From positions 95,379 through 159,378 of the forward strand of contig JAFQBB010000032.1 in assembly GCA_017416805.1 (NCBI GenBank): 64,000 bases of DNA, in the 5' to 3' direction. The translations under genes and the position numbers were made by a program. Below are positions 1 through 64,000 of the stretch, piece after piece. The notes beneath the pieces are model-generated. The model was not told the origin of the DNA, did not search any database, and worked only from the letters and a program-made list of their open reading frames with translations. Every line of letters begins with the position of its first letter. Positions within the stretch are counted from its first letter, which is position 1. This DNA comes from Bacteroidaceae bacterium. GTDB taxonomy: Bacteria > Bacteroidota > Bacteroidia > Bacteroidales > Bacteroidaceae.

Positions 1-2
1 TC

Positions 3-173
3 CAGAGTGTGACCGAAAAGAAAGAAGACCGTATGCGTGATGCCCTTGATGAATATTACGCCTTCAAGAACGATTATCCTGAAAGCAAACATGCATCTGA
101 AGTCGAGAAGATATACAGGCGGATAAACAAAAAGGGTGGTGATGTATTGGAAGAGAAAGAGATAGAAGATTAA
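3..173 (+). CDS. bamD: Outer membrane assembly lipoprotein BamD, C-terminal fragment
   Basis: Only the last 56 codons are in the window; the gene enters from the left edge and ends at TAA 171-173. The visible part is a charged helical segment (ALDEYYAFKNDYPESKHASE) of the kind found in the last TPR-like helices of BamD/YfiO, followed by an acidic tail. BamD is a periplasmic lipoprotein of the BAM complex that inserts beta-barrel proteins in the outer membrane. The call rests on this short tail and on the gene order bamD, RNA polymerase omega, DUF4293, which is usual in Bacteroidales. The N-terminus and lipobox lie outside the window. Confidence 0.7.
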   Translation, partial: QSVTEKKEDRMRDALDEYYAFKNDYPESKHASEVEKIYRRINKKGGDVLEEKEIED

Positions 174-208
174 ATCGAGATTAACAATAAACAAAATAAA
201 GAATTTAT

Positions 209-559
209 ATGGATTACAAGAAGACGAATGCTCCTACAAACACCGTAAATCGTGATTTGATGGATTTGTGTGAAGACACAGGAAATATCTATGAGACTGT
301 GGCTATTATCGGCAAACGTGCCAATCAGATTTCTCAAGAGATAAAATCTGAACTTTCAAAGAAACTGTCAGAATTTGCTTCATACAACGATACATTGGAG
401 GAAGTATTTGAAAACCGTGAACAGATAGAGATTTCACGTTTCTATGAGAAGATGCCTAAACCTACACTGATTGCTGCGCAAGAGTATGTAGAGCATAAGG
501 TCTATTTCCGCAATCCTTCCAAGGAAAAGGAAAAACTGCAACAGAGCACCAGTCTATAA
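209..559 (+). CDS. rpoZ: DNA-directed RNA polymerase omega subunit (Bacteroidetes type)
   Basis: This 116-residue cytoplasmic protein fits the Bacteroidetes RpoZ/Rpb6-like family that helps assemble and stabilise RNA polymerase. The segment NIYETVAIIGKRANQI (about residues 26-41) matches the omega core, where a helix carrying an (A/G)KRA-type motif contacts beta-prime. The C-terminal half, with an ISRFYEKMPKPTLIAAQEY stretch, is the extension seen in Bacteroidetes. It begins 35 bases after the bamD stop and ends 6 bases before the DUF4293 gene, so the three are probably one operon. No strong Shine-Dalgarno site precedes the ATG, as is common in this phylum. Confidence 0.88.
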   Translation: MDYKKTNAPTNTVNRDLMDLCEDTGNIYETVAIIGKRANQISQEIKSELSKKLSEFASYNDTLEEVFENREQIEISRFYEKMPKPTLIAAQEYVEHKVYFRNPSKEKEKLQQSTSL

Positions 560-565
560 ACCGAT

Positions 566-1039
566 ATGGCACAGAAGTTATATCTGTTAGTTTCGGCTGT
601 GCTGATGGCTGTCGTTTCTCAAAGCGCATTGGCTGAGTTTGTAGTACAAGGCGATGGTCTCCGTTACAGCCTTTCCTGTTTGAAACTGGCAGCAGGCAAT
701 GAAACATTGAGTTATGCACCTTGGGCTTTGATGGCATTGGCCGTACTCATCATTTTGTGTTCTCTGTTCACTCTCTTTCTGGTATTCTATCAGAATTATG
801 CCCTGCAGAAACGCATGACCATCTTTACCATGCTGGTAATTTTGGGCTTTATTCTTACATACGGTGGGTTCTTCTTCTATTACCAGAGCCAATTGGAAGC
901 GGTAGCCTCTCAAATCACATGGTGGGCTGTAGCGGTTCCTGTAGTAGTGTTGATATTACAATTTATGGCCTTTCTTGCCATCCGTAAGAAAGAAGCAACC
1001 GTTCTGTTTGAGGCCTCTTCGTTCCGTTTGCGGGATTAA
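566..1039 (+). CDS. DUF4293 family integral membrane protein
   Basis: The 157-residue protein has four hydrophobic segments at about residues 5-24, 50-75, 82-104 and 117-140, with a basic end (IRKKE). This matches the DUF4293 family, four-helix inner membrane proteins of unknown function that commonly follow rpoZ in Bacteroidetes. The first segment could look like a cleavable signal (SALAEF), but the family usually keeps it as a membrane helix. It is the last gene of the bamD-rpoZ operon and is followed by a strong hairpin at 1072-1122. No catalytic motif is visible. Confidence 0.8.
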   Translation: MAQKLYLLVSAVLMAVVSQSALAEFVVQGDGLRYSLSCLKLAAGNETLSYAPWALMALAVLIILCSLFTLFLVFYQNYALQKRMTIFTMLVILGFILTYGGFFFYYQSQLEAVASQITWWAVAVPVVVLILQFMAFLAIRKKEATVLFEASSFRLRD

Positions 1040-1071
1040 TTTTCAAAGAAGAACAGAAACAATTTCGAATT

Positions 1072-1130
1072 CAAGGTTCAAAGTTCAAGGTTCAGTCCGT
1101 ACCTTTTGAACTTTGAACCTTGTTCTTTTT
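1072..1130 (+). terminator. Repeat-derived hairpin terminator after the DUF4293 gene
   Basis: A perfect 17-base inverted repeat, CAAGGTTCAAAGTTCAA at 1072-1088 and its complement at 1106-1122, surrounds a 17-base loop and is followed by a T-rich tract at 1123-1130. It lies 33 bases after the DUF4293 stop. The arm sequence belongs to a family of 'ttcaaggttcaaag' repeats that recurs near 34,400, 49,830, 52,165 and 53,345. Confidence 0.65.
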
Positions 1131-1514
1131 GAAGCCCCCCAATATTAATTTCGTAAAATATTCATACACATTGAGCAAACATAGGGGAAGAGGTTGGGAA
1201 AGTATGGGACTTTGCCAGCCTTAGGTACGGCTTGAGGTAGGCAAAAGTACGTCTTTTCCAAGGTTTCCTTATGTCATCCTGTAAATCAACAAGTTACAGA
1301 GCAAACCATTTCAGCGACATTCTTTTACATTTATCAAAACTAAGAGTCTATTCAAACGGTGTTTGAACGATGGTCGAACACCATCTAAAGATGGAAATAC
1401 GGACTATGGAAGTCTGCGTCTTGACTATGAAAGTGCAAGCATGGATTATGGAAGTTCATAATCAGACAATTGTTTGCTCATAGAATTGCCCGAACAACAC
1501 GATTCACAAATACG
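1131..1514. other. Intergenic stretch with a phased 12-base repeat
   Basis: No convincing gene lies here. Three 12-base units of the form GAYTATGRAAGT sit at 1402-1413, 1423-1434 and 1444-1455, exactly 21 bases apart. On the plus strand they fall in an open frame (1285-1461) that has no ATG near its beginning and resembles no family I know, so a coding relic is possible but unproven. Confidence 0.35.
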
Positions 1515-1571
1515 ATGTCCTGTCATAGAACGAGTTGGCTTTTTGTGCCTTTCTTTTCTATGACAGGACAT
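1515..1571 (-). terminator. Long inverted repeat downstream of the GH115 gene
   Basis: A 16-base perfect inverted repeat (ATGTCCTGTCATAGAA at 1515-1530, complement at 1556-1571) surrounds a 25-base loop. It lies 49 bases beyond the stop of the reverse-strand GH115 gene, in the position expected of a 3' hairpin. There is no clean U-tract, so it may stabilise the mRNA end rather than terminate. Confidence 0.45.
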
Positions 1572-1619
1572 ACTCTCAAAAGCGATATACAAATCCTTGG
1601 AACAACCAATGGTTTCGTC

Positions 1620-4145
1620 TTACTCTATCGGGAACAGATAGAACTTACGGTCCACATTGGGGTCAATCATCCATTGGTCAACCACAATGTGCGGGTCAAG
1701 AGCCTTAATCTTCAACGTGTGACTGCCACTCTTGAGATTGAGTTTCAACTCACGCACAGCCTGCCCACGAAGCACGTTCTGTTTCCATCCTTCAGAGCGG
1801 AATTTCTCCTTCAATGTATAAACAGTAGGTTCTGCGCCATCCACACTGACACTGAAACGGATGTCTCCGTCATCATTGGGTTGAGTAGGAATCAAGGCTA
1901 CGCGCAACACAGATTCCTCTTCTTTATCAGTGGTAAAGCTATAAGTCAACTCGCCATTCTTGGGCAAAGCCACAGCGTTCATACTGTGACCAAGCATCTG
2001 CACAACCTCTGCCCCCTCACTTGCGTGGTCATAGTCACAGGCATTGCGCACCATTGCGCCATCAAGTTTAATTGGATGCTTTTCACGCTTGGGAGCTTTT
2101 TGCAAGAAATGCTCTACCTCCTTGTCTGTGAGCAACGTAGGCAACAAAGGAGCACCATGAACCGGAAGATCGCGTGGACGCATATGCATGGCGCGATCCC
2201 ACTTCCCGTTGGCCATTGTCTTGTTGTAATACTCCGTCATGGAGCGTATATCCTGATAGGCTTTCTGACTCTTGGCTACAGCAATATAGAGATGTTCTTG
2301 ACTGGCAAACATGTCACTTCGAGTACTTCCATTAGCATACTGGCGAGCACGCTGTGCCTCCAACATTTTGGTTGCATGGGCTGCAGCAGCCAACACCGGA
2401 TACTTGATGGCTGCATAATAGGCATCCTTCAATTCGGGGCGAATATTACCTTCCTGCTCTTTCACCACCTGACAAACCTCCTCATAACGTTCCAAATAGC
2501 GGTCAAGTTCGTTGCCAAAAGCTTTCGTATTGAAGGCAGTGTTGCGTACTTGACTCAAACCACGGTCGTAAGTTGTCTTGCTGACCTCCACCTGACTCCA
2601 TCCCATAAATTCAGGACGGCGCTCTCCACAAAGGCGGAAGAACTCGTGCATGGCAGGGAAGAGTTTCTCACCCACCTCGTTACCAAACTGACGGCAGAGC
2701 CATGCCTTATAGTGGTCGTTGAGGGTCTGGCCATTGACACAATCTATGTTCCAAGCCATATCAAGGAAAAGTTCCAAATCGTAACCAGCCACTTTGGGGT
2801 CGTGTACATTCACAATCCAAATCTTTCTGACATTGTGGTCGTAAGCGGCACGCATTTCATTATAGACAAGTCCCGGTTGAGTGGTGGTCAGCCACATATA
2901 GTCGTGAGGACGCCCCCAGTAGCTCAAGTGATAATAGACACCACCGCCACCACTGCGTTTCTGTTCATCCGGGTCAGAGAGACGAGTCATGTATCCATAG
3001 TTGTCATCGCACCACATCAAGGTAACATATTCGGGCACCTTGAGTCCGCGTTCGTAAATCTCCAACACCTCCTTATAGGGCACAAACACTTGTGTCTGTT
3101 TCGACGGGTCGCCAATGTACTTCTTGAGCAGATCTTGCTGATCGTCAATCACCTGTTGCAAGGCATCAAACTTCTCCTTCATAGTCTTCACTCCCTCCAT
3201 CGAACCATCGTGAATACCACGCATACCGATGGTGAACATGTTGTTCTGTGACTTGCTGACCTCCTGCAGACGCTCAATCCAATAATTGTGCACTCCCTCC
3301 TTGTTGGTGATGTAGTTGAAACGTCCGCGCGTCTTCTCGTCCCACTCATCTACATTATTACGCAACAACGGTTCGCAATGGCTTGTACCGATAACGATGC
3401 CACAGCTGTCGGCTACAGCCTTGGCACCCTCAATCTTAAAGAAAGCGGTCGTACCCGTATGCATTCCTGGCCAAATGGCATTGGCACGCAAACGCATCAG
3501 CAATTGGAAAATCTTCTTGTAGGTCTTGGGACCTATATCACCAAATCCTCGCGGTTCATAATTACCATAACTCCATGGGCGTACAGTCCAATCTTCGTCG
3601 TTCAAGAAGATACCCCGATACTCCACCGAAGCACCTTGTGTGGTCTTGAATTCGCTATCGATAGTAAGCACCTGTTTCTTCTCCGGCACCAGGTCGCCCC
3701 ACCATATCCAAGGGCTTACACCTGCCATGCGCGAAAGTTCCAACACACCGTAAGCCGCACCCCGGCCATTGACACCGACAATGGTTATCTGGCCATTGAT
3801 GACAGCAATATGGAAAGCGTCAGTCTTCGATTTCAGTTCATCAACGGGCACACCGGCCTTGGCAAGCACCTTCGCCACGCTGCCCGAAGCCTTGTCCAAC
3901 TGTACCACACGGATGGCGGCCTGCTTCTCACCAGTCTTCACAGCCAACTTACCCGTAACGGCATCCATATCGCTGGCAAACATTTCAAGCGCAACGGTCA
4001 CCACAGGATCGGCCTTTTTCTGTACAGAATATGTTACTGGATTCTTCCCGTCATACCATTTCACACTTTCGGCCATCGCCCCACCTGCAAGTGGAAACAT
4101 TGCCGCAATTACCAACAATTTGATTAAAAAAATTCCTTTCTTCAT
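1620..4145 (-). CDS. GH115 family xylan alpha-1,2-glucuronidase, secreted
   Basis: This 841-residue protein starts with a signal peptide (charged N-terminus, hydrophobic core, AMA/ES cleavage near residue 25). An N-terminal domain runs to about residue 160, and the TIM-barrel-like catalytic region at about 165-500 carries GH115-type segments (ANAIWPGMH, MWCDDNYGYMTRLSD, SYWGRPHDYMWL). A helical region follows, and a C-terminal beta-sandwich at about 680-841 ends in VVDQWMIDPN. GH115 enzymes remove (4-O-methyl)glucuronic acid from internal and terminal xylose of glucuronoxylan, probably in the periplasm here. The gene stands alone on the reverse strand, with its own promoter at 4190-4220. The nearest glycan genes are the PUL 14 kb away, whose GH30 enzyme could share a xylan substrate; that link is inference. 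Confidence 0.9.
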   Translation of the reverse strand: MKKGIFLIKLLVIAAMFPLAGGAMAESVKWYDGKNPVTYSVQKKADPVVTVALEMFASDMDAVTGKLAVKTGEKQAAIRVVQLDKASGSVAKVLAKAGVPVDELKSKTDAFHIAVINGQITIVGVNGRGAAYGVLELSRMAGVSPWIWWGDLVPEKKQVLTIDSEFKTTQGASVEYRGIFLNDEDWTVRPWSYGNYEPRGFGDIGPKTYKKIFQLLMRLRANAIWPGMHTGTTAFFKIEGAKAVADSCGIVIGTSHCEPLLRNNVDEWDEKTRGRFNYITNKEGVHNYWIERLQEVSKSQNNMFTIGMRGIHDGSMEGVKTMKEKFDALQQVIDDQQDLLKKYIGDPSKQTQVFVPYKEVLEIYERGLKVPEYVTLMWCDDNYGYMTRLSDPDEQKRSGGGGVYYHLSYWGRPHDYMWLTTTQPGLVYNEMRAAYDHNVRKIWIVNVHDPKVAGYDLELFLDMAWNIDCVNGQTLNDHYKAWLCRQFGNEVGEKLFPAMHEFFRLCGERRPEFMGWSQVEVSKTTYDRGLSQVRNTAFNTKAFGNELDRYLERYEEVCQVVKEQEGNIRPELKDAYYAAIKYPVLAAAAHATKMLEAQRARQYANGSTRSDMFASQEHLYIAVAKSQKAYQDIRSMTEYYNKTMANGKWDRAMHMRPRDLPVHGAPLLPTLLTDKEVEHFLQKAPKREKHPIKLDGAMVRNACDYDHASEGAEVVQMLGHSMNAVALPKNGELTYSFTTDKEEESVLRVALIPTQPNDDGDIRFSVSVDGAEPTVYTLKEKFRSEGWKQNVLRGQAVRELKLNLKSGSHTLKIKALDPHIVVDQWMIDPNVDRKFYLFPIE

Positions 4146-4189
4146 GAATAATTGAGAATTTAATAAATAATATTAGTCCTTTTCAACGG

Positions 4190-4220
4190 CAAAGGTAGCG
4201 CTTTTATCCATATCATCAAA
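4190..4220 (-). promoter_or_regulatory. Bacteroidetes promoter for the GH115 gene
   Basis: On the reverse strand, TTTG (4217-4220) is followed after exactly 19 bases by TACCTTTG (4190-4197). This is a full match to the Bacteroidetes TTTG-N19/21-TAnnTTTG consensus. It lies 45 bases upstream of the ATG. Confidence 0.65.
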
Positions 4221-4400
4221 AGATAACAACAAAAATTATATAACTAATTGGGTTTTACTGGAGGTTTACTGAAAGAACCCAACTCTCTCTATTTCCGTGA
4301 CAAGTTCATTACGCCAAAAGAATATTTCTTTGAAGAAATGCATATTTACACATATAGTTTCTTAAAAATATCAAAACTTAAGGTTTTTCGACCGATGAAG

Positions 4401-4432
4401 TTCGTGTAGGCAAAGAAAAGAATGTAACTTTG
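4401..4432 (+). promoter_or_regulatory. Promoter for rsfS-ftsH-cdsA
   Basis: A -7 box TAACTTTG lies at 4425-4432, with a near -33 element TTCG at 4401-4404 (20-base spacer). It precedes the rsfS ATG by about 70 bases and is divergent from the GH115 promoter about 200 bases away. The 354-base gap between the two genes shows no other structure. Confidence 0.55.
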
Positions 4433-4499
4433 CAACCTTTTTAAGGGGTAGATTGTATCTACTATGTTGTTATACTAAAGAATAAAAACTCTGAAAAGG

Positions 4500-4859
4500 A
4501 TGAACGACACAGAAAATCTGGTTCAGAAGATTGTAGAAGGTATTCAAGAAAAGAAAGGAAAAAACATCGTGGTAGCGGACTTGACCTCCATTCATGATAC
4601 GATATGCAAGTATTTTGTCATCTGTCAGGGAAACTCGCCCTCGCAAGTCAATTCAATAGTGGATGAAGTGTGGGACTACGTGCGCGAACATGAAGGTTCA
4701 AAGCCTACTGCCATCGATGGACAGGCCAATGCGCAATGGGTGGCTATGGACTACTCGGATGTCATTGTGCATGTGTTTCTGCCCGAGGTGCGTGAGTTCT
4801 ATAACTTGGAACATCTGTGGGCTGATGCGAAATTGGAAAAAATAGCAGATTTGGATTAA
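4500..4859 (+). CDS. rsfS: Ribosomal silencing factor RsfS
   Basis: This 119-residue protein fits the RsfS/DUF143 family. The core runs ADLTSIHDTICKYFVICQGNS, then DGQANAQWVAMDYSDVIVHVF and REFYNLEHLWADA, the conserved pattern ending in YxLExLWxDA. RsfS binds ribosomal protein uL14 on the 50S subunit, blocks subunit joining and damps translation in starvation. The length equals the usual 105-130 residues. It starts a tight operon: ftsH follows after 5 bases and cdsA after a further 38. The rsfS-ftsH-cdsA order is common in Bacteroidetes. Confidence 0.93.
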   Translation: MNDTENLVQKIVEGIQEKKGKNIVVADLTSIHDTICKYFVICQGNSPSQVNSIVDEVWDYVREHEGSKPTAIDGQANAQWVAMDYSDVIVHVFLPEVREFYNLEHLWADAKLEKIADLD

Positions 4860-4864
4860 GGACT

Positions 4865-6868
4865 ATGAGCGAAGATAAGAAAAACGGTTACCAGAAAACC
4901 GAAAATGGGCGAGAACCTAAAATGCCACCAATGCCCAAATTCAGACTCAATTGGCTGTATATCATTATTATTGCAGCTTTGGCTATGTTGTGGTTCAACG
5001 GCGGAGGCGAGGGAAAGGGCAAGCAGGTGGTTTATGACCCTCAATTCAAGGAATACATAGCCAAGGGGTATGCAAACAAGGTGGTGATATATGATGATCA
5101 CACGTTGGAGATGTTTGTCAAACCTTCGTACATAAAGGAGGTGTTCGGTCCTGAAGGTCTTAAAATGGGACCTTTCCCTTATGTGACTGTGCGCTACGGT
5201 TCAGAAGAGGGGCTTGAGCAGTATCTGGAGAAGGAAAAGGCTGAAGGTCGTTTTGATGGAGCTATCGAGTATGATAAGCGACAGGATTATTTTTGGTCAA
5301 TAGTGGGTAGCTTTGCTCCATTGTTATTACTGATTTTCTTCTGGATGTTCATTATGCGCCGCATGAGTGGGGGAGGCGGCATGATGGGCTCAGGTGGAGT
5401 GTTCAGTGTTGGTAAGTCAAAAGCAAAACTCGTAGATAAGGACCAACCCAATCGTATCACTTTTAAGGATGTGGCTGGTCAGAAAGAGGCTAAACAAGAG
5501 GTGGCAGAAATCGTGGAGTTCTTGAAGAATCCTGCCAAATTCACAGACTTGGGTGGTAAGATTCCCAAAGGAGCGTTACTTGTAGGCCCTCCGGGAACCG
5601 GTAAGACATTGTTGGCAAAAGCTGTGGCTGGTGAAGCGGATGTTCCTTTCTTCTCACTTTCAGGTTCTGATTTTGTAGAAATGTTTGTGGGAGTCGGTGC
5701 CAGTCGTGTACGCGACCTGTTCCGTCAGGCAAAGGAAAAGGCTCCTTGTATCATCTTTATAGACGAGATTGATGCTGTCGGACGTGCCCGTAGTCATGGC
5801 GCCACCATGGGAGGAGGTAATGATGAACGTGAAAGTACGCTTAACCAATTGCTTACTGAGATGGATGGTTTTGGGACAAACAGTGGTGTAATCCTGTTGG
5901 CGGCAACAAACCGTGCAGATGTATTGGATAAGGCTTTGTTGCGTGCCGGACGCTTCGATCGTCAGATACATGTAGATTTGCCGGATTTGAACGAACGTAA
6001 GGAAGTCTTTGCTGTTCATTTGCGTCCTGTAAAATTGGATGATACAGTGGATGTGGACCTCTTGGCCCGTCAGACTCCGGGATTTAGTGGAGCAGACATT
6101 GCTAATGTTTGCAATGAGGCGGCTCTTATTGCTGCCCGTCACGATAAGAAGGCGGTAGGTAAGCAGGATTTCCATGATGCTATAGATAGGATTATTGGTG
6201 GATTGGAAAAGAAAACCAAGGTCATGACAAATGATGAAAAGCGTACGATAGCTTTGCATGAGGCTGGTCATGCTACACTCTCGTGGTTCCTCGAATATGC
6301 TAACCCTCTCATCAAGGTGACTATTGTACCGCGCGGACGTGCCTTGGGTGCAGCATGGTATATGCCTGAGGAACGTCAGATTACCACTAAAGAACAGATG
6401 CTGGATGAGATGTGTGCAACCTTGGGCGGACGTGCTGCCGAGGAACTCTTTGTAGGACGTATCTCTACTGGTGCCATGAATGATTTGGAACGTGTCACCA
6501 AGCAGGCATACGGTATGGTTGCCTATGCCGGTATGAGTGACCGATTGCCCAATCTTTGTTATTACAATAATAATGAGTATTCATTCCAACGTCCCTATAG
6601 CGAAAGTACTGCCCAACTTATTGACGAGGAGGTCAAACTGATGGTGAATGAGCAATATGCTCGTGCCAAACAGCTCCTTGACGAGCATCGCGAAGGACAT
6701 GCCGCTTTGGCTGACTTGCTGATGACCCGTGAAGTTATCTTTGCTGAGGATGTGGAGAAGATTTTCGGCAAACGTCCTTGGACTTCGCGTTCAGAAGAGA
6801 TTATGGCTGCCGAAGAAGCTCCGAATGAGAAAGCTGAGCGAGTGGAAGAGACTGTTACTGAATTATAA
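4865..6868 (+). CDS. ftsH: ATP-dependent zinc metalloprotease FtsH
   Basis: The 667-residue membrane-anchored AAA+ protease has one transmembrane helix at about 30-45, a periplasmic domain, and a second helix at about 148-165 followed by a glycine-rich linker. Walker A is GPPGTGKT (241-248) and Walker B is [10 protein letters not shown] (about 295-304). The second region of homology has ATNR (347-350) with arginine finger residues in RAGRFDR. The zinc site is HEAGH (465-469) with a distal Asp in the GAMNDLERV segment. FtsH degrades misfolded membrane proteins and short-lived cytosolic regulators. It lies between rsfS and cdsA. The acidic C-terminal tail is typical of Bacteroidetes homologues. 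Confidence 0.97.
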
Positions 6869-6906
6869 GGTTTAGGGTTTAAACTTTAAACATAGAATTT
6901 GAGCTT

Positions 6907-7761
6907 ATGAAATTGAATAACTTCATTACACGTACATTGACGGGCATATTATTTGTTGCCCTGTTGGTAGGAGGCATTTTGTACAATCCGCTGACTTTTG
7001 CACTCTTGTTTGCTCTTGTCGCAGGGTTGGCGGTCAACGAGTTTGCCGTGTTGATAAACAATAGCAGGCGGGCAGTCATTAATCGTAGTATCAGTGTTGT
7101 TGCCGGTGTTTACCTGTTCTTTGCGGTCTTTGGTTTCAGCAACGGAATCTCCGGGGCGGAAATTTTTGTCCCTTATCTGCTTACGCTTATTTATTTGCTG
7201 ATAGCCGAGTTATATTTGCGTCAGCCTGATCCTGTAAGTGATTGGGCTTATACTATGATGAGCCAGCTCTACGTCGCCCTGCCTTTCGCCCTGCTGAATG
7301 TGCTTTATTCCTATCCTATTGAGGTGGTTGACGGAGATTCTGTATCGGTTGCTACAAGTCCGATTCTGCCTCTGTCTCTTTTCATCTTTTTATGGGCGAG
7401 TGATTCGGGAGCTTATATGGTAGGGTCTCTTATAGGCAAGCATCGCTTGTTCGAACGTATATCTCCCAAGAAATCTTGGGAAGGTTCTATCGGTGGGGGA
7501 TTCTTGGCTGTCTTGGCTGCGTGGTGTCTTTGGTATTTCTTTCCTATCATGCCTTTATGGCAATGGATAGGTATGGCTCTTGTTGTGGTAGTGTTTGGTA
7601 CATGGGGTGATCTTGTAGAGTCGCTTATGAAGCGCCAGCTTGGCATTAAGGACTCAGGTAACATATTGCCCGGCCATGGGGGAATCCTCGACCGTTTCGA
7701 CAGTTCCATGTTGGCGATACCGGCTGTTGTCGTCTATCTCTATACCCTGTCGCTGATTTAG
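6907..7761 (+). CDS. cdsA: Phosphatidate cytidylyltransferase CdsA
   Basis: The 284-residue polytopic membrane protein has about eight hydrophobic segments and ends with the CDP-alcohol-forming signature SLMKRQLGIKDSGNILPGHG followed by GILDRFDS. It matches the CdsA pattern (S..KR....KD.....PGHGG..DR.D). The enzyme makes CDP-diacylglycerol from phosphatidic acid and CTP for phospholipid synthesis. It is the last gene of the rsfS-ftsH-cdsA run and faces the histidine kinase gene across 64 bases, in which I see no clear hairpin. Confidence 0.95.
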   Translation: MKLNNFITRTLTGILFVALLVGGILYNPLTFALLFALVAGLAVNEFAVLINNSRRAVINRSISVVAGVYLFFAVFGFSNGISGAEIFVPYLLTLIYLLIAELYLRQPDPVSDWAYTMMSQLYVALPFALLNVLYSYPIEVVDGDSVSVATSPILPLSLFIFLWASDSGAYMVGSLIGKHRLFERISPKKSWEGSIGGGFLAVLAAWCLWYFFPIMPLWQWIGMALVVVVFGTWGDLVESLMKRQLGIKDSGNILPGHGGILDRFDSSMLAIPAVVVYLYTLSLI

Positions 7762-7825
7762 AAGGGCAATAGTCTTGCTTGCATTCTCCCTGCACACTAA
7801 TCCCAACACCTTAAATCTGTTCTAA

Positions 7826-8809
7826 TCAAGAAGAAGCAGATTTGCTGAATGTCAGCATGAAGGTGGCTCCTTCTCCACGGTGGTTGTGAAGAGTCAGGTC
7901 TCCACCGTGTTGCCTCATGATTTGTCGGCTCAGGCAAAGCCCTATACCCGTGCCTCCTGTTTTGGTGGTATAGAAAGGTAGGAATATCTTTTCAACCAAA
8001 TCTTCCGGTATTCCGGCCCCATTGTCGGATATCTGTATGTATGCTTCTCCATTGGATTCCGATGCTGTTACTTCTATGCGTGCGTCTGGTTTTCCTTTTG
8101 TAGCCTCGCGCGCGTTCTTTATTATATTGGTCAATACGAGAGTCAATTGATCTATATCGGCAGTCACAGTAAGTCCGTGTCCCCATGAAAAGTGTAGCGA
8201 TGGATGAGCCAGCAGCAGTTGTAGTTGCCCAAACAGTTTTTCGATATTGATTTCTCTCTTTGTCGGAGCAGGTAGGTGGGTCAGCTGATGAAATGCATCC
8301 AGGAAATTCTTTATACTGATACATTGCTTGTGTACTACTTCCATGCCTCGTAGAGTTCGTTCGGGAGTATATTTGTCAGGGGAATTCAGCATGTCGTTTG
8401 ATAAAACTATGAGCGGTGTAATAGAGTTGCGGAGTTCATGTGTCACAATGCGCTGCATCCGTTCTTGGAAATGTTGTTTGTATTCTATGTCTGTCAATTT
8501 GTCGCGATAAGTACTGATTATGTTATTCATATCCTTGTACATGCTGTCCAATTCGGCATCTTTTGTCTCAGGATACTGTATCATATAGTCGCCATTGAGT
8601 AGCGAACGTAAGAAGTAGTTTACTTGTCCTGGTATTTGGTCGGCCTGCTTGATAAGTACTTTTATCAGCAGGTATCCTGTCAGGAGGATGAGTGGAAGGT
8701 AGAATACGATCCATCCCCGTAAGGTAAGCCATAATGCTATACCTCCCAATGGTATGAAGGCTATTGCCGGTAGGATGAACCTCAGGTGATAACGTCGGAA
8801 TTTATTCAT
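7826..8809 (-). CDS. Sensor histidine kinase
   Basis: This 327-residue protein begins with two closely spaced hydrophobic helices (about 10-29 and 30-50) with almost no periplasmic loop, so it probably senses a membrane or cytoplasmic cue. A HAMP-like linker follows. The H-box is RIVTHELRNSITPL (phosphorylated His near residue 117), the N-box NIIKNAREA, the G1 box DNGAGIPE and the G2 box GGTGIGLCLSRQ. Its ATG overlaps the stop of the upstream response regulator (ATGA at 8806-8809), so the two are translationally coupled. The partner is the Fis-type regulator at 8806-9405. The pair is divergent from an ABC transporter it may control. Confidence 0.9.
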   Translation of the reverse strand: MNKFRRYHLRFILPAIAFIPLGGIALWLTLRGWIVFYLPLILLTGYLLIKVLIKQADQIPGQVNYFLRSLLNGDYMIQYPETKDAELDSMYKDMNNIISTYRDKLTDIEYKQHFQERMQRIVTHELRNSITPLIVLSNDMLNSPDKYTPERTLRGMEVVHKQCISIKNFLDAFHQLTHLPAPTKREINIEKLFGQLQLLLAHPSLHFSWGHGLTVTADIDQLTLVLTNIIKNAREATKGKPDARIEVTASESNGEAYIQISDNGAGIPEDLVEKIFLPFYTTKTGGTGIGLCLSRQIMRQHGGDLTLHNHRGEGATFMLTFSKSASS

Positions 8810-9405
8810 ACGATAATACCGTGTTTCTTTAGTTGGTTATACAGTGTCTGCCTGTTGATGTCAAGACGCTTGGCTGCTTCGGTCAGATTTCCGTTGCATT
8901 CGTTCAGAATGTCTATGATATGTTTTTTCTTTATCTCATCGAGAGTCATTTGGCGTGTCGTATCCCGTTCCCCTTTCAATATGCCTGCTTCCTCGATTCT
9001 TTCCTTTTCTTGTTGTCGGGATGTGTTTGTTCGGATGGCTTTTAATGTCTTTTTGATAAGCTCTTCGTTATCCCAAGGTTTGGTGATAAAATCTTCGGCA
9101 CCTTCTTGAAGGGCTGTGACAGCCAAATCGATATTACCAAAAGCAGTCATCATCACCACGGCTGGTGCGTTGGTGCGTTTCTTTATATACTTCAGCCAAC
9201 AGATTCCTTCAGCTCCATCCAGTTCTGGAGAATGGAAATTCATGTCTAATAAGACTGCGTCAATTTTTCCTTCATTCAGGATAGAGGGGAATAGGGATGG
9301 GTGTGAAAGAGTGACAATAGACTCGAATTCTCCTTCAAGGGTCAATTTGAGTACATCCAATACGGCTTGATTGTCGTCTATGATGGCTAATTTATAGGGA
9401 TACAT
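8806..9405 (-). CDS. Response regulator with Fis-type HTH (RegA/ActR-like architecture)
   Basis: I start this gene at the ATG at 9405 (MYPYKLAIIDDN), giving 199 residues. An ATG further upstream would add 16 residues encoded by a simple repeat, which is unlikely to be real. The receiver domain (1-120) has the acidic pair IIDDN, phospho-acceptor D54 (AVLLDMNF), TA of MMTAFG and the conserved Lys in ITKPW. The C-terminal helices (NGNLTEAAKRLDINRQTLYN) form a Fis/NtrC-type DNA-binding domain. The sigma-54 AAA domain of NtrC proteins is absent, so it should act without ATP-dependent activation. It is followed by its kinase. Confidence 0.88.
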   Translation of the reverse strand: MYPYKLAIIDDNQAVLDVLKLTLEGEFESIVTLSHPSLFPSILNEGKIDAVLLDMNFHSPELDGAEGICWLKYIKKRTNAPAVVMMTAFGNIDLAVTALQEGAEDFITKPWDNEELIKKTLKAIRTNTSRQQEKERIEEAGILKGERDTTRQMTLDEIKKKHIIDILNECNGNLTEAAKRLDINRQTLYNQLKKHGIIV

Positions 9406-9496
9406 TTTTATGAGTTCTGAGTTTTGAGTTCTGAGTTTGGGGAGTTTGGACAATACTTGTCACCCGCAGCTCATCACTTGCAATTCTTATTTTTTG

Positions 9497-9504
9497 CAAA
9501 AATA
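9497..9504 (-). promoter_or_regulatory. -7 box for the response regulator-kinase operon
   Basis: The reverse strand reads TATTTTTG, a full TAnnTTTG match, 92 bases upstream of the regulator ATG. The palindrome at 9526-9542 lies just upstream of it. Confidence 0.5.
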
Positions 9505-9525
9505 CGAACTTCCTATTGAATGGAG

Positions 9526-9542
9526 TGTCTAAAAATTAGACA
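9526..9542. promoter_or_regulatory. Palindromic operator candidate between divergent operons
   Basis: TGTCTAAAAATTAGACA is a perfect 7-3-7 inverted repeat. It lies between the reverse-strand -7 box (9497-9504) and the forward-strand -7 box (9603-9610). A dimeric Fis-type regulator would bind this kind of site, so it is a natural target for the adjacent response regulator. Only the palindrome is seen; the binding is inferred. Confidence 0.5.
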
Positions 9543-9602
9543 ATTTGCATGATGGAAAGTGCGATTTTGTAATTTCTTCTTTTTTTATTGGAAAGCTCTC
9601 TC

Positions 9603-9610
9603 TATTTTTG
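9603..9610 (+). promoter_or_regulatory. -7 box for the ABC transporter operon
   Basis: TATTTTTG fits TAnnTTTG and lies 50 bases before the ATG of the ATPase gene. I find no clear TTTG at the expected -33 distance, which fits a promoter that depends on an activator. Confidence 0.5.
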
Positions 9611-9660
9611 CTTCAAAGTTATTCCACTTTGGTGGAGATAATATATAATATGTATAGAGT

Positions 9661-10347
9661 ATGGCAAAACTTATTGTTGAGAACTTGGGAAAACAGTTTT
9701 GTACCGAATTGGTGAAAACTGTAGCTTTGAAGAATGTATCGCTCACGGTAGAGGATGGTGAGTTCGTTGCTGTTATGGGGCCTTCCGGCTGTGGTAAATC
9801 CACGTTGTTGAATATATTGGGATTGCTGGACAATCCTTCGGAAGGGAGTTATTTCTTTGATGACCATGAAGTGTCTGGCTTGCGTGAAGGGGAACGGTCG
9901 GATTATCGGAAAGGGAAAATAGGTTTCGTTTTTCAGACTTTTAATCTTATAGATGAGATGACTGTGGAGGAGAACATAACATTGCCGCTCATCAATCAAG
10001 GTGTTCCTCGTAATGAAAGGCCCTCTCGTGTACGGGAGATTATGGATCGTGTAGGTATCAGCCATCGTGCCAAGCATTATCCCAACCAACTGTCGGGTGG
10101 ACAGCAGCAACGGGTAGCTATTGCTCGTGCTGTAGTAGGTAATCCTGGTGTTATCTTGGCTGATGAGCCTACGGGAAATCTGGATTCAAAGAATGGGCAT
10201 GAAGTGATGGAACTGTTGGCACAACTTAATCGGGAAGGTGCCACCATTGTGATGGTAACCCATTCCCTGAAAGATGCCCAGTATGCTCATCGGATTATCA
10301 ATCTTTTTGACGGGCAGATTGTAGATTCATTGACTAATAGAATGTGA
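9661..10347 (+). CDS. ABC transporter ATP-binding protein (MacB/LolD type)
   Basis: This 228-residue nucleotide-binding subunit has Walker [10 protein letters not shown] (about residues 40-48), Q-loop FVFQTFNL, signature [14 protein letters not shown], Walker [13 protein letters not shown] and the switch His in VTHS. Such subunits pair with FtsX-type permeases and power extracytoplasmic work (lipoprotein extraction, efflux, peptide resistance) rather than import. The permease gene begins 1 base after its stop. The operon is divergent from a two-component system with a palindrome between them, which suggests regulation by that system. Confidence 0.93.
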
Positions 10348-10348
10348 T

Positions 10349-12700
10349 ATGAAGACTTTCTTTGTTTTTCTTTTAAGAAACAAACTCTATACGGCTATCA
10401 ATTTTATCGGTTTGGCTATTTCGCTTGCTTTTGTATTTCTGATAGCCAGCTATACAGTGAAACAGTTGCAGACCGACAAATTTCAGGAACATGCAGACAG
10501 AGTCTATCTGTTAGGCAACAAACGTGGGCATGGCAACGGGTTTTATTGGTTGCAGCGATTGTTGGTGGAACGCTATCCTGAAATAGAGTGTGCTATTTCG
10601 TTGGAGGCCGATAAACTTAAGGTCTATTCGGATGATCCGACGGCTTCTACCAGTGAACTTTGCTTGTTGGCAGATTCTGCTTATTTTGATATGCTGACCC
10701 ATCGTATTATTGAGGGGGATGTCAAGAAGTTCAAGATAGCCCGGCAATATTGTGTGGTCAGTCAGAGCTATGCACGCCGGGTGTTTGGTAAAGACAGTCC
10801 GGTGGGAGAAAGGGTTACTGTTGTTGATGAGACTCGTGAATACAATTTTATAGTAGCTGCCGTTATGGAGGATATCGACAATAGTTTCCTGCCCAATGCC
10901 GACTTGATAGTACCTGCCGAGGATATTATGCTAGCCCAATCGTGGGGAAATGGTCCGAATCTGTCCACTAATACCGTATGCTATACCCTTGTAAAAATTC
11001 ATGAGGGGGCAGACATCCATGCCAAGTGCGATGAAATGGAGGCCTGGTTTAAGGAGATCTTATGGAACTACCGGCGAGGAAGCAGCCAATTGGTACGCTT
11101 TGTTCCGATTGATGAACTGTATTTTGCCAAGACCTTCCGGCATGACAAACGTTCCCACTTTCAGGCCGGCGACCGTGAATTTGTCTCGGTATTGATTACC
11201 GTTGGGGTGGTCCTGCTGGTATTTGCCCTGCTCAATTATGTCAATCTGACTATGGCCCAATCGGGTTTCCGTGCTAAAGAGATGGCCATGCGTCGGTTGT
11301 TGGGCACGCGCCGTTCTGTTATTTTCATGCGTCTTGTTGCAGAATCTCTCGTTTTGAGTATTGGAGCTGCTTTGTTGGCTTTACTGTTGGCTTATGCACT
11401 GTTGCCTCATGCTTGCGATTTGTTGAAGTACCAGTTTGGCTTGTTCGACAGTTTCACAACGATGCATTACCTCTTGCTCACTGTTTGTGTCCTGCTTATC
11501 GGTTTGTCGGCAGGTATTTTTCCCGCACTGTTCATATCCGGATTCAATCCGATGGATGTGGTAAAGGGTACATTCCGTGTCAAGTCAAAAAACGTCTATG
11601 GTAAAGTGATGATAGGTGTCCAATATACATTGGCTATTGTGATGTTGCTGATGGCCTGCACCATCCGACTGCAGATGCGTCATATCATAGAGGCTCCCCT
11701 TGGTTATAATACCGAAGATTATATGACCGTTAATCTTAGCGGTTACAAAGGATTGGACCATTCGGCTTTGCGTGCAGAACTCATGACCTGTCCGCAGGTG
11801 GAAAAGGTAGGGTTTGGCACAGGTCATCCTTATTATGTGGATATGGACAATACTCCTGTCACCTATCAGGGACGCACACTCTCCATGATGCATATCTATG
11901 GTGATTCGCTTTACTTTGACATCTTGGGATTGCGTGTCAAACATGACAATAAGTTAGGGGAGCCCACTCCATTCCTTAATGAATGGGCCATAGAGTTTTT
12001 TGGCATGAAGGATACGGATGTGATGACGCCTGAAGATGAGCATCATTATCCCTTCTCAGTGGGTGGAGTCTATTACAACTTTCATTTCCGTAACCGCTTG
12101 GCCAACAAACGTGGTGCCCGCATTTATAATTTCGGCAGCGAGATTCCCCGTATGCTCCAGACGGCAGTCATCAAGACTGTAGGTCCTCATCGGGAAGCCC
12201 AACAGGCCGTTATCGATGTGTTCAATGAACTCTATCCCGGTGAGATGGAACTCTCTCCCGATAGAGCCCGTTATGTAGAGGAGAGTATTGCCAACGGCCT
12301 GTCTAAAGAGCGTCGTTTGTTGCAGATTGTAAGTATCTTTACTTTGTTGTCTCTCTTTGTCGCTACTTTGGGCCTTTTCGGTATGTCCACCTATTATGTC
12401 CGCCAACGTATGAGGGATATTGCTATCAAGCGTACCTTTGGCACATCCCGTCTGCGTATTGTTTGTGGACTGCTTGGACACTTCTTGCTCATTGTTGGGA
12501 TTGCTTTTGTGGTGGCGTTGCCTATAGCCTTCCATATCACGGAGCAGTGGCTTTCGGGTTATGATTATCGGATGTCGCAGTCGGGGTGGTTATATCTCTT
12601 GGTCGGTTTGTTTGTCATTGTCATTGCTTTCCTCACAGTGTTTGGCCTTTCCGTCAAGGCAGCCAATGCAAATCCTGTCGAGGTATTGCGTAAAGAATAG
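10349..12700 (+). CDS. FtsX-like ABC transporter permease with two FtsX domains
   Basis: The 783-residue protein has an N-terminal helix (about 15-37) and a MacB-like periplasmic domain (about 40-275). Three helices at about 278-410 form the first FtsX core (YVNLTMAQSGFRAKEMAMRR). A second periplasmic domain then leads to helices at about 650-780 (MSTYYVRQRMRDIAIKRTFG). It ends in NPVEVLRKE, the usual coupling tail. This tandem FtsX layout is frequent in Bacteroidetes. With the upstream ATPase it should form a mechanotransmission transporter, the substrate of which cannot be told from sequence. A strong terminator follows at 12816-12841. Confidence 0.9.
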   Translation: MKTFFVFLLRNKLYTAINFIGLAISLAFVFLIASYTVKQLQTDKFQEHADRVYLLGNKRGHGNGFYWLQRLLVERYPEIECAISLEADKLKVYSDDPTASTSELCLLADSAYFDMLTHRIIEGDVKKFKIARQYCVVSQSYARRVFGKDSPVGERVTVVDETREYNFIVAAVMEDIDNSFLPNADLIVPAEDIMLAQSWGNGPNLSTNTVCYTLVKIHEGADIHAKCDEMEAWFKEILWNYRRGSSQLVRFVPIDELYFAKTFRHDKRSHFQAGDREFVSVLITVGVVLLVFALLNYVNLTMAQSGFRAKEMAMRRLLGTRRSVIFMRLVAESLVLSIGAALLALLLAYALLPHACDLLKYQFGLFDSFTTMHYLLLTVCVLLIGLSAGIFPALFISGFNPMDVVKGTFRVKSKNVYGKVMIGVQYTLAIVMLLMACTIRLQMRHIIEAPLGYNTEDYMTVNLSGYKGLDHSALRAELMTCPQVEKVGFGTGHPYYVDMDNTPVTYQGRTLSMMHIYGDSLYFDILGLRVKHDNKLGEPTPFLNEWAIEFFGMKDTDVMTPEDEHHYPFSVGGVYYNFHFRNRLANKRGARIYNFGSEIPRMLQTAVIKTVGPHREAQQAVIDVFNELYPGEMELSPDRARYVEESIANGLSKERRLLQIVSIFTLLSLFVATLGLFGMSTYYVRQRMRDIAIKRTFGTSRLRIVCGLLGHFLLIVGIAFVVALPIAFHITEQWLSGYDYRMSQSGWLYLLVGLFVIVIAFLTVFGLSVKAANANPVEVLRKE

Positions 12701-12815
12701 CCTTCGTGATGAAGCCTTTGAGTGCATGAAATGAGTTTCTTCTATCAGAGTTTTATAGTTAGTTTATGCCATGTGGTGTCATGGCCGTAATATGGAAAGC
12801 CTCATAGTCATGCGT

Positions 12816-12841
12816 GGAGGGTGTGACGTTTCACACCCTCC
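12816..12841 (+). terminator. Intrinsic terminator after the ABC transporter operon
   Basis: An 11-base GC-rich perfect stem (GGAGGGTGTGA, loop CGTT, complement) lies 115 bases after the permease stop and is followed by TATATTTTA. The stem is symmetric, but the reverse-strand lipocalin gene ends 100 bases away, so it could serve both directions. Confidence 0.7.
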
Positions 12842-12942
12842 TATATTTTAGGCATGGCTACCCATTGCCTGCAATTTAAATGCTTAATTCTTAGTTCTTT
12901 AATTTTTTAATTCTTTAATTCTTAATTCCTCTGGTATATTCG

Positions 12943-13488
12943 TCACTCACTATCCTGATTGACATACACCAAGCGTGAGAGGTCGTATCCCCGCTTGCGT
13001 AAGTTGGCAAGTATGGCCTCTAATTCTTGTTTGTCCATTTGGGGCTTTCGGCAAAGTATCCACAGGTATTTGTCCGAACTGCTGCCGATGACCGCATACT
13101 GATAATCGCCTCCCAACTCCAGGATATAATAATCGGAGTAGAACCACAGGAAGAATGACACTTCCAATCTTCCAGGGTATTCGGCCGGATTCGGTTGACG
13201 TACTTTGCCCTTGATATCTTTCGGCTTATCACCCTTCAAACCGCGATTTATCACTTGAATCTTTCCATCGGGCAGCAACGTATATTCGGCTGTCACATGC
13301 GACATTCCTTTTTCAAAATGATGGTCATATCGTGCAATCTCATACCATTTTCCCATAAAACGGGTGAGGTCCAGTCGCTTCACCGTGGAGTTGTCCAACT
13401 TCGTCCGTTCACTTCCCAAACATGAAGGTCCTGACAACAATCCTGCCAGTGTCAATACCCATACATACAGTTTGTTCATTTTCAACAT
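12943..13488 (-). CDS. Lipocalin (Blc-type) lipoprotein
   Basis: The 181-residue protein has a lipoprotein signal peptide whose lipobox-like LLSGPSC places the lipidated Cys near residue 23. The lipocalin first motif is MGKWYEIARYDHHFEKG, followed by TAEYTLLPDGKIQVINRG, the DYYILELGGDYQYAVIG strand region and YLWILCRKP, a near-textbook Blc/apolipoprotein D-like pattern. Bacterial Blc proteins bind fatty acids or lysophospholipids at the outer membrane and respond to envelope stress. A second in-frame ATG at 13479 gives a 178-residue form and is equally possible. It has no operon partner. Confidence 0.9.
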   Translation of the reverse strand: MLKMNKLYVWVLTLAGLLSGPSCLGSERTKLDNSTVKRLDLTRFMGKWYEIARYDHHFEKGMSHVTAEYTLLPDGKIQVINRGLKGDKPKDIKGKVRQPNPAEYPGRLEVSFFLWFYSDYYILELGGDYQYAVIGSSSDKYLWILCRKPQMDKQELEAILANLRKRGYDLSRLVYVNQDSE

Positions 13489-13631
13489 AATCCTATCTAT
13501 TTATAAAACATGATGTACATGGTAACAGCCAGCCTCTTCAAAATGTTTTCGGATTAGCTCCCAGCAAACTTTCCTATAGGTAGGAACCACTTGAAGATAT
13601 ACTGGATTTAAGGTATGGTCGGGTATAATAA

Positions 13632-13730
13632 TCAAGAAAAATCCGCGTCATCTGCGTCTAAAAAGTTAATTATGGTACACCCTCTATTGATGGAATTCAG
13701 TATATGCTTCAGTCGGCCTATATCCTTAAT
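13632..13730 (-). pseudogene. Probable remnant of a HEPN (HepT/DUF86-like) partner gene
   Basis: Right after the MNT gene, on the same strand, an open frame without an ATG reads IKDIGRLKHILNSIN and then loses any resemblance, ending at TGA. The first 15 residues resemble the N-terminus of HepT/DUF86 HEPN proteins (pattern KDKGRLEHILEAI), and HEPN genes normally follow or overlap MNT genes. The remaining codons look like the intergenic sequence 'ccgcgtcatctgcgt'. I read this as a truncated, non-functional toxin gene. The match is short, so the call is tentative. Confidence 0.4.
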
Positions 13731-14034
13731 TTTTTCTCTTATATATCAAGACTTTATCATGATTAACACTTTCGGCGGCAAAAGGAAGAAGACCTTCGTC
13801 CTCAACAATATCAACTCGTCTGCCCAACAATTTATTCAGCGAACACATAATACGGGATATGGTGAACAGTGTAATCTGTTCATCCCTTGCATACTGCACC
13901 AATATGTCCACATCGCTGTCTGCAGTCTCCTCACCGCGCGAACATGAACCAAAGATCCATGCCTTGTTTACAGGCTGACTTGCCAGATACGTCTGGATTT
14001 TAGGAATCATCTCCTTTACATGAGCACTGAGCAT
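13726..14034 (-). CDS. MNT-type minimal nucleotidyltransferase (MntA-like antitoxin)
   Basis: This 102-residue protein is a minimal nucleotidyltransferase: AWIFGSCSRGEETADSDVDI carries the GSxxxG...DxD active-site pattern (Asp pair in SDVDILV), and the third acidic residue lies in RRVDIVEDEGL. Known MntA proteins AMPylate and neutralise a HEPN RNase partner (HepT) as a type VII toxin-antitoxin pair. Here the expected partner survives only as a short fragment at 13632-13730. The catalytic residues are intact, so this may be an orphan antitoxin or have another target. Confidence 0.85.
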   Translation of the reverse strand: MLSAHVKEMIPKIQTYLASQPVNKAWIFGSCSRGEETADSDVDILVQYARDEQITLFTISRIMCSLNKLLGRRVDIVEDEGLLPFAAESVNHDKVLIYKRKN

Positions 14035-14319
14035 ATTTCTTCCTTTTTACTTTCTGCCACAAAAATACACGTTTTCTTCTGAAGAAATAAACAATCCTGA
14101 TTTTTATTTGCCGGGCACCAATAAAAAGAGATATAAAAGATGTGACAGATTGTCTGTGCAGGGAGTTTGTCTCATGTCATTCTGTCTTGTTTTTCTCCTT
14201 GGCAATCCTCTTGTTGCTTATTTGGTATGAACGACACTTGTCCGCGAAACAAAGAATGTGGCACGGATGTTTGTCAAACAAGAGTATCGGTTAAATAATA
14301 AAGAAAGGAGAAGACAACT

Positions 14320-16908
14320 ATGAACTTTAACAATTTTACAATCAAATCGCAAGAGACTGTGCAAGAGGCCGTCAATATGGCTCGTGCCCGCGGACAACAG
14401 GCCATTGAACCAGCCCATTTGATGGCTGCAGTCTTCAAAGTGGGAGATACAATAACCAATTTCCTCTTTCAGAAAATGGGAGTGAATGCTCAACAGTTGG
14501 CGACATTGGTTGACCGTCAGTTGGATTCCCTTCCTAAAGTGAGTGGGGGAGAGCCTTATCTGAGTCGTGAAGCCAATGAGGTGTTGCAGCGTGCTGTGGA
14601 ACTCTCTAAGGAGATGGGCGACCAATATGTAGCCCTTGAGGAGTTGATATTGGCTCTTTTCGCGGTAAAGAGTACGGTGGCTACCATGTTGAAAGATGCC
14701 GGAGTGACGGAGAAAGAATTGCGTTCAGCCATAGCAGAACTGCGTAAGGGAGGGAAGGTCACTTCGCAATCAAGCGAAGACACCTATCAGTCGCTCAGCA
14801 AGTATGCCATCAATCTGAATGAGGCAGCCCGTTCGGGTAAACTGGATCCTGTGATTGGGCGTGATGAGGAGATACGCCGTGTGCTTCAGATATTGAGCCG
14901 TCGTACCAAAAACAATCCTATTCTGATAGGTGAGCCTGGTACAGGAAAAACTGCTATAGTGGAAGGACTGGCCCATCGTATATTGCGTGGCGATGTTCCC
15001 GAAAATTTGAAGGACAAGCAACTCTACTCACTCGATATGGGAGCATTGGTGGCAGGAGCCAAATACAAGGGCGAATTTGAAGAACGTCTCAAGGCTGTCA
15101 TCAATGAAGTCATAGGGTCTGATGGACAGATAATTCTCTTTATCGATGAAATTCATACCTTGGTAGGTGCAGGTAAAGGTGAGGGTGCTATGGATGCAGC
15201 CAACATTCTGAAACCGGCTTTGGCTCGTGGAGAACTCCGCTCCATTGGTGCCACGACATTGGATGAATATCAAAAATATTTTGAGAAGGATAAGGCTTTG
15301 GAACGCCGTTTCCAGACCGTGATGGTCAACGAACCGGACGTGCTCAGCACCATATCTATCCTGCGCGGATTGAAAGAGCGTTATGAGAATCACCACAAAG
15401 TGCGTATTCAAGATAATGCCATCATTGCCGCTGTGGAGTTGAGCAACCGTTACATTACCGAACGTTTTCTGCCCGACAAGGCCATTGACTTGATGGATGA
15501 AGCGGCTGCCAAGCTACGTATGGAGCGTGATTCTGTACCCGAAGAGTTGGATGAGCTGTCCCGCCGTCTGAAGCAGTTGGAGATTGAGCGTGAAGCCATC
15601 AAACGTGAAAAGGATGAGCCTAAGTTGCAACAGTTGAATAAAGAGATTGCCGAACTGAAGGAACAGGAAACGGCTCTGAAAGCCAAGTGGGAGAGTGAAA
15701 AGCAGTTAGTCAATAAGATTCAGTCCAACAAGCAGCAGATAGAGCAATTGAAGTTTGAGGCTGAACGTGCCGAGCGTGAAGGAGACTATGGTAAGGTGGC
15801 CGAGATACGATATGGACGTTTGCAGGCGCTGAATGATGAGATAGCTTCTGTCCAAGAGGAATTGAAGCAGATGCAGAGCGGTAATGCAATGATCAAGGAA
15901 GAGGTGACGGCTGATGATATAGCTGATGTTGTCAGCCGTTGGACAGGAATCCCTGTGAGCAAGATGTTGCAGAGTGAACGTGACAAGTTGTTGCATTTGG
16001 AAGAGGAACTTCATCTGCGTGTTGTCGGGCAAGATGAGGCTATCCGTGCTGTCAGCGATGCTGTACGTCGTAGTCGTGCAGGTTTGCAGGATCCACGTCG
16101 TCCTATTGGTTCCTTCATATTCTTGGGTACAACAGGTGTCGGTAAGACAGAACTGGCTAAGGCATTGGCAGAGTATCTTTTCGATGATGAACAATTGATG
16201 ACACGAATTGATATGAGTGAGTATCAGGAGAAACACAGTGTAAGCAGGCTTATTGGAGCTCCTCCGGGATATGTCGGTTATGATGAAGGTGGACAGTTGA
16301 CCGAAGCTGTACGGCGTAAACCCTATTCAGTGGTTTTGTTCGATGAGATAGAGAAGGCTCATCCCGATGTATTCAATATTCTGTTGCAAGTACTTGATGA
16401 TGGACGTCTGACAGATAATAAAGGACGGGTGGTGAATTTCAAGAACACCATTATCATCATGACCTCCAATTTGGGTAGCTCATACATACAGAGCCAGTTT
16501 GAAAGGATGACGGCTGGCAATCGTGAGCATCTTATTGAAGAGACGAAGAATGAAGTGATGGGCATGTTGAAGAAAACTATCCGTCCGGAATTCTTGAACC
16601 GTATTGACGAAACTATCATGTTTTTGCCATTGGATAAGGATGAAATTGAGCAGATTGTTCGTCTTCAGATTGAAAGCATACGTCGCATGTTGTCGGAAAA
16701 TGGAGTGAATCTTCACCTGACAGATGCCGCTGTGGCCTTTATAGCTTCTGCAGGGTATGATCCGGAGTTTGGTGCCCGTCCTGTAAAACGTGCCATCCAA
16801 CGCTATTTGTTGAATGACTTGTCTAAGAAACTCCTGGCGCAAGAGGTGGATAGTGCACGACCAATAACGGTAGATGTGGCCGGTGATGGACTAATGTTCA
16901 GGAATTAA
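14320..16908 (+). CDS. clpB: ATP-dependent disaggregase ClpB
   Basis: This 862-residue Hsp100 chaperone has a ClpN domain (about 1-145), a first AAA domain with Walker A GEPGTGKT (about 206-213), a long coiled-coil middle domain (about 405-525, rich in E/K/Q) and a second AAA domain with GTTGVGKT (about 606-613) and [16 protein letters not shown]. The C-terminal D2-small domain ends without an IGF/L loop, so it is ClpB, not ClpA/C. It dissolves protein aggregates together with DnaK. It is a single-gene unit with a purine-rich site (AAAGGAG) 12 bases before ATG, stronger than most here. A perfect 15-base hairpin follows the stop. Confidence 0.97.
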
Positions 16909-16912
16909 TAGA

Positions 16913-16945
16913 AAAGAGGGTGCGTTCCGCGAACGCACCCTCTTT
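16913..16945. terminator. Bidirectional terminator between clpB and rpsP
   Basis: A 15-base perfect stem (AAAGAGGGTGCGTTC, loop CGC) carries an A-run on the left and a T-run on the right. It lies between the convergent ends of clpB and rpsP, so it should stop transcription from both sides. Confidence 0.85.
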
Positions 16946-16982
16946 CTTGTTTGAGATAAAATTCTTTTTTAATAGTGCAGAA

Positions 16983-17525
16983 TTAAGCTTCTGCGGGAGC
17001 CTCTTCAGCCGGGGCTTCTGTAGCTTCTTCGGTTTCTGCTTCTGCTTCAGCCTTAGCTGCTGCCTCTGCAGCCTTCTTTTCAGCTACTTTCTTGGCGATT
17101 TCTTCGTTCACTTTCTTTTCTGCTTCCAAGCGTGCCTTAGCTTCAGCCTTCTTGGCCTCTTCGTTCTTGGCTACGAGTTGTGCCAATCCGTTCTGCTTGT
17201 CTTTTTTCCAAGCTTCGAACTTTGCCTGTGCAGCAGCTTCGTCGAAAGCGCCTTTCTTTACACCACCCTGAAGATGCTTCATCATGTAAACACCCTCGCG
17301 AGAGAGAATGTTACGTGCAGTGTCGGTAGGTTGTGCTCCACAATTTACCCAATACAAAGCACGCTCGAAATTCAAATCTACTGTGGCAGGATTGGTATTA
17401 GGATTGTAGGTACCAATCTTTTCAGTAAACTTACCATCACGTGGTGCTCTTGAATCAGCAATCACGATAGAGTAGAAAGCGTAGCCTTTACGTCCGTGAC
17501 GCTGCAATCTGATTTTTGTTGCCAT
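16983..17525 (-). CDS. rpsP: 30S ribosomal protein S16 with extended tail
   Basis: The first 85 residues ([20 protein letters not shown], then [15 protein letters not shown] and [20 protein letters not shown]) are S16, a primary 30S assembly protein. The remaining ~95 residues form a Lys/Glu/Ala-rich helical, probably disordered tail ([20 protein letters not shown], ending in acidic [16 protein letters not shown]). Such tails are usual for S16 in Bacteroidetes and absent in E. coli (82 residues). It is transcribed alone from a strong promoter at 17588-17618. Confidence 0.96.
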
Positions 17526-17587
17526 TTTTTTTGTTTTTTTTATTGATTAATGATTTGAATTGTGCTAATAACCCGTATTAGCGGGCG

Positions 17588-17618
17588 CAAAATTACTGCT
17601 TTATTTTTATATGACAAA
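17588..17618 (-). promoter_or_regulatory. Strong promoter for rpsP
   Basis: The reverse strand has TTTG (17615-17618), 19 bases, then TAATTTTG (17588-17595), an exact Bacteroidetes consensus. The ATG is 62 bases downstream. Confidence 0.7.
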
Positions 17619-17953
17619 GTATCCGGTGCATTTTTTGTAAAGTTTGGGGATTTAAAGAGGGAAGAGTGTGGTTGTTTGAGAAGTTGGAGTGTAGGGGACA
17701 AATGTGAGTTCCAAACTCTCATCTGTTTTTTAAGTTGAGCTTGTTGGTCTTATATATAATAAGGTGTTCAAGCTTTGCAGGCTTAACCTTCAGGGATTAA
17801 AGAAATGCTGTCTTTTAGCATTATTTCTCATATTTTGCAGGTTTTACAGTCTGTTGAGCCAAAAAGAAAAACAGATGAAACAAAATGCAAAACAGTGTAA
17901 CAGATAGATAAATCGTGTAAACAAGGTTGAAAACCTGTTAGGAAGTTAATCTC

Positions 17954-17961
17954 TAATTTTG
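17954..17961 (+). promoter_or_regulatory. -7 box for the FAS1/SusCD operon
   Basis: TAATTTTG lies 104 bases before the first PUL gene. No TTTG is found at the correct -33 distance, which fits a promoter activated by the hybrid two-component regulator encoded downstream. The remaining 540-base gap back to rpsP shows no gene. Confidence 0.45.
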
Positions 17962-18065
17962 CATCAGGAAAAATTTCGTTTCTTCCAATTTTTGAATACA
18001 AAGCGGGAGGATGTGATTTTGAAGAAAAAAAGAAAACATAAATAAACAAGAAAAACCAAAAAGTA

Positions 18066-20615
18066 ATGAAAACCAAGAAACACATCTGGAGGTTTGGTCG
18101 GCATTGGATGCTGGCAGCCGGAGTACTGTTGGCTGGTGGTTTTGTTTGCTCTTGTGAAGATGAGTATGATTTGGATGAGCGTACTCCTGACGGATGGGGT
18201 GCCAGTATCTATAGTTGGCTCGACGAACAAGGCAATTTCACCAATACGGTGCGCATGATTGAAAGCCTGAATTATCAGGATGTTTTGGCAAAAACGGGAT
18301 CAAAAACCTTGTTTGTGGCCGATGATGCTGCTTACGAACGTTTTTACCGTAACAATCCATGGGGAGTTTCCAGTTATGATCAACTTACTACGGCGCAGAA
18401 GCGCTTGTTGTTGTTCGGAAATATGCTCGACAATTCCATGCAGTTGAGCAACCTTCCGAGTACGGCAGGTACACCGCCTACCGAGGGTGACTGTATGCGG
18501 CGCTATTCATCGACTTCCATTTTCGATTCTGTGCCAGTACTGCTAAAGGATCAAATGCCCGACAATATCTATTGGCGTCGCTATAGGGAAAGCAATAAAC
18601 CTATGGTATGTATGCAGGACAATACCAATACGCCTCTTCTGTTCTTCATTGAGAAACAGTTAGTAAACAAGAAGATTACGAACGATGATTACAATTTCCT
18701 TTTCAATTACAAAACGAACCGCCAGCCTGGTGATGCCAGTGTAAATGGTGTGACTGTAACGGAAGGAAATATACGTTGCTCCAACGGATTTATTCATCGC
18801 ATGGCTGAAGTTATCAGTCCGTTGCCTAACATGGCAGAGGTGATAGCCTCTAAGCCTAATACCAGTGCTTACAATGAGTTGTTGGAACGTTTTTGTGCGC
18901 CTTTCCCTGACCGGAATCCGACAGCTAACGGTTCGGTAACCCAGCAGTATAACCTTGATTACGGGACTGCAGTAGATACGGTCTTTGTCAAACGTTTCTT
19001 TTCGGAAAAATCAGAAGGAGGTTCTCCTGTAAACCTTACGCCTGATGGGAAAGTGGTCAGTGAATTTGAAATGTTGAAATACGACCCGGAATGGAACTCT
19101 TATTATGCAGGTATCGACGAACAAGGTGCAGAAATGGCCATGCAACGCAACATGGGTGTGATGATGGTTCCTTCCAATGAGGCTTTGGATCGTTATTGGA
19201 ACGATGGTGCTGGTCGCGTATTGAAGGATTATTATGGCTCGTGGGATAAGGTTCCTAACGATATGATAGCTGAACTTATCAATGTCAACATGTTGGAATC
19301 ATTCATTGGTTCTGTCCCCTCCAAGTTTGATGGGATCTTGAATGATGCCAACGACCCGATGGGCGTTTCTGTTAAACATGTGGATTCTGTATTCTTAGCC
19401 TGCAATGGAGCTGTTTATCTGACCAATTATGTTTATTCTCCGACCTTGTTCATCAGTGTGCTCTATCCGGCTTGGATTAATGAGACTATGCATATCCTGC
19501 GTTGGGGTATCCAACAGTGTCAATACAATGTTTATTTGAACTCACTGAATGCAGACTACAGTTTCTTTATCCCAACGAATAAGGCTTTGTTGGAATATAT
19601 AGATCCTGTTTCGTATGGAAAAGAGGGTAAGACACAATTGTTCCGTTTCCGTTATGACAAAAAAGCTCAGACTGTTAAGGCCAGTATTTGGAATTATGAT
19701 ATGGCTACGCGGACTACAACCGACAGTATCGGTGAAGCAAGTAGTGAGCAGATTGTAAACAGATTGAGAGATATTCTGGAAACTCATATTGTCATTGGCA
19801 ATGTGGAAGATGGACATACCTATTACCGCACGAAGGGTGGTACGGAAATCCGTGTAAACAATGTGGCCGATGGAGAAAAAGGTATGACTGTTGAAGGTAG
19901 TTTCCAAATAAATGAGGGCGATCCTATCCCTGTCGTTCAGATTTACGACCAGACGAAGGATGGCGGAAATGGTAAAGCTTATATTTTGGACGGTGAGCCT
20001 ATCATGGGAACTCGTCGGACCGTGTATGATGTGTTGGCTGAACATGAAGAGTTCTCCAAGTTCTACGAATTGATGCAGGGTAGTGCTCTGTTTGAGAGAG
20101 TCCATAATAAGAAGTATCCGTGCGGTGGCAATAATATTTCTGTCTTCAATACTTATCATTACACAGTTTATGTACCGACAAACGAAAGTATTGAGGCCTT
20201 GCAGCGCAGCGGAAAGCTCTCTTCATGGGAAAACGTGGCTGCTCATAAGGATAATGAAGATTTTGCAGCAGCGACAAGAGATTCGTTGGGTATTGTCAAT
20301 TTCTTGCGTTACCACATTCAGGATAATGCTTTGTTTATTGGTGCAGAGCCAGAGAAGGAGAACTTTGAAACTTCGCTTATGAACGAGCAGACCAAACGTT
20401 TCTACCGATTGGAGGTCAATTCGAATGGAAGTGGTATCTCTATTGAAGATGGTGCAGGCAACACTCGTCAGGTCCTGACTTCGGATGAAAGTCTTTACAA
20501 CCTTATGGCAAGAGAGTACCAGTATAACGAAGGAGATGCAGCATCGGCTTCCCATATTGAAACAACGTCATCAGCTGTTATTCATCTCATTGACGGACCG
20601 CTGTTGGTTAAGTAA
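18066..20615 (+). CDS. Large FAS1 (fasciclin)-domain lipoprotein
   Basis: The 849-residue protein has a lipoprotein signal peptide with lipidation at about C30 (FVCSC, followed by acidic EDEYDLDE, the export signal that places Bacteroides lipoproteins on the cell surface). FAS1 units can be recognised at about 45-260 (SIYSWLDEQGNFTNTVRMIE, TLFVADDAAYERF), about 450-620 (YSFFIPTNKALLEYID) and about 650-849 (YTVYVPTNESIEALQ, ending VIHLIDGPL). FAS1 domains mediate adhesion or ligand binding. It is the first gene of the PUL, 32 bases before susC, in a position where surface glycan-binding proteins often lie. Glycan binding is inference. Confidence 0.8.
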   Translation: MKTKKHIWRFGRHWMLAAGVLLAGGFVCSCEDEYDLDERTPDGWGASIYSWLDEQGNFTNTVRMIESLNYQDVLAKTGSKTLFVADDAAYERFYRNNPWGVSSYDQLTTAQKRLLLFGNMLDNSMQLSNLPSTAGTPPTEGDCMRRYSSTSIFDSVPVLLKDQMPDNIYWRRYRESNKPMVCMQDNTNTPLLFFIEKQLVNKKITNDDYNFLFNYKTNRQPGDASVNGVTVTEGNIRCSNGFIHRMAEVISPLPNMAEVIASKPNTSAYNELLERFCAPFPDRNPTANGSVTQQYNLDYGTAVDTVFVKRFFSEKSEGGSPVNLTPDGKVVSEFEMLKYDPEWNSYYAGIDEQGAEMAMQRNMGVMMVPSNEALDRYWNDGAGRVLKDYYGSWDKVPNDMIAELINVNMLESFIGSVPSKFDGILNDANDPMGVSVKHVDSVFLACNGAVYLTNYVYSPTLFISVLYPAWINETMHILRWGIQQCQYNVYLNSLNADYSFFIPTNKALLEYIDPVSYGKEGKTQLFRFRYDKKAQTVKASIWNYDMATRTTTDSIGEASSEQIVNRLRDILETHIVIGNVEDGHTYYRTKGGTEIRVNNVADGEKGMTVEGSFQINEGDPIPVVQIYDQTKDGGNGKAYILDGEPIMGTRRTVYDVLAEHEEFSKFYELMQGSALFERVHNKKYPCGGNNISVFNTYHYTVYVPTNESIEALQRSGKLSSWENVAAHKDNEDFAAATRDSLGIVNFLRYHIQDNALFIGAEPEKENFETSLMNEQTKRFYRLEVNSNGSGISIEDGAGNTRQVLTSDESLYNLMAREYQYNEGDAASASHIETTSSAVIHLIDGPLLVK

Positions 20616-20647
20616 ATGAAAGTCAAGAATCAAGAAGTTTAAGAGTT

Positions 20648-23600
20648 ATGAAATCAAGAAGATTGACAAAAATAGTAGGATTGGCGGTTGTGGGCTGTTG
20701 GCTTGCAACTACTGGTTCCTATGCCCAAAAAGCGGGCGACATCATCAGCGGTACGGTGAATGATGATTTGGGTCCTGTGTCATTTGCAAATGTAGTTGAA
20801 TTGGATGCAACCAATCGTATTGTAGCAAATGCCGTAACGGACATGAACGGAAACTTCTCTTTCAGGTTGAAGAATCCGAAAGACAAATTGCGTGTCACTT
20901 TTGTGGGTTACAAGACGGTGACATTACCTATTAATAAAACTGTTTTCAAAATCCGGATGGTTGATGAACTCCAGATAGAGGAGGTGGTCATCACTTCCAA
21001 GAAGAAGGCTGAAGGTTCTGGTCTGGCTATCCCTATGGATGAGATTTCTACAGCCCGCCAGAGCATTGAGATGTCAGAGTTCGAGGGCTTGCCTTTGACT
21101 ACGGTTGATGAGGCTTTGCAAGGACGTATTGCCGGACTTGACATCGTGGCCAACTCCGGTAACTTGGGTTCGGGAACATCCATGCGTCTGCGTGGTGTCT
21201 CTACAATCAACGGGTCCAGCGAACCCCTCATTGTGGTCGATGGTAATGTGTTGGATACCAATACGGATGATTTTGATTTTTCATCGGCCAACGAGGAGAA
21301 GTTTGCCCAGTTGTTGAATGTGAACCCTGAGGATATCCAAAGCATTTCTGTACTTAAGGATGCGGCTGCAACGGCCATTTGGGGGTCGCAAGGAGCAAAT
21401 GGTGTAATTGAAATCAAGACAAAACGTGGTTCACGTGGAAAAACTCGTGTAACCTATAGTTACCGATTGACAGGTACTTATCAGCCGGAAGGGTATAAGT
21501 TGCTGAACGGTGACGAATACACCATGCTTTTGAAAGAGGAATATTTCAATCCTTCTCTCAGTCAGGAAGCCAGCGACATCAAGGAGTTGAACTATCAGAG
21601 CACCGGATTCTCGGAATATGAGATGTACAACAACAATACAGATTGGCTCAAGGAGGTGAAAAAGGTCGGATGGCGTCAGAATCACTATGTGTCTTTGAGT
21701 GGTGGTGGCGAAAAGGCTCATTTCCGTATCGGTGCAGGATACGACCGTGAAACAGGTTCTATCATAGAACAGCAATTGGACCGTTTCACTTCACGTGTGA
21801 ATTTGGACTATTTCGTTTCTGACCGTATCAAGATTGAAACGAACATATCGCTTACTTATACGAAGAACCAGAAGAATCAGGGAGACCTTTTGGCTCTTGC
21901 CTACGTCCGTATGCCGAATCTTTCTGTGTATGCACAAGACCAGTATGGAAACGATTTGGACGAATACTACCACATGTTGCCGTCTGTATCAGATAAATTG
22001 CGCGACCAGATGGTTACAGGAAGTGGAAATAATCAACGACCTATCCCCAACCCTGTGGCATTGGCGCATGAGGCAAAGAATGATGAAACAAGTTACAGCA
22101 TTGACCCGGAGTTTAAGCTCCGTTACGACTTGTTGGGACTTAGCGATGAAAAGACCCGTTTGAATTATGAAGGAAAGGTGTTGTTCAATATCTTCAACCG
22201 ATACGAAGACCAATACATGCCGTCATCACTCAATACGTTGGGGTGGACCTCTAATCAGAGCAATCAGACTACGGCCTCTTCATCAAAGAGCTTTGCTATT
22301 ACCACAACCCATACGTTGACTTTTACGCCGGCATTCCGCAACAAGGACCATTCGCTTTCCATGTTGTTGCGCGGACAGTTGCGTAGCGGAGAGTCCACAT
22401 CGCAAAATACAGTAGTATGGGGAACACCTTCAGGTTCAATTCAAAGTACAGGTGTTCCGGGTATAATCAGTGGTATGAACACGGGTAGTGGTCAGTCTCG
22501 TAGTATCTATTTTACCTATTCGGCCCACTATGCTTACAAGGGGCGTTATATGGCAGACTTCTCAGTACGTCGTGACGGAACTACCAAATTCGGTTCTGAC
22601 AAGCGTTGGGGTAATTTCCCCGCTTTCTCTATCCGTTGGAACGTAAGCCGTGAACCATGGTTCCAGAAGACGTTGCCTTGGATTTCTATGCTCTCTGTTC
22701 GTCCGGGATGGGGTGTCGTAGGTACACAACCTGGTGCAGAATACCTCTATTTCAGTAAGTATGCTAATGGTAAGGGGTATATGGGTGAAGGTTCTGTCTA
22801 TCCGAAGAATATTCAGATGAAGAAACTCAAATGGCAGGAAAAGGAAACCTATAACTTGGGTGCCGACTTCGGCTTCTTTGACGATCGGATTACCGGTAAT
22901 GTGGAGTTCTATTGGCAGTTTACTTCCGACCTCTTGATGGCCAATAGAGGAATTCCTACTTCGTCAGGTTTTGCCACTCTTGATTGGCAGAATGTGGGTA
23001 ACATGAAGAATATCGGTTGGGAGTTCAACTTGAATGGAAACCGTCTTCTCCATTTTGGAAAGTTTGAGATGGATATCAATATGACTTTTGCCAATAACAA
23101 GAATGAAATAACCTCGATGGATGAGACCTGTTTGAGCAGTCTGAACCATGAATTCGATCAGAATAACGGTTCTTACATGACACGTGTTCAGGTAGGACAT
23201 GCCTTGGGTAGCATTTATGGATTCCGTTATAAGGGAGTATATCAGTATTCAGAATATTCACCCGAAGAGGTGAAGGGCGTAAGCGGACCCAATGCGCCTG
23301 TTGCCCGCGATGCGAATGGTGTTGTCATCCTTGACGAAAATGGAATGACGAAGCCTATGATGTTCTGTGCTGATACCCGTAACTATGAGTTCCGTGGTGG
23401 TGATGCTATCTACGAGGACATCAATCACGATGGAAATATCAACGAACTTGATATCGTTTATCTCGGTTCCTCATTGCCTAAGTTTACCGGAGGTTTCGGC
23501 TTCCGTCTCAAGTGGGGACGTATTTCATGGAACAATCAGTTCAACTTCCGTTATGGCAACAAAATTATCAACAAGGCTCGTATGAATGTGGAGAATATGT

Positions 23601-23965
23601 ACACAAACAACAACCAGAGTCGTGCCGTCAATTGGCGCTGGCGTGTTGAGGGAGATGAGACTTCTGTGCCTCGTGCACTCCGTCAGCATGGTTATAACTG
23701 GTTGGGAAGCGACCGTTTTGTAGAGGATGGTTCGTTCGTACGTTTGAACTACTCACAAATCAGTTATTCGTTCGATCCGAGATTCATCAAACAGTTCGGA
23801 ATCCAAAGGCTTGACTTTTATGTGTCTGCCAACAACCTGTTCTGTCTGACAAACTATTCGGGAGCAGACCCTGAAGTGGGATACGGAGGATTGGGTGTTG
23901 TGACAGACAATGCACAGACACCGCGCTCCAAGTCTTTCACTGCCGGTGTGACAATACAGTTCTGA
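20648..23965 (+). CDS. SusC-like TonB-dependent outer membrane transporter (first pair)
   Basis: The 1105-residue protein has a signal peptide (cleavage near SYAQ, residue 27) and a carboxypeptidase-regulatory-like domain (about 32-110, ISGTVNDDLGPVSFANV). A TonB box-like stretch IEEVVIT follows, then a plug (about 140-260, with AIWGSQGANGVIEIKTKRG) and a 22-stranded barrel ending in the aromatic F of TAGVTIQF. It imports oligosaccharides captured by its SusD lid. It sits between the FAS1 lipoprotein and the SusD gene. The plug, TonB box and barrel end all look intact. Confidence 0.93.
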   Translation: MKSRRLTKIVGLAVVGCWLATTGSYAQKAGDIISGTVNDDLGPVSFANVVELDATNRIVANAVTDMNGNFSFRLKNPKDKLRVTFVGYKTVTLPINKTVFKIRMVDELQIEEVVITSKKKAEGSGLAIPMDEISTARQSIEMSEFEGLPLTTVDEALQGRIAGLDIVANSGNLGSGTSMRLRGVSTINGSSEPLIVVDGNVLDTNTDDFDFSSANEEKFAQLLNVNPEDIQSISVLKDAAATAIWGSQGANGVIEIKTKRGSRGKTRVTYSYRLTGTYQPEGYKLLNGDEYTMLLKEEYFNPSLSQEASDIKELNYQSTGFSEYEMYNNNTDWLKEVKKVGWRQNHYVSLSGGGEKAHFRIGAGYDRETGSIIEQQLDRFTSRVNLDYFVSDRIKIETNISLTYTKNQKNQGDLLALAYVRMPNLSVYAQDQYGNDLDEYYHMLPSVSDKLRDQMVTGSGNNQRPIPNPVALAHEAKNDETSYSIDPEFKLRYDLLGLSDEKTRLNYEGKVLFNIFNRYEDQYMPSSLNTLGWTSNQSNQTTASSSKSFAITTTHTLTFTPAFRNKDHSLSMLLRGQLRSGESTSQNTVVWGTPSGSIQSTGVPGIISGMNTGSGQSRSIYFTYSAHYAYKGRYMADFSVRRDGTTKFGSDKRWGNFPAFSIRWNVSREPWFQKTLPWISMLSVRPGWGVVGTQPGAEYLYFSKYANGKGYMGEGSVYPKNIQMKKLKWQEKETYNLGADFGFFDDRITGNVEFYWQFTSDLLMANRGIPTSSGFATLDWQNVGNMKNIGWEFNLNGNRLLHFGKFEMDINMTFANNKNEITSMDETCLSSLNHEFDQNNGSYMTRVQVGHALGSIYGFRYKGVYQYSEYSPEEVKGVSGPNAPVARDANGVVILDENGMTKPMMFCADTRNYEFRGGDAIYEDINHDGNINELDIVYLGSSLPKFTGGFGFRLKWGRISWNNQFNFRYGNKIINKARMNVENMYTNNNQSRAVNWRWRVEGDETSVPRALRQHGYNWLGSDRFVEDGSFVRLNYSQISYSFDPRFIKQFGIQRLDFYVSANNLFCLTNYSGADPEVGYGGLGVVTDNAQTPRSKSFTAGVTIQF

Positions 23966-24002
23966 TAGAATCAAAGAAGTTTAAAGCTAAAAAGATAAAG
24001 TT

Positions 24003-25685
24003 ATGAAAAAACTTAAATATATAGTTTGCGGCCTTTGCCTCACTACAGGACTGACCGGTTGTGATGACTTCCTGGAAATCCTGCCTATGAATGAGGTGGT
24101 GCTTGAAAACTACTGGACAGAAAAGCAAGATGTGACCAGTGTGGTAAACAGCTGCTATGAAACGATGGAAAGTGCAGATTTCCTGAATCGCATGGGCGTA
24201 TGGGGAGAATTGCGCTCTGAAAACCTGCGTATGGGTAGTAATGTTCCCAACGAGATTAATGACATCTTGAAGGAGAATTTGCTTCCTACCAATCCCTATT
24301 GCAATTGGTCGATTTTCTATAAGGCCATCAATTATTGCAATACGGTGTGCCACTATGCGCCCGAGGTGCAGCGGATAGACCCTAATTATACTGAGGCCGA
24401 GATGCGTGCCAATATTGCGGAAGTGACAGCATTGAGGTCGTTGTGTTATTTCTATCTGGCGCGTACGTTCCGCGATGTCCCCTATACGACACGTCCCAGC
24501 ATTGACGATACTGAATCGTTTGCTATTCCTGCAATACCTTTTGAAGAAATGCTTGACACACTCATTACCGATTTGGAAAGAGTGAAAGATGATGCTGTGC
24601 GTCGTTATTACACTGATGACAGCCCCAACCAATATTATAATTCAAGCCGAGTAACCAGACAACTTGTTTATGCATTATTGGCTGATCTCTATTTATGGAA
24701 AGGTGATTGGGACAATTCCGTCAAGTATTGTGACCTTGTGCTTGATTTCAAGCGTCAGCAGTATGAAGAGATGTTGGCCCGAGAAGGGAATGATGTTTCT
24801 ATCTATATTGAACTTTTTGGCGACATCCCTATGATCTTGTCAAAACCCCAGGGACAGGATTTGGGAGGTTATGCTTATACAGATATTTTTGGTGCTGGTA
24901 ATTCATTCGAAAGTATCTTCGAACTCTATTTCGAAAGTAATCAAGACCAGAAAAATACATGGGTAAACGATTTTTATGGAAGCAGCTCAAACAATTATCG
25001 TGGTCGGTTGAGTGCCCCCGACTTCTTACGTAAAGAGGTGATAGAGGGAACAAACACTGTTTTCTCGAAAACAGATGGACGTGCTTTTGAAAATGTCAGA
25101 GTCGAAGGAGCTACTTATGCTGTTTCAAAGTTTGTCTATCAGTCTATTGCTTATAAAACGAAATCTGTTACCTCTGAAAGTACGTTAGACTGGGCCGCAG
25201 TAACCCATTCTTCGGCAAAAAGTGCCCATTGGATGTTCTATCGTCTGACGGACGTGATGCTTATCAAGGCCGAAGCTTTGATAATGCGTGGTGGCAGTGA
25301 AGAAGACAGATTGGCAGCTTTTGAACTTATCAATTCGGTAAATAAGAGGGCAAACTGTGGAGCTACTCCGTTGGGAGATGCTTCAAAATACACCACAAAG
25401 GCTTCTATGGAAGAGTTGTTGATGGCTGAACGTCACAGAGAATTCATGTTTGAAGGTAAGCGTTGGTTTGATCTTGTGCGTATAGCTCGCAGAGATGGAA
25501 ACAACAGACGACTCGTTGAATATGCTTCACGTAAGTACATTGAAAATATAAATGCTATCAAGATTAAGTTGGCCGATCCCAACATCATCTATTTCCCCTA
25601 TGCCAAAAGCGAGCTGAAGGTAAATCCTTACCTCAAGCAGAATCCGGCATACGGCAAGGATGAAAATACGGAACTGACCAATTAA
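24003..25685 (+). CDS. SusD/RagB-like outer membrane lipoprotein (first pair)
   Basis: The 560-residue protein has lipobox GLTGC with lipidated C20 followed by DDFLE, typical of SusD proteins. The TPR-like helices of the SusD fold are visible (IAEVTALRSLCYFYLARTF; YALLADLYLWKGDWDNSVKY) and the C-terminal RagB region has the conserved MAERHREFMFEGKRWFDLVR segment. SusD covers the SusC channel and delivers bound glycan. It lies 38 bases after susC. Confidence 0.93.
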   Translation: MKKLKYIVCGLCLTTGLTGCDDFLEILPMNEVVLENYWTEKQDVTSVVNSCYETMESADFLNRMGVWGELRSENLRMGSNVPNEINDILKENLLPTNPYCNWSIFYKAINYCNTVCHYAPEVQRIDPNYTEAEMRANIAEVTALRSLCYFYLARTFRDVPYTTRPSIDDTESFAIPAIPFEEMLDTLITDLERVKDDAVRRYYTDDSPNQYYNSSRVTRQLVYALLADLYLWKGDWDNSVKYCDLVLDFKRQQYEEMLAREGNDVSIYIELFGDIPMILSKPQGQDLGGYAYTDIFGAGNSFESIFELYFESNQDQKNTWVNDFYGSSSNNYRGRLSAPDFLRKEVIEGTNTVFSKTDGRAFENVRVEGATYAVSKFVYQSIAYKTKSVTSESTLDWAAVTHSSAKSAHWMFYRLTDVMLIKAEALIMRGGSEEDRLAAFELINSVNKRANCGATPLGDASKYTTKASMEELLMAERHREFMFEGKRWFDLVRIARRDGNNRRLVEYASRKYIENINAIKIKLADPNIIYFPYAKSELKVNPYLKQNPAYGKDENTELTN

Positions 25686-25726
25686 TGAATGACAAAAAAA
25701 AGAACTCATAAATAAAACGTAAAGAT

Positions 25727-27670
25727 ATGAAAAAAATCAAGCATATAATCTGTGCCTTGTGCCTCTTCACAGGAATGATAGCTTGTGTTGACAACGATGA
25801 TATAGTGACGAACTACTATGTCTCGACCAAGGTGACAGCTTCCGGCTTTTTGGAAAATAATCCGGAACGTTTCAGTGAGTTTACCGGAATCCTTCGGAGA
25901 ACTCCTTACTATTCGTTGTTATCTACGTATGGAAAATATACCCTGTTTGCTCCTACAAACGAAGCTATCAGCCGTTATATGTCCAAAAATGGATATGGTT
26001 CGATAGAGGCCATTCCGGATGCCACATGTGACACATTGGCCCGTACTCACATAGTCAAGGATGGAGCCTATTACACAACGGATATCAGCGAGGGTGCGTT
26101 GCCTAAACTGAATATGGTTGATGCCTACATCGTGTTGTCGAGCGATTCGGATGTATATAACAACAATGCGTTGGTATATTATATTAATAAGAACGCGCGC
26201 GTATTGGAGTATGATGACTCTGTGACCAATGGTGTGGTTCACGTGTTGGAGGATGTTATCGGTGCAACCAGCCTTTTGCTTCCTGACAAGATGGCCGAGG
26301 ATTCAACGATAACCCTTTTCACGCAAGCATTGCAGCTTACAGGATTGGCAGACTCGCTGATTCAGAATATAGATTATTCCTATTCATGTAGCAATGACTC
26401 TGTACATGAGGGTAAGATGGTGCGCTGTACCTCAGGAAGCCAGTTGTTTACCCGTTCCTACTGGCCGGAGAAGAGATATTTCAAATATACAGCTTTTGTT
26501 GAGCCGGATGAAGTCTATCATCGTTACGGGATTTATACAATCGATGACCTGATTGCTCATGCAAAGATGATATATGACCAGACTTATGATGAAGATGCAA
26601 ATCTGTATGATAATGATCCTACTCACAGGAAGAATCCGTTGAACCGCTTTGTCAGCTATCATTTGTTGCCTCGTATCGGCCAATATAATGATTGGGTGCA
26701 GTCGGGCGATTTGCGTGAGCAGTGCTGGTATACATCCATCAGCGACCCTGAAGAATTTTATCCTACCATGTGTCCGGGAACCATCATGCGTTTTGCCGGA
26801 CCTCCTGCCGGTCTCTTTATCAACCGGAAGGGAGTACAGAACAATGCTCCTATACCTGGAGTAAAGGTGTTGTCTCCGTCCGAGTCGGGTTCAATCGATC
26901 AGAATGCAGAGAATGGAGTTTATCATTATATCGATGACATCCTGGCTTACACCCCGCAGGTTCGCGATGAGGTGCTGAACTGCCGCATCCGTATCGATGC
27001 TACGACACTCAGTCCTGACTTTATCAATTGCAATGGTAAAGGACGTTATGGTGAGGACCTTTTGACTGGATTCAAGAATGATTATATTACCGATTGGGTC
27101 GTATCTCCTGAAACATACGTCGGGGTACACAGCGATGTAGGTTATTGGAACTCCTATTGTGCCAATGCGGTATGTATCAGTGGTGTGTTTGATGTCGCCT
27201 TCAAACTGCCTCCTGTTCCGTCAGGAACCTATGAAATCCGCTTGGGATACACATGTGGTGATGAGCGTGGTGTAGTACAGGTATATCTGAAAGAGGAAGA
27301 GAGTGGTAAAGGTTATCAGCCATGCGGTATTCCTGTCGATTTGCGTGAATATGGCCCTGCGCCACATATTGGTTGGGTAGAAGATACAGACGATCCGGAA
27401 CAGAATATCGCCAACGACAAGGCTATGCACAATCGTGGCTATATGAAAGCTATGGACAGCTATCGTTCCGGTGGTGCTGAAGGACCATTGAGAAACAATA
27501 ACTGGAATCTTCGTCGTATTTTGGCTACGGAATACCTGAATGAGGCAAGTACTTATTGGCTCCGTTTCCGTCAGGTGCTGAATGATCCGCAACGTTATTG
27601 GTCGTTTGACTATATTGAACTTTGCCCCAGCGATGTGTATAAAAGCCCACAGGGTGAGGATACTCATTAA
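25727..27670 (+). CDS. FAS1-domain lipoprotein with C-terminal beta-sandwich
   Basis: The 647-residue protein has lipobox MIAC (C20), and its signal peptide strongly resembles that of the SusD just upstream. A FAS1 domain occupies about 37-178 (YTLFAPTNEAISRYM, ending NGVVHVLEDVI) and a second, more divergent one about 190-405 (ending NGVYHYIDDILAY). Residues about 420-640 form a probable beta-sandwich (SGTYEIRLGY, YWLRFRQVL, ending WSFDYIELCPSDVY) like carbohydrate-binding or discoidin-like modules. It is likely a surface lipoprotein working with the SusCD pair. The ligand is unknown. Confidence 0.8.
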   Translation: MKKIKHIICALCLFTGMIACVDNDDIVTNYYVSTKVTASGFLENNPERFSEFTGILRRTPYYSLLSTYGKYTLFAPTNEAISRYMSKNGYGSIEAIPDATCDTLARTHIVKDGAYYTTDISEGALPKLNMVDAYIVLSSDSDVYNNNALVYYINKNARVLEYDDSVTNGVVHVLEDVIGATSLLLPDKMAEDSTITLFTQALQLTGLADSLIQNIDYSYSCSNDSVHEGKMVRCTSGSQLFTRSYWPEKRYFKYTAFVEPDEVYHRYGIYTIDDLIAHAKMIYDQTYDEDANLYDNDPTHRKNPLNRFVSYHLLPRIGQYNDWVQSGDLREQCWYTSISDPEEFYPTMCPGTIMRFAGPPAGLFINRKGVQNNAPIPGVKVLSPSESGSIDQNAENGVYHYIDDILAYTPQVRDEVLNCRIRIDATTLSPDFINCNGKGRYGEDLLTGFKNDYITDWVVSPETYVGVHSDVGYWNSYCANAVCISGVFDVAFKLPPVPSGTYEIRLGYTCGDERGVVQVYLKEEESGKGYQPCGIPVDLREYGPAPHIGWVEDTDDPEQNIANDKAMHNRGYMKAMDSYRSGGAEGPLRNNNWNLRRILATEYLNEASTYWLRFRQVLNDPQRYWSFDYIELCPSDVYKSPQGEDTH

Positions 27671-27786
27671 AATTAGGGATTCCACGAGCTTTTAGAATGA
27701 TTAAAAAGTAAAAGATTAAAAACAGGATTGCCAACCTGCTGTCTGTTCACGATAGCAGGAAGGCTTTCCAATAAGAATCAGAATTT
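27671..27786 (+). other. Gap between FAS1 genes with a weak hairpin
   Basis: This is the longest internal gap of the operon (116 bases). It contains a 6-base stem (CCTGCT 27735-27740, AGCAGG 27754-27759) that might attenuate or process the transcript. There is no promoter box. Confidence 0.25.
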
Positions 27787-29403
27787 ATGAAAAGAAATAT
27801 ATTGTATGCCATACCGTTGTTTGCAAGCTGTCTGATGGGCTGTACAGATTGGGACGACCATTATACTGGAAATGCAGGAAGTGCAGAAGGTGCGGATGCG
27901 ACCTTGTGGCAACAACTCAAGGAAAATCCTTCGTTAAGTGATTTTTGTCAGGTCTTGGAGGAGACCAAAGTGTTCCGTCAACATAAGAAGACTCCTGTCA
28001 GCTATGCCCAGTTGCTTGATGGAGGACAGGCATTCACTGTTATTGCGCCTGTTAACGGGACTTTTGATAAAGAGGCCATATTGGAACAGGTAAAGACTGC
28101 CCAAGGCGATTCTGTCGTAGAGAAATCGTTTGTGCAGAATCACCTTTCACGCTTGCTGACTTCTGTTACGCCTGATGCAAAGCGTATGTTGCTGCTCAAC
28201 TCGAAATATGCCGATATGGAGGATGGCAAGATTGAAGGTGTAGCAATTTCCCATAAGAATCAGGTTGCCAAGAATGGTGTTATTCATGTGGTAGAGGATG
28301 ATATTCCTTATGAACGGAATCTTTATGAGGCCTTATGTGATGATCCTGATTTATCTTTAATCGGAGAAGCATTGCGCAAATATGAAAAAGATGAGTTTAA
28401 TGCAGACGCTTCTGTTTCAAGTGGAATTGTTGAAGGGGTACCTGTCTATATCGATTCGGTGATAACAGAACGTAATCTTATGTTGGAAGGTATCGGATAT
28501 CTTAATCGTGAAGACTCGCTCTATTGGGTTGTAGCTCCTACAGAGGCAGGATGGAAGCGGGCTTGGGATGAGGCTTCGTCCTATTTCCGTTTCCATGAGA
28601 AAATGCTTAAAGCCGATTCACTCCAACATTATTGGACTACCCGTGCATTGATGGAGGATGCCATATTCAATATCACACTCAATTCGCATCCCAATGATTC
28701 ATTGATGTCTGTACCGTATGTTCGTGGAACAGTGCATGGTAAGCCTGTATATCACGTGTTCCACAAACCCTTTGAAGCAGGAGGAATCCTTAGTGGAGCG
28801 GTGAAAACAGAATGTAGCAACGGAGTTTTGTATAAGGTTGATGAATGGCCTTTCACAATAGAACAGAATTTCTTCAGAGAATTGTGGGTAGAAACTGAAA
28901 ACGAGGCCTCCTACATTTTTGAAGAGAAAGGATGTTTTACCAATTCAAGACGTTTGGTAGGTGATAGTATTTCGGAAGATGCTTATCTGCAGATTCTTCA
29001 TGAGACCGCAACATCTAACTGGGAAGTGAAATTCCGAGTAAACAATACGTTGAGTGGATACTATGATATTTATGCCATTGTGTTGCCTAAAACCATACAA
29101 GACCCTGAAGGAACGTTCAAGCCCAATAAATTCAAGGTTGTTATCAGTTATTTGGACGAAAAAGGGAATGAAAAAACAGAAACTCTCAAGAACAAACAGT
29201 TTCAGAATGATCCAACCCGTGTAGATACTATTATGTTGGCTGAATCATTCTATTTCCCTGCATGTAATTATGGCCAAAATAATAATTCGGTGAGTGTGAA
29301 ATTGCAATGTTCTATTCTTCCGAAAGAGACATCGAGATTTGAACGGGAAATGTATTTGGATTGTATCTATCTGAAACCGAAGAAAGTCACGAATAACGAG
29401 TAA
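27787..29403 (+). CDS. FAS1-domain lipoprotein, smaller
   Basis: The 538-residue protein has lipobox LMGC (C19) followed by TDWDDHY. FAS1 units lie at about 40-178 (FTVIAPVNGTFDKEA, ending NGVIHVVEDDI) and about 180-360 (YWVVAPTEAGWKRAW, ending NGVLYKVDEWPF). A C-terminal beta-rich module at about 375-538 ends in MYLDCIYLKP, similar in layout to the end of the preceding protein. The two look like a tandem duplication that has diverged. It is probably surface-exposed and forms the bridge to the second SusCD pair. Confidence 0.78.
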   Translation: MKRNILYAIPLFASCLMGCTDWDDHYTGNAGSAEGADATLWQQLKENPSLSDFCQVLEETKVFRQHKKTPVSYAQLLDGGQAFTVIAPVNGTFDKEAILEQVKTAQGDSVVEKSFVQNHLSRLLTSVTPDAKRMLLLNSKYADMEDGKIEGVAISHKNQVAKNGVIHVVEDDIPYERNLYEALCDDPDLSLIGEALRKYEKDEFNADASVSSGIVEGVPVYIDSVITERNLMLEGIGYLNREDSLYWVVAPTEAGWKRAWDEASSYFRFHEKMLKADSLQHYWTTRALMEDAIFNITLNSHPNDSLMSVPYVRGTVHGKPVYHVFHKPFEAGGILSGAVKTECSNGVLYKVDEWPFTIEQNFFRELWVETENEASYIFEEKGCFTNSRRLVGDSISEDAYLQILHETATSNWEVKFRVNNTLSGYYDIYAIVLPKTIQDPEGTFKPNKFKVVISYLDEKGNEKTETLKNKQFQNDPTRVDTIMLAESFYFPACNYGQNNNSVSVKLQCSILPKETSRFEREMYLDCIYLKPKKVTNNE

Positions 29404-29442
29404 TAGGAGAGAGGACAATTGATAAGTTATAAATCATAAATC

Positions 29443-32400
29443 ATGAAAATTATGAAACTTTATAAAGCAATTTGTGTAGCTTTGGCGGTTGGTGCTTCTT
29501 TCACTGTGGCTGCACAAGAAAACATGAATACCGTAGCTGGTAAGGTCGTTGATGCTGCAACGGGTGAACCTTTGGCCGGTGTCATCGTAACGGCATATGG
29601 CGATGCACGATATACAGCTATGACGGACGAACATGGAAACTACGAATTGAAAGTGCCTTCTTATACACGTTCGGTTTCAATGAGAGTTGAAGGATACGAT
29701 CTGTTACAGAAGGCTATATCTGATAGTAGGGCTGATGCATGTTTGTATCACGAGGCTTTTTTTGATTCTTATAATGCTGAAACTACAGCCCAACTTGCGG
29801 CCAGTGCCTCAAACTTTGCAAATACTTCAGAAATAAGTATTGATCCCCTTATCCAACAGCAATTGGGTGCTGATGTACATACTGTGTCACGTAGCGGGTT
29901 GCCTGGTATTGGCAGTATCATGATGATGGCTGGAATCAATTCACTTCATGCTAATGCCCAGCCATTGGTGGTAGTGGATGGATTCATCATGGATATGCAG
30001 CAGGATCGTGAAATGTTGCACGATGGATATTTCAACAATATGCTGGCAAATATCAATGTCAATGATATTGAAAGTGTGGAATTGTTGAAGAATGGAACAG
30101 CTCTTTATGGCTCGAAAGCGGCCGGGGGTGTACTTCTTATAAAGACCAAGCGCAGCCGTAGTATGGCAACGAAAATTGATGTTACAGTCAATGGCCGTTT
30201 CGAGTTGATGCCTAATTTTCCGCAAATGATGGGGGCTGAAGATTACCGTCTTTATGCTTCGGAACTTCTTTCGCGAAAGACATCATCGCTCGGTTCCATG
30301 AAGTTTATGAACAGTGATCCGAATTATTACTATTATAGCCAGTATCACAACAATACAGATTGGAAGGATCAAGTGTATGAGGATGCCTTTTCGCAGAACT
30401 ATGGCATCAATGTGCAGGGTGGTGACGATATTGCCTCTTACAACTTGTCGGTGGGATACTCGTTGGGTAACAGCACACTCAAACAGAATGAATTTTCCCG
30501 TTTCAACATGCGTTTGAATACTGATATTCAGATTATGTCTGGACTGGATGTCCGTTTTGATGCCTCTTATAGTGATGTGGACCGTTCGTTGCACGATGAT
30601 GGTGCACCGGTTGACCCCTTGTCAGGTGTTATCACCTCACCATCTTTCATCGCTTTGACTAAAGCTCCCTTCCTTTCACCATACGCTTACGATAATCAGG
30701 GCAACATCAGCCAATATTTGGCAGGTCCGGATGATTATTTGGAGGGAATGTTCAAAGGTAAGGGCCGTTTGCCCAATCCAGCTTCTATTTTAGAGTATGG
30801 TGAAGGTGAAAACAGAAATTCTTTCGGTAATCGTCTTATTACCTTTGCTGTGACTCCTCGTTACAAATTTAATGACCACTTGTCTCTCAGTGAACATTTT
30901 GCTTTGGAATTGGTAAATACGAATGAAATGTATTATTTGCCAATTAATGGTGTGCCGACATTCACTGTGGAAGGATTGGATGAAGGAACAACTTTGCAGA
31001 ACTATGCACAAAGTATGGCTTCTCGTCAGACTGCTATTCAGAGTGATACCCGTTTGGAATGGAACAATCGTTATGGAGCGCACAGTGTTGACTTTATGGG
31101 AGGTTTCCGCTTTATGAGCAATGATTATGATTTGACATCTCAACGTGGTTATAACACAGGTAATGACAAAACTCCTAATATGAATAATTCATTGCAATTC
31201 AAGACTACAGGTGGAACAGATGACAAAACTCGTGAGATGGCCTGGTATGCATTGGCAGGATACAATTATGCCGAACGTTTTTATGTGAATGCTGGCTTGT
31301 CGGCCAATGCCTCTTCACGATTTGGAATCGATGCACCAGGACTTGAACTTGGTGGAGTAAAGTGGGGACTCTTCCCCAGTGTGGAAGGTGCATGGGTTAT
31401 CAGTAACGAAAAATTTCTCTCGGGAATCAAATGGATGGATTATTTGCGGCTGAATGTAGGCTTTGACATGACAGGTAATGATAATATAGACTATACTGCT
31501 TCTCGAAGCTATTTCGTTTCACAACGCATGTTAGGAGATAATGCTACAGGACTTGTTATAGGAAATATTGGTAATACGGAGTTGCAATGGGAAGCTACAG
31601 ACCGTCTGACTGCCGGATTGCAGGCACGCCTCTTCAATAATCGTTTGGGACTTCGTTTTGGATGGTTCAAGAGTTGGACATCAAATTTGCTTTCGTTGAA
31701 CCAATTGGCTTATACCAGTGGACTTCGTGAGAATTGGACCAATGGTGGAAAACTTGAAAATACAGGTTTTGATGTGACCGCATCGGTAAAAGTATTGAAC
31801 CTGAAAAATGTTCGTTGGGAGTTAGGAGCATCGGCCGGACATTATAAGAATGAGGTGACGGCCTTGCCAAATGATAACCGTTCGTTTGAATCCAACTTTT
31901 ATGGGGCTTCAGTCCTTACTCAGGTAGGTCAGCCTGTAGGGGTGTTCTACGGTTGGGAGACAGAAGGCGTTTTTGCCACTTCTGAGCAGGCCAATGCTTC
32001 AGGCATAGATGGAAATCCCTTATACATTCAGACCAAGACCGGTGACCGCAAATATTTCGAGGCCGGTGATATGCACTTCGTAGACCGTCAGCGGGATGGC
32101 ATCATTGACGAGGCCGACCGTACCGTTATCGGAGACCCTAATCCGGATCTTTATGGAAATATCTTCACCACGTTGAATTGGAAGAATCTGACACTCTCTG
32201 CCGTCTTTAACTATTCATTGGGTGGCGATGTATATAACTATCAACGTTCGTTGTTGGAAGGAGGAAACTACTTCCTGAATCAGACAACAGCCATGAACCG
32301 CCGTTGGAAAGCCGAAGGACAACAGACTGATATTCCACGTGCCATGTATGAAGACCCGATGGGAAATGCCCGGTTCAGCGACCGTTGGATAGAGGATGGC

Positions 32401-32631
32401 AGTTATTTACGCCTCAGTTCGGTGACGCTCAGTTATCATTTGCCTATCCAGAGTACCTATTTGCAGGGCATCACTATTTGGGGAAATGCATCAAACCTGT
32501 TTACCGTTACCCGCTATTTGGGTAGCAATCCTGATTGCGCTATGTCCGGTAGTGTGTTGGCTCAGGGTATTGACCGTGGATTGCTTTCTTCAGGAGGTAC
32601 ATTCTCTTTAGGTGTGAATATCAACCTTTAA
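29443..32631 (+). CDS. Divergent SusC-like TonB-dependent transporter (second pair)
   Basis: The 1062-residue protein has a signal peptide (VAAQ/EN near residue 25), a carboxypeptidase-regulatory-like domain (about 32-105, VAGKVVDAATGEPLAGVIV), a plug (about 140-250, with ALYGSKAAGGVLLIKTKRS) and a barrel ending FSLGVNINL. Unlike the first SusC it shows no evident TonB box (EVVVT-like) between residues 105 and 140; that stretch is alanine/serine-rich. The start may be this ATG or the one three codons later. Its partner SusD follows after 42 bases. Confidence 0.88.
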   Translation: MKIMKLYKAICVALAVGASFTVAAQENMNTVAGKVVDAATGEPLAGVIVTAYGDARYTAMTDEHGNYELKVPSYTRSVSMRVEGYDLLQKAISDSRADACLYHEAFFDSYNAETTAQLAASASNFANTSEISIDPLIQQQLGADVHTVSRSGLPGIGSIMMMAGINSLHANAQPLVVVDGFIMDMQQDREMLHDGYFNNMLANINVNDIESVELLKNGTALYGSKAAGGVLLIKTKRSRSMATKIDVTVNGRFELMPNFPQMMGAEDYRLYASELLSRKTSSLGSMKFMNSDPNYYYYSQYHNNTDWKDQVYEDAFSQNYGINVQGGDDIASYNLSVGYSLGNSTLKQNEFSRFNMRLNTDIQIMSGLDVRFDASYSDVDRSLHDDGAPVDPLSGVITSPSFIALTKAPFLSPYAYDNQGNISQYLAGPDDYLEGMFKGKGRLPNPASILEYGEGENRNSFGNRLITFAVTPRYKFNDHLSLSEHFALELVNTNEMYYLPINGVPTFTVEGLDEGTTLQNYAQSMASRQTAIQSDTRLEWNNRYGAHSVDFMGGFRFMSNDYDLTSQRGYNTGNDKTPNMNNSLQFKTTGGTDDKTREMAWYALAGYNYAERFYVNAGLSANASSRFGIDAPGLELGGVKWGLFPSVEGAWVISNEKFLSGIKWMDYLRLNVGFDMTGNDNIDYTASRSYFVSQRMLGDNATGLVIGNIGNTELQWEATDRLTAGLQARLFNNRLGLRFGWFKSWTSNLLSLNQLAYTSGLRENWTNGGKLENTGFDVTASVKVLNLKNVRWELGASAGHYKNEVTALPNDNRSFESNFYGASVLTQVGQPVGVFYGWETEGVFATSEQANASGIDGNPLYIQTKTGDRKYFEAGDMHFVDRQRDGIIDEADRTVIGDPNPDLYGNIFTTLNWKNLTLSAVFNYSLGGDVYNYQRSLLEGGNYFLNQTTAMNRRWKAEGQQTDIPRAMYEDPMGNARFSDRWIEDGSYLRLSSVTLSYHLPIQSTYLQGITIWGNASNLFTVTRYLGSNPDCAMSGSVLAQGIDRGLLSSGGTFSLGVNINL

Positions 32632-32673
32632 TGAAATAGAATTTGAAAGTTAGAATTTAAAAGTTGAAAGACT

Positions 32674-34377
32674 ATGAAACTATTTAATATAAAGAAAGTA
32701 CATGGCTTGTTTGTAGCTTGCGGCTTGTCACTTGTAGTTCCTCTCACTTCTTGCGAAGATATATTGGAAACCGATTCGGATTTCGTCATGTATGAAAAAG
32801 AGAATACATTGGATCATGCAACAGATTCTGTTTACAGCGTGTTGGGAATTATCAGCAAGATGCAGGTTATTGCTGATCGTATTGTCCTGTTGGGCGATGT
32901 GCGTAGTGACCTTGTAACAACTACAGAGGCAGCTTCGACTGATTTAAAACGACTTGCAGCTTTTGATAATTCGGAAGCGAATGCCTATAATGTGCCGAGT
33001 GATTATTATGCGGTCATTAACAACTGCAACTATTTTTTGGCCCATGTTGATACAATGTTAGAACGTCGTGGCTACAAGGTGTTCCAAAGTGAGTATGCGG
33101 CAGTGAAGGCTTTCCGTGCCTGGACCTATTTGGAACTTGCCAAGATATATGGTAGTGTGCCATTGATACTTGAACCTATGATGACAGAGATTCAGGCCCG
33201 TGAGGCTATGAATGGTCCCCGCCAAACATTGGAAGATATTTGTAACTATTTCATTGCTGACCTTGCTCCTTACGTTGGTGTGAATCTACCTGACTTTGGA
33301 AGTATCAATGGCAGAAGTTCTCGATATTTCTTTATTCCTATGCGTGCTCTGTTGGGTGACCTTTGTTTGTGGGCTGGTCGTTATCAGGATGCAGTTGCTT
33401 GGTATCACGACTATTTGACAGACCGCGATGAGCCTGTTGGTATATTGACCAGCCGCAGTACATGGACCAATCCGACAGAATTTCGTACTCCTTCTATCAG
33501 CTATCTGGGTAGCTCTGATTACATAAGTTGTATTCCTATGGAGACCCGCGTTTTCAATGGAGTAGTCAGTGAATTGCCCGATATCTATAGTTCTACAACT
33601 GACAATTACTATTATTTTCAGTTGACAGCATCAAGAGCATTGCTCAATTTGTCGGCAGCTCAAAATTATTGTATGGAGTATCGTACGAACGAAACAGTTG
33701 ATACCATTTATGCTCCTAAAACAGGACTTTTGCTAAACCGATTTGTTGGCGATCTTCGCTTCTGTACAGTCTTTGGACAAAGTTCTTATAAACAAGAGGA
33801 TGAATTTTCAGAATATGGTTCAACCACACAGACAATTGATAAACACTACTCAAACCTTGTGGTGACTTATCGTGCAGCCATGCTTTATTTGCGTTATGCC
33901 GAGGCTCTGAATCGTGCCGGTTATCCCCAATCGGCTTTTGTGATACTGAAACATGGCGCATGTGACGAATACTTCACAGAGTATGTGGATTCAGTAGAGC
34001 GTAAGCAGGTCGGAAGTCTGATAGCTTTTGATTCTAATATTTTCCCCAAGGAAAGAGCATTGGGTATCCATTCGTATGGGTCAGGTGACAGTCAGATTGA
34101 TACAACATACGTTCTTCCCCAGCCTGCAGAGAAATTGGCATCCCGGGCAGATACCGTTAATTGGCAGATTCCTTTTGTTGAGGATATCATCATTAATGAA
34201 ATGGCTCTTGAAGGTATGTTCGAAGGATACCGCTATTACGACCTTATGCGTGTAGCCAAGCGTCGTGGAGACAATGCCTATTTGGCCGACCCCATCAGCC
34301 GGCGTAATGGAGAGATGGATGCCGCTTTGCGTGACAAATTGATGAATAGCGAGAATTGGTATTTGCCGTTACCTTAA
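32674..34377 (+). CDS. SusD/RagB-like outer membrane lipoprotein (second pair)
   Basis: The 567-residue protein has lipobox PLTSC (C27) followed by EDILETDSD. SusD-type helices include SEYAAVKAFRAWTYLELAKI with the following YGSVPLIL and LLGDLCLWAGRYQDAVAWY. The C-terminal segment NEMALEGMFEGYRYYDLMRV matches the RagB/SusD end. It works with the adjacent SusC. Only weak similarity is visible between the two SusD proteins of this locus, so they probably recognise different glycans or different parts of one glycan. Confidence 0.9.
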   Translation: MKLFNIKKVHGLFVACGLSLVVPLTSCEDILETDSDFVMYEKENTLDHATDSVYSVLGIISKMQVIADRIVLLGDVRSDLVTTTEAASTDLKRLAAFDNSEANAYNVPSDYYAVINNCNYFLAHVDTMLERRGYKVFQSEYAAVKAFRAWTYLELAKIYGSVPLILEPMMTEIQAREAMNGPRQTLEDICNYFIADLAPYVGVNLPDFGSINGRSSRYFFIPMRALLGDLCLWAGRYQDAVAWYHDYLTDRDEPVGILTSRSTWTNPTEFRTPSISYLGSSDYISCIPMETRVFNGVVSELPDIYSSTTDNYYYFQLTASRALLNLSAAQNYCMEYRTNETVDTIYAPKTGLLLNRFVGDLRFCTVFGQSSYKQEDEFSEYGSTTQTIDKHYSNLVVTYRAAMLYLRYAEALNRAGYPQSAFVILKHGACDEYFTEYVDSVERKQVGSLIAFDSNIFPKERALGIHSYGSGDSQIDTTYVLPQPAEKLASRADTVNWQIPFVEDIIINEMALEGMFEGYRYYDLMRVAKRRGDNAYLADPISRRNGEMDAALRDKLMNSENWYLPLP

Positions 34378-34473
34378 TAGGGCTTAAGGGGCAAAGTTTA
34401 AGGTTTAAAGTTCAAGGTTCAAGAATGTACTTTTCTTAAACGCTTGGACTTTGAACTTAAAATTTACGATAAG
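34378..34473. repeat. Short repeat-rich gap before the GH30 gene
   Basis: The 96-base gap contains the 'aaagttcaaggttcaag' repeat at about 34405-34423 and a partial inverted copy ('tggactttgaactta') at about 34445-34459. It can fold as an imperfect hairpin and may uncouple GH30 expression from the SusCD genes. Confidence 0.4.
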
Positions 34474-35961
34474 ATGAAGAAGTTATATGTTTTTCTGCTG
34501 CTGTCTGTGATGTTTGGAGCATCTCGTGCTGCAACAATTACAGTAACGGTTGACAGTGTCCGCCATCAAACCGTGACAGGTTTTGGCGCTGCAGCCTGTT
34601 GGGGGGCAATGCTTCCTCTTGATGATGTAGAAGTTATCAAATTGCTTTATGGAGAGGATTCCCCAGTAGGACTGAATATTGTGCGTATGGAGATATCACC
34701 TAACACGAAGGGGGATATAAAGAGTCCGTGGGATACTCCTTACGATTGGCATGGTTATCTGCCTGTCATCAAAGAGGCTAAAAAGCGGGGAGCCATAGTC
34801 TATGGTTGTCCCTGGTCACCACCGGGTGAATATAAAACCAATGGTACGGCTCAAGGTGGAAATAGTGAGGAACAAGGCTATCAGCGTGGCGAACTTCATG
34901 CCGATTATTATGCCAAGTTCTTCCCTTGGCTCAATTCCTTTTTGGCTTATATGCATAGTAATAAGGCCGATGTGGACGTTGTATCTTTGCAAAATGAACC
35001 CGATTGGTGGGTCAATTATTCCGGATGTCTGTATTCACCGGAGCAATTGGTGGACTTGGTGAAGAATCATGCCCACCTGTTGAAGAAAAGCCTGTATAAG
35101 GTGAAGTTGATGTCTGCTGAGAGTTTGAATTTTAATCCGAAATACACTGATCCGTTACTGAACGACCCTTCGTCTTGTCAACATATTGATATGATAGGTG
35201 GCCACCTGTATGGGACTCCGCCGTTGGAATATATGGCTCAATCAGCCGCCACGGCTCGTAAATATGGTAAAGATGTATGGATGACCGAGCACTCCGTGGA
35301 GTGTGGAGACCGTTTGCCGAATTGGCACGATGAACTGATTTTTGCCGAGGAAGTGAACGAATGTATGTTGGCTGGAGCCAATGCCTATGTGTATTGGTAT
35401 ATGTTGGCACATTGGTCGTTTGTCGGGACAGGTGAAGAAAAATATGGTAAGGGAAACGAATACGGAAAACTCCTTCGTCGTGGATATGTCATGTCACATT
35501 TCTCCAAGCATCTTACCGGTTCTACCCGTTTGGGCAGCAAAGCGAGTGTGCATGTGGGGACTAATAGCGCTTTTCAAGCTTCAGCCTATATCAAGGACAA
35601 TTCACTCATTGTGATGGCTATTGATACCACCAAGAATGCGTTCGACCTGAAGATAAACCTTCCGTACAAGGTGAAGGGGGGGATGCACCTGTTGTCTACA
35701 GACGAAGCTGTATGTCAACAATTGCCGATTGAGTTGTCAGGGTCAACTTCTTCGCCTGTAGTTTCATTGCCGGCACGCAGCTTGAATACCTACATATTTG
35801 AGATAGACCGTGAGGCAGAACAGGTTGCCGATGTTGTAGTGGATGCTCCCGAAGGACCATCAGTCTATTATGACCTTTCCGGCCGTCTCCTTTCTTCCCC
35901 ACAAGGATTCTGCATTGAGCGGAAAGCGGATGGAAGCGTGATAAAACATCTGTGTCGATAA
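34474..35961 (+). CDS. GH30 family glycoside hydrolase, secreted
   Basis: I start at ATG 34474 (MKKLYVFLLL), giving 495 residues. An upstream in-frame TTG would begin inside a repeat. A signal peptide (SRA/AT near residue 20) is followed by a TIM barrel with side beta domain typical of GH30. The acid/base is E175 in SLQNEPDW and the nucleophile is E272 in WMTEHS; other family segments are GFGAAACWG and PWSPPGEYK. GH30 covers xylanases (glucuronoxylanase type), beta-1,6-glucanases and glucosylceramidases. The subfamily cannot be fixed here, though GGHLYG and the compact core suggest the xylanase side. The end carries a YDLSGRLLS tail as in secreted Bacteroides enzymes. Confidence 0.88.
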   Translation: MKKLYVFLLLSVMFGASRAATITVTVDSVRHQTVTGFGAAACWGAMLPLDDVEVIKLLYGEDSPVGLNIVRMEISPNTKGDIKSPWDTPYDWHGYLPVIKEAKKRGAIVYGCPWSPPGEYKTNGTAQGGNSEEQGYQRGELHADYYAKFFPWLNSFLAYMHSNKADVDVVSLQNEPDWWVNYSGCLYSPEQLVDLVKNHAHLLKKSLYKVKLMSAESLNFNPKYTDPLLNDPSSCQHIDMIGGHLYGTPPLEYMAQSAATARKYGKDVWMTEHSVECGDRLPNWHDELIFAEEVNECMLAGANAYVYWYMLAHWSFVGTGEEKYGKGNEYGKLLRRGYVMSHFSKHLTGSTRLGSKASVHVGTNSAFQASAYIKDNSLIVMAIDTTKNAFDLKINLPYKVKGGMHLLSTDEAVCQQLPIELSGSTSSPVVSLPARSLNTYIFEIDREAEQVADVVVDAPEGPSVYYDLSGRLLSSPQGFCIERKADGSVIKHLCR

Positions 35962-36458
35962 GAGTATTATATATAAGTAAAAATGTCCAGTCTGACATGT
36001 TGGATAAAAATAAATGAGTGATTCAATAGTTTTTTTCATGGTAAAATAGTTAGTGGTAAAATTTCGTTTTTTATGTGATAAACTATTTTGGAGGCTGCCT
36101 GTATGAGAATATCGGCAGCTTTTTTATTGTCGTACGTTTTGATGTTCTTGCTATCAGGGCAAGATTCGTGAAATGAGGGGGCAGTCTGAAAAACCGGTTG
36201 TATATTATTAGTATCCGCTAGAACTTTTACGGCCATTCAGACTTTAGGTTCATGCCGTTCTGTCACCCTGAGCGCAGTCGAAGGGTCTCTGAGTATAGCA
36301 TAGAGACTGTCAGTAAACCTCTGAGATTCTTCGACAAGCTCTTAATGACAGAGACAGCATAATTTACAATCGACTTTTCGGACTGGCCCGAAATGAGACA
36401 ATGAGACAAAAAGAACATGGAATGAAACAATATTTTCTTGCATGCTTCTACAGGAATG
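35962..36458. other. Intergenic stretch with a dispersed palindromic repeat
   Basis: The gap between the GH30 and sensor genes is 637 bases and holds no gene. At 36259-36292 and 36320-36352 two arms (core CACCCTGAGCGCAGTCGAAG and its imperfect complement around TTCTTCGACAAGCTCTTAAT) form a palindromic unit of about 94 bases. This resembles the common intergenic 'cctgagcgnagtcgaagg' element dispersed in many bacterial genomes. Its function is unknown. Confidence 0.5.
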
Positions 36459-36468
36459 TTTATCTTTG
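36438..36468 (+). promoter_or_regulatory. Promoter for the hybrid two-component regulator
   Basis: A TTG at 36438-36440, a 20-base spacer and TATCTTTG at 36461-36468 fit the Bacteroidetes consensus. The leader to the ATG is about 125 bases. A separate promoter for the regulator is the usual arrangement in PULs. Confidence 0.6.
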
Positions 36469-36598
36469 TGCGCTGTTTTCCGTTGAGACGTATAGAAAAA
36501 GGGCCGGTAGACCGTTGGCTTCTTGTTTGTTTTTCGTCTCTGTAGTTGGAAGATGAAAGAGAGTGTAGAGATATTTATACCTTTTAAAACTGATTTTG

Positions 36599-39500
36599 AT
36601 GAAACAAAAGCTTCTCATTTTAATTGTGTTGTGTATGATGTGGTTTGTTCCGACCATGTCTCAGACCGGACATTTTATTTCTGCTGACCGTTTTTCAAAC
36701 AGTATCATTACTGATTTGTGTCAGGATAAATATGGGAATATATGGATAGCCACGGATTATGGATTGAACAAGTTTGATGGTTATGAGTTTACTTCCTATC
36801 TGCACGAGGTGAATGAGGAGAACTCTTTATGCAACAATGCGGTTGTGGACCTCCTTTGCGATCGTGAAGGAAATCTGTGGGTAGGAACCAATCGGGGGCT
36901 TGACCGGTATGATCCGGAAAGTGACAGTTTTGTACATTATCCTTTCCCTAATGGATATCGGCCTCGCGTACCATGCTTGGTGCAACGGTCAGATGGAGAA
37001 TTGTTGGTATGTACTTCTGGTTACGGAGCCTATTTGGTGAGCGACAATCAGGAATTGGTTTCCACAATGGATTATACTCCGGAGGCTGACGAACCTTATT
37101 ATGATGATGTGTATGAGGATTCAAAGGGGCGTTTTTGGCGCGTTTCTTTAGCCGAGAATGCCATTATTCTGTTGGCGGACAAGAGTTTTTCCAAGTTTGA
37201 ATCGACTGTAGGGACTCCTTTGGCCTTTATAGAACGTGCCGATGAATTGCTTGTTATAGGTTTTGATGGCATCATGTCGTATAGGAATGGACAGATGACG
37301 GATGCCGGTATGGATTTGTCTGTGCTTGGCAAGGGAGATGTACGTTTCAATGCCGCTTGTGCCGATTCCGATGGTAATATATATATAGGTACGCGCGCGA
37401 AAGGTTTGTTCTGTATCCCTGTTGGCGGACGGAGTTTGGAGCGTGTGGATGTGGATGTGTTGGGCGTCAATCTCAATACGGCCAAGGTTACAGCCATTCT
37501 GTTTGACAGAGAGGGGAATCTTTGGTTAGGTCTTCAACGTAAGGGGCTGTTGTTGGTTTCCAAACAAAATCAGTTTTTCCGGACTTGGAGTTTTGAGCGT
37601 CAACAAATCCAGTTAGGCTCTTTCATAACTTCAGTTTGTGAGGGTGATAATGGTATGACCTGGTGTACAGTGCAAAATGTGGGTGTTTATGGCTTTGATG
37701 CCAATGGCTTGATCGTTTCCCGTCCGGATTCCCCATCTTCTGTGGAGTTCATTTATCGTGATAAGCAAAAGCGGTATTGGTTAGGCACAGACAAATATCT
37801 TTATGCCTATAATCCGCATACGGGAAAGGCTCAACAGAAATTGACGCTTGATGGTGAAAAGATTAATGAGATGACTGCCGATGGGGAGGGCAACTTGTAT
37901 ATATCGACTTTTGCACGTGGATTTTGCAGTTACAATACCCGAACCGGAGAGGTGGAGCATTATTCCATGATGAATCACAATGAGGAATTGGGGCAATTGT
38001 GCAACGATTGGATTCTTTGCATGACTTCTGACTACAATGGCATGATATGGATGGGAACCTCACATGGAGTTTCTTGTTTTGACCCCAAGACAAAGAGTTT
38101 TCTCACTCAAGGGTGGTTGCAGTTGCTGAATGGCGTGATGTGTTTCTCCATCTGTGAATTGCGTGATGGCAATATTGCCATCGGTACAGACCAGGGTCTG
38201 TACCGATATGATCGTAAACAAGGAACGTGTGAGCTATTTCCTGATAGCGAGCAGTTGAGTAATAAGATTATCAATTATATAGTTCAGTCCAACGATGGGG
38301 ATTTGTGGTGTGCGACCTCCAATGGTATCTGGCAATACAGTAGCGAACATCAGCGCTTCTTTGGTCATGTCAATGGCAATGGGCTTGAGAAAAAGGAATA
38401 CCTGCATGGAGTCGGTACTCATACTGATGCGGATTTGATTTATTTTGGTCACAATGACGGACTTGTGTCATTCTCTCCCAAACAGCCGCAAGGGGGTGAT
38501 GCAACCTCCGATGAGTTGATGCTTACTTCGTTTATGGTAGGTGGAGTGCCTGTAAATGCAACTACAGTACTTAATGATGTGCGTGTGACGGAAAAACCGG
38601 TCTCTGAGTCAGACCTCTTTACATTGTCTCATCACGATCATGCCATCATGATGAGCTTCTCTCAGATGGATTTTGCCAACCCTGCCAATGTGCAGTTTGA
38701 ATATCGTGTGAATGGTGGTGAATGGGTCAAGAATGTAGAGGGGAAAAACACGCTTATGCTCAATTTGTTACATCCTGGAGTCTATGATATTGGAGTGCGT
38801 TCACTTCAGGGTAACGTCTATTCACAGGTGAAGAATGTCAGTGTGGTGGTTCGTGCACCGTGGTATCGCACAGTGTGGGCCTATACGGTTTATGTCTTAT
38901 TGGTGTTGTGTTTGGGTGTCTATGTATTTGTTACTTATCGTCGTCATGTTGCAGACAAGTTGAATGAAGACAAGATGAAGTTCCTCATCAATTGTACCCA
39001 TGATATCCGTTCGCCGCTCACTCTTATTCTGAGTCCGTTGGCCAACTTGAAGCGCCGTATAGACAGTAGCCAGTTCGATGCTTTGCGAGACATTGATACC
39101 ATTGAGCGGAATGCGAACCGGGTGCTCAATCTGGTCAATCAGATTCTGGATGTCCGGAAAATGGACAAGCAGCAAATGAAGTTGTATTGTCAGGAAACTG
39201 ATATGGTGAGATTCATATTCGGTATCTACAAGATGTATGAATATAATGCAGGCGAGAGAAATATAAAGTTCTTCTTCCGTCATGACGGGATAGAGAAGTT
39301 GGATGTCTGGTTTGATCGTAGCCAGTTTGACAAAGTGATGTCAAACCTGCTCTCCAATGCGTTCAAATATTCTTACGATGGTGGAACCGTGGAAATAGTA
39401 CTTTCTTGTGATGAAAGTAATGTGCGGATTCAGGTCATTGATACGGGAGTAGGACTTGACAAGGACAATCTCAAACGGATTTTTGACCGTTTCTATCAAG

Positions 39501-40492
39501 GTGGCAATTCGCGCCGTATGCATATTAATGGAACGGGTATCGGATTGAACTTGTGTAAGATGATTGTTGATATGCATCGCGGTACAATTGAGGCCCAAAA
39601 CCGGACTGATGGTCAGCGGGGTTCCATTTTCACGTTGACACTTCCGTTGGGCAAGAGCCATCTTGCAGAAGAGAGCATTGTACATGAAAAGGAGGATACT
39701 GCTAAGGTGGTAAAGACAGGACGCAGGCTTCAGCACTCAGTGCTTGTAGTTGATGATGATTTGGAGATAGCACACTATATATCCACAGAACTGGGACAGT
39801 TCTATAAGTTTGGAATATGTGCCAATGGTAAAGAAGGCTTGAAGGAATTGTTGACAAACGAGTATGACCTGGTAATCAGTGATGTGATGATGCCAGAGAT
39901 GGATGGATTTACCATGCTTCGTATGATTAAATCAAATATCAATGTGGCCCATATTCCTGTTATTATGCTGACTTCAAAAGCGGATATTGGTGGGCGTTTG
40001 GAGGGACTTGAGCGCGGAGCGGATGCTTTCTTGGCCAAACCTTTCAATATGGAAGAACTTCATATGAATATAGAAAACCTCATTGCCGGTCGTCAACGGT
40101 TGAAAGGTAAATATTCCGGAGCACAGGAGCAGGTTGATAAGGTAGAGCATAAGGAGGTTAAAGGAAATGATGAGATACTGATGGAACGTATTATGAAGGC
40201 CATCAACAAGAATCTGTCGGATAGCAGTTTCAATGTCGATATGCTGACTTCCGAAGTCGGCATCAGTCGTGCCCAGTTACATCGCAAAATGAAGGAGATG
40301 ACAGGTATCTCTACCAGTGAGTTTATACGTAATATCCGATTGGAGCAGGCTGCCCGATTGCTTCGCGAACAGAAAATCAATGTGACTCAGGTTGCCTATA
40401 CTGTAGGATTTTCTAATTTGGCTCATTTCTCTACCATTTTCCGCAAGCATTTTGGAGTTTCTCCTTCTGAGTTTGTGGGGAGTGAGCAATGA
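36599..40492 (+). CDS. Hybrid two-component system regulator (HTCS) of the PUL
   Basis: The gene is read from ATG 36599 (MKQKLL; 1297 residues). A signal peptide is followed by a periplasmic sensor of two seven-bladed propellers (repeats of the type GNIWIATDYGLNKFDG, about 30-660). A Y_Y_Y domain follows (about 670-755), then one membrane helix (VYVLLVLCLGVYVFV). The cytoplasmic HisKA has CTHDIRSPL, the ATPase has NLLSNAFKYS and DTGVGLD, the receiver has LVVDDD and ISDVMMPEMDG, and the AraC-type HTH lies at the C-terminus. HTCS proteins bind a specific oligosaccharide in the periplasm and switch on the adjacent PUL. This one should control 18066-35961. Confidence 0.95.
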   Translation: MKQKLLILIVLCMMWFVPTMSQTGHFISADRFSNSIITDLCQDKYGNIWIATDYGLNKFDGYEFTSYLHEVNEENSLCNNAVVDLLCDREGNLWVGTNRGLDRYDPESDSFVHYPFPNGYRPRVPCLVQRSDGELLVCTSGYGAYLVSDNQELVSTMDYTPEADEPYYDDVYEDSKGRFWRVSLAENAIILLADKSFSKFESTVGTPLAFIERADELLVIGFDGIMSYRNGQMTDAGMDLSVLGKGDVRFNAACADSDGNIYIGTRAKGLFCIPVGGRSLERVDVDVLGVNLNTAKVTAILFDREGNLWLGLQRKGLLLVSKQNQFFRTWSFERQQIQLGSFITSVCEGDNGMTWCTVQNVGVYGFDANGLIVSRPDSPSSVEFIYRDKQKRYWLGTDKYLYAYNPHTGKAQQKLTLDGEKINEMTADGEGNLYISTFARGFCSYNTRTGEVEHYSMMNHNEELGQLCNDWILCMTSDYNGMIWMGTSHGVSCFDPKTKSFLTQGWLQLLNGVMCFSICELRDGNIAIGTDQGLYRYDRKQGTCELFPDSEQLSNKIINYIVQSNDGDLWCATSNGIWQYSSEHQRFFGHVNGNGLEKKEYLHGVGTHTDADLIYFGHNDGLVSFSPKQPQGGDATSDELMLTSFMVGGVPVNATTVLNDVRVTEKPVSESDLFTLSHHDHAIMMSFSQMDFANPANVQFEYRVNGGEWVKNVEGKNTLMLNLLHPGVYDIGVRSLQGNVYSQVKNVSVVVRAPWYRTVWAYTVYVLLVLCLGVYVFVTYRRHVADKLNEDKMKFLINCTHDIRSPLTLILSPLANLKRRIDSSQFDALRDIDTIERNANRVLNLVNQILDVRKMDKQQMKLYCQETDMVRFIFGIYKMYEYNAGERNIKFFFRHDGIEKLDVWFDRSQFDKVMSNLLSNAFKYSYDGGTVEIVLSCDESNVRIQVIDTGVGLDKDNLKRIFDRFYQGGNSRRMHINGTGIGLNLCKMIVDMHRGTIEAQNRTDGQRGSIFTLTLPLGKSHLAEESIVHEKEDTAKVVKTGRRLQHSVLVVDDDLEIAHYISTELGQFYKFGICANGKEGLKELLTNEYDLVISDVMMPEMDGFTMLRMIKSNINVAHIPVIMLTSKADIGGRLEGLERGADAFLAKPFNMEELHMNIENLIAGRQRLKGKYSGAQEQVDKVEHKEVKGNDEILMERIMKAINKNLSDSSFNVDMLTSEVGISRAQLHRKMKEMTGISTSEFIRNIRLEQAARLLREQKINVTQVAYTVGFSNLAHFSTIFRKHFGVSPSEFVGSEQ

Positions 40493-40618
40493 ATTGAGAA
40501 TGACGGAAAACGAACTTGAGGGTATGTCAAAATGAAACCATTTGTTTTTTAGGCACGGATTTTTGACACACCCCCAACTGATAAAAATAAATGGAACCTT
40601 TGAGATGCTTCTTTGGAC

Positions 40619-40918
40619 TTATATTGCTTCTATGAGGAAACTTACGGGGCGGAAACCATCGTTGCATGAAATGAGGGCTGAATGAGGATTCTTCATCCAA
40701 CCATCGTAGAAGTTTCCACCTCCACGAGCCAATTCCTCGACAAAAGGTCGCATGGATTCCCAGGCACTTTCGCATAAGCCCTCGGGCCTTCTCCCTTCGA
40801 TTGAGATGAATTGTTGTCCGATGCAGATGTCGCATGTATGCTCAATGGGATTTTCGTACAGTTCCATCAAGTCGGTGTAGCATGTCTGCCGCAGTGCTGT
40901 GATACGGATATTTTTCAT
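40619..40918 (-). CDS. TIGR04076-like small protein
   Basis: I choose ATG 40918 (MKNIRITALRQTC), giving 99 residues. A longer version would add 17 residues translated from an AT-rich leader. Three or more conserved cysteines (TCDICIGQQF, EGLCESAW, ALISCNDG) and the ending GFRPVSFLIEAI resemble the TIGR04076 family, small cytoplasmic proteins of unknown function that may bind a metal or cofactor. It has no clear operon partner. Four identical palindromes lie directly upstream (40955-41034), implying tight regulation. The family call is from memory of the pattern. Confidence 0.6.
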   Translation of the reverse strand: MKNIRITALRQTCYTDLMELYENPIEHTCDICIGQQFISIEGRRPEGLCESAWESMRPFVEELARGGGNFYDGWMKNPHSALISCNDGFRPVSFLIEAI

Positions 40919-40954
40919 ATTGGTGAAATAATAAGAGAAAACTTGTCTGAAAAA

Positions 40955-41034
40955 TGAACATATGTTCAAGTGCCTCTGAACATATGTTCAAGTGCCAACG
41001 AACATATGTTCGTGACCAGTTGAACATATGTTCC
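40955..41034. promoter_or_regulatory. Array of four identical 12-base palindromes with 22-base period
   Basis: GAACATATGTTC occurs at 40956-40967, 40978-40989, 41000-41011 and 41022-41033, each copy perfect and each start exactly 22 bases from the last (two helical turns). The 10-base spacers are not identical, though the first two share AAGTGCC. The array lies between the stop of the upstream reverse-strand gene (41055) and the ATG of the TIGR04076-like gene (40918). The third copy, CGAACATATGTTCG, equals the classical Gram-positive LexA/DinR box. I read this as a cooperative operator. Confidence 0.7.
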
Positions 41035-41054
41035 TTTTTTTTCTGGGTTTCCAA

Positions 41055-41627
41055 CTAAATTGCAGTAGAATCTGAAACATCCATTTTCTCGAACCTGTAT
41101 CCGAGTCGTTTCAATTCAATGGCTGCCCCTATGCGGAACATTACCCGGCATGCTCTGGCAAAAACGTGGAAAGCAGTGGTGCTCTGTGGTTCTATACCTT
41201 CGTGGCGGATTAATGAAACGGTTGTTTCGCCACATCGGCGGATAATGTTTTCTATACCCTTTGCTTCATAACCGTCAAGTTGGAGTTTCAGCAGGTTTTG
41301 TATGATGTGTTCATCCATGTCATCGAAACCTTCCTTGCCGTAATAACTCTGGTAATTCTTCTTGCTGTATGAATCCCAGTCTTGGTCCCATCCCCAGGCA
41401 ACCCCGAGGCCCAAATATGCGGCCCATGCTACAGATACGGTAGGGTAGTCCTTTACTTGTGGAACGGCATCGGCCATATATTCTGGAGCCAATGCGTGCC
41501 AATGGTTGTCAATGTCGTCTGTGGCTAACAGTACTCCATTCAATAAACCAGCAGAAGTGCAGAGACGCAAAAGTTCCTCTTGCACGTGGTTTTCGAATGT
41601 TTCGAGATAATCGTTTCTTGGAATCAT
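41055..41627 (-). CDS. Conserved hypothetical cytoplasmic protein
   Basis: I do not recognise the family of this 190-residue protein. It has no signal peptide or transmembrane segment. It is acidic and aromatic-rich in the middle (AWGWDQDWDSYSKKNYQSYY) and alpha-helical at the end, with ARACRVMFRIGAAIELKRLGY. Codon use matches its neighbours, and it ends 136 bases upstream of the TIGR04076-like gene on the same strand, with the palindrome array between them. murF follows at its 5' side on the same strand, 46 bases away, so read-through from murF into this gene is possible. Confidence 0.6.
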   Translation of the reverse strand: MIPRNDYLETFENHVQEELLRLCTSAGLLNGVLLATDDIDNHWHALAPEYMADAVPQVKDYPTVSVAWAAYLGLGVAWGWDQDWDSYSKKNYQSYYGKEGFDDMDEHIIQNLLKLQLDGYEAKGIENIIRRCGETTVSLIRHEGIEPQSTTAFHVFARACRVMFRIGAAIELKRLGYRFEKMDVSDSTAI

Positions 41628-41673
41628 ATAAGTAATGCAGTTGTGTCTGTTTATAATAGTTGCAATTGGTTCA

Positions 41674-42984
41674 TCACAGATATTCTACGGTTTGTATCAG
41701 TCTCATGCTGTTCGAACCCTTGATGAGAATATAGAAACCCTTTATATTCTCTTTTTGGATAGCAGTGTTGACTTGCTCTACATCATTGAATTTTACGAAA
41801 GTCGGAGGGGTGGGTATTTTGGAGAATTCGTTTCCTACCAGCCATACTTTATCAAAGGCCGAATGGCTTAGAATATTGGCAATGCGTTCGTGTTCCCCAA
41901 GGCTGCATTCTCCTAACTCTTTCATGTCTCCGAGAATGACCATTTTGGGAGATACGTTCATTCCGCTGAAATTCTTCAGGGCAGCAGTCATACTGGTAGG
42001 GTTGGCATTGTAGGCATCAATAATCAAGTGGTTATATTCCGTATGTTTCAGTTGCGATCTGTTGTTTTGTGGGATGTATTCGGAAAGTGCAATATTTATT
42101 TGTTCCGGTTTGACACCGGAATGCAAACCGATAGTGGCTGCAGCCAGCATGTTGTCAATGTTGTATGAACCGATAAGGTTGGTTTGTACATCTTGCCATG
42201 CCCCATCTGCTGTCTTCCATTGGAAATGCAGATAGGGGGTACAGTCAATGACTTTGCCACTGACAGATAGTCCCTCCTCTTTCCCTGAACAACCATAATA
42301 AATGCAGTCAAGACCTCCGGCAATGTTTGTCAGCAGTTCGTTATCCTTATTTATGAAGACAAGAGAGCCTTTCTTGGCACGCAGATGTTCGTATAGTTCC
42401 CCCTTGGTCTTTATAACCCCTTCCAATGAGCCGAATCCTTGCAGGTGTGCCATACCGACATTGGTAATGATGCCGTAATCCGGCTCTGCTATTTCTACCA
42501 ATTCTTTGATATCTCCGGGATGGCTGGCTCCCATTTCTACAATGGCAATGTCGTGTTCCGGCTTAAGTCGTAGAAGCGTTAAAGGGACGCCTATGGAATT
42601 GTTCAGATTCCCTTCGGTATATAGTACGTTGTATTTCTGTTGCAGGACTGCAGCAACCAGTTCTTTAGTCGTTGTCTTTCCGTTGGTTCCGGTAATTCCT
42701 ATAATCTTAGTCCCCAACTGCCTTCTGTGATAATTGGCCAAGTCTTGGAGCACCTTCAAAACGTTGTTGACAAGGATTAAGCGATTGTCATTTTTCGTGT
42801 CATACAGTTCTTCGTCAATGATTGCGTATGCACATCCGGCTTCCAAAGCCTTGGCGGCAAAGGCATTGCCATTGAAATTCTCTCCCTTCAGAGCAAAGAA
42901 AATGGAATCTTTGGAACATTTGCGGCTGTCAGTGCAGATTCGCGGATATTGCAGGAAAAGTTGGTATAATGATGAGATTTCCAT
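41674..42984 (-). CDS. murF: UDP-N-acetylmuramoyl-tripeptide--D-alanyl-D-alanine ligase
   Basis: The 436-residue Mur ligase has an N-terminal UDP-binding domain with SRKCSKDSIFFALKGENFNG, the ATP-binding loop GITGTNGKTTTKE (about 96-108) and the central-domain segment VEMGASHPGDI. The C-terminal domain has IIDAYNANPTSM, the MurF-specific motif. It adds D-Ala-D-Ala to the UDP-MurNAc tripeptide in cell-wall synthesis. It stands apart from the usual dcw cluster, as often in Bacteroides. It is divergent from folP, with both starts within about 120 bases. Confidence 0.95.
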   Translation of the reverse strand: MEISSLYQLFLQYPRICTDSRKCSKDSIFFALKGENFNGNAFAAKALEAGCAYAIIDEELYDTKNDNRLILVNNVLKVLQDLANYHRRQLGTKIIGITGTNGKTTTKELVAAVLQQKYNVLYTEGNLNNSIGVPLTLLRLKPEHDIAIVEMGASHPGDIKELVEIAEPDYGIITNVGMAHLQGFGSLEGVIKTKGELYEHLRAKKGSLVFINKDNELLTNIAGGLDCIYYGCSGKEEGLSVSGKVIDCTPYLHFQWKTADGAWQDVQTNLIGSYNIDNMLAAATIGLHSGVKPEQINIALSEYIPQNNRSQLKHTEYNHLIIDAYNANPTSMTAALKNFSGMNVSPKMVILGDMKELGECSLGEHERIANILSHSAFDKVWLVGNEFSKIPTPPTFVKFNDVEQVNTAIQKENIKGFYILIKGSNSMRLIQTVEYL

Positions 42985-43070
42985 ATACTAATTATGTTTT
43001 ATGGGTCAAAGATACGACAAAAACGATAAAAACCGCTATAAAACTCTTTTTAATCCCAAGAAATGTGTGT

Positions 43071-43078
43071 ATTTTTGC
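43071..43078 (+). promoter_or_regulatory. -7 box for folP-cdaA
   Basis: TATTTTTG lies 29 bases before the chosen folP ATG, with T-rich sequence about 20 bases further upstream. Because transcription should start just after it, the longer folP frame beginning at 42969 cannot be translated from this promoter. Confidence 0.6.
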
Positions 43079-43106
43079 CCTGCAGAAAAGAACAGGTAAT
43101 TTCAAT

Positions 43107-43961
43107 ATGGCAAAATTTCATTCATACAGCATAAATCTTGGTGGGTATCTGATGCAGTTTGACACTCCCAAGGTGATGGGCATTCTTAATGTCACTCCAG
43201 ATTCCTTTTATGAAGGATGTCGGGGGATGGGTGAAGCAGATGTCATATCCCGGATTGGGCAATTGGTGGCAGAGGGCACTGATATGATAGATATAGGTGC
43301 TTGTTCTACAAAGCCCGGTTCGCAAGAGGTCAGTGTGTCTGAAGAAATGGCCCGTTTGCGCTTTGGACTTAAACTTCTGCAAAGGCTGGCGCCGGGTATC
43401 CCCATCTCGGTAGATACTTATCGGGCCGATGTTGCCTCTATGTGTGTGGAAGAATTTGGGGTTGCAGTCATTAATGACATTTCAGGTGGCAATATGGATT
43501 CCCGCATGTTTGACACAGTGGCCCGTTTGCGTGTACCTTATGTGTTGACTCATATACAGGGAACTCCTGAAAATATGCAGCAGAATCCGTATTACGATAT
43601 AATTCTGAAAGAGGTTATGATTAGCCTTGCCGATAAGCTCAACCGTTTGCATGAAATGGGGGTAAAGGATATCATTGTTGACCCAGGCTTCGGATTTGGG
43701 AAAACGCTTGAACATAATTATGAGATGATGGCACACCTTGAAGAGTTTCATTTGCTTGAACACCCCTTGCTTGTCGGTGTTTCACGAAAATCTATGGTGT
43801 ATCGTTTGTTGGACGTTTCGCCTGATGATGCCCTGAATGGGACTACAGCCCTTCATGCAGTGGCATTGCTGAAAGGAGCCCACATACTGCGTGTTCACGA
43901 TGTAAAGGCCTGTAAGCAGTGTGTAAGTATTGTGGAAAGAATCATAAATCATAAATCATAA
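43107..43961 (+). CDS. folP: Dihydropteroate synthase
   Basis: The start at 43107 (MAKFHSYSINLGG) gives 284 residues, the usual length. Motifs are MGILNVTPDSFYEG (pterin/phosphate loop), DIGACSTKPGSQ, NDISGG, IIVDPGFGFGKT and GVSRKSM. DHPS joins 6-hydroxymethyl-dihydropterin pyrophosphate to p-aminobenzoate in folate synthesis and is the sulfonamide target. It is coupled to cdaA, whose GTG start lies 10 bases after the folP stop. Simple repeats of 'ataaatc' fill that junction. Confidence 0.95.
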   Translation: MAKFHSYSINLGGYLMQFDTPKVMGILNVTPDSFYEGCRGMGEADVISRIGQLVAEGTDMIDIGACSTKPGSQEVSVSEEMARLRFGLKLLQRLAPGIPISVDTYRADVASMCVEEFGVAVINDISGGNMDSRMFDTVARLRVPYVLTHIQGTPENMQQNPYYDIILKEVMISLADKLNRLHEMGVKDIIVDPGFGFGKTLEHNYEMMAHLEEFHLLEHPLLVGVSRKSMVYRLLDVSPDDALNGTTALHAVALLKGAHILRVHDVKACKQCVSIVERIINHKS

Positions 43962-43971
43962 ATCAATTCTC

Positions 43972-44748
43972 GTGTTTATAGAATTTGGCATAAAAGATTT
44001 TATCGACATCTTGTTAGTCGCATTATTGCTGTACAAGGTGTATAAACTGATGAAGGAAACAGGCTCTATCAATATCTTTGTCGGTGTATTGATTTTTTTG
44101 GGTGTTTGGGTTTTGGTTTCTCAGGTTCTGGATATGCGTTTGTTGGGGGGGATTTTTGATCTTCTTCAGAATGTTGGAATATTGGCACTTATCGTTTTGT
44201 TTCAAAAGGAAATTCGTGGTTTTCTGCTTTCGTTGGGAGCCCGTGGCCGTGCCCGTAGCTTCTTTAAATTCTTTGGTCATGCCAAATCACAGAGTGTGGA
44301 TCGTGCCGAAATCATGCCTTTGGTGTTGGCCTGTCTCAATATGAGCAAACAGAAAGTGGGCGCACTTATAGTCATTGAGCAGGAAGTTCCTCTGACTGAG
44401 GTTATCCGTACGGGCGATACTATCAATGCCAATATCACCCAACGACTTGTTGAGAATATATTTTTCAAGAATAGTCCGCTCCACGATGGTGCCATGATAA
44501 TCAGTAACAACCGCATAAAGGCTGCCGGATGCATTCTTCCTGTTTCGCACGATTTGAATATTCCGCGCCATTTGGGATTACGTCATCGGGCAGCTTTGGG
44601 TATTTCGCAAGTTTCAGATGCTGTGGTGATTGTGGTTTCTGAACAAACGGGGGCTATATCGACAGCTCATGAAGGTCAATTCCGCTTGCGGCTTTCTGCC
44701 GAGGAGCTTGAACGTGAACTTACTCGAGTGAAGGTTGTTGGCAAATAG
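43972..44748 (+). CDS. cdaA: Diadenylate cyclase CdaA/DacA
   Basis: The protein (258 residues from a GTG start; no ATG fits the family start) has three hydrophobic helices at about 11-28, 33-52 and 57-76, then a DisA_N cyclase domain with SPLHDGAMII (DGA motif) and LRHRAALG (RHR motif). It converts two ATP to cyclic di-AMP, which controls osmolyte and cell-wall balance. The folP-cdaA order is common in Bacteroidetes. The GTG start may limit its level. Confidence 0.95.
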   Translation: MFIEFGIKDFIDILLVALLLYKVYKLMKETGSINIFVGVLIFLGVWVLVSQVLDMRLLGGIFDLLQNVGILALIVLFQKEIRGFLLSLGARGRARSFFKFFGHAKSQSVDRAEIMPLVLACLNMSKQKVGALIVIEQEVPLTEVIRTGDTINANITQRLVENIFFKNSPLHDGAMIISNNRIKAAGCILPVSHDLNIPRHLGLRHRAALGISQVSDAVVIVVSEQTGAISTAHEGQFRLRLSAEELERELTRVKVVGK

Positions 44749-44836
44749 TCTTTTCAAAATGAAAGTATTTCTATGAAAAATGCTTCATTTGTCAATCTTT
44801 TCTTGTAAAACGATGCTCATTTTTGCAAATAAGTTG

Positions 44837-44844
44837 TATATTTG
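44837..44844 (+). promoter_or_regulatory. -7 box for asnA-ung
   Basis: TATATTTG lies 30 bases before the asnA ATG. A TTTG at the expected -33 distance is missing. The longer asnA frame that would begin at 44842 starts inside this box and is therefore rejected. Confidence 0.5.
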
Positions 44845-44874
44845 CCGCCGATTTTAATTTTAATAAGCAAAAGA

Positions 44875-45912
44875 ATGAGTTACCTTATACGTCCTGTTGG
44901 CTATCGTCCGCTGCTTGATTTACGGCAGACAGAACAAGGAATCAAGCAGATAAAAGAGTTTTTCCAACAGAATTTATCTACAGAGTTGCGTTTGCGCCGT
45001 GTCACCGCCCCTCTTTTTGTGTTGCGGGGCATGGGTATCAATGATGACTTGAGCGGAGTAGAGCGTCCTGTATGTTTTCCTATAAAAGATTTGAACGATG
45101 CGAATGCTGAAGTAGTTCATTCGTTGGCAAAATGGAAACGTTTGACATTGGCGGATTATCAGATAGAACCAGGCTATGGAATCTATACTGACATGAATGC
45201 CATCCGTGCAGACGAGGAATTGGGCAATCTGCATTCTCTGTATGTTGACCAATGGGATTGGGAACGTGTCATTACGGCAGAAGACCGTACGGTGGCATTC
45301 CTGACAGATGTTGTAAGGCGTATATATTCTGCCTTGTTGCGTACTGAATTTATGGTGTGTGAGACCTATCCGCAGATAACTCCTTCTCTTCCGGAGAAAT
45401 TATTCTTTATTCATGCCGAAGAGTTGCGTAAGATGTATCCGGATTTGACAGCCAAAGAGCGTGAAAACCGTATAACCCGTCAGCATGGTGCAGTATTTAT
45501 AATAGGTATTGGTGGCAAGCTGGATGATGGTAAGGAACACGACCTTCGTGCGCCGGATTATGATGACTATTCCACTGTTGGTGAAAATGGATTGCCGGGA
45601 TTGAATGGGGATTTGCTTGTATGGAACTCCGTTCTTGACCGTGCCATAGAACTTTCTTCCATGGGAATTCGTGTGGATCGCGATGCGTTGCTTCATCAGT
45701 TGGCTCTTTCGGGAAAAGAAGAGCGGAAGGAACTTTATTTCCACCGTCGTTTGCTTGAAGGTTCGTTGCCTCTCAGCATTGGTGGTGGTATAGGACAAAG
45801 TCGCTTGTGTATGCTCTTTTTGCGGAAAGCTCATATTGGTGAGATTCAGGCCAGCATCTGGCCCGATGAGATGCGTCGTGAATGTGCCGCTTTGGGTATG
45901 CCTTTAATTTGA
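44875..45912 (+). CDS. asnA: Aspartate--ammonia ligase (asparagine synthetase A)
   Basis: The start at 44875 ([12 protein letters not shown]) gives 345 residues, close to the 330 of E. coli AsnA. Class II aminoacyl-tRNA synthetase-like features are visible: [18 protein letters not shown]-type segment [21 protein letters not shown], and the C-terminal motif 3 region [16 protein letters not shown]. It makes asparagine from aspartate, ammonia and ATP. ung follows after 7 bases, so the two form an operon. Confidence 0.95.
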
Positions 45913-45919
45913 GAGGGAA

Positions 45920-46582
45920 ATGAATGTCAGGATTGAAGAAAGTTGGAAACAGCAATTGGCCGCAGAATTTGGAAAAGATTACTTCCTTCGTTTGACCGAA
46001 TTTGTGCGTGGAGAGTATGCCAGAGGTGCGGTATATCCTCCCGGCCGTCTTATTTTTAATGCGTTTGATCTTTGTCCTTTCAATCAGGTTAAAGTCGTAA
46101 TCATAGGTCAGGACCCTTATCATGGTCCGGGACAGGCTCATGGACTTTGTTTTTCAGTCAATGACGGGGTGGCTTTTCCTCCCTCCCTTGTCAATATCTT
46201 TAAGGAAATAGAGAGTGATTTGGGAGTCCCGGTCCCTTCCACTGGTAATCTGACCCGTTGGGCTGAACAAGGAGTGCTTTTGCTTAATGCCACCCTTACG
46301 GTACGTGCTCATCAGGCGGGCAGTCATCAACGTCAAGGTTGGGAGGAGTTTACCGATGCAGCCATTCGTGCATTGGCTACCCGGCGGGATAATCTGGTAT
46401 TTATTCTTTGGGGGGCATATGCACAAAAGAAAGGAGCCTTTATTGATCGTACCCGTCACTTGGTGCTCAGTTCAGCCCATCCGTCTCCACTTTCAGCTTG
46501 GCATGGCTTTTTCGGGAACAAACATTTCAGTCGTACTAACGAATACCTTCTTGCCCACGGATTGGAACCGATTGCGTGGTGA
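45920..46582 (+). CDS. ung: Uracil-DNA glycosylase
   Basis: The 220-residue family 1 UDG has the water-activating loop [28 protein letters not shown] (uracil-recognition Asn) and the DNA intercalation loop HPSPLSA. It removes uracil from DNA in base-excision repair. Length and motifs are complete. It is co-transcribed with asnA. Confidence 0.97.
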
Positions 46583-46652
46583 AATGTAACGATAGAGTAG
46601 GGGGATTTGGTGATTTATCAATGCGGAATGCCGGGTTTTGATAAATTTTACC

Positions 46653-46660
46653 TACATTTG
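46653..46660 (+). promoter_or_regulatory. -7 box for the pectate lyase gene
   Basis: TACATTTG matches TAnnTTTG and lies 34 bases before the chosen ATG. A TTTG lies at 46637-46640, only 12 bases upstream, so the -33 element is not standard. Confidence 0.45.
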
Positions 46661-46694
46661 CAGGCAGAAATTCACTAACTATAACTATACAACA

Positions 46695-48815
46695 ATGAGA
46701 AAACATTTACTCAAAGTGTTCTCTACTATCTTATTGGGCTGTTTGCTGTCCGGAACATCAGCATCGGCCGAAGAGGTGGAGAAATTGCCGGCATTCCCCG
46801 GAGCAGAGGGGTTTGGCCGTTATGTCACCGGCGGACGTGGTGGTGCTGTTTATCACGTAACGAATCTGAACGACAGTGGTGAAGGCTCGCTTCGTTGGGC
46901 TTTAGGACAGAATGGAACGAAAACCATCGTGTTTGATGTGTCGGGAACCATCCATCTGCAATCTTCATTGAACATTCCTGCCAATACCACAATTGCGGGA
47001 CAGACGGCTCCGGGCGATGGAATTTGTGTGGCAGGCTATCCTTGCTCAATCAAGGGAAGCAATGTCATTGTCCGCTTTATGCGTTTCCGTTTAGGAAACG
47101 AGAATGTGCTGGTCGATGGCGCTGATGGTTGGGACGGTTTCGGCGGATTTGACCAAAGGGATTTGATGATAGACCATTGTTCGGTAAGTTGGAGTATAGA
47201 TGAATGTCTCTCCGTTTTGGGCAATGTGAATACGACTGTACAATGGTGTCTTGTTTCCCAAAGTCTTGTAAACTCAGGCCATACCAAAGGAGCACATGGC
47301 TATGGAGGCAACTGGGGAGGAAGTGGCGCTTCGTTTCATCACAACCTGATTGCTCATCATACCAGTCGTACTCCCCGACTTGGACCAAGACCAACCACGC
47401 AGCTTGACGAACGGATGGACATGCGTAACAATGTCATTTACAACTTCGGTGGAAACGGTTGCTACGGTGGTGAAGGCATGACGGTGAACATCGTAAACAA
47501 TTACTATAAGCCCGGACCAGGTTCGCCTACTGGCAATAAAGGAAAACGAATTGCAGGTGTGGGTATCCGTACCAACAAGTATGTGACGGATAATCCCGCC
47601 TATGCGCCGGCCCTTCACAAATGGGGAAAGTATTATGTGGATGGCAATGTGAACTCAAAGTACAGCGATGTCACAAACGACAACTGGACCTACGGGTTTT
47701 ACAACCAGATAAGTTCTTCGGACAATGACGGACTTTATACCGCTGTCACAAAAGATACCATCAAGTTGGTGGAACCCATGGACTTTGTCTATGTCACTAC
47801 GCACAGTGCAAAGGATGCCTATGAAAAGGTCTTGCAATATGCCGGCGCTTCGCTGTCGCGCGACTGTGTGGATACACTGATGGTGTATGACACACGCTAT
47901 GGGAAGGCTTCCCATACAGGTAGCGGACTCGGTAAAGGGTTCATCAACTCGCAAAACGATAACAAACCGGCCAATGCCCCTGCTGATTGGAGTGCGTGGC
48001 CAGTACTGAAGGGGATATATTGTCCAGAAGATACTGACCAGGACGGTATGCCCGATGATTGGGAATATGCCAACGGATTGAACCCCAATGATGCGGCAGA
48101 CCGTAATACGAAGAATAGTGAGGGATATACCATGCTCGAAGTCTATATGAACAGTCTTGTAGCCCACATCATGGAGGGAGGGCTTGAAGGTGGTGAACCA
48201 TTGGGATACTCCATTATGGAGGAGAATGCAGGTAGGGGTGATGCCGTCCTTCTGTCTGCTTCTACATGTACGAATTCGAATTGGGGATTCCCGAATGGCT
48301 ATTCCATTTCTACCGGCAAAGGATATTCAACAGGTAAAGAAGACGGAATCAAATATTCACGTGGCCAAACCTATACCATTAATTTGCCTGAGAATATTCA
48401 GGTAGAGAGTGTGGACTTTACAGGTTATTGCAATTATGCAGATGCAGATGGATACTTGGCTCAGTTGGGTAATGTTACTTACGGTGAAGAAGAATATGTC
48501 TTTCCTCGGAAGGATTCCGATGGAAACTACGAGGTGGCTTCTCATAGTGTAGTGTTGCCTTCTCCTGTCGCAGGTACATTGCCCGTTAAGTTCAATGGGC
48601 AGCAAGTTGTTATGTCTATGACTCTTTGGGTACGCAATACAGCCAATGGTATCGGGCAACGGGTAGCGGTTCCCGTCATCAAAGACCATGTCGATGTTTA
48701 CGATCTCTATGGCCGTCTTGTCCGCAATCAGGTGGACTATAGGCATGCTCTTTACGGATTGCCTTCAGGTATCTATATCGTAGATGGAAAGAAGGTGAAC
48801 TGGTGGGGATTCTGA
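46695..48815 (+). CDS. Secreted PL1-family pectate lyase with C-terminal modules
   Basis: I start at ATG 46695 (MRKHLLKVFS), giving 706 residues; the upstream in-frame ATG lies ahead of the -7 box. A signal peptide (SASA/EE near residue 26) is followed by a parallel beta-helix with FPGAEGFGRYVTGGRGG, TIAGQTAPGDG, DHCSVSWSIDECLS and FHHNLIAHHTSRTPRLG, the Bacteroides PL1 pattern (about 32-400). A calcium-binding-like repeat DTDQDGMPDDWEYANGLNP lies near 455-475, then a beta-sandwich, then a YDLYGRLVRN...GIYIVDGKKV tail. It cleaves polygalacturonate by beta-elimination. There is no SusCD partner nearby, so it is an isolated enzyme. Confidence 0.88.
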   Translation: MRKHLLKVFSTILLGCLLSGTSASAEEVEKLPAFPGAEGFGRYVTGGRGGAVYHVTNLNDSGEGSLRWALGQNGTKTIVFDVSGTIHLQSSLNIPANTTIAGQTAPGDGICVAGYPCSIKGSNVIVRFMRFRLGNENVLVDGADGWDGFGGFDQRDLMIDHCSVSWSIDECLSVLGNVNTTVQWCLVSQSLVNSGHTKGAHGYGGNWGGSGASFHHNLIAHHTSRTPRLGPRPTTQLDERMDMRNNVIYNFGGNGCYGGEGMTVNIVNNYYKPGPGSPTGNKGKRIAGVGIRTNKYVTDNPAYAPALHKWGKYYVDGNVNSKYSDVTNDNWTYGFYNQISSSDNDGLYTAVTKDTIKLVEPMDFVYVTTHSAKDAYEKVLQYAGASLSRDCVDTLMVYDTRYGKASHTGSGLGKGFINSQNDNKPANAPADWSAWPVLKGIYCPEDTDQDGMPDDWEYANGLNPNDAADRNTKNSEGYTMLEVYMNSLVAHIMEGGLEGGEPLGYSIMEENAGRGDAVLLSASTCTNSNWGFPNGYSISTGKGYSTGKEDGIKYSRGQTYTINLPENIQVESVDFTGYCNYADADGYLAQLGNVTYGEEEYVFPRKDSDGNYEVASHSVVLPSPVAGTLPVKFNGQQVVMSMTLWVRNTANGIGQRVAVPVIKDHVDVYDLYGRLVRNQVDYRHALYGLPSGIYIVDGKKVNWWGF

Positions 48816-48845
48816 AACCCTTAAGGTGGGTTCCCTAAATTAGCT

Positions 48846-48908
48846 TTATTCGCTATAGCTCATCGAAAACCTCACATCGGTATGGTCTCGGTGAGCTGTA
48901 GCGAATAA
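48846..48908. terminator. Hairpin after the pectate lyase gene
   Basis: Two 17-base arms (TTATTCGCTATAGCTCA and a complement with one G-U pair) surround a 29-base loop 30 bases after the stop. The U-tract is weak. It lies upstream of the capsule promoter and may also insulate it. Confidence 0.5.
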
Positions 48909-49004
48909 TTGTTTGTGGAAAAAAAGAATTACAGGACAATTTCTTTTTTACAGCCGCGGTGTTAACAAAATTAAAAAAAAGAATAGAATATTAGCGAAAG
49001 ATGT

Positions 49005-49194
49005 TATCTTTGTATCACTGATTTGTCTCTGGTCATAAGAGGACAGGCATCATTTCGTTTGGTGTTATGCCTCTGTGCATAAACTTTAGTTATGGGAGGG
49101 TACGCCCCTTGTTTTTGTGTTAATCGTTATAACTGCTTGATGAACAGCTCTTTGTGTAGTCGTGCAGGATTAGTAAATATGCCCCTATTTCTCG
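49005..49194 (+). promoter_or_regulatory. Promoter and long leader of the polysaccharide locus
   Basis: TATCTTTG (49005-49012) matches the -7 box. It is followed by a leader of about 175 bases before upxY. The leader contains a potential stem GGCAT...ATGCC at about 49046-49071 and a G/C-rich segment GGGAGGGTACGCCCC followed by T-rich sequence at about 49095-49120, which could act as an early terminator. In B. fragilis, UpxY proteins act on such leaders to let transcription proceed into their own locus. No recombinase-type inverted repeats flank the promoter. Confidence 0.5.
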
Positions 49195-49740
49195 ATGGAC
49201 AGTAAAAAAACGGTGCAGTGGTTCGTTATGCGCGACCTCAAGCGCTCCAATGCCAGACTTCATGCCTACGAATTGTTGGAAGAGAAAGGCATCACTGTCT
49301 TCACCCCAAAAGTTTGTGAGGTTGTTGTCAGGCAGGGCAAAAAAGTTCGTGTAGAGCTCCCCTGCATTCCCAGTCTTCTTTTTGTCCAAGAAAGCCGTGA
49401 TCGCCTTGACCCTATTGTGGAGCAGGAGAAAACCCTTCAATATCGTTACGTCCGTCATGGATGGTGCAAGCCTATGGTAGTCCCGGATGCCGATATGGAC
49501 CGTTTCATGCAGGCTGTGGCAGCCACTCCTTCGCCCCGCTATTATCTCCCCTCCGAGATAACTCCCCAGATGTACAGTCGGCGCATACGCATAGTTGGCG
49601 GACTCCTCGACGGACAGGAAGGCACCTTGGTCACCACTCGTGGTTCAAAGGTCAAGCGTCTGCTGGTCGAACTTCCCGGTATATTGGCCGTCAGTGTGGA
49701 AGTCAGTCCGGAGTACATCCGGTTAGTGGAGAATGAATAA
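49195..49740 (+). CDS. upxY: UpxY family transcription antiterminator
   Basis: The 181-residue NusG-like protein has an N-terminal NGN domain (WFVMRDLKRSNARLHAYELL, TPKVCEVVVRQGKKVRVELP, PSLLFVQ) and a C-terminal KOW-like part (RIRIVGGLLDGQEGTLVTTR, VELPGILAVSVEVSPEYI). UpxY proteins are locus-specific NusG paralogues that prevent premature termination in Bacteroides capsule operons. It is the first gene of this locus. The UpxZ partner gene that usually follows in B. fragilis is not present; ugd comes next. Confidence 0.9.
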   Translation: MDSKKTVQWFVMRDLKRSNARLHAYELLEEKGITVFTPKVCEVVVRQGKKVRVELPCIPSLLFVQESRDRLDPIVEQEKTLQYRYVRHGWCKPMVVPDADMDRFMQAVAATPSPRYYLPSEITPQMYSRRIRIVGGLLDGQEGTLVTTRGSKVKRLLVELPGILAVSVEVSPEYIRLVENE

Positions 49741-49980
49741 TTCACTCCTCCTCCCCTCTTTTTTTGTTGCAGTATCCCTCGTAACTTTTGATTATTAATT
49801 CTTACAGGTTCGAGCATCGTCATCGTTGAACTTTGAACCTTGAACCCGGTTCACTCGTCACTAATTCATAATTAGAATTCATAATTTATAATTCATAACT
49901 TTCAGTTCCTCACCAAAAACTGTACCCTTTTTACGATTCCTTAGGGTGCGGATTTGGTGAAGGCTGATAAATACATCATT
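49741..49980. repeat. Repeat-filled gap between upxY and ugd
   Basis: This gap contains GTTCGAGCATCGTCATCGTTG (about 49808-49828), 'aactttgaaccttgaac' (49829-49845), tandem 'ataattcataat' units (about 49861-49898) and TTCAGTTCCTCACCAAAAACTG (about 49903-49924). All recur in the same locus near 52,200-52,370 and 53,390-53,700. No promoter box is apparent, so ugd probably depends on read-through from upxY. Confidence 0.5.
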
Positions 49981-51348
49981 ATGCATACATTTGAAAAACT
50001 GAAAATAGCCGTTGCCGGAACAGGATATGTCGGTTTGTCAATGGCCACCCTTCTGGCACAGAAGCATGAAGTGGTAGCCGTAGATGTCATACCCGAAAAG
50101 GTCAGCAAGATAAACAAACGTATATCCCCCATTCAAGACAAATATATCGAGAAGTTCTTTGCCGAGAAGGAACTTCACCTTTCAGCAACATTGGATGGAG
50201 CATCAGCCTACCGCGATGCCGACTTCGTTATAATAGCCGCCCCCACCAACTACGACCCTGTCAAGAACTTCTTCGACACCCATCATATAGAAGACGTCAT
50301 AGACCTGGTCCTCTCCGTCAATCCCGATGCCGTCATGGTCATCAAGAGCACCATTCCAGTAGGCTACACCCGTTCCCTCTATGTGAAGTATGCCCTCAAG
50401 TTCATGACAGACCCCACACTTGAAGGTAAACACTTCAACTTGCTCTTCTCCCCCGAGTTCCTGCGCGAGAGCAAAGCCTTGGAAGATAACCTCTGGCCAT
50501 CGCGCATCATCGTAGGCTATCCCAAGATACTCCCAGCCGAGCAGGACAAGAAGTGGGACGAAGAGAATGCCGCCATCCGGGCTATCGGCAATCCCAAGGC
50601 CGAAGAGTATGCCCACATCTTTGCCCAAATGCTTCAAGAGGGAGCCATCAAACAAGACATTGACACCCTGTTTATGGGCCTGAAAGAAGCCGAAGCCGTG
50701 AAACTCTTTGCCAACACCTATCTGGCCCTCCGTGTCAGCTATTTCAATGAGTTGGACACATACGCCGAGACCAAGGGACTCAACAGCGCCGCCATCATCC
50801 ATGGCATCGGACTCGACCCACGCATCGGGACCCATTACAACAATCCTAGCTTCGGTTACGGAGGCTATTGCCTGCCCAAGGACACCAAGCAGCTGTTGGC
50901 CAACTATCAGGATGTGCCACAGAACATGATGACCGCCATTGTCGAGAGCAACCGCACCCGTAAGGATTTCATAGCCGACCAGGTACTCAAGCTTGCCGGT
51001 TGGTACAGTTACACCGAGAACAATCAATATCAATATTCAGAATCCGGAACTCATAATTCACAATCCCCAGTCGTGGGCGTTTACCGCCTTACGATGAAGA
51101 GCAACAGCGACAATTTTCGTCAGAGTGCCATCCAAGGCATTATGAAGCGCATCAAAGCCAAAGGAGCCGAAGTCATCATCTACGAGCCCGTCCTCAGTGA
51201 TGGTGAAAGCTTCTTCGGTTCGCGTGTCGTGAACAATCTTGAAGAATTCAAGAAACTCTCCAAAGCCATCATCGCCAATCGTTTCGACAGTTGTCTGGAT
51301 GATGTGGCAGAGAAAGTCTATACAAGAGACATATTCAAGAGAGACTGA
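49981..51348 (+). CDS. ugd: UDP-glucose 6-dehydrogenase
   Basis: I start at ATG 49981 ([13 protein letters not shown]), giving 455 residues. The NAD-binding fold shows [18 protein letters not shown] and VVAVDV. The sugar-binding region has FSPEFLRES, the catalytic Cys lies in [15 protein letters not shown], and the C-terminal domain has [15 protein letters not shown]. It oxidises UDP-glucose to UDP-glucuronate for capsule synthesis. Just before GVYRLT the protein has a low-complexity stretch ([18 protein letters not shown], about 346-363) coded by DNA resembling the intergenic repeats ('actcataattcacaatcc'), probably an in-frame repeat insertion. Confidence 0.92.
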
Positions 51349-51367
51349 GATAAAACCTGTTATTCCG

Positions 51368-51398
51368 TTGGAAGATTGAAAGAGAATGTATATCTTTG
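51368..51398 (+). promoter_or_regulatory. Promoter for the toxin-antitoxin-like pair
   Basis: TTG (51368-51370), a 20-base spacer and TATCTTTG (51391-51398) give a good Bacteroidetes promoter 25 bases before the small upstream gene. Transcription is thus independent of the capsule operon. Confidence 0.6.
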
Positions 51399-51423
51399 CC
51401 GTCAGTAACGTAATAGTTCAATT

Positions 51424-51618
51424 ATGAAAGAGTACAGACCAATAGAATCAGAACCTTCCATTGCTGCAGAACCTGCGGTGGCTTATGGCAGTGTGAATAC
51501 AACTCCCAATTCGGTAAAGAGAATGTCCCGAAAAGATCTGGAGGCTGAGTGCTATTCATTAGAAGAATCTAAGGCCAGACTCCTTGAACTCGTAAATCGT
51601 CATTTCCATAACCGATGA
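51424..51618 (+). CDS. Small antitoxin-like protein upstream of a ParE-type toxin
   Basis: This 64-residue protein has an N-terminal half rich in Pro, Ala and Ser and probably disordered, and a C-terminal half (MSRKDLEAECYSLEESKARL) that forms a charged helix. I recognise no DNA-binding fold. Its stop overlaps the start of the following ParE/RelE-like gene (ATGA at 51615-51618), the arrangement of type II toxin-antitoxin operons in which the antitoxin comes first. It has its own promoter. The antitoxin role is inferred from position. Confidence 0.55.
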   Translation: MKEYRPIESEPSIAAEPAVAYGSVNTTPNSVKRMSRKDLEAECYSLEESKARLLELVNRHFHNR

Positions 51619-51926
51619 AGGTCTATATTGAGCAGACTGTCCATAATCAGGTTGAGCAATTCTATGAAGAGGCATTGCTCAAACATGACGCTTTGGACGA
51701 ACTGACGGTCATAAAAAAGATACAACGGCTATATGACGCTTTGGAAGCATAGGGTGACTACGCGTACATTTATCCTTTGGCACGTTTGAAGTCGGACTGG
51801 ATAAAGAAAGGGTATCGCGAATACATTTGTGAAGATTTTCATTTTGCTTATAAAATCTATATATTGGAAGATGGAGAAAGAATCGTCAGGATTCATGATG
51901 CAGTCCATAGCCTTTTATATTTCTGA
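51615..51926 (+). pseudogene. ParE/RelE-like toxin gene with an in-frame TAG at codon 46
   Basis: The frame opens at ATG 51615 and reads 45 codons (MKVYIEQTVHNQVEQFYEEA, ending YDALEA) to TAG at 51750-51752. It then continues in the same frame without interruption for 57 codons to TGA at 51924-51926. The second part (LARLKSDWIKKGYREYICED, FHFAYKIYILEDGERIVRIH, DAVHSLLYF) is the C-terminal half of a ParE/RelE toxin fold. A single base change (TAG for TTG or similar) would restore a 103-residue protein. The toxin is therefore probably inactivated by a nonsense mutation, unless the codon is read through. Confidence 0.7.
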
Positions 51927-51978
51927 TATATCCTAGAAGAAATTCAGTAAAGAAACTTATTAATCAAACATTCCGACA

Positions 51979-52000
51979 GGTATATGCCCTCGCATATACC
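51979..52000 (+). terminator. Short hairpin after the toxin-like gene
   Basis: GGTATATGC, loop CCTC, GCATATACC form a 9-base perfect stem 53 bases after the toxin frame ends. No U-tract follows, so termination is uncertain. Confidence 0.35.
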
Positions 52001-52019
52001 CTCATTGGCAGATATTTTT

Positions 52020-52109
52020 ATGCGAATAGCAGTCCTTACCCTCCCGCTCCATACCAACTATGGAGGGATACTTCAGGCGTATGCTCGGCGCAACCCTTTC
52101 CAAAAATGA
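52020..52109 (+). pseudogene. Truncated polysaccharide pyruvyl transferase gene (5' end only)
   Basis: ATG 52020 opens a frame whose first 22 residues contain TLPLHTNYGGILQAYA, the N-terminus of polysaccharide pyruvyl transferase family proteins (usually 350-400 residues). The match stops abruptly at about 52085, where the sequence passes into the 167-base direct repeat, and the frame closes at 52109. The rest of the gene has been lost, presumably by a deletion or by cassette exchange at the repeat. Confidence 0.7.
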
Positions 52110-52266
52110 CGTGTTGTCTTGGCAACAAAGATTGCTACTATTAAACATGCAATTTCGCCATCCTTTGAACCTTGAACATGGAACTTTGAACTTTGGTCTG
52201 AATTAGTTCGAGCATCGTCATCGTTGCCCCTTGCCCGTTGTTCCTTTTAATTTTTAACTTTTAATT
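52100..52266 (+). repeat. 167-base direct repeat, copy 1
   Basis: This segment matches 53282-53448 with only two mismatches (at 52113 and near 52239) and lies 1182 bases upstream of it. It includes the 'tttgaaccttgaacatgg' repeat and the GTTCGAGCATCGTCATCGTTG block also found after upxY. The two copies bracket the small gene plus DUF6169 gene. Confidence 0.9.
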
Positions 52267-52307
52267 ATTAATTCGGAACGTCGTAGCTCTCATCAGCTTT
52301 ACGCAGT

Positions 52308-52364
52308 CATAATTCATAATTCACAATTCATAATTCATAATTCACAATTCATAATTGATATTCA
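52308..52364 (+). repeat. AT-rich tandem repeat
   Basis: Overlapping units of 'cataattcataattcacaatt' are repeated about two and a half times. Related sequence occurs at 49861-49898 and, in frame, inside ugd near 51045-51065. The surrounding 52267-52500 stretch has no gene. Confidence 0.7.
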
Positions 52365-52508
52365 GTTCCTCACCCTTTCAACCGCACGAAGTGCTTTCAA
52401 CGAATAAACGCATAAACGAACTTTCAGTTCCCTCGCCCTTCGCCCTTTACAATTGGTACCTGCAATTACGTAAATATAAGGTTGGAACCGAAAAAAAGAT
52501 AGAGATTC

Positions 52509-52539
52509 TTGTTATTCTGAAATAATCTGTGTTACTTTG
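52509..52539 (+). promoter_or_regulatory. Promoter candidate for the DUF6169 module
   Basis: TTG (52509-52511), a 20-base spacer and TTACTTTG (52532-52539), one mismatch from TAnnTTTG, lie 40 bases before the small upstream gene. Confidence 0.45.
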
Positions 52540-52578
52540 CAGATGAAAAATTTGTTGAACTAATAATTCGGTATAGGA

Positions 52579-52725
52579 ATGCATACTCAGATTAAAGAAA
52601 AAGCCGTCAAATTGGCGAAGAAAATGCTTGCTGACAAGCAGGAAGTCATAAGGTGGATTCGTACAGAAGAACCGTATGAGAACCTTACCGAAAAAGGTAT
52701 AACCTTAGGGCGGATAGGGAAGTGA
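52579..52725 (+). CDS. Small basic hypothetical protein paired with DUF6169
   Basis: This 48-residue protein (MHTQIKEKAVKLAKKMLADK, ending LGRIGK) is lysine-rich and helical, with no signal peptide. It is too short for standard gene finding, but it has a promoter candidate, ends 4 bases before the DUF6169 gene and has no other gene on either strand. The small-gene/large-gene layout resembles a toxin-antitoxin or immunity pair; its function is unknown. Confidence 0.55.
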   Translation: MHTQIKEKAVKLAKKMLADKQEVIRWIRTEEPYENLTEKGITLGRIGK

Positions 52726-52729
52726 TATC

Positions 52730-53236
52730 ATGGAGCTTGATTATGAAATAGTCTCTCTAAGTAGGGTAAATTCTGTGGCTCCCTATCAGGTCTCTTATCT
52801 GTCCAATAAGAGCGAAGTCCTTTATTTTTCTACAAGTAAAGGATTGGAATATGCAGTGACTTTTGTATTGGATAAAACGTTGGGCTTTATTGATATGTAT
52901 CAGTTGGTGATTGAAGAGATACATCAGTCTCGTGCGAAATATGACATCTCGGTTGAAAAAACTTTGATAGCAATCATCGAAGATTTCCTAATGAAAGACT
53001 CTCATATATTAGCTTTTGTATGTGACACATCTGACAGCAGGGAAGCAGCGCGTCATTCCTTATTCAATCGTTGGTTCTTGAAATATAACAAAAATTCATT
53101 CTATCATAAAATGGACGGAATTATCAATGCAGAAGGAAACATGTATTATTCTTCATTGATTTTCAATCGTAATCACCCACAATGCGAAACTATAAAGTCC
53201 GTTTATATAGATTTTATAGGAGAACTTCAGAAATAG
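52730..53236 (+). CDS. DUF6169-like hypothetical protein
   Basis: The 168-residue soluble protein has a beta-rich N-terminus (YQVSYLSNKSEVLYFST) and a helical middle (TLIAIIEDFLMKDSHILAFV). CDTSDSREAARHSLFNRWF follows, after which the chain ends in a strand-rich part. It resembles DUF6169 proteins of Bacteroidetes, whose role is unknown. It follows the 48-residue protein by 4 bases, and the pair lies between two 167-base direct repeats, so it could be gained or lost as a unit. It is transcribed in the capsule direction but looks unrelated to sugar chemistry. Confidence 0.6.
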   Translation: MELDYEIVSLSRVNSVAPYQVSYLSNKSEVLYFSTSKGLEYAVTFVLDKTLGFIDMYQLVIEEIHQSRAKYDISVEKTLIAIIEDFLMKDSHILAFVCDTSDSREAARHSLFNRWFLKYNKNSFYHKMDGIINAEGNMYYSSLIFNRNHPQCETIKSVYIDFIGELQK

Positions 53237-53281
53237 GCAGTTCTACTAACCCAGATTTGTCCTATTTGAAGTGCAATCCTC

Positions 53282-53448
53282 CCAAAAATGACGTATTGTC
53301 TTGGCAACAAAGATTGCTACTATTAAACATGCAATTTCGCCATCCTTTGAACCTTGAACATGGAACTTTGAACTTTGGTCTGAATTAGTTCGAGCATCGT
53401 CATCGTTGCCCCTTGCCCGTCGTTCCTTTTAATTTTTAACTTTTAATT
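53282..53448 (+). repeat. 167-base direct repeat, copy 2
   Basis: This is the second copy of the 52100-52266 repeat, with two mismatches. The following 53449-53718 stretch has no gene but holds two degenerate copies of the 'ttcagttcctcaccaaaaactg' element (about 53489-53513 and 53651-53675) also seen after upxY, each followed by an 'acgattcctt'-like block. Confidence 0.9.
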
Positions 53449-53718
53449 CTTTAATTTTTAATTATAAAATCAAATCGAAAGCGATTTTATTTCAGCTCCC
53501 TTGCCCAAAACTGCATTCCATATACGAATCTTTGAGGGGTAGCCTGATTAAGAACAAATCAATCTCTCAACAGCCTTTGGCCTCTCTGCATTCTTTACTA
53601 GCAACTTTTTCGTGGTGAAGAGGCTTTGGTGTTGGGTTTAATAAATAAATCTTTCAGTTCTTCACCAGAAACTGCACCCTTTTCACGATTCCTTGGGATA
53701 GGGTTTTATACTTCTTTT

Positions 53719-54738
53719 ATGCGTGAACTTACCAAAATCGATACAAATGTGCTGAAAGGCATAGCATTATTGCTATTGCTTTGCCATCACCTGTTCTATA
53801 AAGAGAACGGATTGTATGATGACTTGTTTATTGCAGGTCACGGCCTTGTCAATGAATGGGGCAAGGTGTGTAAGGTTTGTGTGGCGATTTTCGTATTTCT
53901 GTCAGGGTATGGCTTGGTAAAAAGTAGTCAAGGAAAAGAGGTGAAAGCAGTGACGTTCTATTGGAACAGAATGACCAAACTGCTTTTGAATTATTGGGTG
54001 ATATGGTTACTGTTTGTCCCTATCGGGGTCTTCTTTTTCGGACGGACATTTGAACTTGTTTATGTCAACCATATTCCAATCCGTTTCTTGCTTGACCTTG
54101 GTGGTCTTGCCTATATGTTTGGATTTTATGGATACAATGCCACTTGGTGGTTTATGTCATGTATCATAATGCTATATTTGCTATACCCTTTACTGTGGTA
54201 TAGGGGGGGGCTGACTTTGTTAATCGTGTTGGCAATGTCTATAATTATTAGTCTGTTTCATCTCCCGTTTCTTACGCCTATCAGGTATTATCTGATGACT
54301 TTCATTGTAGGAATGATTTTTGCTTCGACCAATTTGTTGTCAAGGATAAATTTGACAAGTAGTACACAGAGGGGTGCCATTTTCCTCTTGTTTGTGGTGT
54401 GTGTGTTTGTACGTAATGCATTGGGCAGATTTTCCATGCAGTTCGATACCATTATATGTATAGTTGGAATTATTCTCTATTCCAATATCAGAATAAAGAA
54501 TAAGTTGTGTCAGAACTCATTGGAGTTTATCGGTCGGCACAGCATGAATATATTCCTGTTTCATACATTTATATATTCCTATTATTTCCGGGAACAGATT
54601 TATGCACCAAGAAATCCCATTCTCATATTTCTCTTGTTATTGGGGATATGTCTCATAGTGTCAGTTCTGATAGAAAAGATAAAGGTTCTGTTTCACTTCC
54701 AGCAATTGGAATCTTATCTTCGTAATTTGAAGAAATAA
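53719..54738 (+). CDS. Acyltransferase 3 (OafA-like) membrane protein
   Basis: I start at ATG 53719 (MRELTKIDTN), giving 339 residues; the longer frame runs back into a repeat. About ten transmembrane helices are visible, with the family His near the first (LLLCHHLFY) and YWNRMTKLLLNYW. Such proteins O-acetylate (or otherwise acylate) surface polysaccharides from the inner membrane. A run of eight G (54203-54210) lies within the coding region (codons for YRGG), a possible slippage site. The flippase gene follows after 6 bases. Confidence 0.85.
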   Translation: MRELTKIDTNVLKGIALLLLLCHHLFYKENGLYDDLFIAGHGLVNEWGKVCKVCVAIFVFLSGYGLVKSSQGKEVKAVTFYWNRMTKLLLNYWVIWLLFVPIGVFFFGRTFELVYVNHIPIRFLLDLGGLAYMFGFYGYNATWWFMSCIIMLYLLYPLLWYRGGLTLLIVLAMSIIISLFHLPFLTPIRYYLMTFIVGMIFASTNLLSRINLTSSTQRGAIFLLFVVCVFVRNALGRFSMQFDTIICIVGIILYSNIRIKNKLCQNSLEFIGRHSMNIFLFHTFIYSYYFREQIYAPRNPILIFLLLLGICLIVSVLIEKIKVLFHFQQLESYLRNLKK

Positions 54739-54744
54739 TCATTT

Positions 54745-56259
54745 ATGGCAGACAATAAGCGAATAGCGAAAAATACGTTATTCCTTTATTTCCGCATGAT
54801 ACTCATCATGGGAGTGACACTTTACACCTCCCGTGTGGTATTGGATAAGTTAGGGATAACGGACTATGGCCTTTATAGTGTGGTCGGTGGTGTAGTGGGA
54901 ATGCTCTCGTTCCTAAATGGGACGTTGAGCATTGGAACTTCCCGTTTCCTCACCTATGAGCTGGGAGCGGGCAACAATGACTGCTTGCAGCGTACCTTTT
55001 CCACGGCATTCTATACCCATCTGATTCTTTCGGCTATCATCCTTTTGGTAATGGAGACAGGCGGCATGTGGTTCCTGTATAATGAGTTGGTGATTCCGCC
55101 CGATAGATTGACCGCTTGTGTATGGGTATTCCAACTATCCATATTGACCACCGTCATAGCAATCACACAAGTACCTTATACCGCTGTCATCATGGCACAC
55201 GAGCACATGAACATTTATGCTTATGTGAGTATATTCGAGGCTGTTGCCAAACTGCTGGTATGCTATCTGCTTGCTGTTGCCGATTTCGACAAACTGATAT
55301 TCTATGCAGCTTTGGTGGCTGTCGTTCAATTGCTGGTAGCCTTCTATTACCGTTTCTATTGCTCAAGGCATTTTACAGAAAGTCGTTTAAAATTGTTGTT
55401 TGATAAAGATATTCTTCGCAGTCTGATGAGTTTTTCTGGTTGGAATATTATGGCTAATGTTACAGAAATGTTGAAACTGCAAGGAATCATAGTTCTGCTC
55501 AATATGTTTTTTGCACCAGCGATAATTGCTGCCCAAGCGTTAGCTAATCAGGTTTCAGCAGCCATGATGCAGTTTGTGAACAACTTCCGTACAGCCATCA
55601 ATCCGCAAATTATCAAACTTTATGCTGCAGGCGATAAGGAAGGTTCCAAGCGGTTGACATTGAGCACTACCGTCTATTGTTTCGACCTTATACTTATGTT
55701 AGGACTTCCTGCCATTATGGTGATGGATTGGCTACTAAATCTTTGGTTGGTGGAGGTCCCTGAATATGCAGTCATCTTTACACAATACATCATTGTCCGC
55801 AATATTATGGGCACATTTAGTACTGCTTTTTATATACCCATGATGGCAGCTAACCGAATAAAGAGCAATTCTGTGGCTGCAGTATATCTTGGAATAGGTG
55901 AATTTGTACTTTTGTATATCCTATTGAAATTAGGATTTGGAGTCATGTGGGTACAATATCTTTCATTGCTTTTAGCCTTCAGTTTTTCCTTCATTGTCAA
56001 ACCGTATATCTTATATAAAGAAATTGATTACACCCTCAAGGAACTCCTTATATGTTATTGGGCATGTGCCAAAGTTCTTCTGCTCTCATTGGCCTTCTCC
56101 ATCCCTGCTGGCATTTATCTGAGTGATGACCTTGCAGGTTCAATTTTGAAAATCATTGTTGTAGGAAGCTGTGTATTGTTGTCATCCTACCTTTTTTTGG
56201 ATAAGGTGGCAAAGCAGAAGTTGTTACATTTTGTAAAAGAGAAATTTAATAAAAGATAA
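54745..56259 (+). CDS. Wzx-type polysaccharide flippase
   Basis: The 504-residue integral membrane protein has about 12-14 hydrophobic helices of the MOP/PST superfamily (NTLFLYFRMILIMGVTLYTS; YGLYSVVGGVVGML; AAQALANQVSAAMMQFVNNF). Wzx proteins move undecaprenyl-linked repeat units across the inner membrane, so this locus is expected to use the Wzx/Wzy route, with the polymerase gene probably outside the window. It lies between the acyltransferase and ATP-grasp genes in one operon, with gaps of 6 and 7 bases. Confidence 0.9.
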   Translation: MADNKRIAKNTLFLYFRMILIMGVTLYTSRVVLDKLGITDYGLYSVVGGVVGMLSFLNGTLSIGTSRFLTYELGAGNNDCLQRTFSTAFYTHLILSAIILLVMETGGMWFLYNELVIPPDRLTACVWVFQLSILTTVIAITQVPYTAVIMAHEHMNIYAYVSIFEAVAKLLVCYLLAVADFDKLIFYAALVAVVQLLVAFYYRFYCSRHFTESRLKLLFDKDILRSLMSFSGWNIMANVTEMLKLQGIIVLLNMFFAPAIIAAQALANQVSAAMMQFVNNFRTAINPQIIKLYAAGDKEGSKRLTLSTTVYCFDLILMLGLPAIMVMDWLLNLWLVEVPEYAVIFTQYIIVRNIMGTFSTAFYIPMMAANRIKSNSVAAVYLGIGEFVLLYILLKLGFGVMWVQYLSLLLAFSFSFIVKPYILYKEIDYTLKELLICYWACAKVLLLSLAFSIPAGIYLSDDLAGSILKIIVVGSCVLLSSYLFLDKVAKQKLLHFVKEKFNKR

Positions 56260-56266
56260 TCATTTA

Positions 56267-57379
56267 ATGAAAAAAATTGCAATTATAGGTGGTAGCTATC
56301 TTCAGTTGCCTGCTGTGCAGAAAGCCAAGGAACTTGGCTATGAAGTTCATTGTTTTTCATGGGCGGACGGAGCTGCATGTGCTGAGGTGGCAGATTTTTT
56401 CTATCCTATCTCTATCATAGAGAAAGAAGAGATACTTGAAAAGTGCCGTGAAATAAGAATCGATGGCATCACCACTATCGCATCCGATGTGGCTGTTCTT
56501 ACCGTCAACTACGTAGCAGAACATTTAGGCTTGATTGGAAACTCTGATAAATATTCAACCACTGTTACCAATAAATACGAAATGCGACAATGCTTCGCAC
56601 ATAATGATGTCCCTTCTCCTCGTTTCTGTATTGCAGACAAGAACGATGGATATAATATTACAGGATTTCGTTTCCCTTTGATTGTAAAGCCTACTGACCG
56701 TTCTGGCAGCCGAGGAGTGGAGAAAGTGCTCGATCCTGTACAATTAGAGAAAGCCATTGTGCGTGCCAAAGCCGAATCGTTCAGTCATGCTGCTATTATT
56801 GAAGAATATGTAACGGGGCGTGAAGTCAGTGTGGAATCCATTTCATTCGAAGGAAAACATCATGTCCTTCAGATAACGGATAAAGTGACTACGGGTGCTC
56901 CTTATTTTGTAGAGTTGGAACACCATCAGCCTTCTTCATTAAGTGAAGATATACAGATACGCATCCGTGAAATCGTTATGAAAGCTCTTGATGCATTACA
57001 TATACAATACGGAGCTTCACATTCTGAATTGAAAATTACAGATGAAGGTGATATTCGTGTGATTGAAATTGGTGCACGTATGGGGGGGGATTTTATTGGC
57101 TCCAATCTGGTACAACTTTCTACAGGTTATGATTTCCTTGGGGCAACTATACAAGTTGCTATGGGGGAATTCATTGAACCCCAGATCACAGAACATAGTT
57201 ATTCTGGAGTCTATTTCTTATCAAAAGAAACGGCGAATCTGAAGACTGTTATTGAGAATTGGAAAGATTATTCTGAGATTGTAGAAGCAGAAATTACCGA
57301 TTCTGAGTTGCGTAGCATAGAGTGTAGTGCGGATAGAAGTGGGTATTTTATTTATAAGGCAAATAAAAAGTTTTGTTGA
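56267..57379 (+). CDS. ATP-grasp family ligase
   Basis: The 370-residue protein has an N-terminal Rossmann-like pre-ATP-grasp domain (KKIAIIGGSYLQLPAVQKAK) and an ATP-grasp core: FPLIVKPTDRSGSRGVEKV, AIIEEYVTGREVSVES, and the metal-binding segment DIRVIEIGARMGGDFIGSN. Such enzymes form amide bonds between a carboxylate and an amine through an acyl phosphate. In a polysaccharide locus it may attach an amino acid to a uronic acid, or make a dipeptide-like substituent. A run of eight G lies at 57082-57089, in the codons for RMGGD. The substrate is unknown. Confidence 0.85.
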   Translation: MKKIAIIGGSYLQLPAVQKAKELGYEVHCFSWADGAACAEVADFFYPISIIEKEEILEKCREIRIDGITTIASDVAVLTVNYVAEHLGLIGNSDKYSTTVTNKYEMRQCFAHNDVPSPRFCIADKNDGYNITGFRFPLIVKPTDRSGSRGVEKVLDPVQLEKAIVRAKAESFSHAAIIEEYVTGREVSVESISFEGKHHVLQITDKVTTGAPYFVELEHHQPSSLSEDIQIRIREIVMKALDALHIQYGASHSELKITDEGDIRVIEIGARMGGDFIGSNLVQLSTGYDFLGATIQVAMGEFIEPQITEHSYSGVYFLSKETANLKTVIENWKDYSEIVEAEITDSELRSIECSADRSGYFIYKANKKFC

Positions 57380-57380
57380 A

Positions 57381-58028
57381 ATGAAGAGAATTGCGATTAT
57401 AGGTTCAGGGGCATTTGCACAACAAATATGTCAGTATATAAAATATGACTCTATAGAAGCATATGAAATTGTTGGATATTTTGATGATTATGCAGAAATA
57501 GGTGCAAGTATAAATGGATATCCTGTACTAGGTAAAATTGAAAATGTAGTTCATGAATATTCAAAATCACTATTTGATTGCGTCTTTATAGCTATCGGAT
57601 ATAAGCATTTTCATTTTAAAGAAGAACTGTATAATATTTTACATATTCAGAATAAAATTCCATTAGGGAATATTATTAGTCCTAGTGCATTTATTCATCC
57701 AACTTCACAGATAGGTAATGGTGTTTTAATCAGTAGTCATACAATTATTAATATGAATGCAGTTGTTGGCGATAATACATGTATTACTCTCCGTTCTATT
57801 GTCAATCACGATTGTTTTGTTGATAAACATTCGTTTTTATCAACAAATGTAGCAACTGCTGGACATGTGCATATAGGTAAGCGATGTTTTATTGGTGTTG
57901 GTTGTATTGTTTCTGATAATATAAGTATTTGTGATGATGTATGGCTATCTCCGGGTTGTGTTGTTGCAAAAAAAATAGAAGAGTTTGGACAATATATTGG
58001 TTATTCAATGAAACTTTCAAAGATTTAA
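57381..58028 (+). CDS. NeuD/PglD-like sugar O- or N-acetyltransferase
   Basis: The start at 57381 (MKRIAIIGSGAFA) gives 215 residues. An N-terminal PglD-type domain (KRIAIIGSGAFAQQICQYI) is followed by a left-handed beta-helix of hexapeptide repeats (NIISPSAFIHPTSQIGNGVL, VHIGKRCFIGVGCIVSDNIS, ISICDDVWLSPGCVVAKKI). The usual catalytic His is probably in the NHDCFVDKHSF region. The family acetylates amino sugars or sialic acids on nucleotide carriers. From here on the DNA is clearly more AT-rich than upstream genes, a sign of separate origin. Confidence 0.85.
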   Translation: MKRIAIIGSGAFAQQICQYIKYDSIEAYEIVGYFDDYAEIGASINGYPVLGKIENVVHEYSKSLFDCVFIAIGYKHFHFKEELYNILHIQNKIPLGNIISPSAFIHPTSQIGNGVLISSHTIINMNAVVGDNTCITLRSIVNHDCFVDKHSFLSTNVATAGHVHIGKRCFIGVGCIVSDNISICDDVWLSPGCVVAKKIEEFGQYIGYSMKLSKI

Positions 58029-58030
58029 AT

Positions 58031-59143
58031 ATGGCATTTTTTAATTTTAAAAATATAAAAGTGGCTGGAGTAGCATGCGCTGTTCCTACCAACGAAGTGA
58101 AGACAGATTCTTACAAACCGTTGTTTGGGGATGAGGAAGTAGAAAAGTTTATGGAGATGACAGGGGTACGTGCATCTCATCGTACATCAGAACATCAAAC
58201 TTGCTCTGATTTAGGGTATAGGGCTGCTTCTGAATTGTTGACGAAAAAACAAATAAATCCGAATGAAATTGGAGCCTTGATTTTTGCATCACATTCACCG
58301 GATTATCGTCGTCCATCTACTGCATTTGTTTTGCAATATCGTTTGGGCATTCCTAAGGAAGCGGTATGTTATGATATCAGTTTAGGATGCTCTTCATTGG
58401 TGGTGGGTATGCAAACCATTGCTTCCATTATGAATACCAGTGATATAAAGAAAGCATTGTTGTTTGTAGGTGATACTGCTGGTAAATCCGTATATCCGGA
58501 AGACCGTAGTTCGGTAATGTTATTTGGTGAAGCGGGAGCGGTCATGTTATTGGAGAAAACTGATAATGAGACTGATCAAATTAATGCATTGGTTAGAAGT
58601 GATGGTACAGGTTTTAAATATATGATTGTACCGGGTGGTGGCTATCGTAACCTCCATGCTAATGAAGAAGTGGTAATGTGTGAGGATGGTAATCCCAGAA
58701 CCTTGATGAATTCATTTATTCAAGGTACTTCAGTTTTTACTTTTACCATATTTGATGTTCCTCGTTTGATTAAGGATTTCTTTGCTCAAACAGAAACAAC
58801 ACCAGATTATTACGATTGCTTTGCATTCCATCAGGCGAACCTTTATATATTGAAGCAGATTGCCAAGAAAACAAAGATTAACTTTGAACGGATGCCAATT
58901 ACTTTAGACCGTTATGGTAATACATCGGGTGCATCGGCCATTGTTTCTTTGTGTGATAAATATGGTGAAAGTTGTGAAAGCAAAACCATTAAAGTAATGG
59001 CTTGTGGTTTTGGTATTGGTATTTCATTAGGAGCGACCTCATTTGAAATCAATACAGACGATATTTTTCCTATCTATGAAGATGACCAGGTGTTTGAAGA
59101 TGGCTTGATAACCAATCCAGATCAATTGTACGAAAAAAAATGA
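58031..59143 (+). CDS. Beta-ketoacyl-ACP synthase III-like protein
   Basis: The start at 58031 (MAFFNFKNIK) gives 370 residues. The thiolase-fold catalytic triad is complete: C120 in YDISLGCSSLV, H267 in FAFHQAN, N297 in DRYGNTSGAS. KAS III enzymes condense acyl-CoA with malonyl-ACP or transfer acyl groups. Close paralogues act outside fatty acid synthesis. It overlaps the adenylating ligase by 4 bases (ATGA) and shares an operon with two carrier proteins and two SDR proteins, so it probably builds a short 3-oxoacyl chain for a polysaccharide substituent. Confidence 0.88.
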   Translation: MAFFNFKNIKVAGVACAVPTNEVKTDSYKPLFGDEEVEKFMEMTGVRASHRTSEHQTCSDLGYRAASELLTKKQINPNEIGALIFASHSPDYRRPSTAFVLQYRLGIPKEAVCYDISLGCSSLVVGMQTIASIMNTSDIKKALLFVGDTAGKSVYPEDRSSVMLFGEAGAVMLLEKTDNETDQINALVRSDGTGFKYMIVPGGGYRNLHANEEVVMCEDGNPRTLMNSFIQGTSVFTFTIFDVPRLIKDFFAQTETTPDYYDCFAFHQANLYILKQIAKKTKINFERMPITLDRYGNTSGASAIVSLCDKYGESCESKTIKVMACGFGIGISLGATSFEINTDDIFPIYEDDQVFEDGLITNPDQLYEKK

Positions 59144-60690
59144 TAACGAATATTCTGACATATTTAGAAAACTCGGCATCCAAATGGGCGGATAAGACAG
59201 CCGTAGCCGATGACAAAAATTCATTGACTTTTGCTCAATGGAATCAATACTCACGCAATATTGGTACTGCAATCAGCAAAGCTTCTAATAAAGCATACCG
59301 TAAACCTGTATTAGTGTTTGTAGATAGACGTATAGAGGGATTGGTGGGGTTCATGGGAGTTGCACAAAGTGGCAACTTTTATGTACCAATCGACTGTAAG
59401 ATGCCTGACCAACGTGTGAAACTTATCTCTGATGTTTTGAATCCGATTGCTGCTATTACTGTAACGGCTGCTGATGAAAAAACGTTGGATTTGATTGATT
59501 TCCAAGGTGTGCGATTCAAGTATGAGGACGTTATTCAAAATGAAGCGGATGATATCTTGCTGAATGAAATCCGTGAACAGATGATAGATACCGACCCTGT
59601 TTATTCTATCTTTACCAGTGGCTCTACAGGTGTCCCCAAAGGAGTCGTTATTGCTCAAAGGGGGATGGTGGATTTGGCAGAATGGTTGGTTGATACTTTC
59701 AACTTTACAGAAAAGGATGCATTGGGTAATCAAACCCCATTCTATTTCGATGGTTCTGTAAAAGATATCTGCATTTGTTTGAAGAGTGGAGCTACCTTGA
59801 ATATTATCGGTAAAAAGTATTTTACTTTCCCGAAATTGATAATTCCTTTTTTGAATGACCGTAAGATTACCGCTATATTATGGGCTACATCTGCCATTGT
59901 TTTAATCGGTAATAGCGATATTCTTTCAGTGAATTTGCCGGAGCATTTGCGCTTAGTCACCTTTGCAGGAGAAGCTATGCCAGCCAAGCAATTGAAGGTT
60001 TGGATGAACAAATTGCCTGATGTAAAGTTCGTAAATCTTTATGGTCCGACTGAGATTACGGTTGATTGTACTTATTATGAAGTAAACCGTGAATTTGGTG
60101 ATGATGAATTTATTCCTATCGGAAATGCTTGTCATAACAAGGGTATTTTAGTATTCAATGATGATAACCAGCTTGTTAAAGTAGGTGAAACAGGTGAACT
60201 TTGCGTAAGAGGTACAGGAGTTGCTTTGGGTTATTATAACAATAAAGCCAAGACTCAGGAAGTATTTGTTCAGAATCCGCTACACGATTTGTATGAAGAT
60301 AAAATATATCGTACTGGGGATATTGTCAAATACAATGAACTTGGTGAAATAGAATTTGTATCACGCAAGGATTTCCAGATTAAACATAAGGGTAATCGTA
60401 TAGAAATGGGTGAAATAGAAGTGGCTATCAATTCCATTCCTAATATAACCAATGCGGCCTGTATTTTTGACCAACCAAATGATAAAATCGTTCTTTATTA
60501 TACCACGAGTGATGGTCAAGAAATGGATATCATTAATTTGGTAAAAGATAAGATACCTGTATATATGTTCCCGGAAGTGATTAATCATCTGAAGGTTATG
60601 CCTTATAACATGAATGGTAAAATAGACCGTATTAAATTAAAAGAAATATACATAAATCAACAACAGACAGAATGCGTAATATCCTATTGA
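59140..60690 (+). CDS. Amino acid-adenylating ligase (DltA/NRPS A-domain-like)
   Basis: The 516-residue ANL enzyme has core motifs in order: A3 FTSGSTGVPKGVV (158-170), A4 FYFDGSVKD with Asp204 (201-209), A5 LYGPTEITVDC (300-310), A7 YRTGDIVKY (390-398), A8 hinge KHKGNRIEMGEIE and A10 NGKIDR with Lys494. The A4 Asp is the residue that binds the alpha-amino group in amino acid-activating domains, and the surroundings resemble DltA (FSFDLSVMD), so an amino acid such as alanine is a likely substrate. It should load one of the carrier proteins downstream. There is no fused carrier or condensation domain. Confidence 0.88.
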   Translation: MITNILTYLENSASKWADKTAVADDKNSLTFAQWNQYSRNIGTAISKASNKAYRKPVLVFVDRRIEGLVGFMGVAQSGNFYVPIDCKMPDQRVKLISDVLNPIAAITVTAADEKTLDLIDFQGVRFKYEDVIQNEADDILLNEIREQMIDTDPVYSIFTSGSTGVPKGVVIAQRGMVDLAEWLVDTFNFTEKDALGNQTPFYFDGSVKDICICLKSGATLNIIGKKYFTFPKLIIPFLNDRKITAILWATSAIVLIGNSDILSVNLPEHLRLVTFAGEAMPAKQLKVWMNKLPDVKFVNLYGPTEITVDCTYYEVNREFGDDEFIPIGNACHNKGILVFNDDNQLVKVGETGELCVRGTGVALGYYNNKAKTQEVFVQNPLHDLYEDKIYRTGDIVKYNELGEIEFVSRKDFQIKHKGNRIEMGEIEVAINSIPNITNAACIFDQPNDKIVLYYTTSDGQEMDIINLVKDKIPVYMFPEVINHLKVMPYNMNGKIDRIKLKEIYINQQQTECVISY

Positions 60691-61484
60691 TTACTTCTTT
60701 GAAAGAAGTTGATATATTGGAATGTCAATATAAAAAAAGAAACACAGTTAGTAATAATTATCTACTTATAAATGAATATGAATCGTTAATAGCCAAAAGA
60801 GAATTATTCTATTGCAAAGGTAATGAGAATGTTGTATTTTTAGTAAAAAAACCTAATTGTTATAGGATATATTATTATATTAACAGTTTTAACGAAACCA
60901 TATCATTACCTTTTAATAATACATACCTTATTGAAATATTATTTAGGAGTAAATTAGAACGCATAAAAGAAGAAATTGATTATTGGCTAAAGAATGGATT
61001 TAAGATTAATCTTGTTAGAGATTTGCTTAAGGCTAAACATTCTGATTTGACTTTAGCATATCATAGAGTAGACGGTTTAGCTATAAATTTGGCAAAAGAT
61101 ATAGATGAAATAAAATATGCCTGTACATTATTCAATTCCACTTTTGATAAATATTCAGCAGATTATATCGAAGTGAGTGAGTACCAAGGCTTGTTAAAAA
61201 AACAAAACATATTAATTGCAAAATTAAATGGTGAGAATGCTGGTGCAATGCATTTTAGGATAGAACACTCAGTTGTATGGGGTGCACATTTAGCGGTTGA
61301 TTCTAAATTTAGAGGAAAACACATCGGTGTTGAATTATACAATCATTTTCTAAACTTAAATAAAATCACTGATAATACAATCTATTGTCATTGGACTCAA
61401 CACCAAAACAAACAAACGATGGGTATGTATTTAAAAATGGGCTTTAAATATACAGGTAAATCAACAATATCATTAATAAAATAA
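60672..61484 (+). CDS. Two-part protein with C-terminal GNAT acetyltransferase domain
   Basis: The 270-residue protein starts inside the end of the ligase gene (19-base overlap). Residues about 1-130 match no domain I know. About 135-270 form a GNAT fold with LIAKLNGENAGAMHFRIE and the acyl-CoA/ACP pantetheine loop region AVDSKFRGKHIGVELYNHF, ending NKQTMGMYLKMGFKYTGK. This is the likely transferase that moves the carrier-bound acyl or aminoacyl group to a sugar amine. The gene is very AT-rich. Confidence 0.75.
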   Translation: MRNILLITSLKEVDILECQYKKRNTVSNNYLLINEYESLIAKRELFYCKGNENVVFLVKKPNCYRIYYYINSFNETISLPFNNTYLIEILFRSKLERIKEEIDYWLKNGFKINLVRDLLKAKHSDLTLAYHRVDGLAINLAKDIDEIKYACTLFNSTFDKYSADYIEVSEYQGLLKKQNILIAKLNGENAGAMHFRIEHSVVWGAHLAVDSKFRGKHIGVELYNHFLNLNKITDNTIYCHWTQHQNKQTMGMYLKMGFKYTGKSTISLIK

Positions 61485-61489
61485 TTAGT

Positions 61490-61711
61490 ATGGAAAAGTT
61501 AATGCAAATTTTACAGGATATTCGTCCTGATGTAGATTTTGAAAATGAAACAGCTTTAATAGACGATGGTATTCTCGATTCATTCGATGTAGTATCAATT
61601 ATATCTGAATTGGATGATGTTTTTGGAGTACAGATTCGTATTACAGAACTAGATCCTGAAAATTTCAATTCTGCAGAATCTATTTGGAATTTGGTGCAAA
61701 ATTTGAAGTGA
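61490..61711 (+). CDS. Acyl carrier protein (first)
   Basis: The 73-residue acidic four-helix protein carries the phosphopantetheine attachment site S31 in GILDSFDVVSI, followed by the recognition helix SIISELDDVFG. It should carry an acyl or aminoacyl thioester made by the adjacent ligase or synthase. Its stop overlaps the start of the next gene (TGATG), implying coupling. It is clearly not the housekeeping AcpP (no DSLDTVELVM motif). Confidence 0.88.
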   Translation: MEKLMQILQDIRPDVDFENETALIDDGILDSFDVVSIISELDDVFGVQIRITELDPENFNSAESIWNLVQNLK

Positions 61712-62391
61712 TGCTGAATCCAATGGAATTAACTGGTAAGCACATCCTTTTTGTTGGTGGTTCTACCGGAATTGACAAATCAGTTATTCTGAGATTAAAG
61801 GATTTAAATGCCATAATATCCTTATATGAAGAATTTGATATTTCTATTATAGAAAAGGATATAAAGGAACTTATAAAAAAAGATGGGTCTTTTGATGGTG
61901 TTATTTTTGCAATCGTACATAGTGATTTCAAACCCCTTAATTTTGTTAAACCAGATAATGTATGTTCAATAATGAACGATAATTTTGGTGTTTTTGTTGA
62001 GATTATTCGTGCGTTAAAGAAAAATCGTGGTTTAAATGATGGTGCTAGTATCGTAACTCTATCTTCAATCAGTAGTATCCGCGCAATGAAAGCAAAAATG
62101 GCTTTTAGTGCTTCTAAAGCTGCATTGGATGCATCTGTTAGATGTTTGGCTATAGAGTTATTGGATAAAGGCATTCGTATTAATTCGGTTCAAAAGGGTT
62201 TTGTAGAGGAGGATTTTGCAAAAGGGCATATACAAGATATTAATGCTATAAATGACGGCTCAATAAACAAATCAATACTTGGAGTAACTAAAGCGGATGA
62301 AATCGCAAATCTTATAGCCTTTCTTTTAAGTGATGCGACTCAAACAATAACAGGTACATCAATTGTAATCGATGGAGGATATACATTATGA
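61711..62391 (+). CDS. SDR-fold protein lacking the catalytic Tyr
   Basis: The start at 61711 (MLNPMELTGK) gives 226 residues; a TTG upstream lies inside the carrier protein gene. The short-chain dehydrogenase fold is clear (HILFVGGSTGID, IVTLSSISSI, KAALDASVRCLAIELLDKGI, IVIDGGYTL), but the catalytic YxxxK reads F132-SAS-K136, with Phe for Tyr (codon TTT). The glycine motif ends TGID instead of (S/T)GIG, and the usual NxVxPG reads NSVQKG. It may be an inactive partner of the second SDR or a scaffold. It overlaps the next gene by 4 bases. Confidence 0.85.
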   Translation: MLNPMELTGKHILFVGGSTGIDKSVILRLKDLNAIISLYEEFDISIIEKDIKELIKKDGSFDGVIFAIVHSDFKPLNFVKPDNVCSIMNDNFGVFVEIIRALKKNRGLNDGASIVTLSSISSIRAMKAKMAFSASKAALDASVRCLAIELLDKGIRINSVQKGFVEEDFAKGHIQDINAINDGSINKSILGVTKADEIANLIAFLLSDATQTITGTSIVIDGGYTL

Positions 62392-63146
62392 AAGGAATAG
62401 AATTTATAGGAAAACGATTTGTTGTATCGGGAGCTGGAGGTATCGGTGCTGAAACGGCAAAATTGTTGAACAGTTTAGGTGCTAGTATCATTCTTCTTGA
62501 TATTAATGAAGAGAATTTAAACAACACTCTTTTATCATTAGAGGGAACTAATAATAGAGCATATATTTGTGATTTTTCCAATGTGGACGGTATAGAGCAA
62601 GTGGTAAAACTGATTGCTACAGAGAATGGAGCTGTGGACGGTTTTGTACATTGTGTAGGTGTTGGTTCGGTAAGGCCACTGAAGATGTCAAAATATGACT
62701 TTATGCTCAAAGTGATGAACATCAACTTTTTTTCATTCGTAGAGATTGTAAGATGTCTGAGCATTAAAGGCCGTTATAACTCTAACGGTATGAATATCGT
62801 TGGAGTTTCTGCTTTAGGAGCTTATTTGGGAAATTCCACAAAAACAGCTTATTGTGCATCTAAAGGCGCAATGAACGCAGCTATAAGATGTTTGGCTAAG
62901 GAATTGGCACCGAAGAATATACGTGTAAATGCGGTAGCTCCTGGTGTGACTGATACCCCGATGGCAAGAGTTGCAGAAGATTATGGTGCGGATTCCGATG
63001 AACACAAAATGATTTTGGCTCGTCAGTATATGGGGGTATGCCAGCCTCTTGATATCGCCAACACAATAGCATTCTTGATGAGCGATATGAGTCGTATGAT
63101 TACAGGTAGTTGTGTAGCAGTAGATGGTGGAAAATTGTCATCATAA
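62388..63146 (+). CDS. SDR family 3-oxoacyl reductase-like enzyme
   Basis: This 252-residue classical SDR has an intact nucleotide motif VSGAGGIGAE (about 13-22), catalytic residues S141, Y155 and K159 (TAYCASKGAMNAA), NAVAPGVTDTP and the C-terminal SRMITGSCVAVDGG. It resembles FabG-like reductases and could reduce a carrier-bound 3-oxoacyl group made by the KAS III-like protein. It is coupled to the Tyr-less SDR upstream, so the two may form a mixed oligomer. The second carrier protein follows after 36 bases. Confidence 0.88.
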   Translation: MKGIEFIGKRFVVSGAGGIGAETAKLLNSLGASIILLDINEENLNNTLLSLEGTNNRAYICDFSNVDGIEQVVKLIATENGAVDGFVHCVGVGSVRPLKMSKYDFMLKVMNINFFSFVEIVRCLSIKGRYNSNGMNIVGVSALGAYLGNSTKTAYCASKGAMNAAIRCLAKELAPKNIRVNAVAPGVTDTPMARVAEDYGADSDEHKMILARQYMGVCQPLDIANTIAFLMSDMSRMITGSCVAVDGGKLSS

Positions 63147-63182
63147 AGATAATGTATAAGTTTAATAAAATATTTAAAAATT

Positions 63183-63404
63183 ATGACACAAGAAGAAAAA
63201 ATTGTATTGTTGGAAGACATGCTTGAATTGGATGGTGGTTCACTTACTCCAGAAATGGAACTTGCATCCATCGATGAATATGACTCAATGGCAAAACTGT
63301 CACTGATTGTATTGATGGATGAAGAGTGTGGTAAGAAACTAACTGGTGAACAAATTCGTGAGTTCAAAACTGTTGCAGATGTGCTCAATTTTATGGGTGA
63401 ATGA
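63183..63404 (+). CDS. Acyl carrier protein (second)
   Basis: The 73-residue acidic protein has the attachment Ser in DEYDSMAKLSLIVLMDEECG (S35), then helix IREFKTVADVLNFM. It differs strongly from the first carrier protein (different recognition helix), so the two probably serve different enzymes, for example one for the aminoacyl and one for the acyl chain. Its stop overlaps the start of the metallo-beta-lactamase-fold gene (TGATG). Confidence 0.87.
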   Translation: MTQEEKIVLLEDMLELDGGSLTPEMELASIDEYDSMAKLSLIVLMDEECGKKLTGEQIREFKTVADVLNFMGE

Positions 63405-64000
63405 TGCTGCGAGTAAAGAAAGTAGTTGGAAGTATTCTTTCTTCGAACATGTATATCTTGTTTGAAGAAAGTTCTTCTGATTGTTGGATTGTTGATATTG
63501 GTGATTTTTTTGCTTTAAAAAGAACTTTACCTACTTTGGCTCATGTGAAAGGACTTTTTTTGACACATGGACATTATGATCACATGGCAGGTATCAATGA
63601 TTTTCATAATCTGTTTCCTGAAGCTGTAATCTATACTTCTAAGTATGGTAAAGAACAATTGTATTCAGATAGGAAGAATTTCTCTTACTATCATGAAAAA
63701 TCAGTTAAATTTGAAGGAGATGAATCCTCAATTCATCTATTGAGTGATGGAGATGAAATTGTTTTGTTCAAAAATGTGGTTTTAAAAATATTGGCAACTC
63801 CAGGACATTGTCCAAGCTGTTTGTCTTTTTTTACGTCACAAGATCTATTTACTGGAGATAGTTTCATTCCTGGAGCAAAGTTGGTCTCTCGATTACCAGG
63901 GGGTAATAAAATACAGGCAAAGAAATCTTTAGAGCGTATATTGCAACTATCACAAAATAGAACAATATATGCTGGACATGATATCGACAATTGGAATAGT
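63404..64000 (+). CDS. Metallo-beta-lactamase-fold hydrolase (partial, runs off the window)
   Basis: The first 199 residues are visible, and the frame is open to the last base. The metal site is complete so far: T-HGHYDH (H55, H57, D59, H60), H135 in TPGHCPSC, D152 in FTGDSFIPG and a late His in YAGHD. The fold matches glyoxalase II-like thioester hydrolases. Coupling to a carrier protein (TGATG) suggests it releases or proofreads carrier-bound thioesters. It could also be a lactonase or another hydrolase. Confidence 0.87.
   Translation, partial: MLRVKKVVGSILSSNMYILFEESSSDCWIVDIGDFFALKRTLPTLAHVKGLFLTHGHYDHMAGINDFHNLFPEAVIYTSKYGKEQLYSDRKNFSYYHEKSVKFEGDESSIHLLSDGDEIVLFKNVVLKILATPGHCPSCLSFFTSQDLFTGDSFIPGAKLVSRLPGGNKIQAKKSLERILQLSQNRTIYAGHDIDNWNS

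Follow-up and report, generated by a model that had tools for sequence, protein, structure and literature searches.

A nine-gene cassette in a Bacteroidaceae polysaccharide locus as a candidate assembly line for amino-acid-derived acyl side chains

The window, the whole 64,000-nucleotide stretch analysed here, ends where its contig ends (base 159,378), and its last part, positions 57381–64000, is occupied by nine adjacent open reading frames on the same (+) strand. The sequence-only reading had described these genes and assigned them to families; all are open as described and belong to the families named, as judged with Pfam and NCBIfam. By their coordinates eight of the ORFs are complete and the last one runs off the contig. 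Most of the genes had been said to overlap by 1–19 bases, and five of the eight junctions do overlap, with a range of 4–19 instead (4, 19, 4, 4 and 4 bases), the other three being gaps of 2, 5 and 36 bases. Upstream in the window lie genes for a NusG-like regulator, a UDP-sugar dehydrogenase, an Acyl_transf_3 protein and a Polysacc_synt_3 protein (the latter matched at 3.7e-05 and 23.5 bits, the cut-off being 23), which place the cassette in a glycan biosynthesis locus. The contig stops before any sugar aminotransferase appears; the aminotransferase of the related locus L071 has two matches in the genome of the window (30–38%), both on other contigs.

The first gene (57381–58028) codes for a NeuD/PglD-type sugar N-acyltransferase, which is proposed to perform the last step, from acyl-ACP to an amino sugar. 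With 146.9 bits against TIGR03570, below the 160.8 cut-off, it is a near relative of the NeuD/NnaD acetyltransferases and may itself use another acyl donor. The histidine of its NHD motif aligns with that of EHE in PglD, which we take to be catalytic, and the protein varies between loci, sharing 24–30% identity with its counterparts in the close set. The KAS III (58031–59143) has an intact Cys-His-Asn triad, as do all 16 close sequences; in a wider set of 82 the triad is intact in all but one, a fragment that ends before the Asn. The third gene (59140–60690) encodes a DltA-like amino acid–carrier protein ligase, a stand-alone A domain, referred to below as DltA. It matches TIGR01733 above the cut-off, with a DltA model ranking second, and scores below the cut-offs of two DltA models (292.5 against 476 bits and 281.6 against 559.85 bits). 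Its top solved relatives are the linear gramicidin synthetase LgrA and tyrocidine synthase; LgrA leads by a two-domain sum, and when domains are compared singly tyrocidine synthase, GrsA and DltA score at least as well. The pocket residues, at positions assigned by hand with the GrsA numbering, are D-G-K-L-T-A-L-V-D-K. Glutamate is not claimed as the substrate: K at 239 and D at 331 resemble a glutamate code, at hand-mapped positions.

The ligase is followed by a tandem-GNAT protein (60672–61484), whose model also picks up mycothiol synthase and other acetyltransferases of the tandem type, and which is proposed to N-acylate, or cap, the aminoacyl group on the first carrier. This carrier, ACP1 (61490–61711), is DltC-like (GILDSFD), with its carrier serine conserved in 16 of 16 sequences. 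Two SDR proteins come next: SDR1 (61708–62391), a pseudo-reductase with a conserved Tyr-to-Phe change that removes the catalytic Tyr (FSASK), and SDR2 (62388–63146), a 3-oxoacyl-ACP-reductase-like protein with an intact YCASK motif. SDR1 directly precedes SDR2 in seven of seven cases (the window and six loci). The second carrier, ACP2 (63183–63404), is of the FAS type (YDSM). Pfam gave no hit for it, whereas NCBIfam ACP models did (best 1.6e-7), and the carrier serine is present. The last gene (63401–64000) encodes an MBL-fold hydrolase, a candidate editing or release thioesterase, and is truncated where the contig stops; its 199–200 codons compare with 199 and 202 codons for the counterparts in L071 and L073. 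A KAS III with an intact triad, an ACP, a 3-oxoacyl reductase and a NeuD/PglD-type transferase are all present together in the window.

An ATP-grasp ligase gene (ATP-grasp_4; 56267–57379, +) ends one base upstream of the cassette, and the nearest solved relative of its product by sequence is an L-amino acid ligase. It was rejected as a core member, since KAS III, SDR or ACP genes lie near only one of eight order-level relatives (L058), and is regarded as a possible accessory outside the conserved cassette. In L030, relatives of the ATP-grasp and NeuD proteins are paired with KAS III. Neither this ligase nor the missing Tyr of SDR1 had figured in the sequence-only reading.

When the gene order was sought elsewhere, all nine families were found in the same order in Odoribacter laneus (L071), and eight of the nine, in the order of the window, in Bacteroides stercorirosoris (L073); the set is therefore not a chance arrangement. 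Variants occur in 13 further loci, giving 15 close relatives. KAS III, DltA and ACP1 have mean identities of 72–79% with largely diverged third codon positions, and the GNAT and the sugar acyltransferase vary. KAS III of the window is 84–88% identical to those of L071–L074, L076, L077 and L079. Recent transfer is an unlikely source of this identity because third codon positions disagree, those of KAS III and DltA showing 34–50% agreement in the six loci compared.

In 13 of the 15 close relatives DltA follows KAS III at a distance of no more than 150 bases, and a single KAS III clade (support 0.999) holds the window and 14 of the 15, with no member from loci lacking DltA. In more distant DltA loci the KAS III is 25–40% identical to that of the window, mostly around 30%. 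A search started from KAS III, independent of DltA, returned at E<=1e-100 two of 393 genomes of the order, that of the window and G653, both with DltA adjacent; the locus found in G653 (L153) is identical in sequence to a part of L074, and the same search in the family of G653 returned one of 15 genomes, G653 itself. ACP1 is more closely tied to DltA than KAS III is: in L083, DltA and ACP1 are 72% and 82% identical to those of the window and KAS III only 34%. L041 has DltA and ACP1 without a KAS III or SDR match.

The sequence-only reading had tied the set to polysaccharide loci, and this stood for most of the close relatives, 13 of the 15 having polysaccharide-type genes. Twelve carry a glycosyltransferase, sugar-transferase, sugar-aminotransferase-like or UDP-sugar dehydrogenase gene in the fetched stretch (L079 and L081 by an aminotransferase-like hit only), and L078, the thirteenth, has flippase-like and sugar-dehydratase genes; L074 and L076 show none of these markers in the fetched stretch. 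A NeuD-type or other N-acyltransferase gene stands just before KAS III in L071, L072, L084, L085, L074 and L080, and in the first four of these the cassette is flanked by a Bac_transf sugar transferase and a DegT aminotransferase. This setting, together with the acyltransferase next to KAS III, argues against a product that is a diffusible or lipid-bound small molecule, for which the capsule locus would be incidental. That explanation, which we hold to be improbable, draws on gene types common to natural-product clusters and on L039, which lies outside polysaccharide loci: there the genes around a minimal DltA-GNAT-ACP1-KAS III unit are of GH35, MFS and helicase types, as judged from three flanking proteins. 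L038 is probably a second such case, resembling L039 by flanking ORF lengths alone.

The surroundings of DltA were surveyed in 89 loci, with the best 80 of 401 confirmed places examined and L066 excluded because its contig ends 46 bases past DltA. Cap and outlet classes were assigned with fixed thresholds and position limits, by which the GNAT genes of L073, L080 and others were missed; purpose-built models found them. KAS III is nearby in 47 of the 89 loci and a DltB-like MBOAT in 24, and the two are never found together (0/89); in 18 loci neither outlet was found, some of these being on short contigs (for example L089, L116 and L137). ACP2 accompanies KAS III in 34 of 47 loci and MBOAT in 0 of 24, a count made with two query sequences that may be too low (ORFs of 69–71 codons in L065 and L068 went unmatched); with these queries ACP2 was not found in L079 and L081. 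The proposed aminoacyl carrier and extension carrier are separable modules.

These modules could also work in parallel, each making its own side chain: DltA, GNAT and ACP1 an N-acyl-aminoacyl group, and KAS III, SDR and ACP2 a 3-hydroxybutyryl-type group, placed at separate positions of the polysaccharide. Two carriers fit two products, and both halves of the line also exist apart, as DltA-cap-ACP1-MBOAT in loci such as L087 and as KAS III-SDR without a DltA match in L020–L022, of which L022 also has ACP2 and NeuD. Moreover, the parts of the published accounts considered below name no amino acid ligase for the hydroxyacyl amides of Pseudomonas syringae and Flavobacterium psychrophilum. We nevertheless consider parallel chains unlikely. 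In 41 of the 47 KAS III loci no more than 150 bases separate this gene from DltA or ACP1, a closeness that favours one combined chain; a specific KAS III clade accompanies this DltA; and the cassette in the window has only one NeuD-type acyltransferase, although others may lie past the contig end.

The gene slot after DltA bears on how an amino acid would enter a combined chain. The longest ORF just after DltA belongs to the GNAT family in 46 of the 89 loci and to the formyltransferases in 10, the window included, as classified by models built partly from the sequences that they classify; with Pfam alone, these 89 loci yield 34 cases of Acetyltransf_1 and 10 of Formyl_trans_N. ACP1 directly follows the cap gene in 33 of 45 GNAT loci and in six of 10 formyltransferase loci, and does not in the remaining 12 and four. 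In L072, whose KAS III is 88% identical to that of the window, a formyltransferase stands between ligase and carrier, and cap and carrier are fused as GNAT-ACP1 in L122 and as formyltransferase-ACP1 in L038. Since a formyltransferase replaces the GNAT in this slot in six loci and each type of cap is fused once to ACP1, the GNAT probably caps a carrier-bound amino acid. The argument about the cap rests on L072 and the two fusions.

Some relatives of KAS III are acyltransferases (CerJ-like), and the enzyme could in principle pass a capped aminoacyl group between carriers or onto a sugar without chain extension; such an ester or amide transfer could likewise use two carriers. We regard this role as very improbable, given the triad intact in 81 of the 82 KAS III sequences, the SDR matches in all 15 close loci and in 40 of the 47 KAS III loci, and the presence in some loci of FabD. 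The latter occurs in three of the 15 close relatives, L072 (339.1 bits, equivalog cut-off 260.9) and, as Acyl_transf_1 matches, L075 and L083, with further tblastn matches in L040 and L101; none was found among the window proteins scanned, the window ending at the MBL gene.

The broad proposal of the sequence-only reading, that a carrier-bound 3-hydroxyacyl and/or aminoacyl group is transferred to a surface sugar, holds on support that is all comparative, and its "and/or" can now be narrowed toward one combined chain. We consider it somewhat more probable than the contrary that the cassette is a small type II line that turns an amino acid and one malonyl unit into a single acyl side chain on an amino sugar of a surface polysaccharide. 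DltA would adenylate the amino acid and load it onto ACP1, where the tandem GNAT, or the formyltransferase in some relatives, would cap its amino group. KAS III would condense the capped aminoacyl-ACP1 with malonyl-ACP2, the malonyl group being supplied by FabD, which is borne by the cassette in some relatives. The SDR2/SDR1 pair would then reduce the ketone to leave an N-acyl-4-amino-3-hydroxyacyl chain on ACP2, the MBL protein would clear wrong or stalled thioesters, and the NeuD-type enzyme would place the chain on the amino group of a nucleotide-activated sugar. Several observations speak against this path: the tighter link of ACP1 than of KAS III to DltA, the halves that occur apart, the cap genes that ACP1 does not directly follow, the loci in which ACP2, or KAS III and SDR, gave no match, the low KAS III identity of more distant DltA loci, the setting of L039, and a contig that stops short of a sugar aminotransferase. 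The reactions and their sequence, the amino acid and the acceptor are all inferred; what is observed are the families, the active-site residues kept or lost, the gene order, the exchangeable cap, the fusions, the separate outlets and the co-occurrence of ACP2 with KAS III.

A wider reading is possible, in which we place somewhat less than even confidence: some Bacteroidales surface polysaccharides may carry statine-type amide side chains (4-amino-3-hydroxy acids bearing an N-formyl or N-acetyl group) produced by a type II line, aminoacyl-primed and N-capped, whose conserved engine of ligase, carrier and KAS III would have been joined from Dlt-like aminoacylation and O-antigen acyl modules and combined with exchangeable cap, chain-length and acceptor enzymes. 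No statine-type substituent or route was found in the open-access literature searched, with queries that did not include the word statine. Gut Bacteroidales respond to hosts and phages by varying the sugars on their surface. If the proposal is true, some of these bacteria also decorate such sugars with acyl groups that derive from amino acids and are extended with malonate, a mixed chemistry more familiar from natural products. Dozens of loci (the 47 of 89 DltA loci with KAS III) would then have a function that can be tested, and D-alanylation-type ligases would be linked to capsule synthesis.

No Bacteroides capsule system with this gene set had been known to the sequence-only reading, and no description of the set was found in the open-access literature, where the only precedents found were those named below; the set itself is not unique to the window. 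The Dlt D-alanylation system consists of DltA, DltC, DltB and DltD. The cassette shares with it a stand-alone DltA-type A domain and a DltC-like carrier, and differs in having a cap, and KAS III as its outlet in place of MBOAT and DltD; no MBOAT was found with Pfam among the 14 window proteins scanned, the contig ending after the MBL gene. LgrA N-formylates a carrier-bound amino acid, which resembles the proposed cap slot, but LgrA and tyrocidine synthase are multidomain nonribosomal peptide synthetases without KAS III. The orf1–orf3 genes of the Aeromonas group II flagella glycosylation locus encode an ACP, a 3-oxoacyl-ACP reductase and an AMP-dependent synthetase, as found together in the window; the part of the account cited here names no KAS III or second ACP and has luxE/luxC (PMC7874193).

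Closer to the extension half are two systems, both of the polyketide kind only, that make hydroxyacyl amides. The wfpC–wfpG genes of F. psychrophilum, also in the Bacteroidota, are O-antigen R-group genes of a polysaccharide whose structure has been determined, and are predicted to assemble a 3,5-dihydroxyhexanoyl group and attach it as an amide to Qui2NAc4N (PMC6519341). Like the window they comprise 3-ketoacyl-ACP synthases (two), an ACP, a 3-ketoacyl-ACP reductase and a PglD homologue, whereas an amino acid ligase, an N-cap enzyme, a second carrier and an MBL protein are not named in the cited part of that report (PMC6519341). The vioS/vioR/acp/vioB viosamine island of P. syringae makes N-(3-hydroxy-1-oxobutyl)viosamine, and a vioR mutant lacked the modified viosamine by mass spectrometry (PMC3927599). 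It shares with the window KAS III, reductase, ACP and an acyltransferase (VioB), but serves a flagellin glycan, and its seven genes, as listed in the cited part, include no ligase, cap or second carrier (PMC3927599). Both systems, as described there, offer a precedent for amide-linked acyl groups made by a KAS, a reductase, an ACP and a PglD/VioB homologue (PMC6519341, PMC3927599).

The window is the final 64 kb of a contig of 159,378 bases, one of 64 in the assembly, and positions 57381–64000 are filled by nine genes, all on the forward strand. The families assigned by the sequence-only reading, a NeuD-like acetyltransferase, KAS III, a DltA-like ligase, a GNAT protein, a carrier (ACP1), two SDR proteins (SDR1 and SDR2), a second carrier (ACP2) and an MBL-fold hydrolase, were confirmed by Pfam and NCBIfam, ACP2 by NCBIfam only; ACP1 is DltC-like and ACP2 of the FAS type. 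Most genes do overlap, as it had stated (five of eight junctions), although by 4–19 rather than 1–19 bases; the other three junctions have gaps of 2, 5 and 36 bases. The contig end truncates the MBL gene at approximately full length. The G+C content of the cassette is 34%, versus 44% in the first 45 kb of the window. On the 5′ side of the cassette lie a NusG-like regulator of the UpxY type, a UDP-sugar dehydrogenase, an Acyl_transf_3 protein, a flippase-type protein (weak match) and an ATP-grasp ligase, closest by sequence, among solved structures, to an L-amino acid ligase. A 170-base direct repeat (52100–52269 and 53282–53451, 98% identical) flanks a 168-codon ORF, and a short open frame from 52020, resembling the start of a polysaccharide pyruvyltransferase, ends directly before the first copy.

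Close DltA homologues (E ≤ 1e-90) were found in 5 of 301 genomes of a family-wide sample and in 7 of 247 of an order-wide sample, the window being counted in both. Six order loci were obtained besides the window; the contig of one (L066) stops at DltA, and the remaining five, detected through DltA alone, all contain KAS III, SDR, MBL and NeuD homologues together with a cap enzyme, encoded after DltA and proposed to N-acylate aminoacyl-ACP1. Among the four family loci, L040 contains cap, ACP1, KAS III, SDR, ACP2 and MBL genes, L038 and L039 only cap, ACP1 and KAS III, and L041 DltA and ACP1, with no KAS III or SDR match nearby. In L041 (6233–10700), the DltA pocket code is DIFFWALLDK, a 132-codon ORF between DltA and the ACP1 homologue is probably the single Glyoxalase_4 match, and a 262-codon ORF lies 3′ of the carrier.

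A DltA-alignment scan of 84,980 species genomes confirmed 401 places, and the best 80 of these include 15 loci (L071–L085, the close set) whose DltA is 63–74% identical to that of the window. Twelve are titled Bacteroidales or member of Bacteroidales, the others Bacteroidia (L075), “bacterium P3” (L076) and Bacteroidetes (L077). The gene order recurs: L071 (Odoribacter laneus) has all nine families in the order of the window, and L073 (Bacteroides stercorirosoris) has eight, from KAS III to MBL. Between SDR2 and ACP2, L072 and L074 carry an inserted second KAS III plus SDR, and L082 a KAS III alone; L075 has a second KAS III and extra SDR and ACP genes in a different order. ATPgrasp_ST matches occur in 8 of the 15 loci, in several directly 3′ of ACP1. 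In L079 (12691–21524), KAS III-DltA-GNAT-ACP1 is followed by eight such matches in a row, in ORFs of ~384 codons of which the last is truncated where the locus ends; the arrangement is reminiscent of a ligase ladder that would build a repeated amide or peptide.

The cap position was assigned to the longest ORF whose start falls between 75 bases before and 400 bases after the stop codon of DltA. Of the 89 loci surveyed (the best 80 of 401 plus nine from the genome searches), L089 had no such ORF; with the window included, 89 proteins were obtained. They comprise 46 of the GNAT family, 10 formyltransferases, 10 PLP decarboxylase-like proteins, six KAS III, four MBOAT, four matching an AMP-ligase model (one weakly) and nine left unassigned. 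ACP1 is directly 3′ of the cap in 33 of 45 GNAT loci and 6 of 10 formyltransferase loci, and is fused to GNAT in L122 and to a formyltransferase in L038. L072, otherwise among the nearest relatives, has a formyltransferase in place of GNAT. The predicted structure of the window GNAT is of high confidence (mean pLDDT 94.0) and most resembles tandem-GNAT proteins, at moderate TM-scores (0.4–0.6); VipF acetyltransferases take the first five places. Lower-ranked matches include mycothiol synthase, an acetyltransferase acting on the amine of a cysteinyl group, and MprF/A-PGS matches are weaker. The pocket residues of the window DltA gave no confident amino acid assignment. Ten loci (L110, L114, L116, L124–L127, L133, L137 and L146) combine the pocket code DVK..S.CNK with an Orn/DAP/Arg decarboxylase-like PLP gene after DltA, and in nine of the ten an ACP1 match lies after that gene; the enzyme possibly makes the unusual amine loaded there.

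Near DltA, the outlet in the 89 loci is KAS III in 47, a DltB-like MBOAT in 24 and neither in 18, never both; as related loci share ancestry, these counts are not independent events. In 41 of its 47 loci, KAS III is no more than 150 bases away from DltA or ACP1. ACP2 was found in 34 of 47 KAS III loci versus none of 24 MBOAT loci. The window KAS III groups with those of 14 of the 15 close loci in a single clade (support 0.999), and KAS III sequences from more distant DltA loci branch elsewhere. L072 (above the equivalog cut-off), L075 and L083 each carry a FabD gene, and further FabD matches were obtained by tblastn in L040 and L101. ACP2 co-occurrence, the clade and FabD together suggest that ACP1 belongs with the ligase and ACP2 with the extension step, the likely reaction being extension with malonate. 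The KAS III Cys-His-Asn triad is present in 16 of 16 close sequences, and the carrier serine in 16 of 16 ACP1 and 12 of 12 ACP2; acyl transfer without any extension appears very improbable. SDR2 has an intact catalytic motif. In SDR1 (61708–62391), the catalytic Tyr is Phe in all seven sequences (window and six loci) and the glycine motif of the window protein is degraded, with a long conserved stretch still present; all 18 further SDRs checked, from related and more distant loci, keep the Tyr. SDR1 may thus be a conserved non-catalytic partner of SDR2. Over its rivals we favour, as somewhat probable, a linear path in which capped aminoacyl-ACP1 would be extended by KAS III with malonyl-ACP2, reduced and transferred to an amino sugar; two parallel side chains, each with its own carrier, are in our view unlikely. 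DltA-GNAT-carrier-MBOAT loci (L086–L088, L090, L094, L095 and L097, L094 with a formyltransferase), in which the carrier is DltC-like and which are titled Bacillota or Bacillota groups, are apparently a Dlt variant that places N-capped aminoacyl groups on a surface polymer.

When pairwise identities within the close set are averaged over the sequences that exceed an identity floor chosen for each gene, the means are 79% for ACP1 (n = 16), 76% for KAS III (n = 15), 72% for DltA (n = 16), 66% for ACP2 (n = 12), 59% for SDR2 (n = 8), 58% for SDR1 (n = 7), 48% for NeuD (n = 7), 44% for MBL (n = 10) and 43% for GNAT (n = 13). Recent transfer is an unlikely source of the KAS III and DltA identity, because their third codon positions agree by only 34–50% in comparisons of the window with six loci; the identity therefore reflects selection. 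The window NeuD shares 24–30% identity with its counterparts in the close set. With ACP1, KAS III and DltA constant and NeuD variable, sequence comparison suggests a fixed acyl chemistry and an exchangeable acceptor enzyme.

Whether the gene set occurs mainly away from polysaccharide loci was checked by single-sequence searches, which found polysaccharide markers in 12 of the 15 close loci; in L078, genes of this type were detected by Pfam, and in L074 and L076 these searches showed no markers. Five 8-kb control stretches from the first 40 kb of the window, shorter than the loci, gave no marker matches. An exception is L039, where a minimal DltA-cap-ACP1-KAS III unit is surrounded by GH35, MFS and helicase genes. 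A small-molecule product, as opposed to a polysaccharide substituent, is in our judgement quite improbable. In L071, NeuD has a sugar transferase gene immediately 5′ of it, and MBL has immediately 3′ of it a DegT aminotransferase gene (LegC family as best model, under cut-off), as would be expected of a cassette that acylates an amino sugar ahead of its transfer to the lipid carrier. Near the L078 cassette (14766–19007), an ATP-grasp gene stands between two PGA_cap (capsule synthesis-type) genes.

The combined set is without description in the open-access literature searched, in agreement with the earlier claim that no described Bacteroides capsule system is known to have two carriers and such a set. 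Amino sugars bearing polyketide-only amide side chains are already known from Flavobacterium psychrophilum (PMC6519341) and Pseudomonas syringae (PMC3927599); compared with these two systems, as far as the available parts of the reports describe them, the new elements are the amino acid ligase, the exchangeable N-cap and the second carrier.
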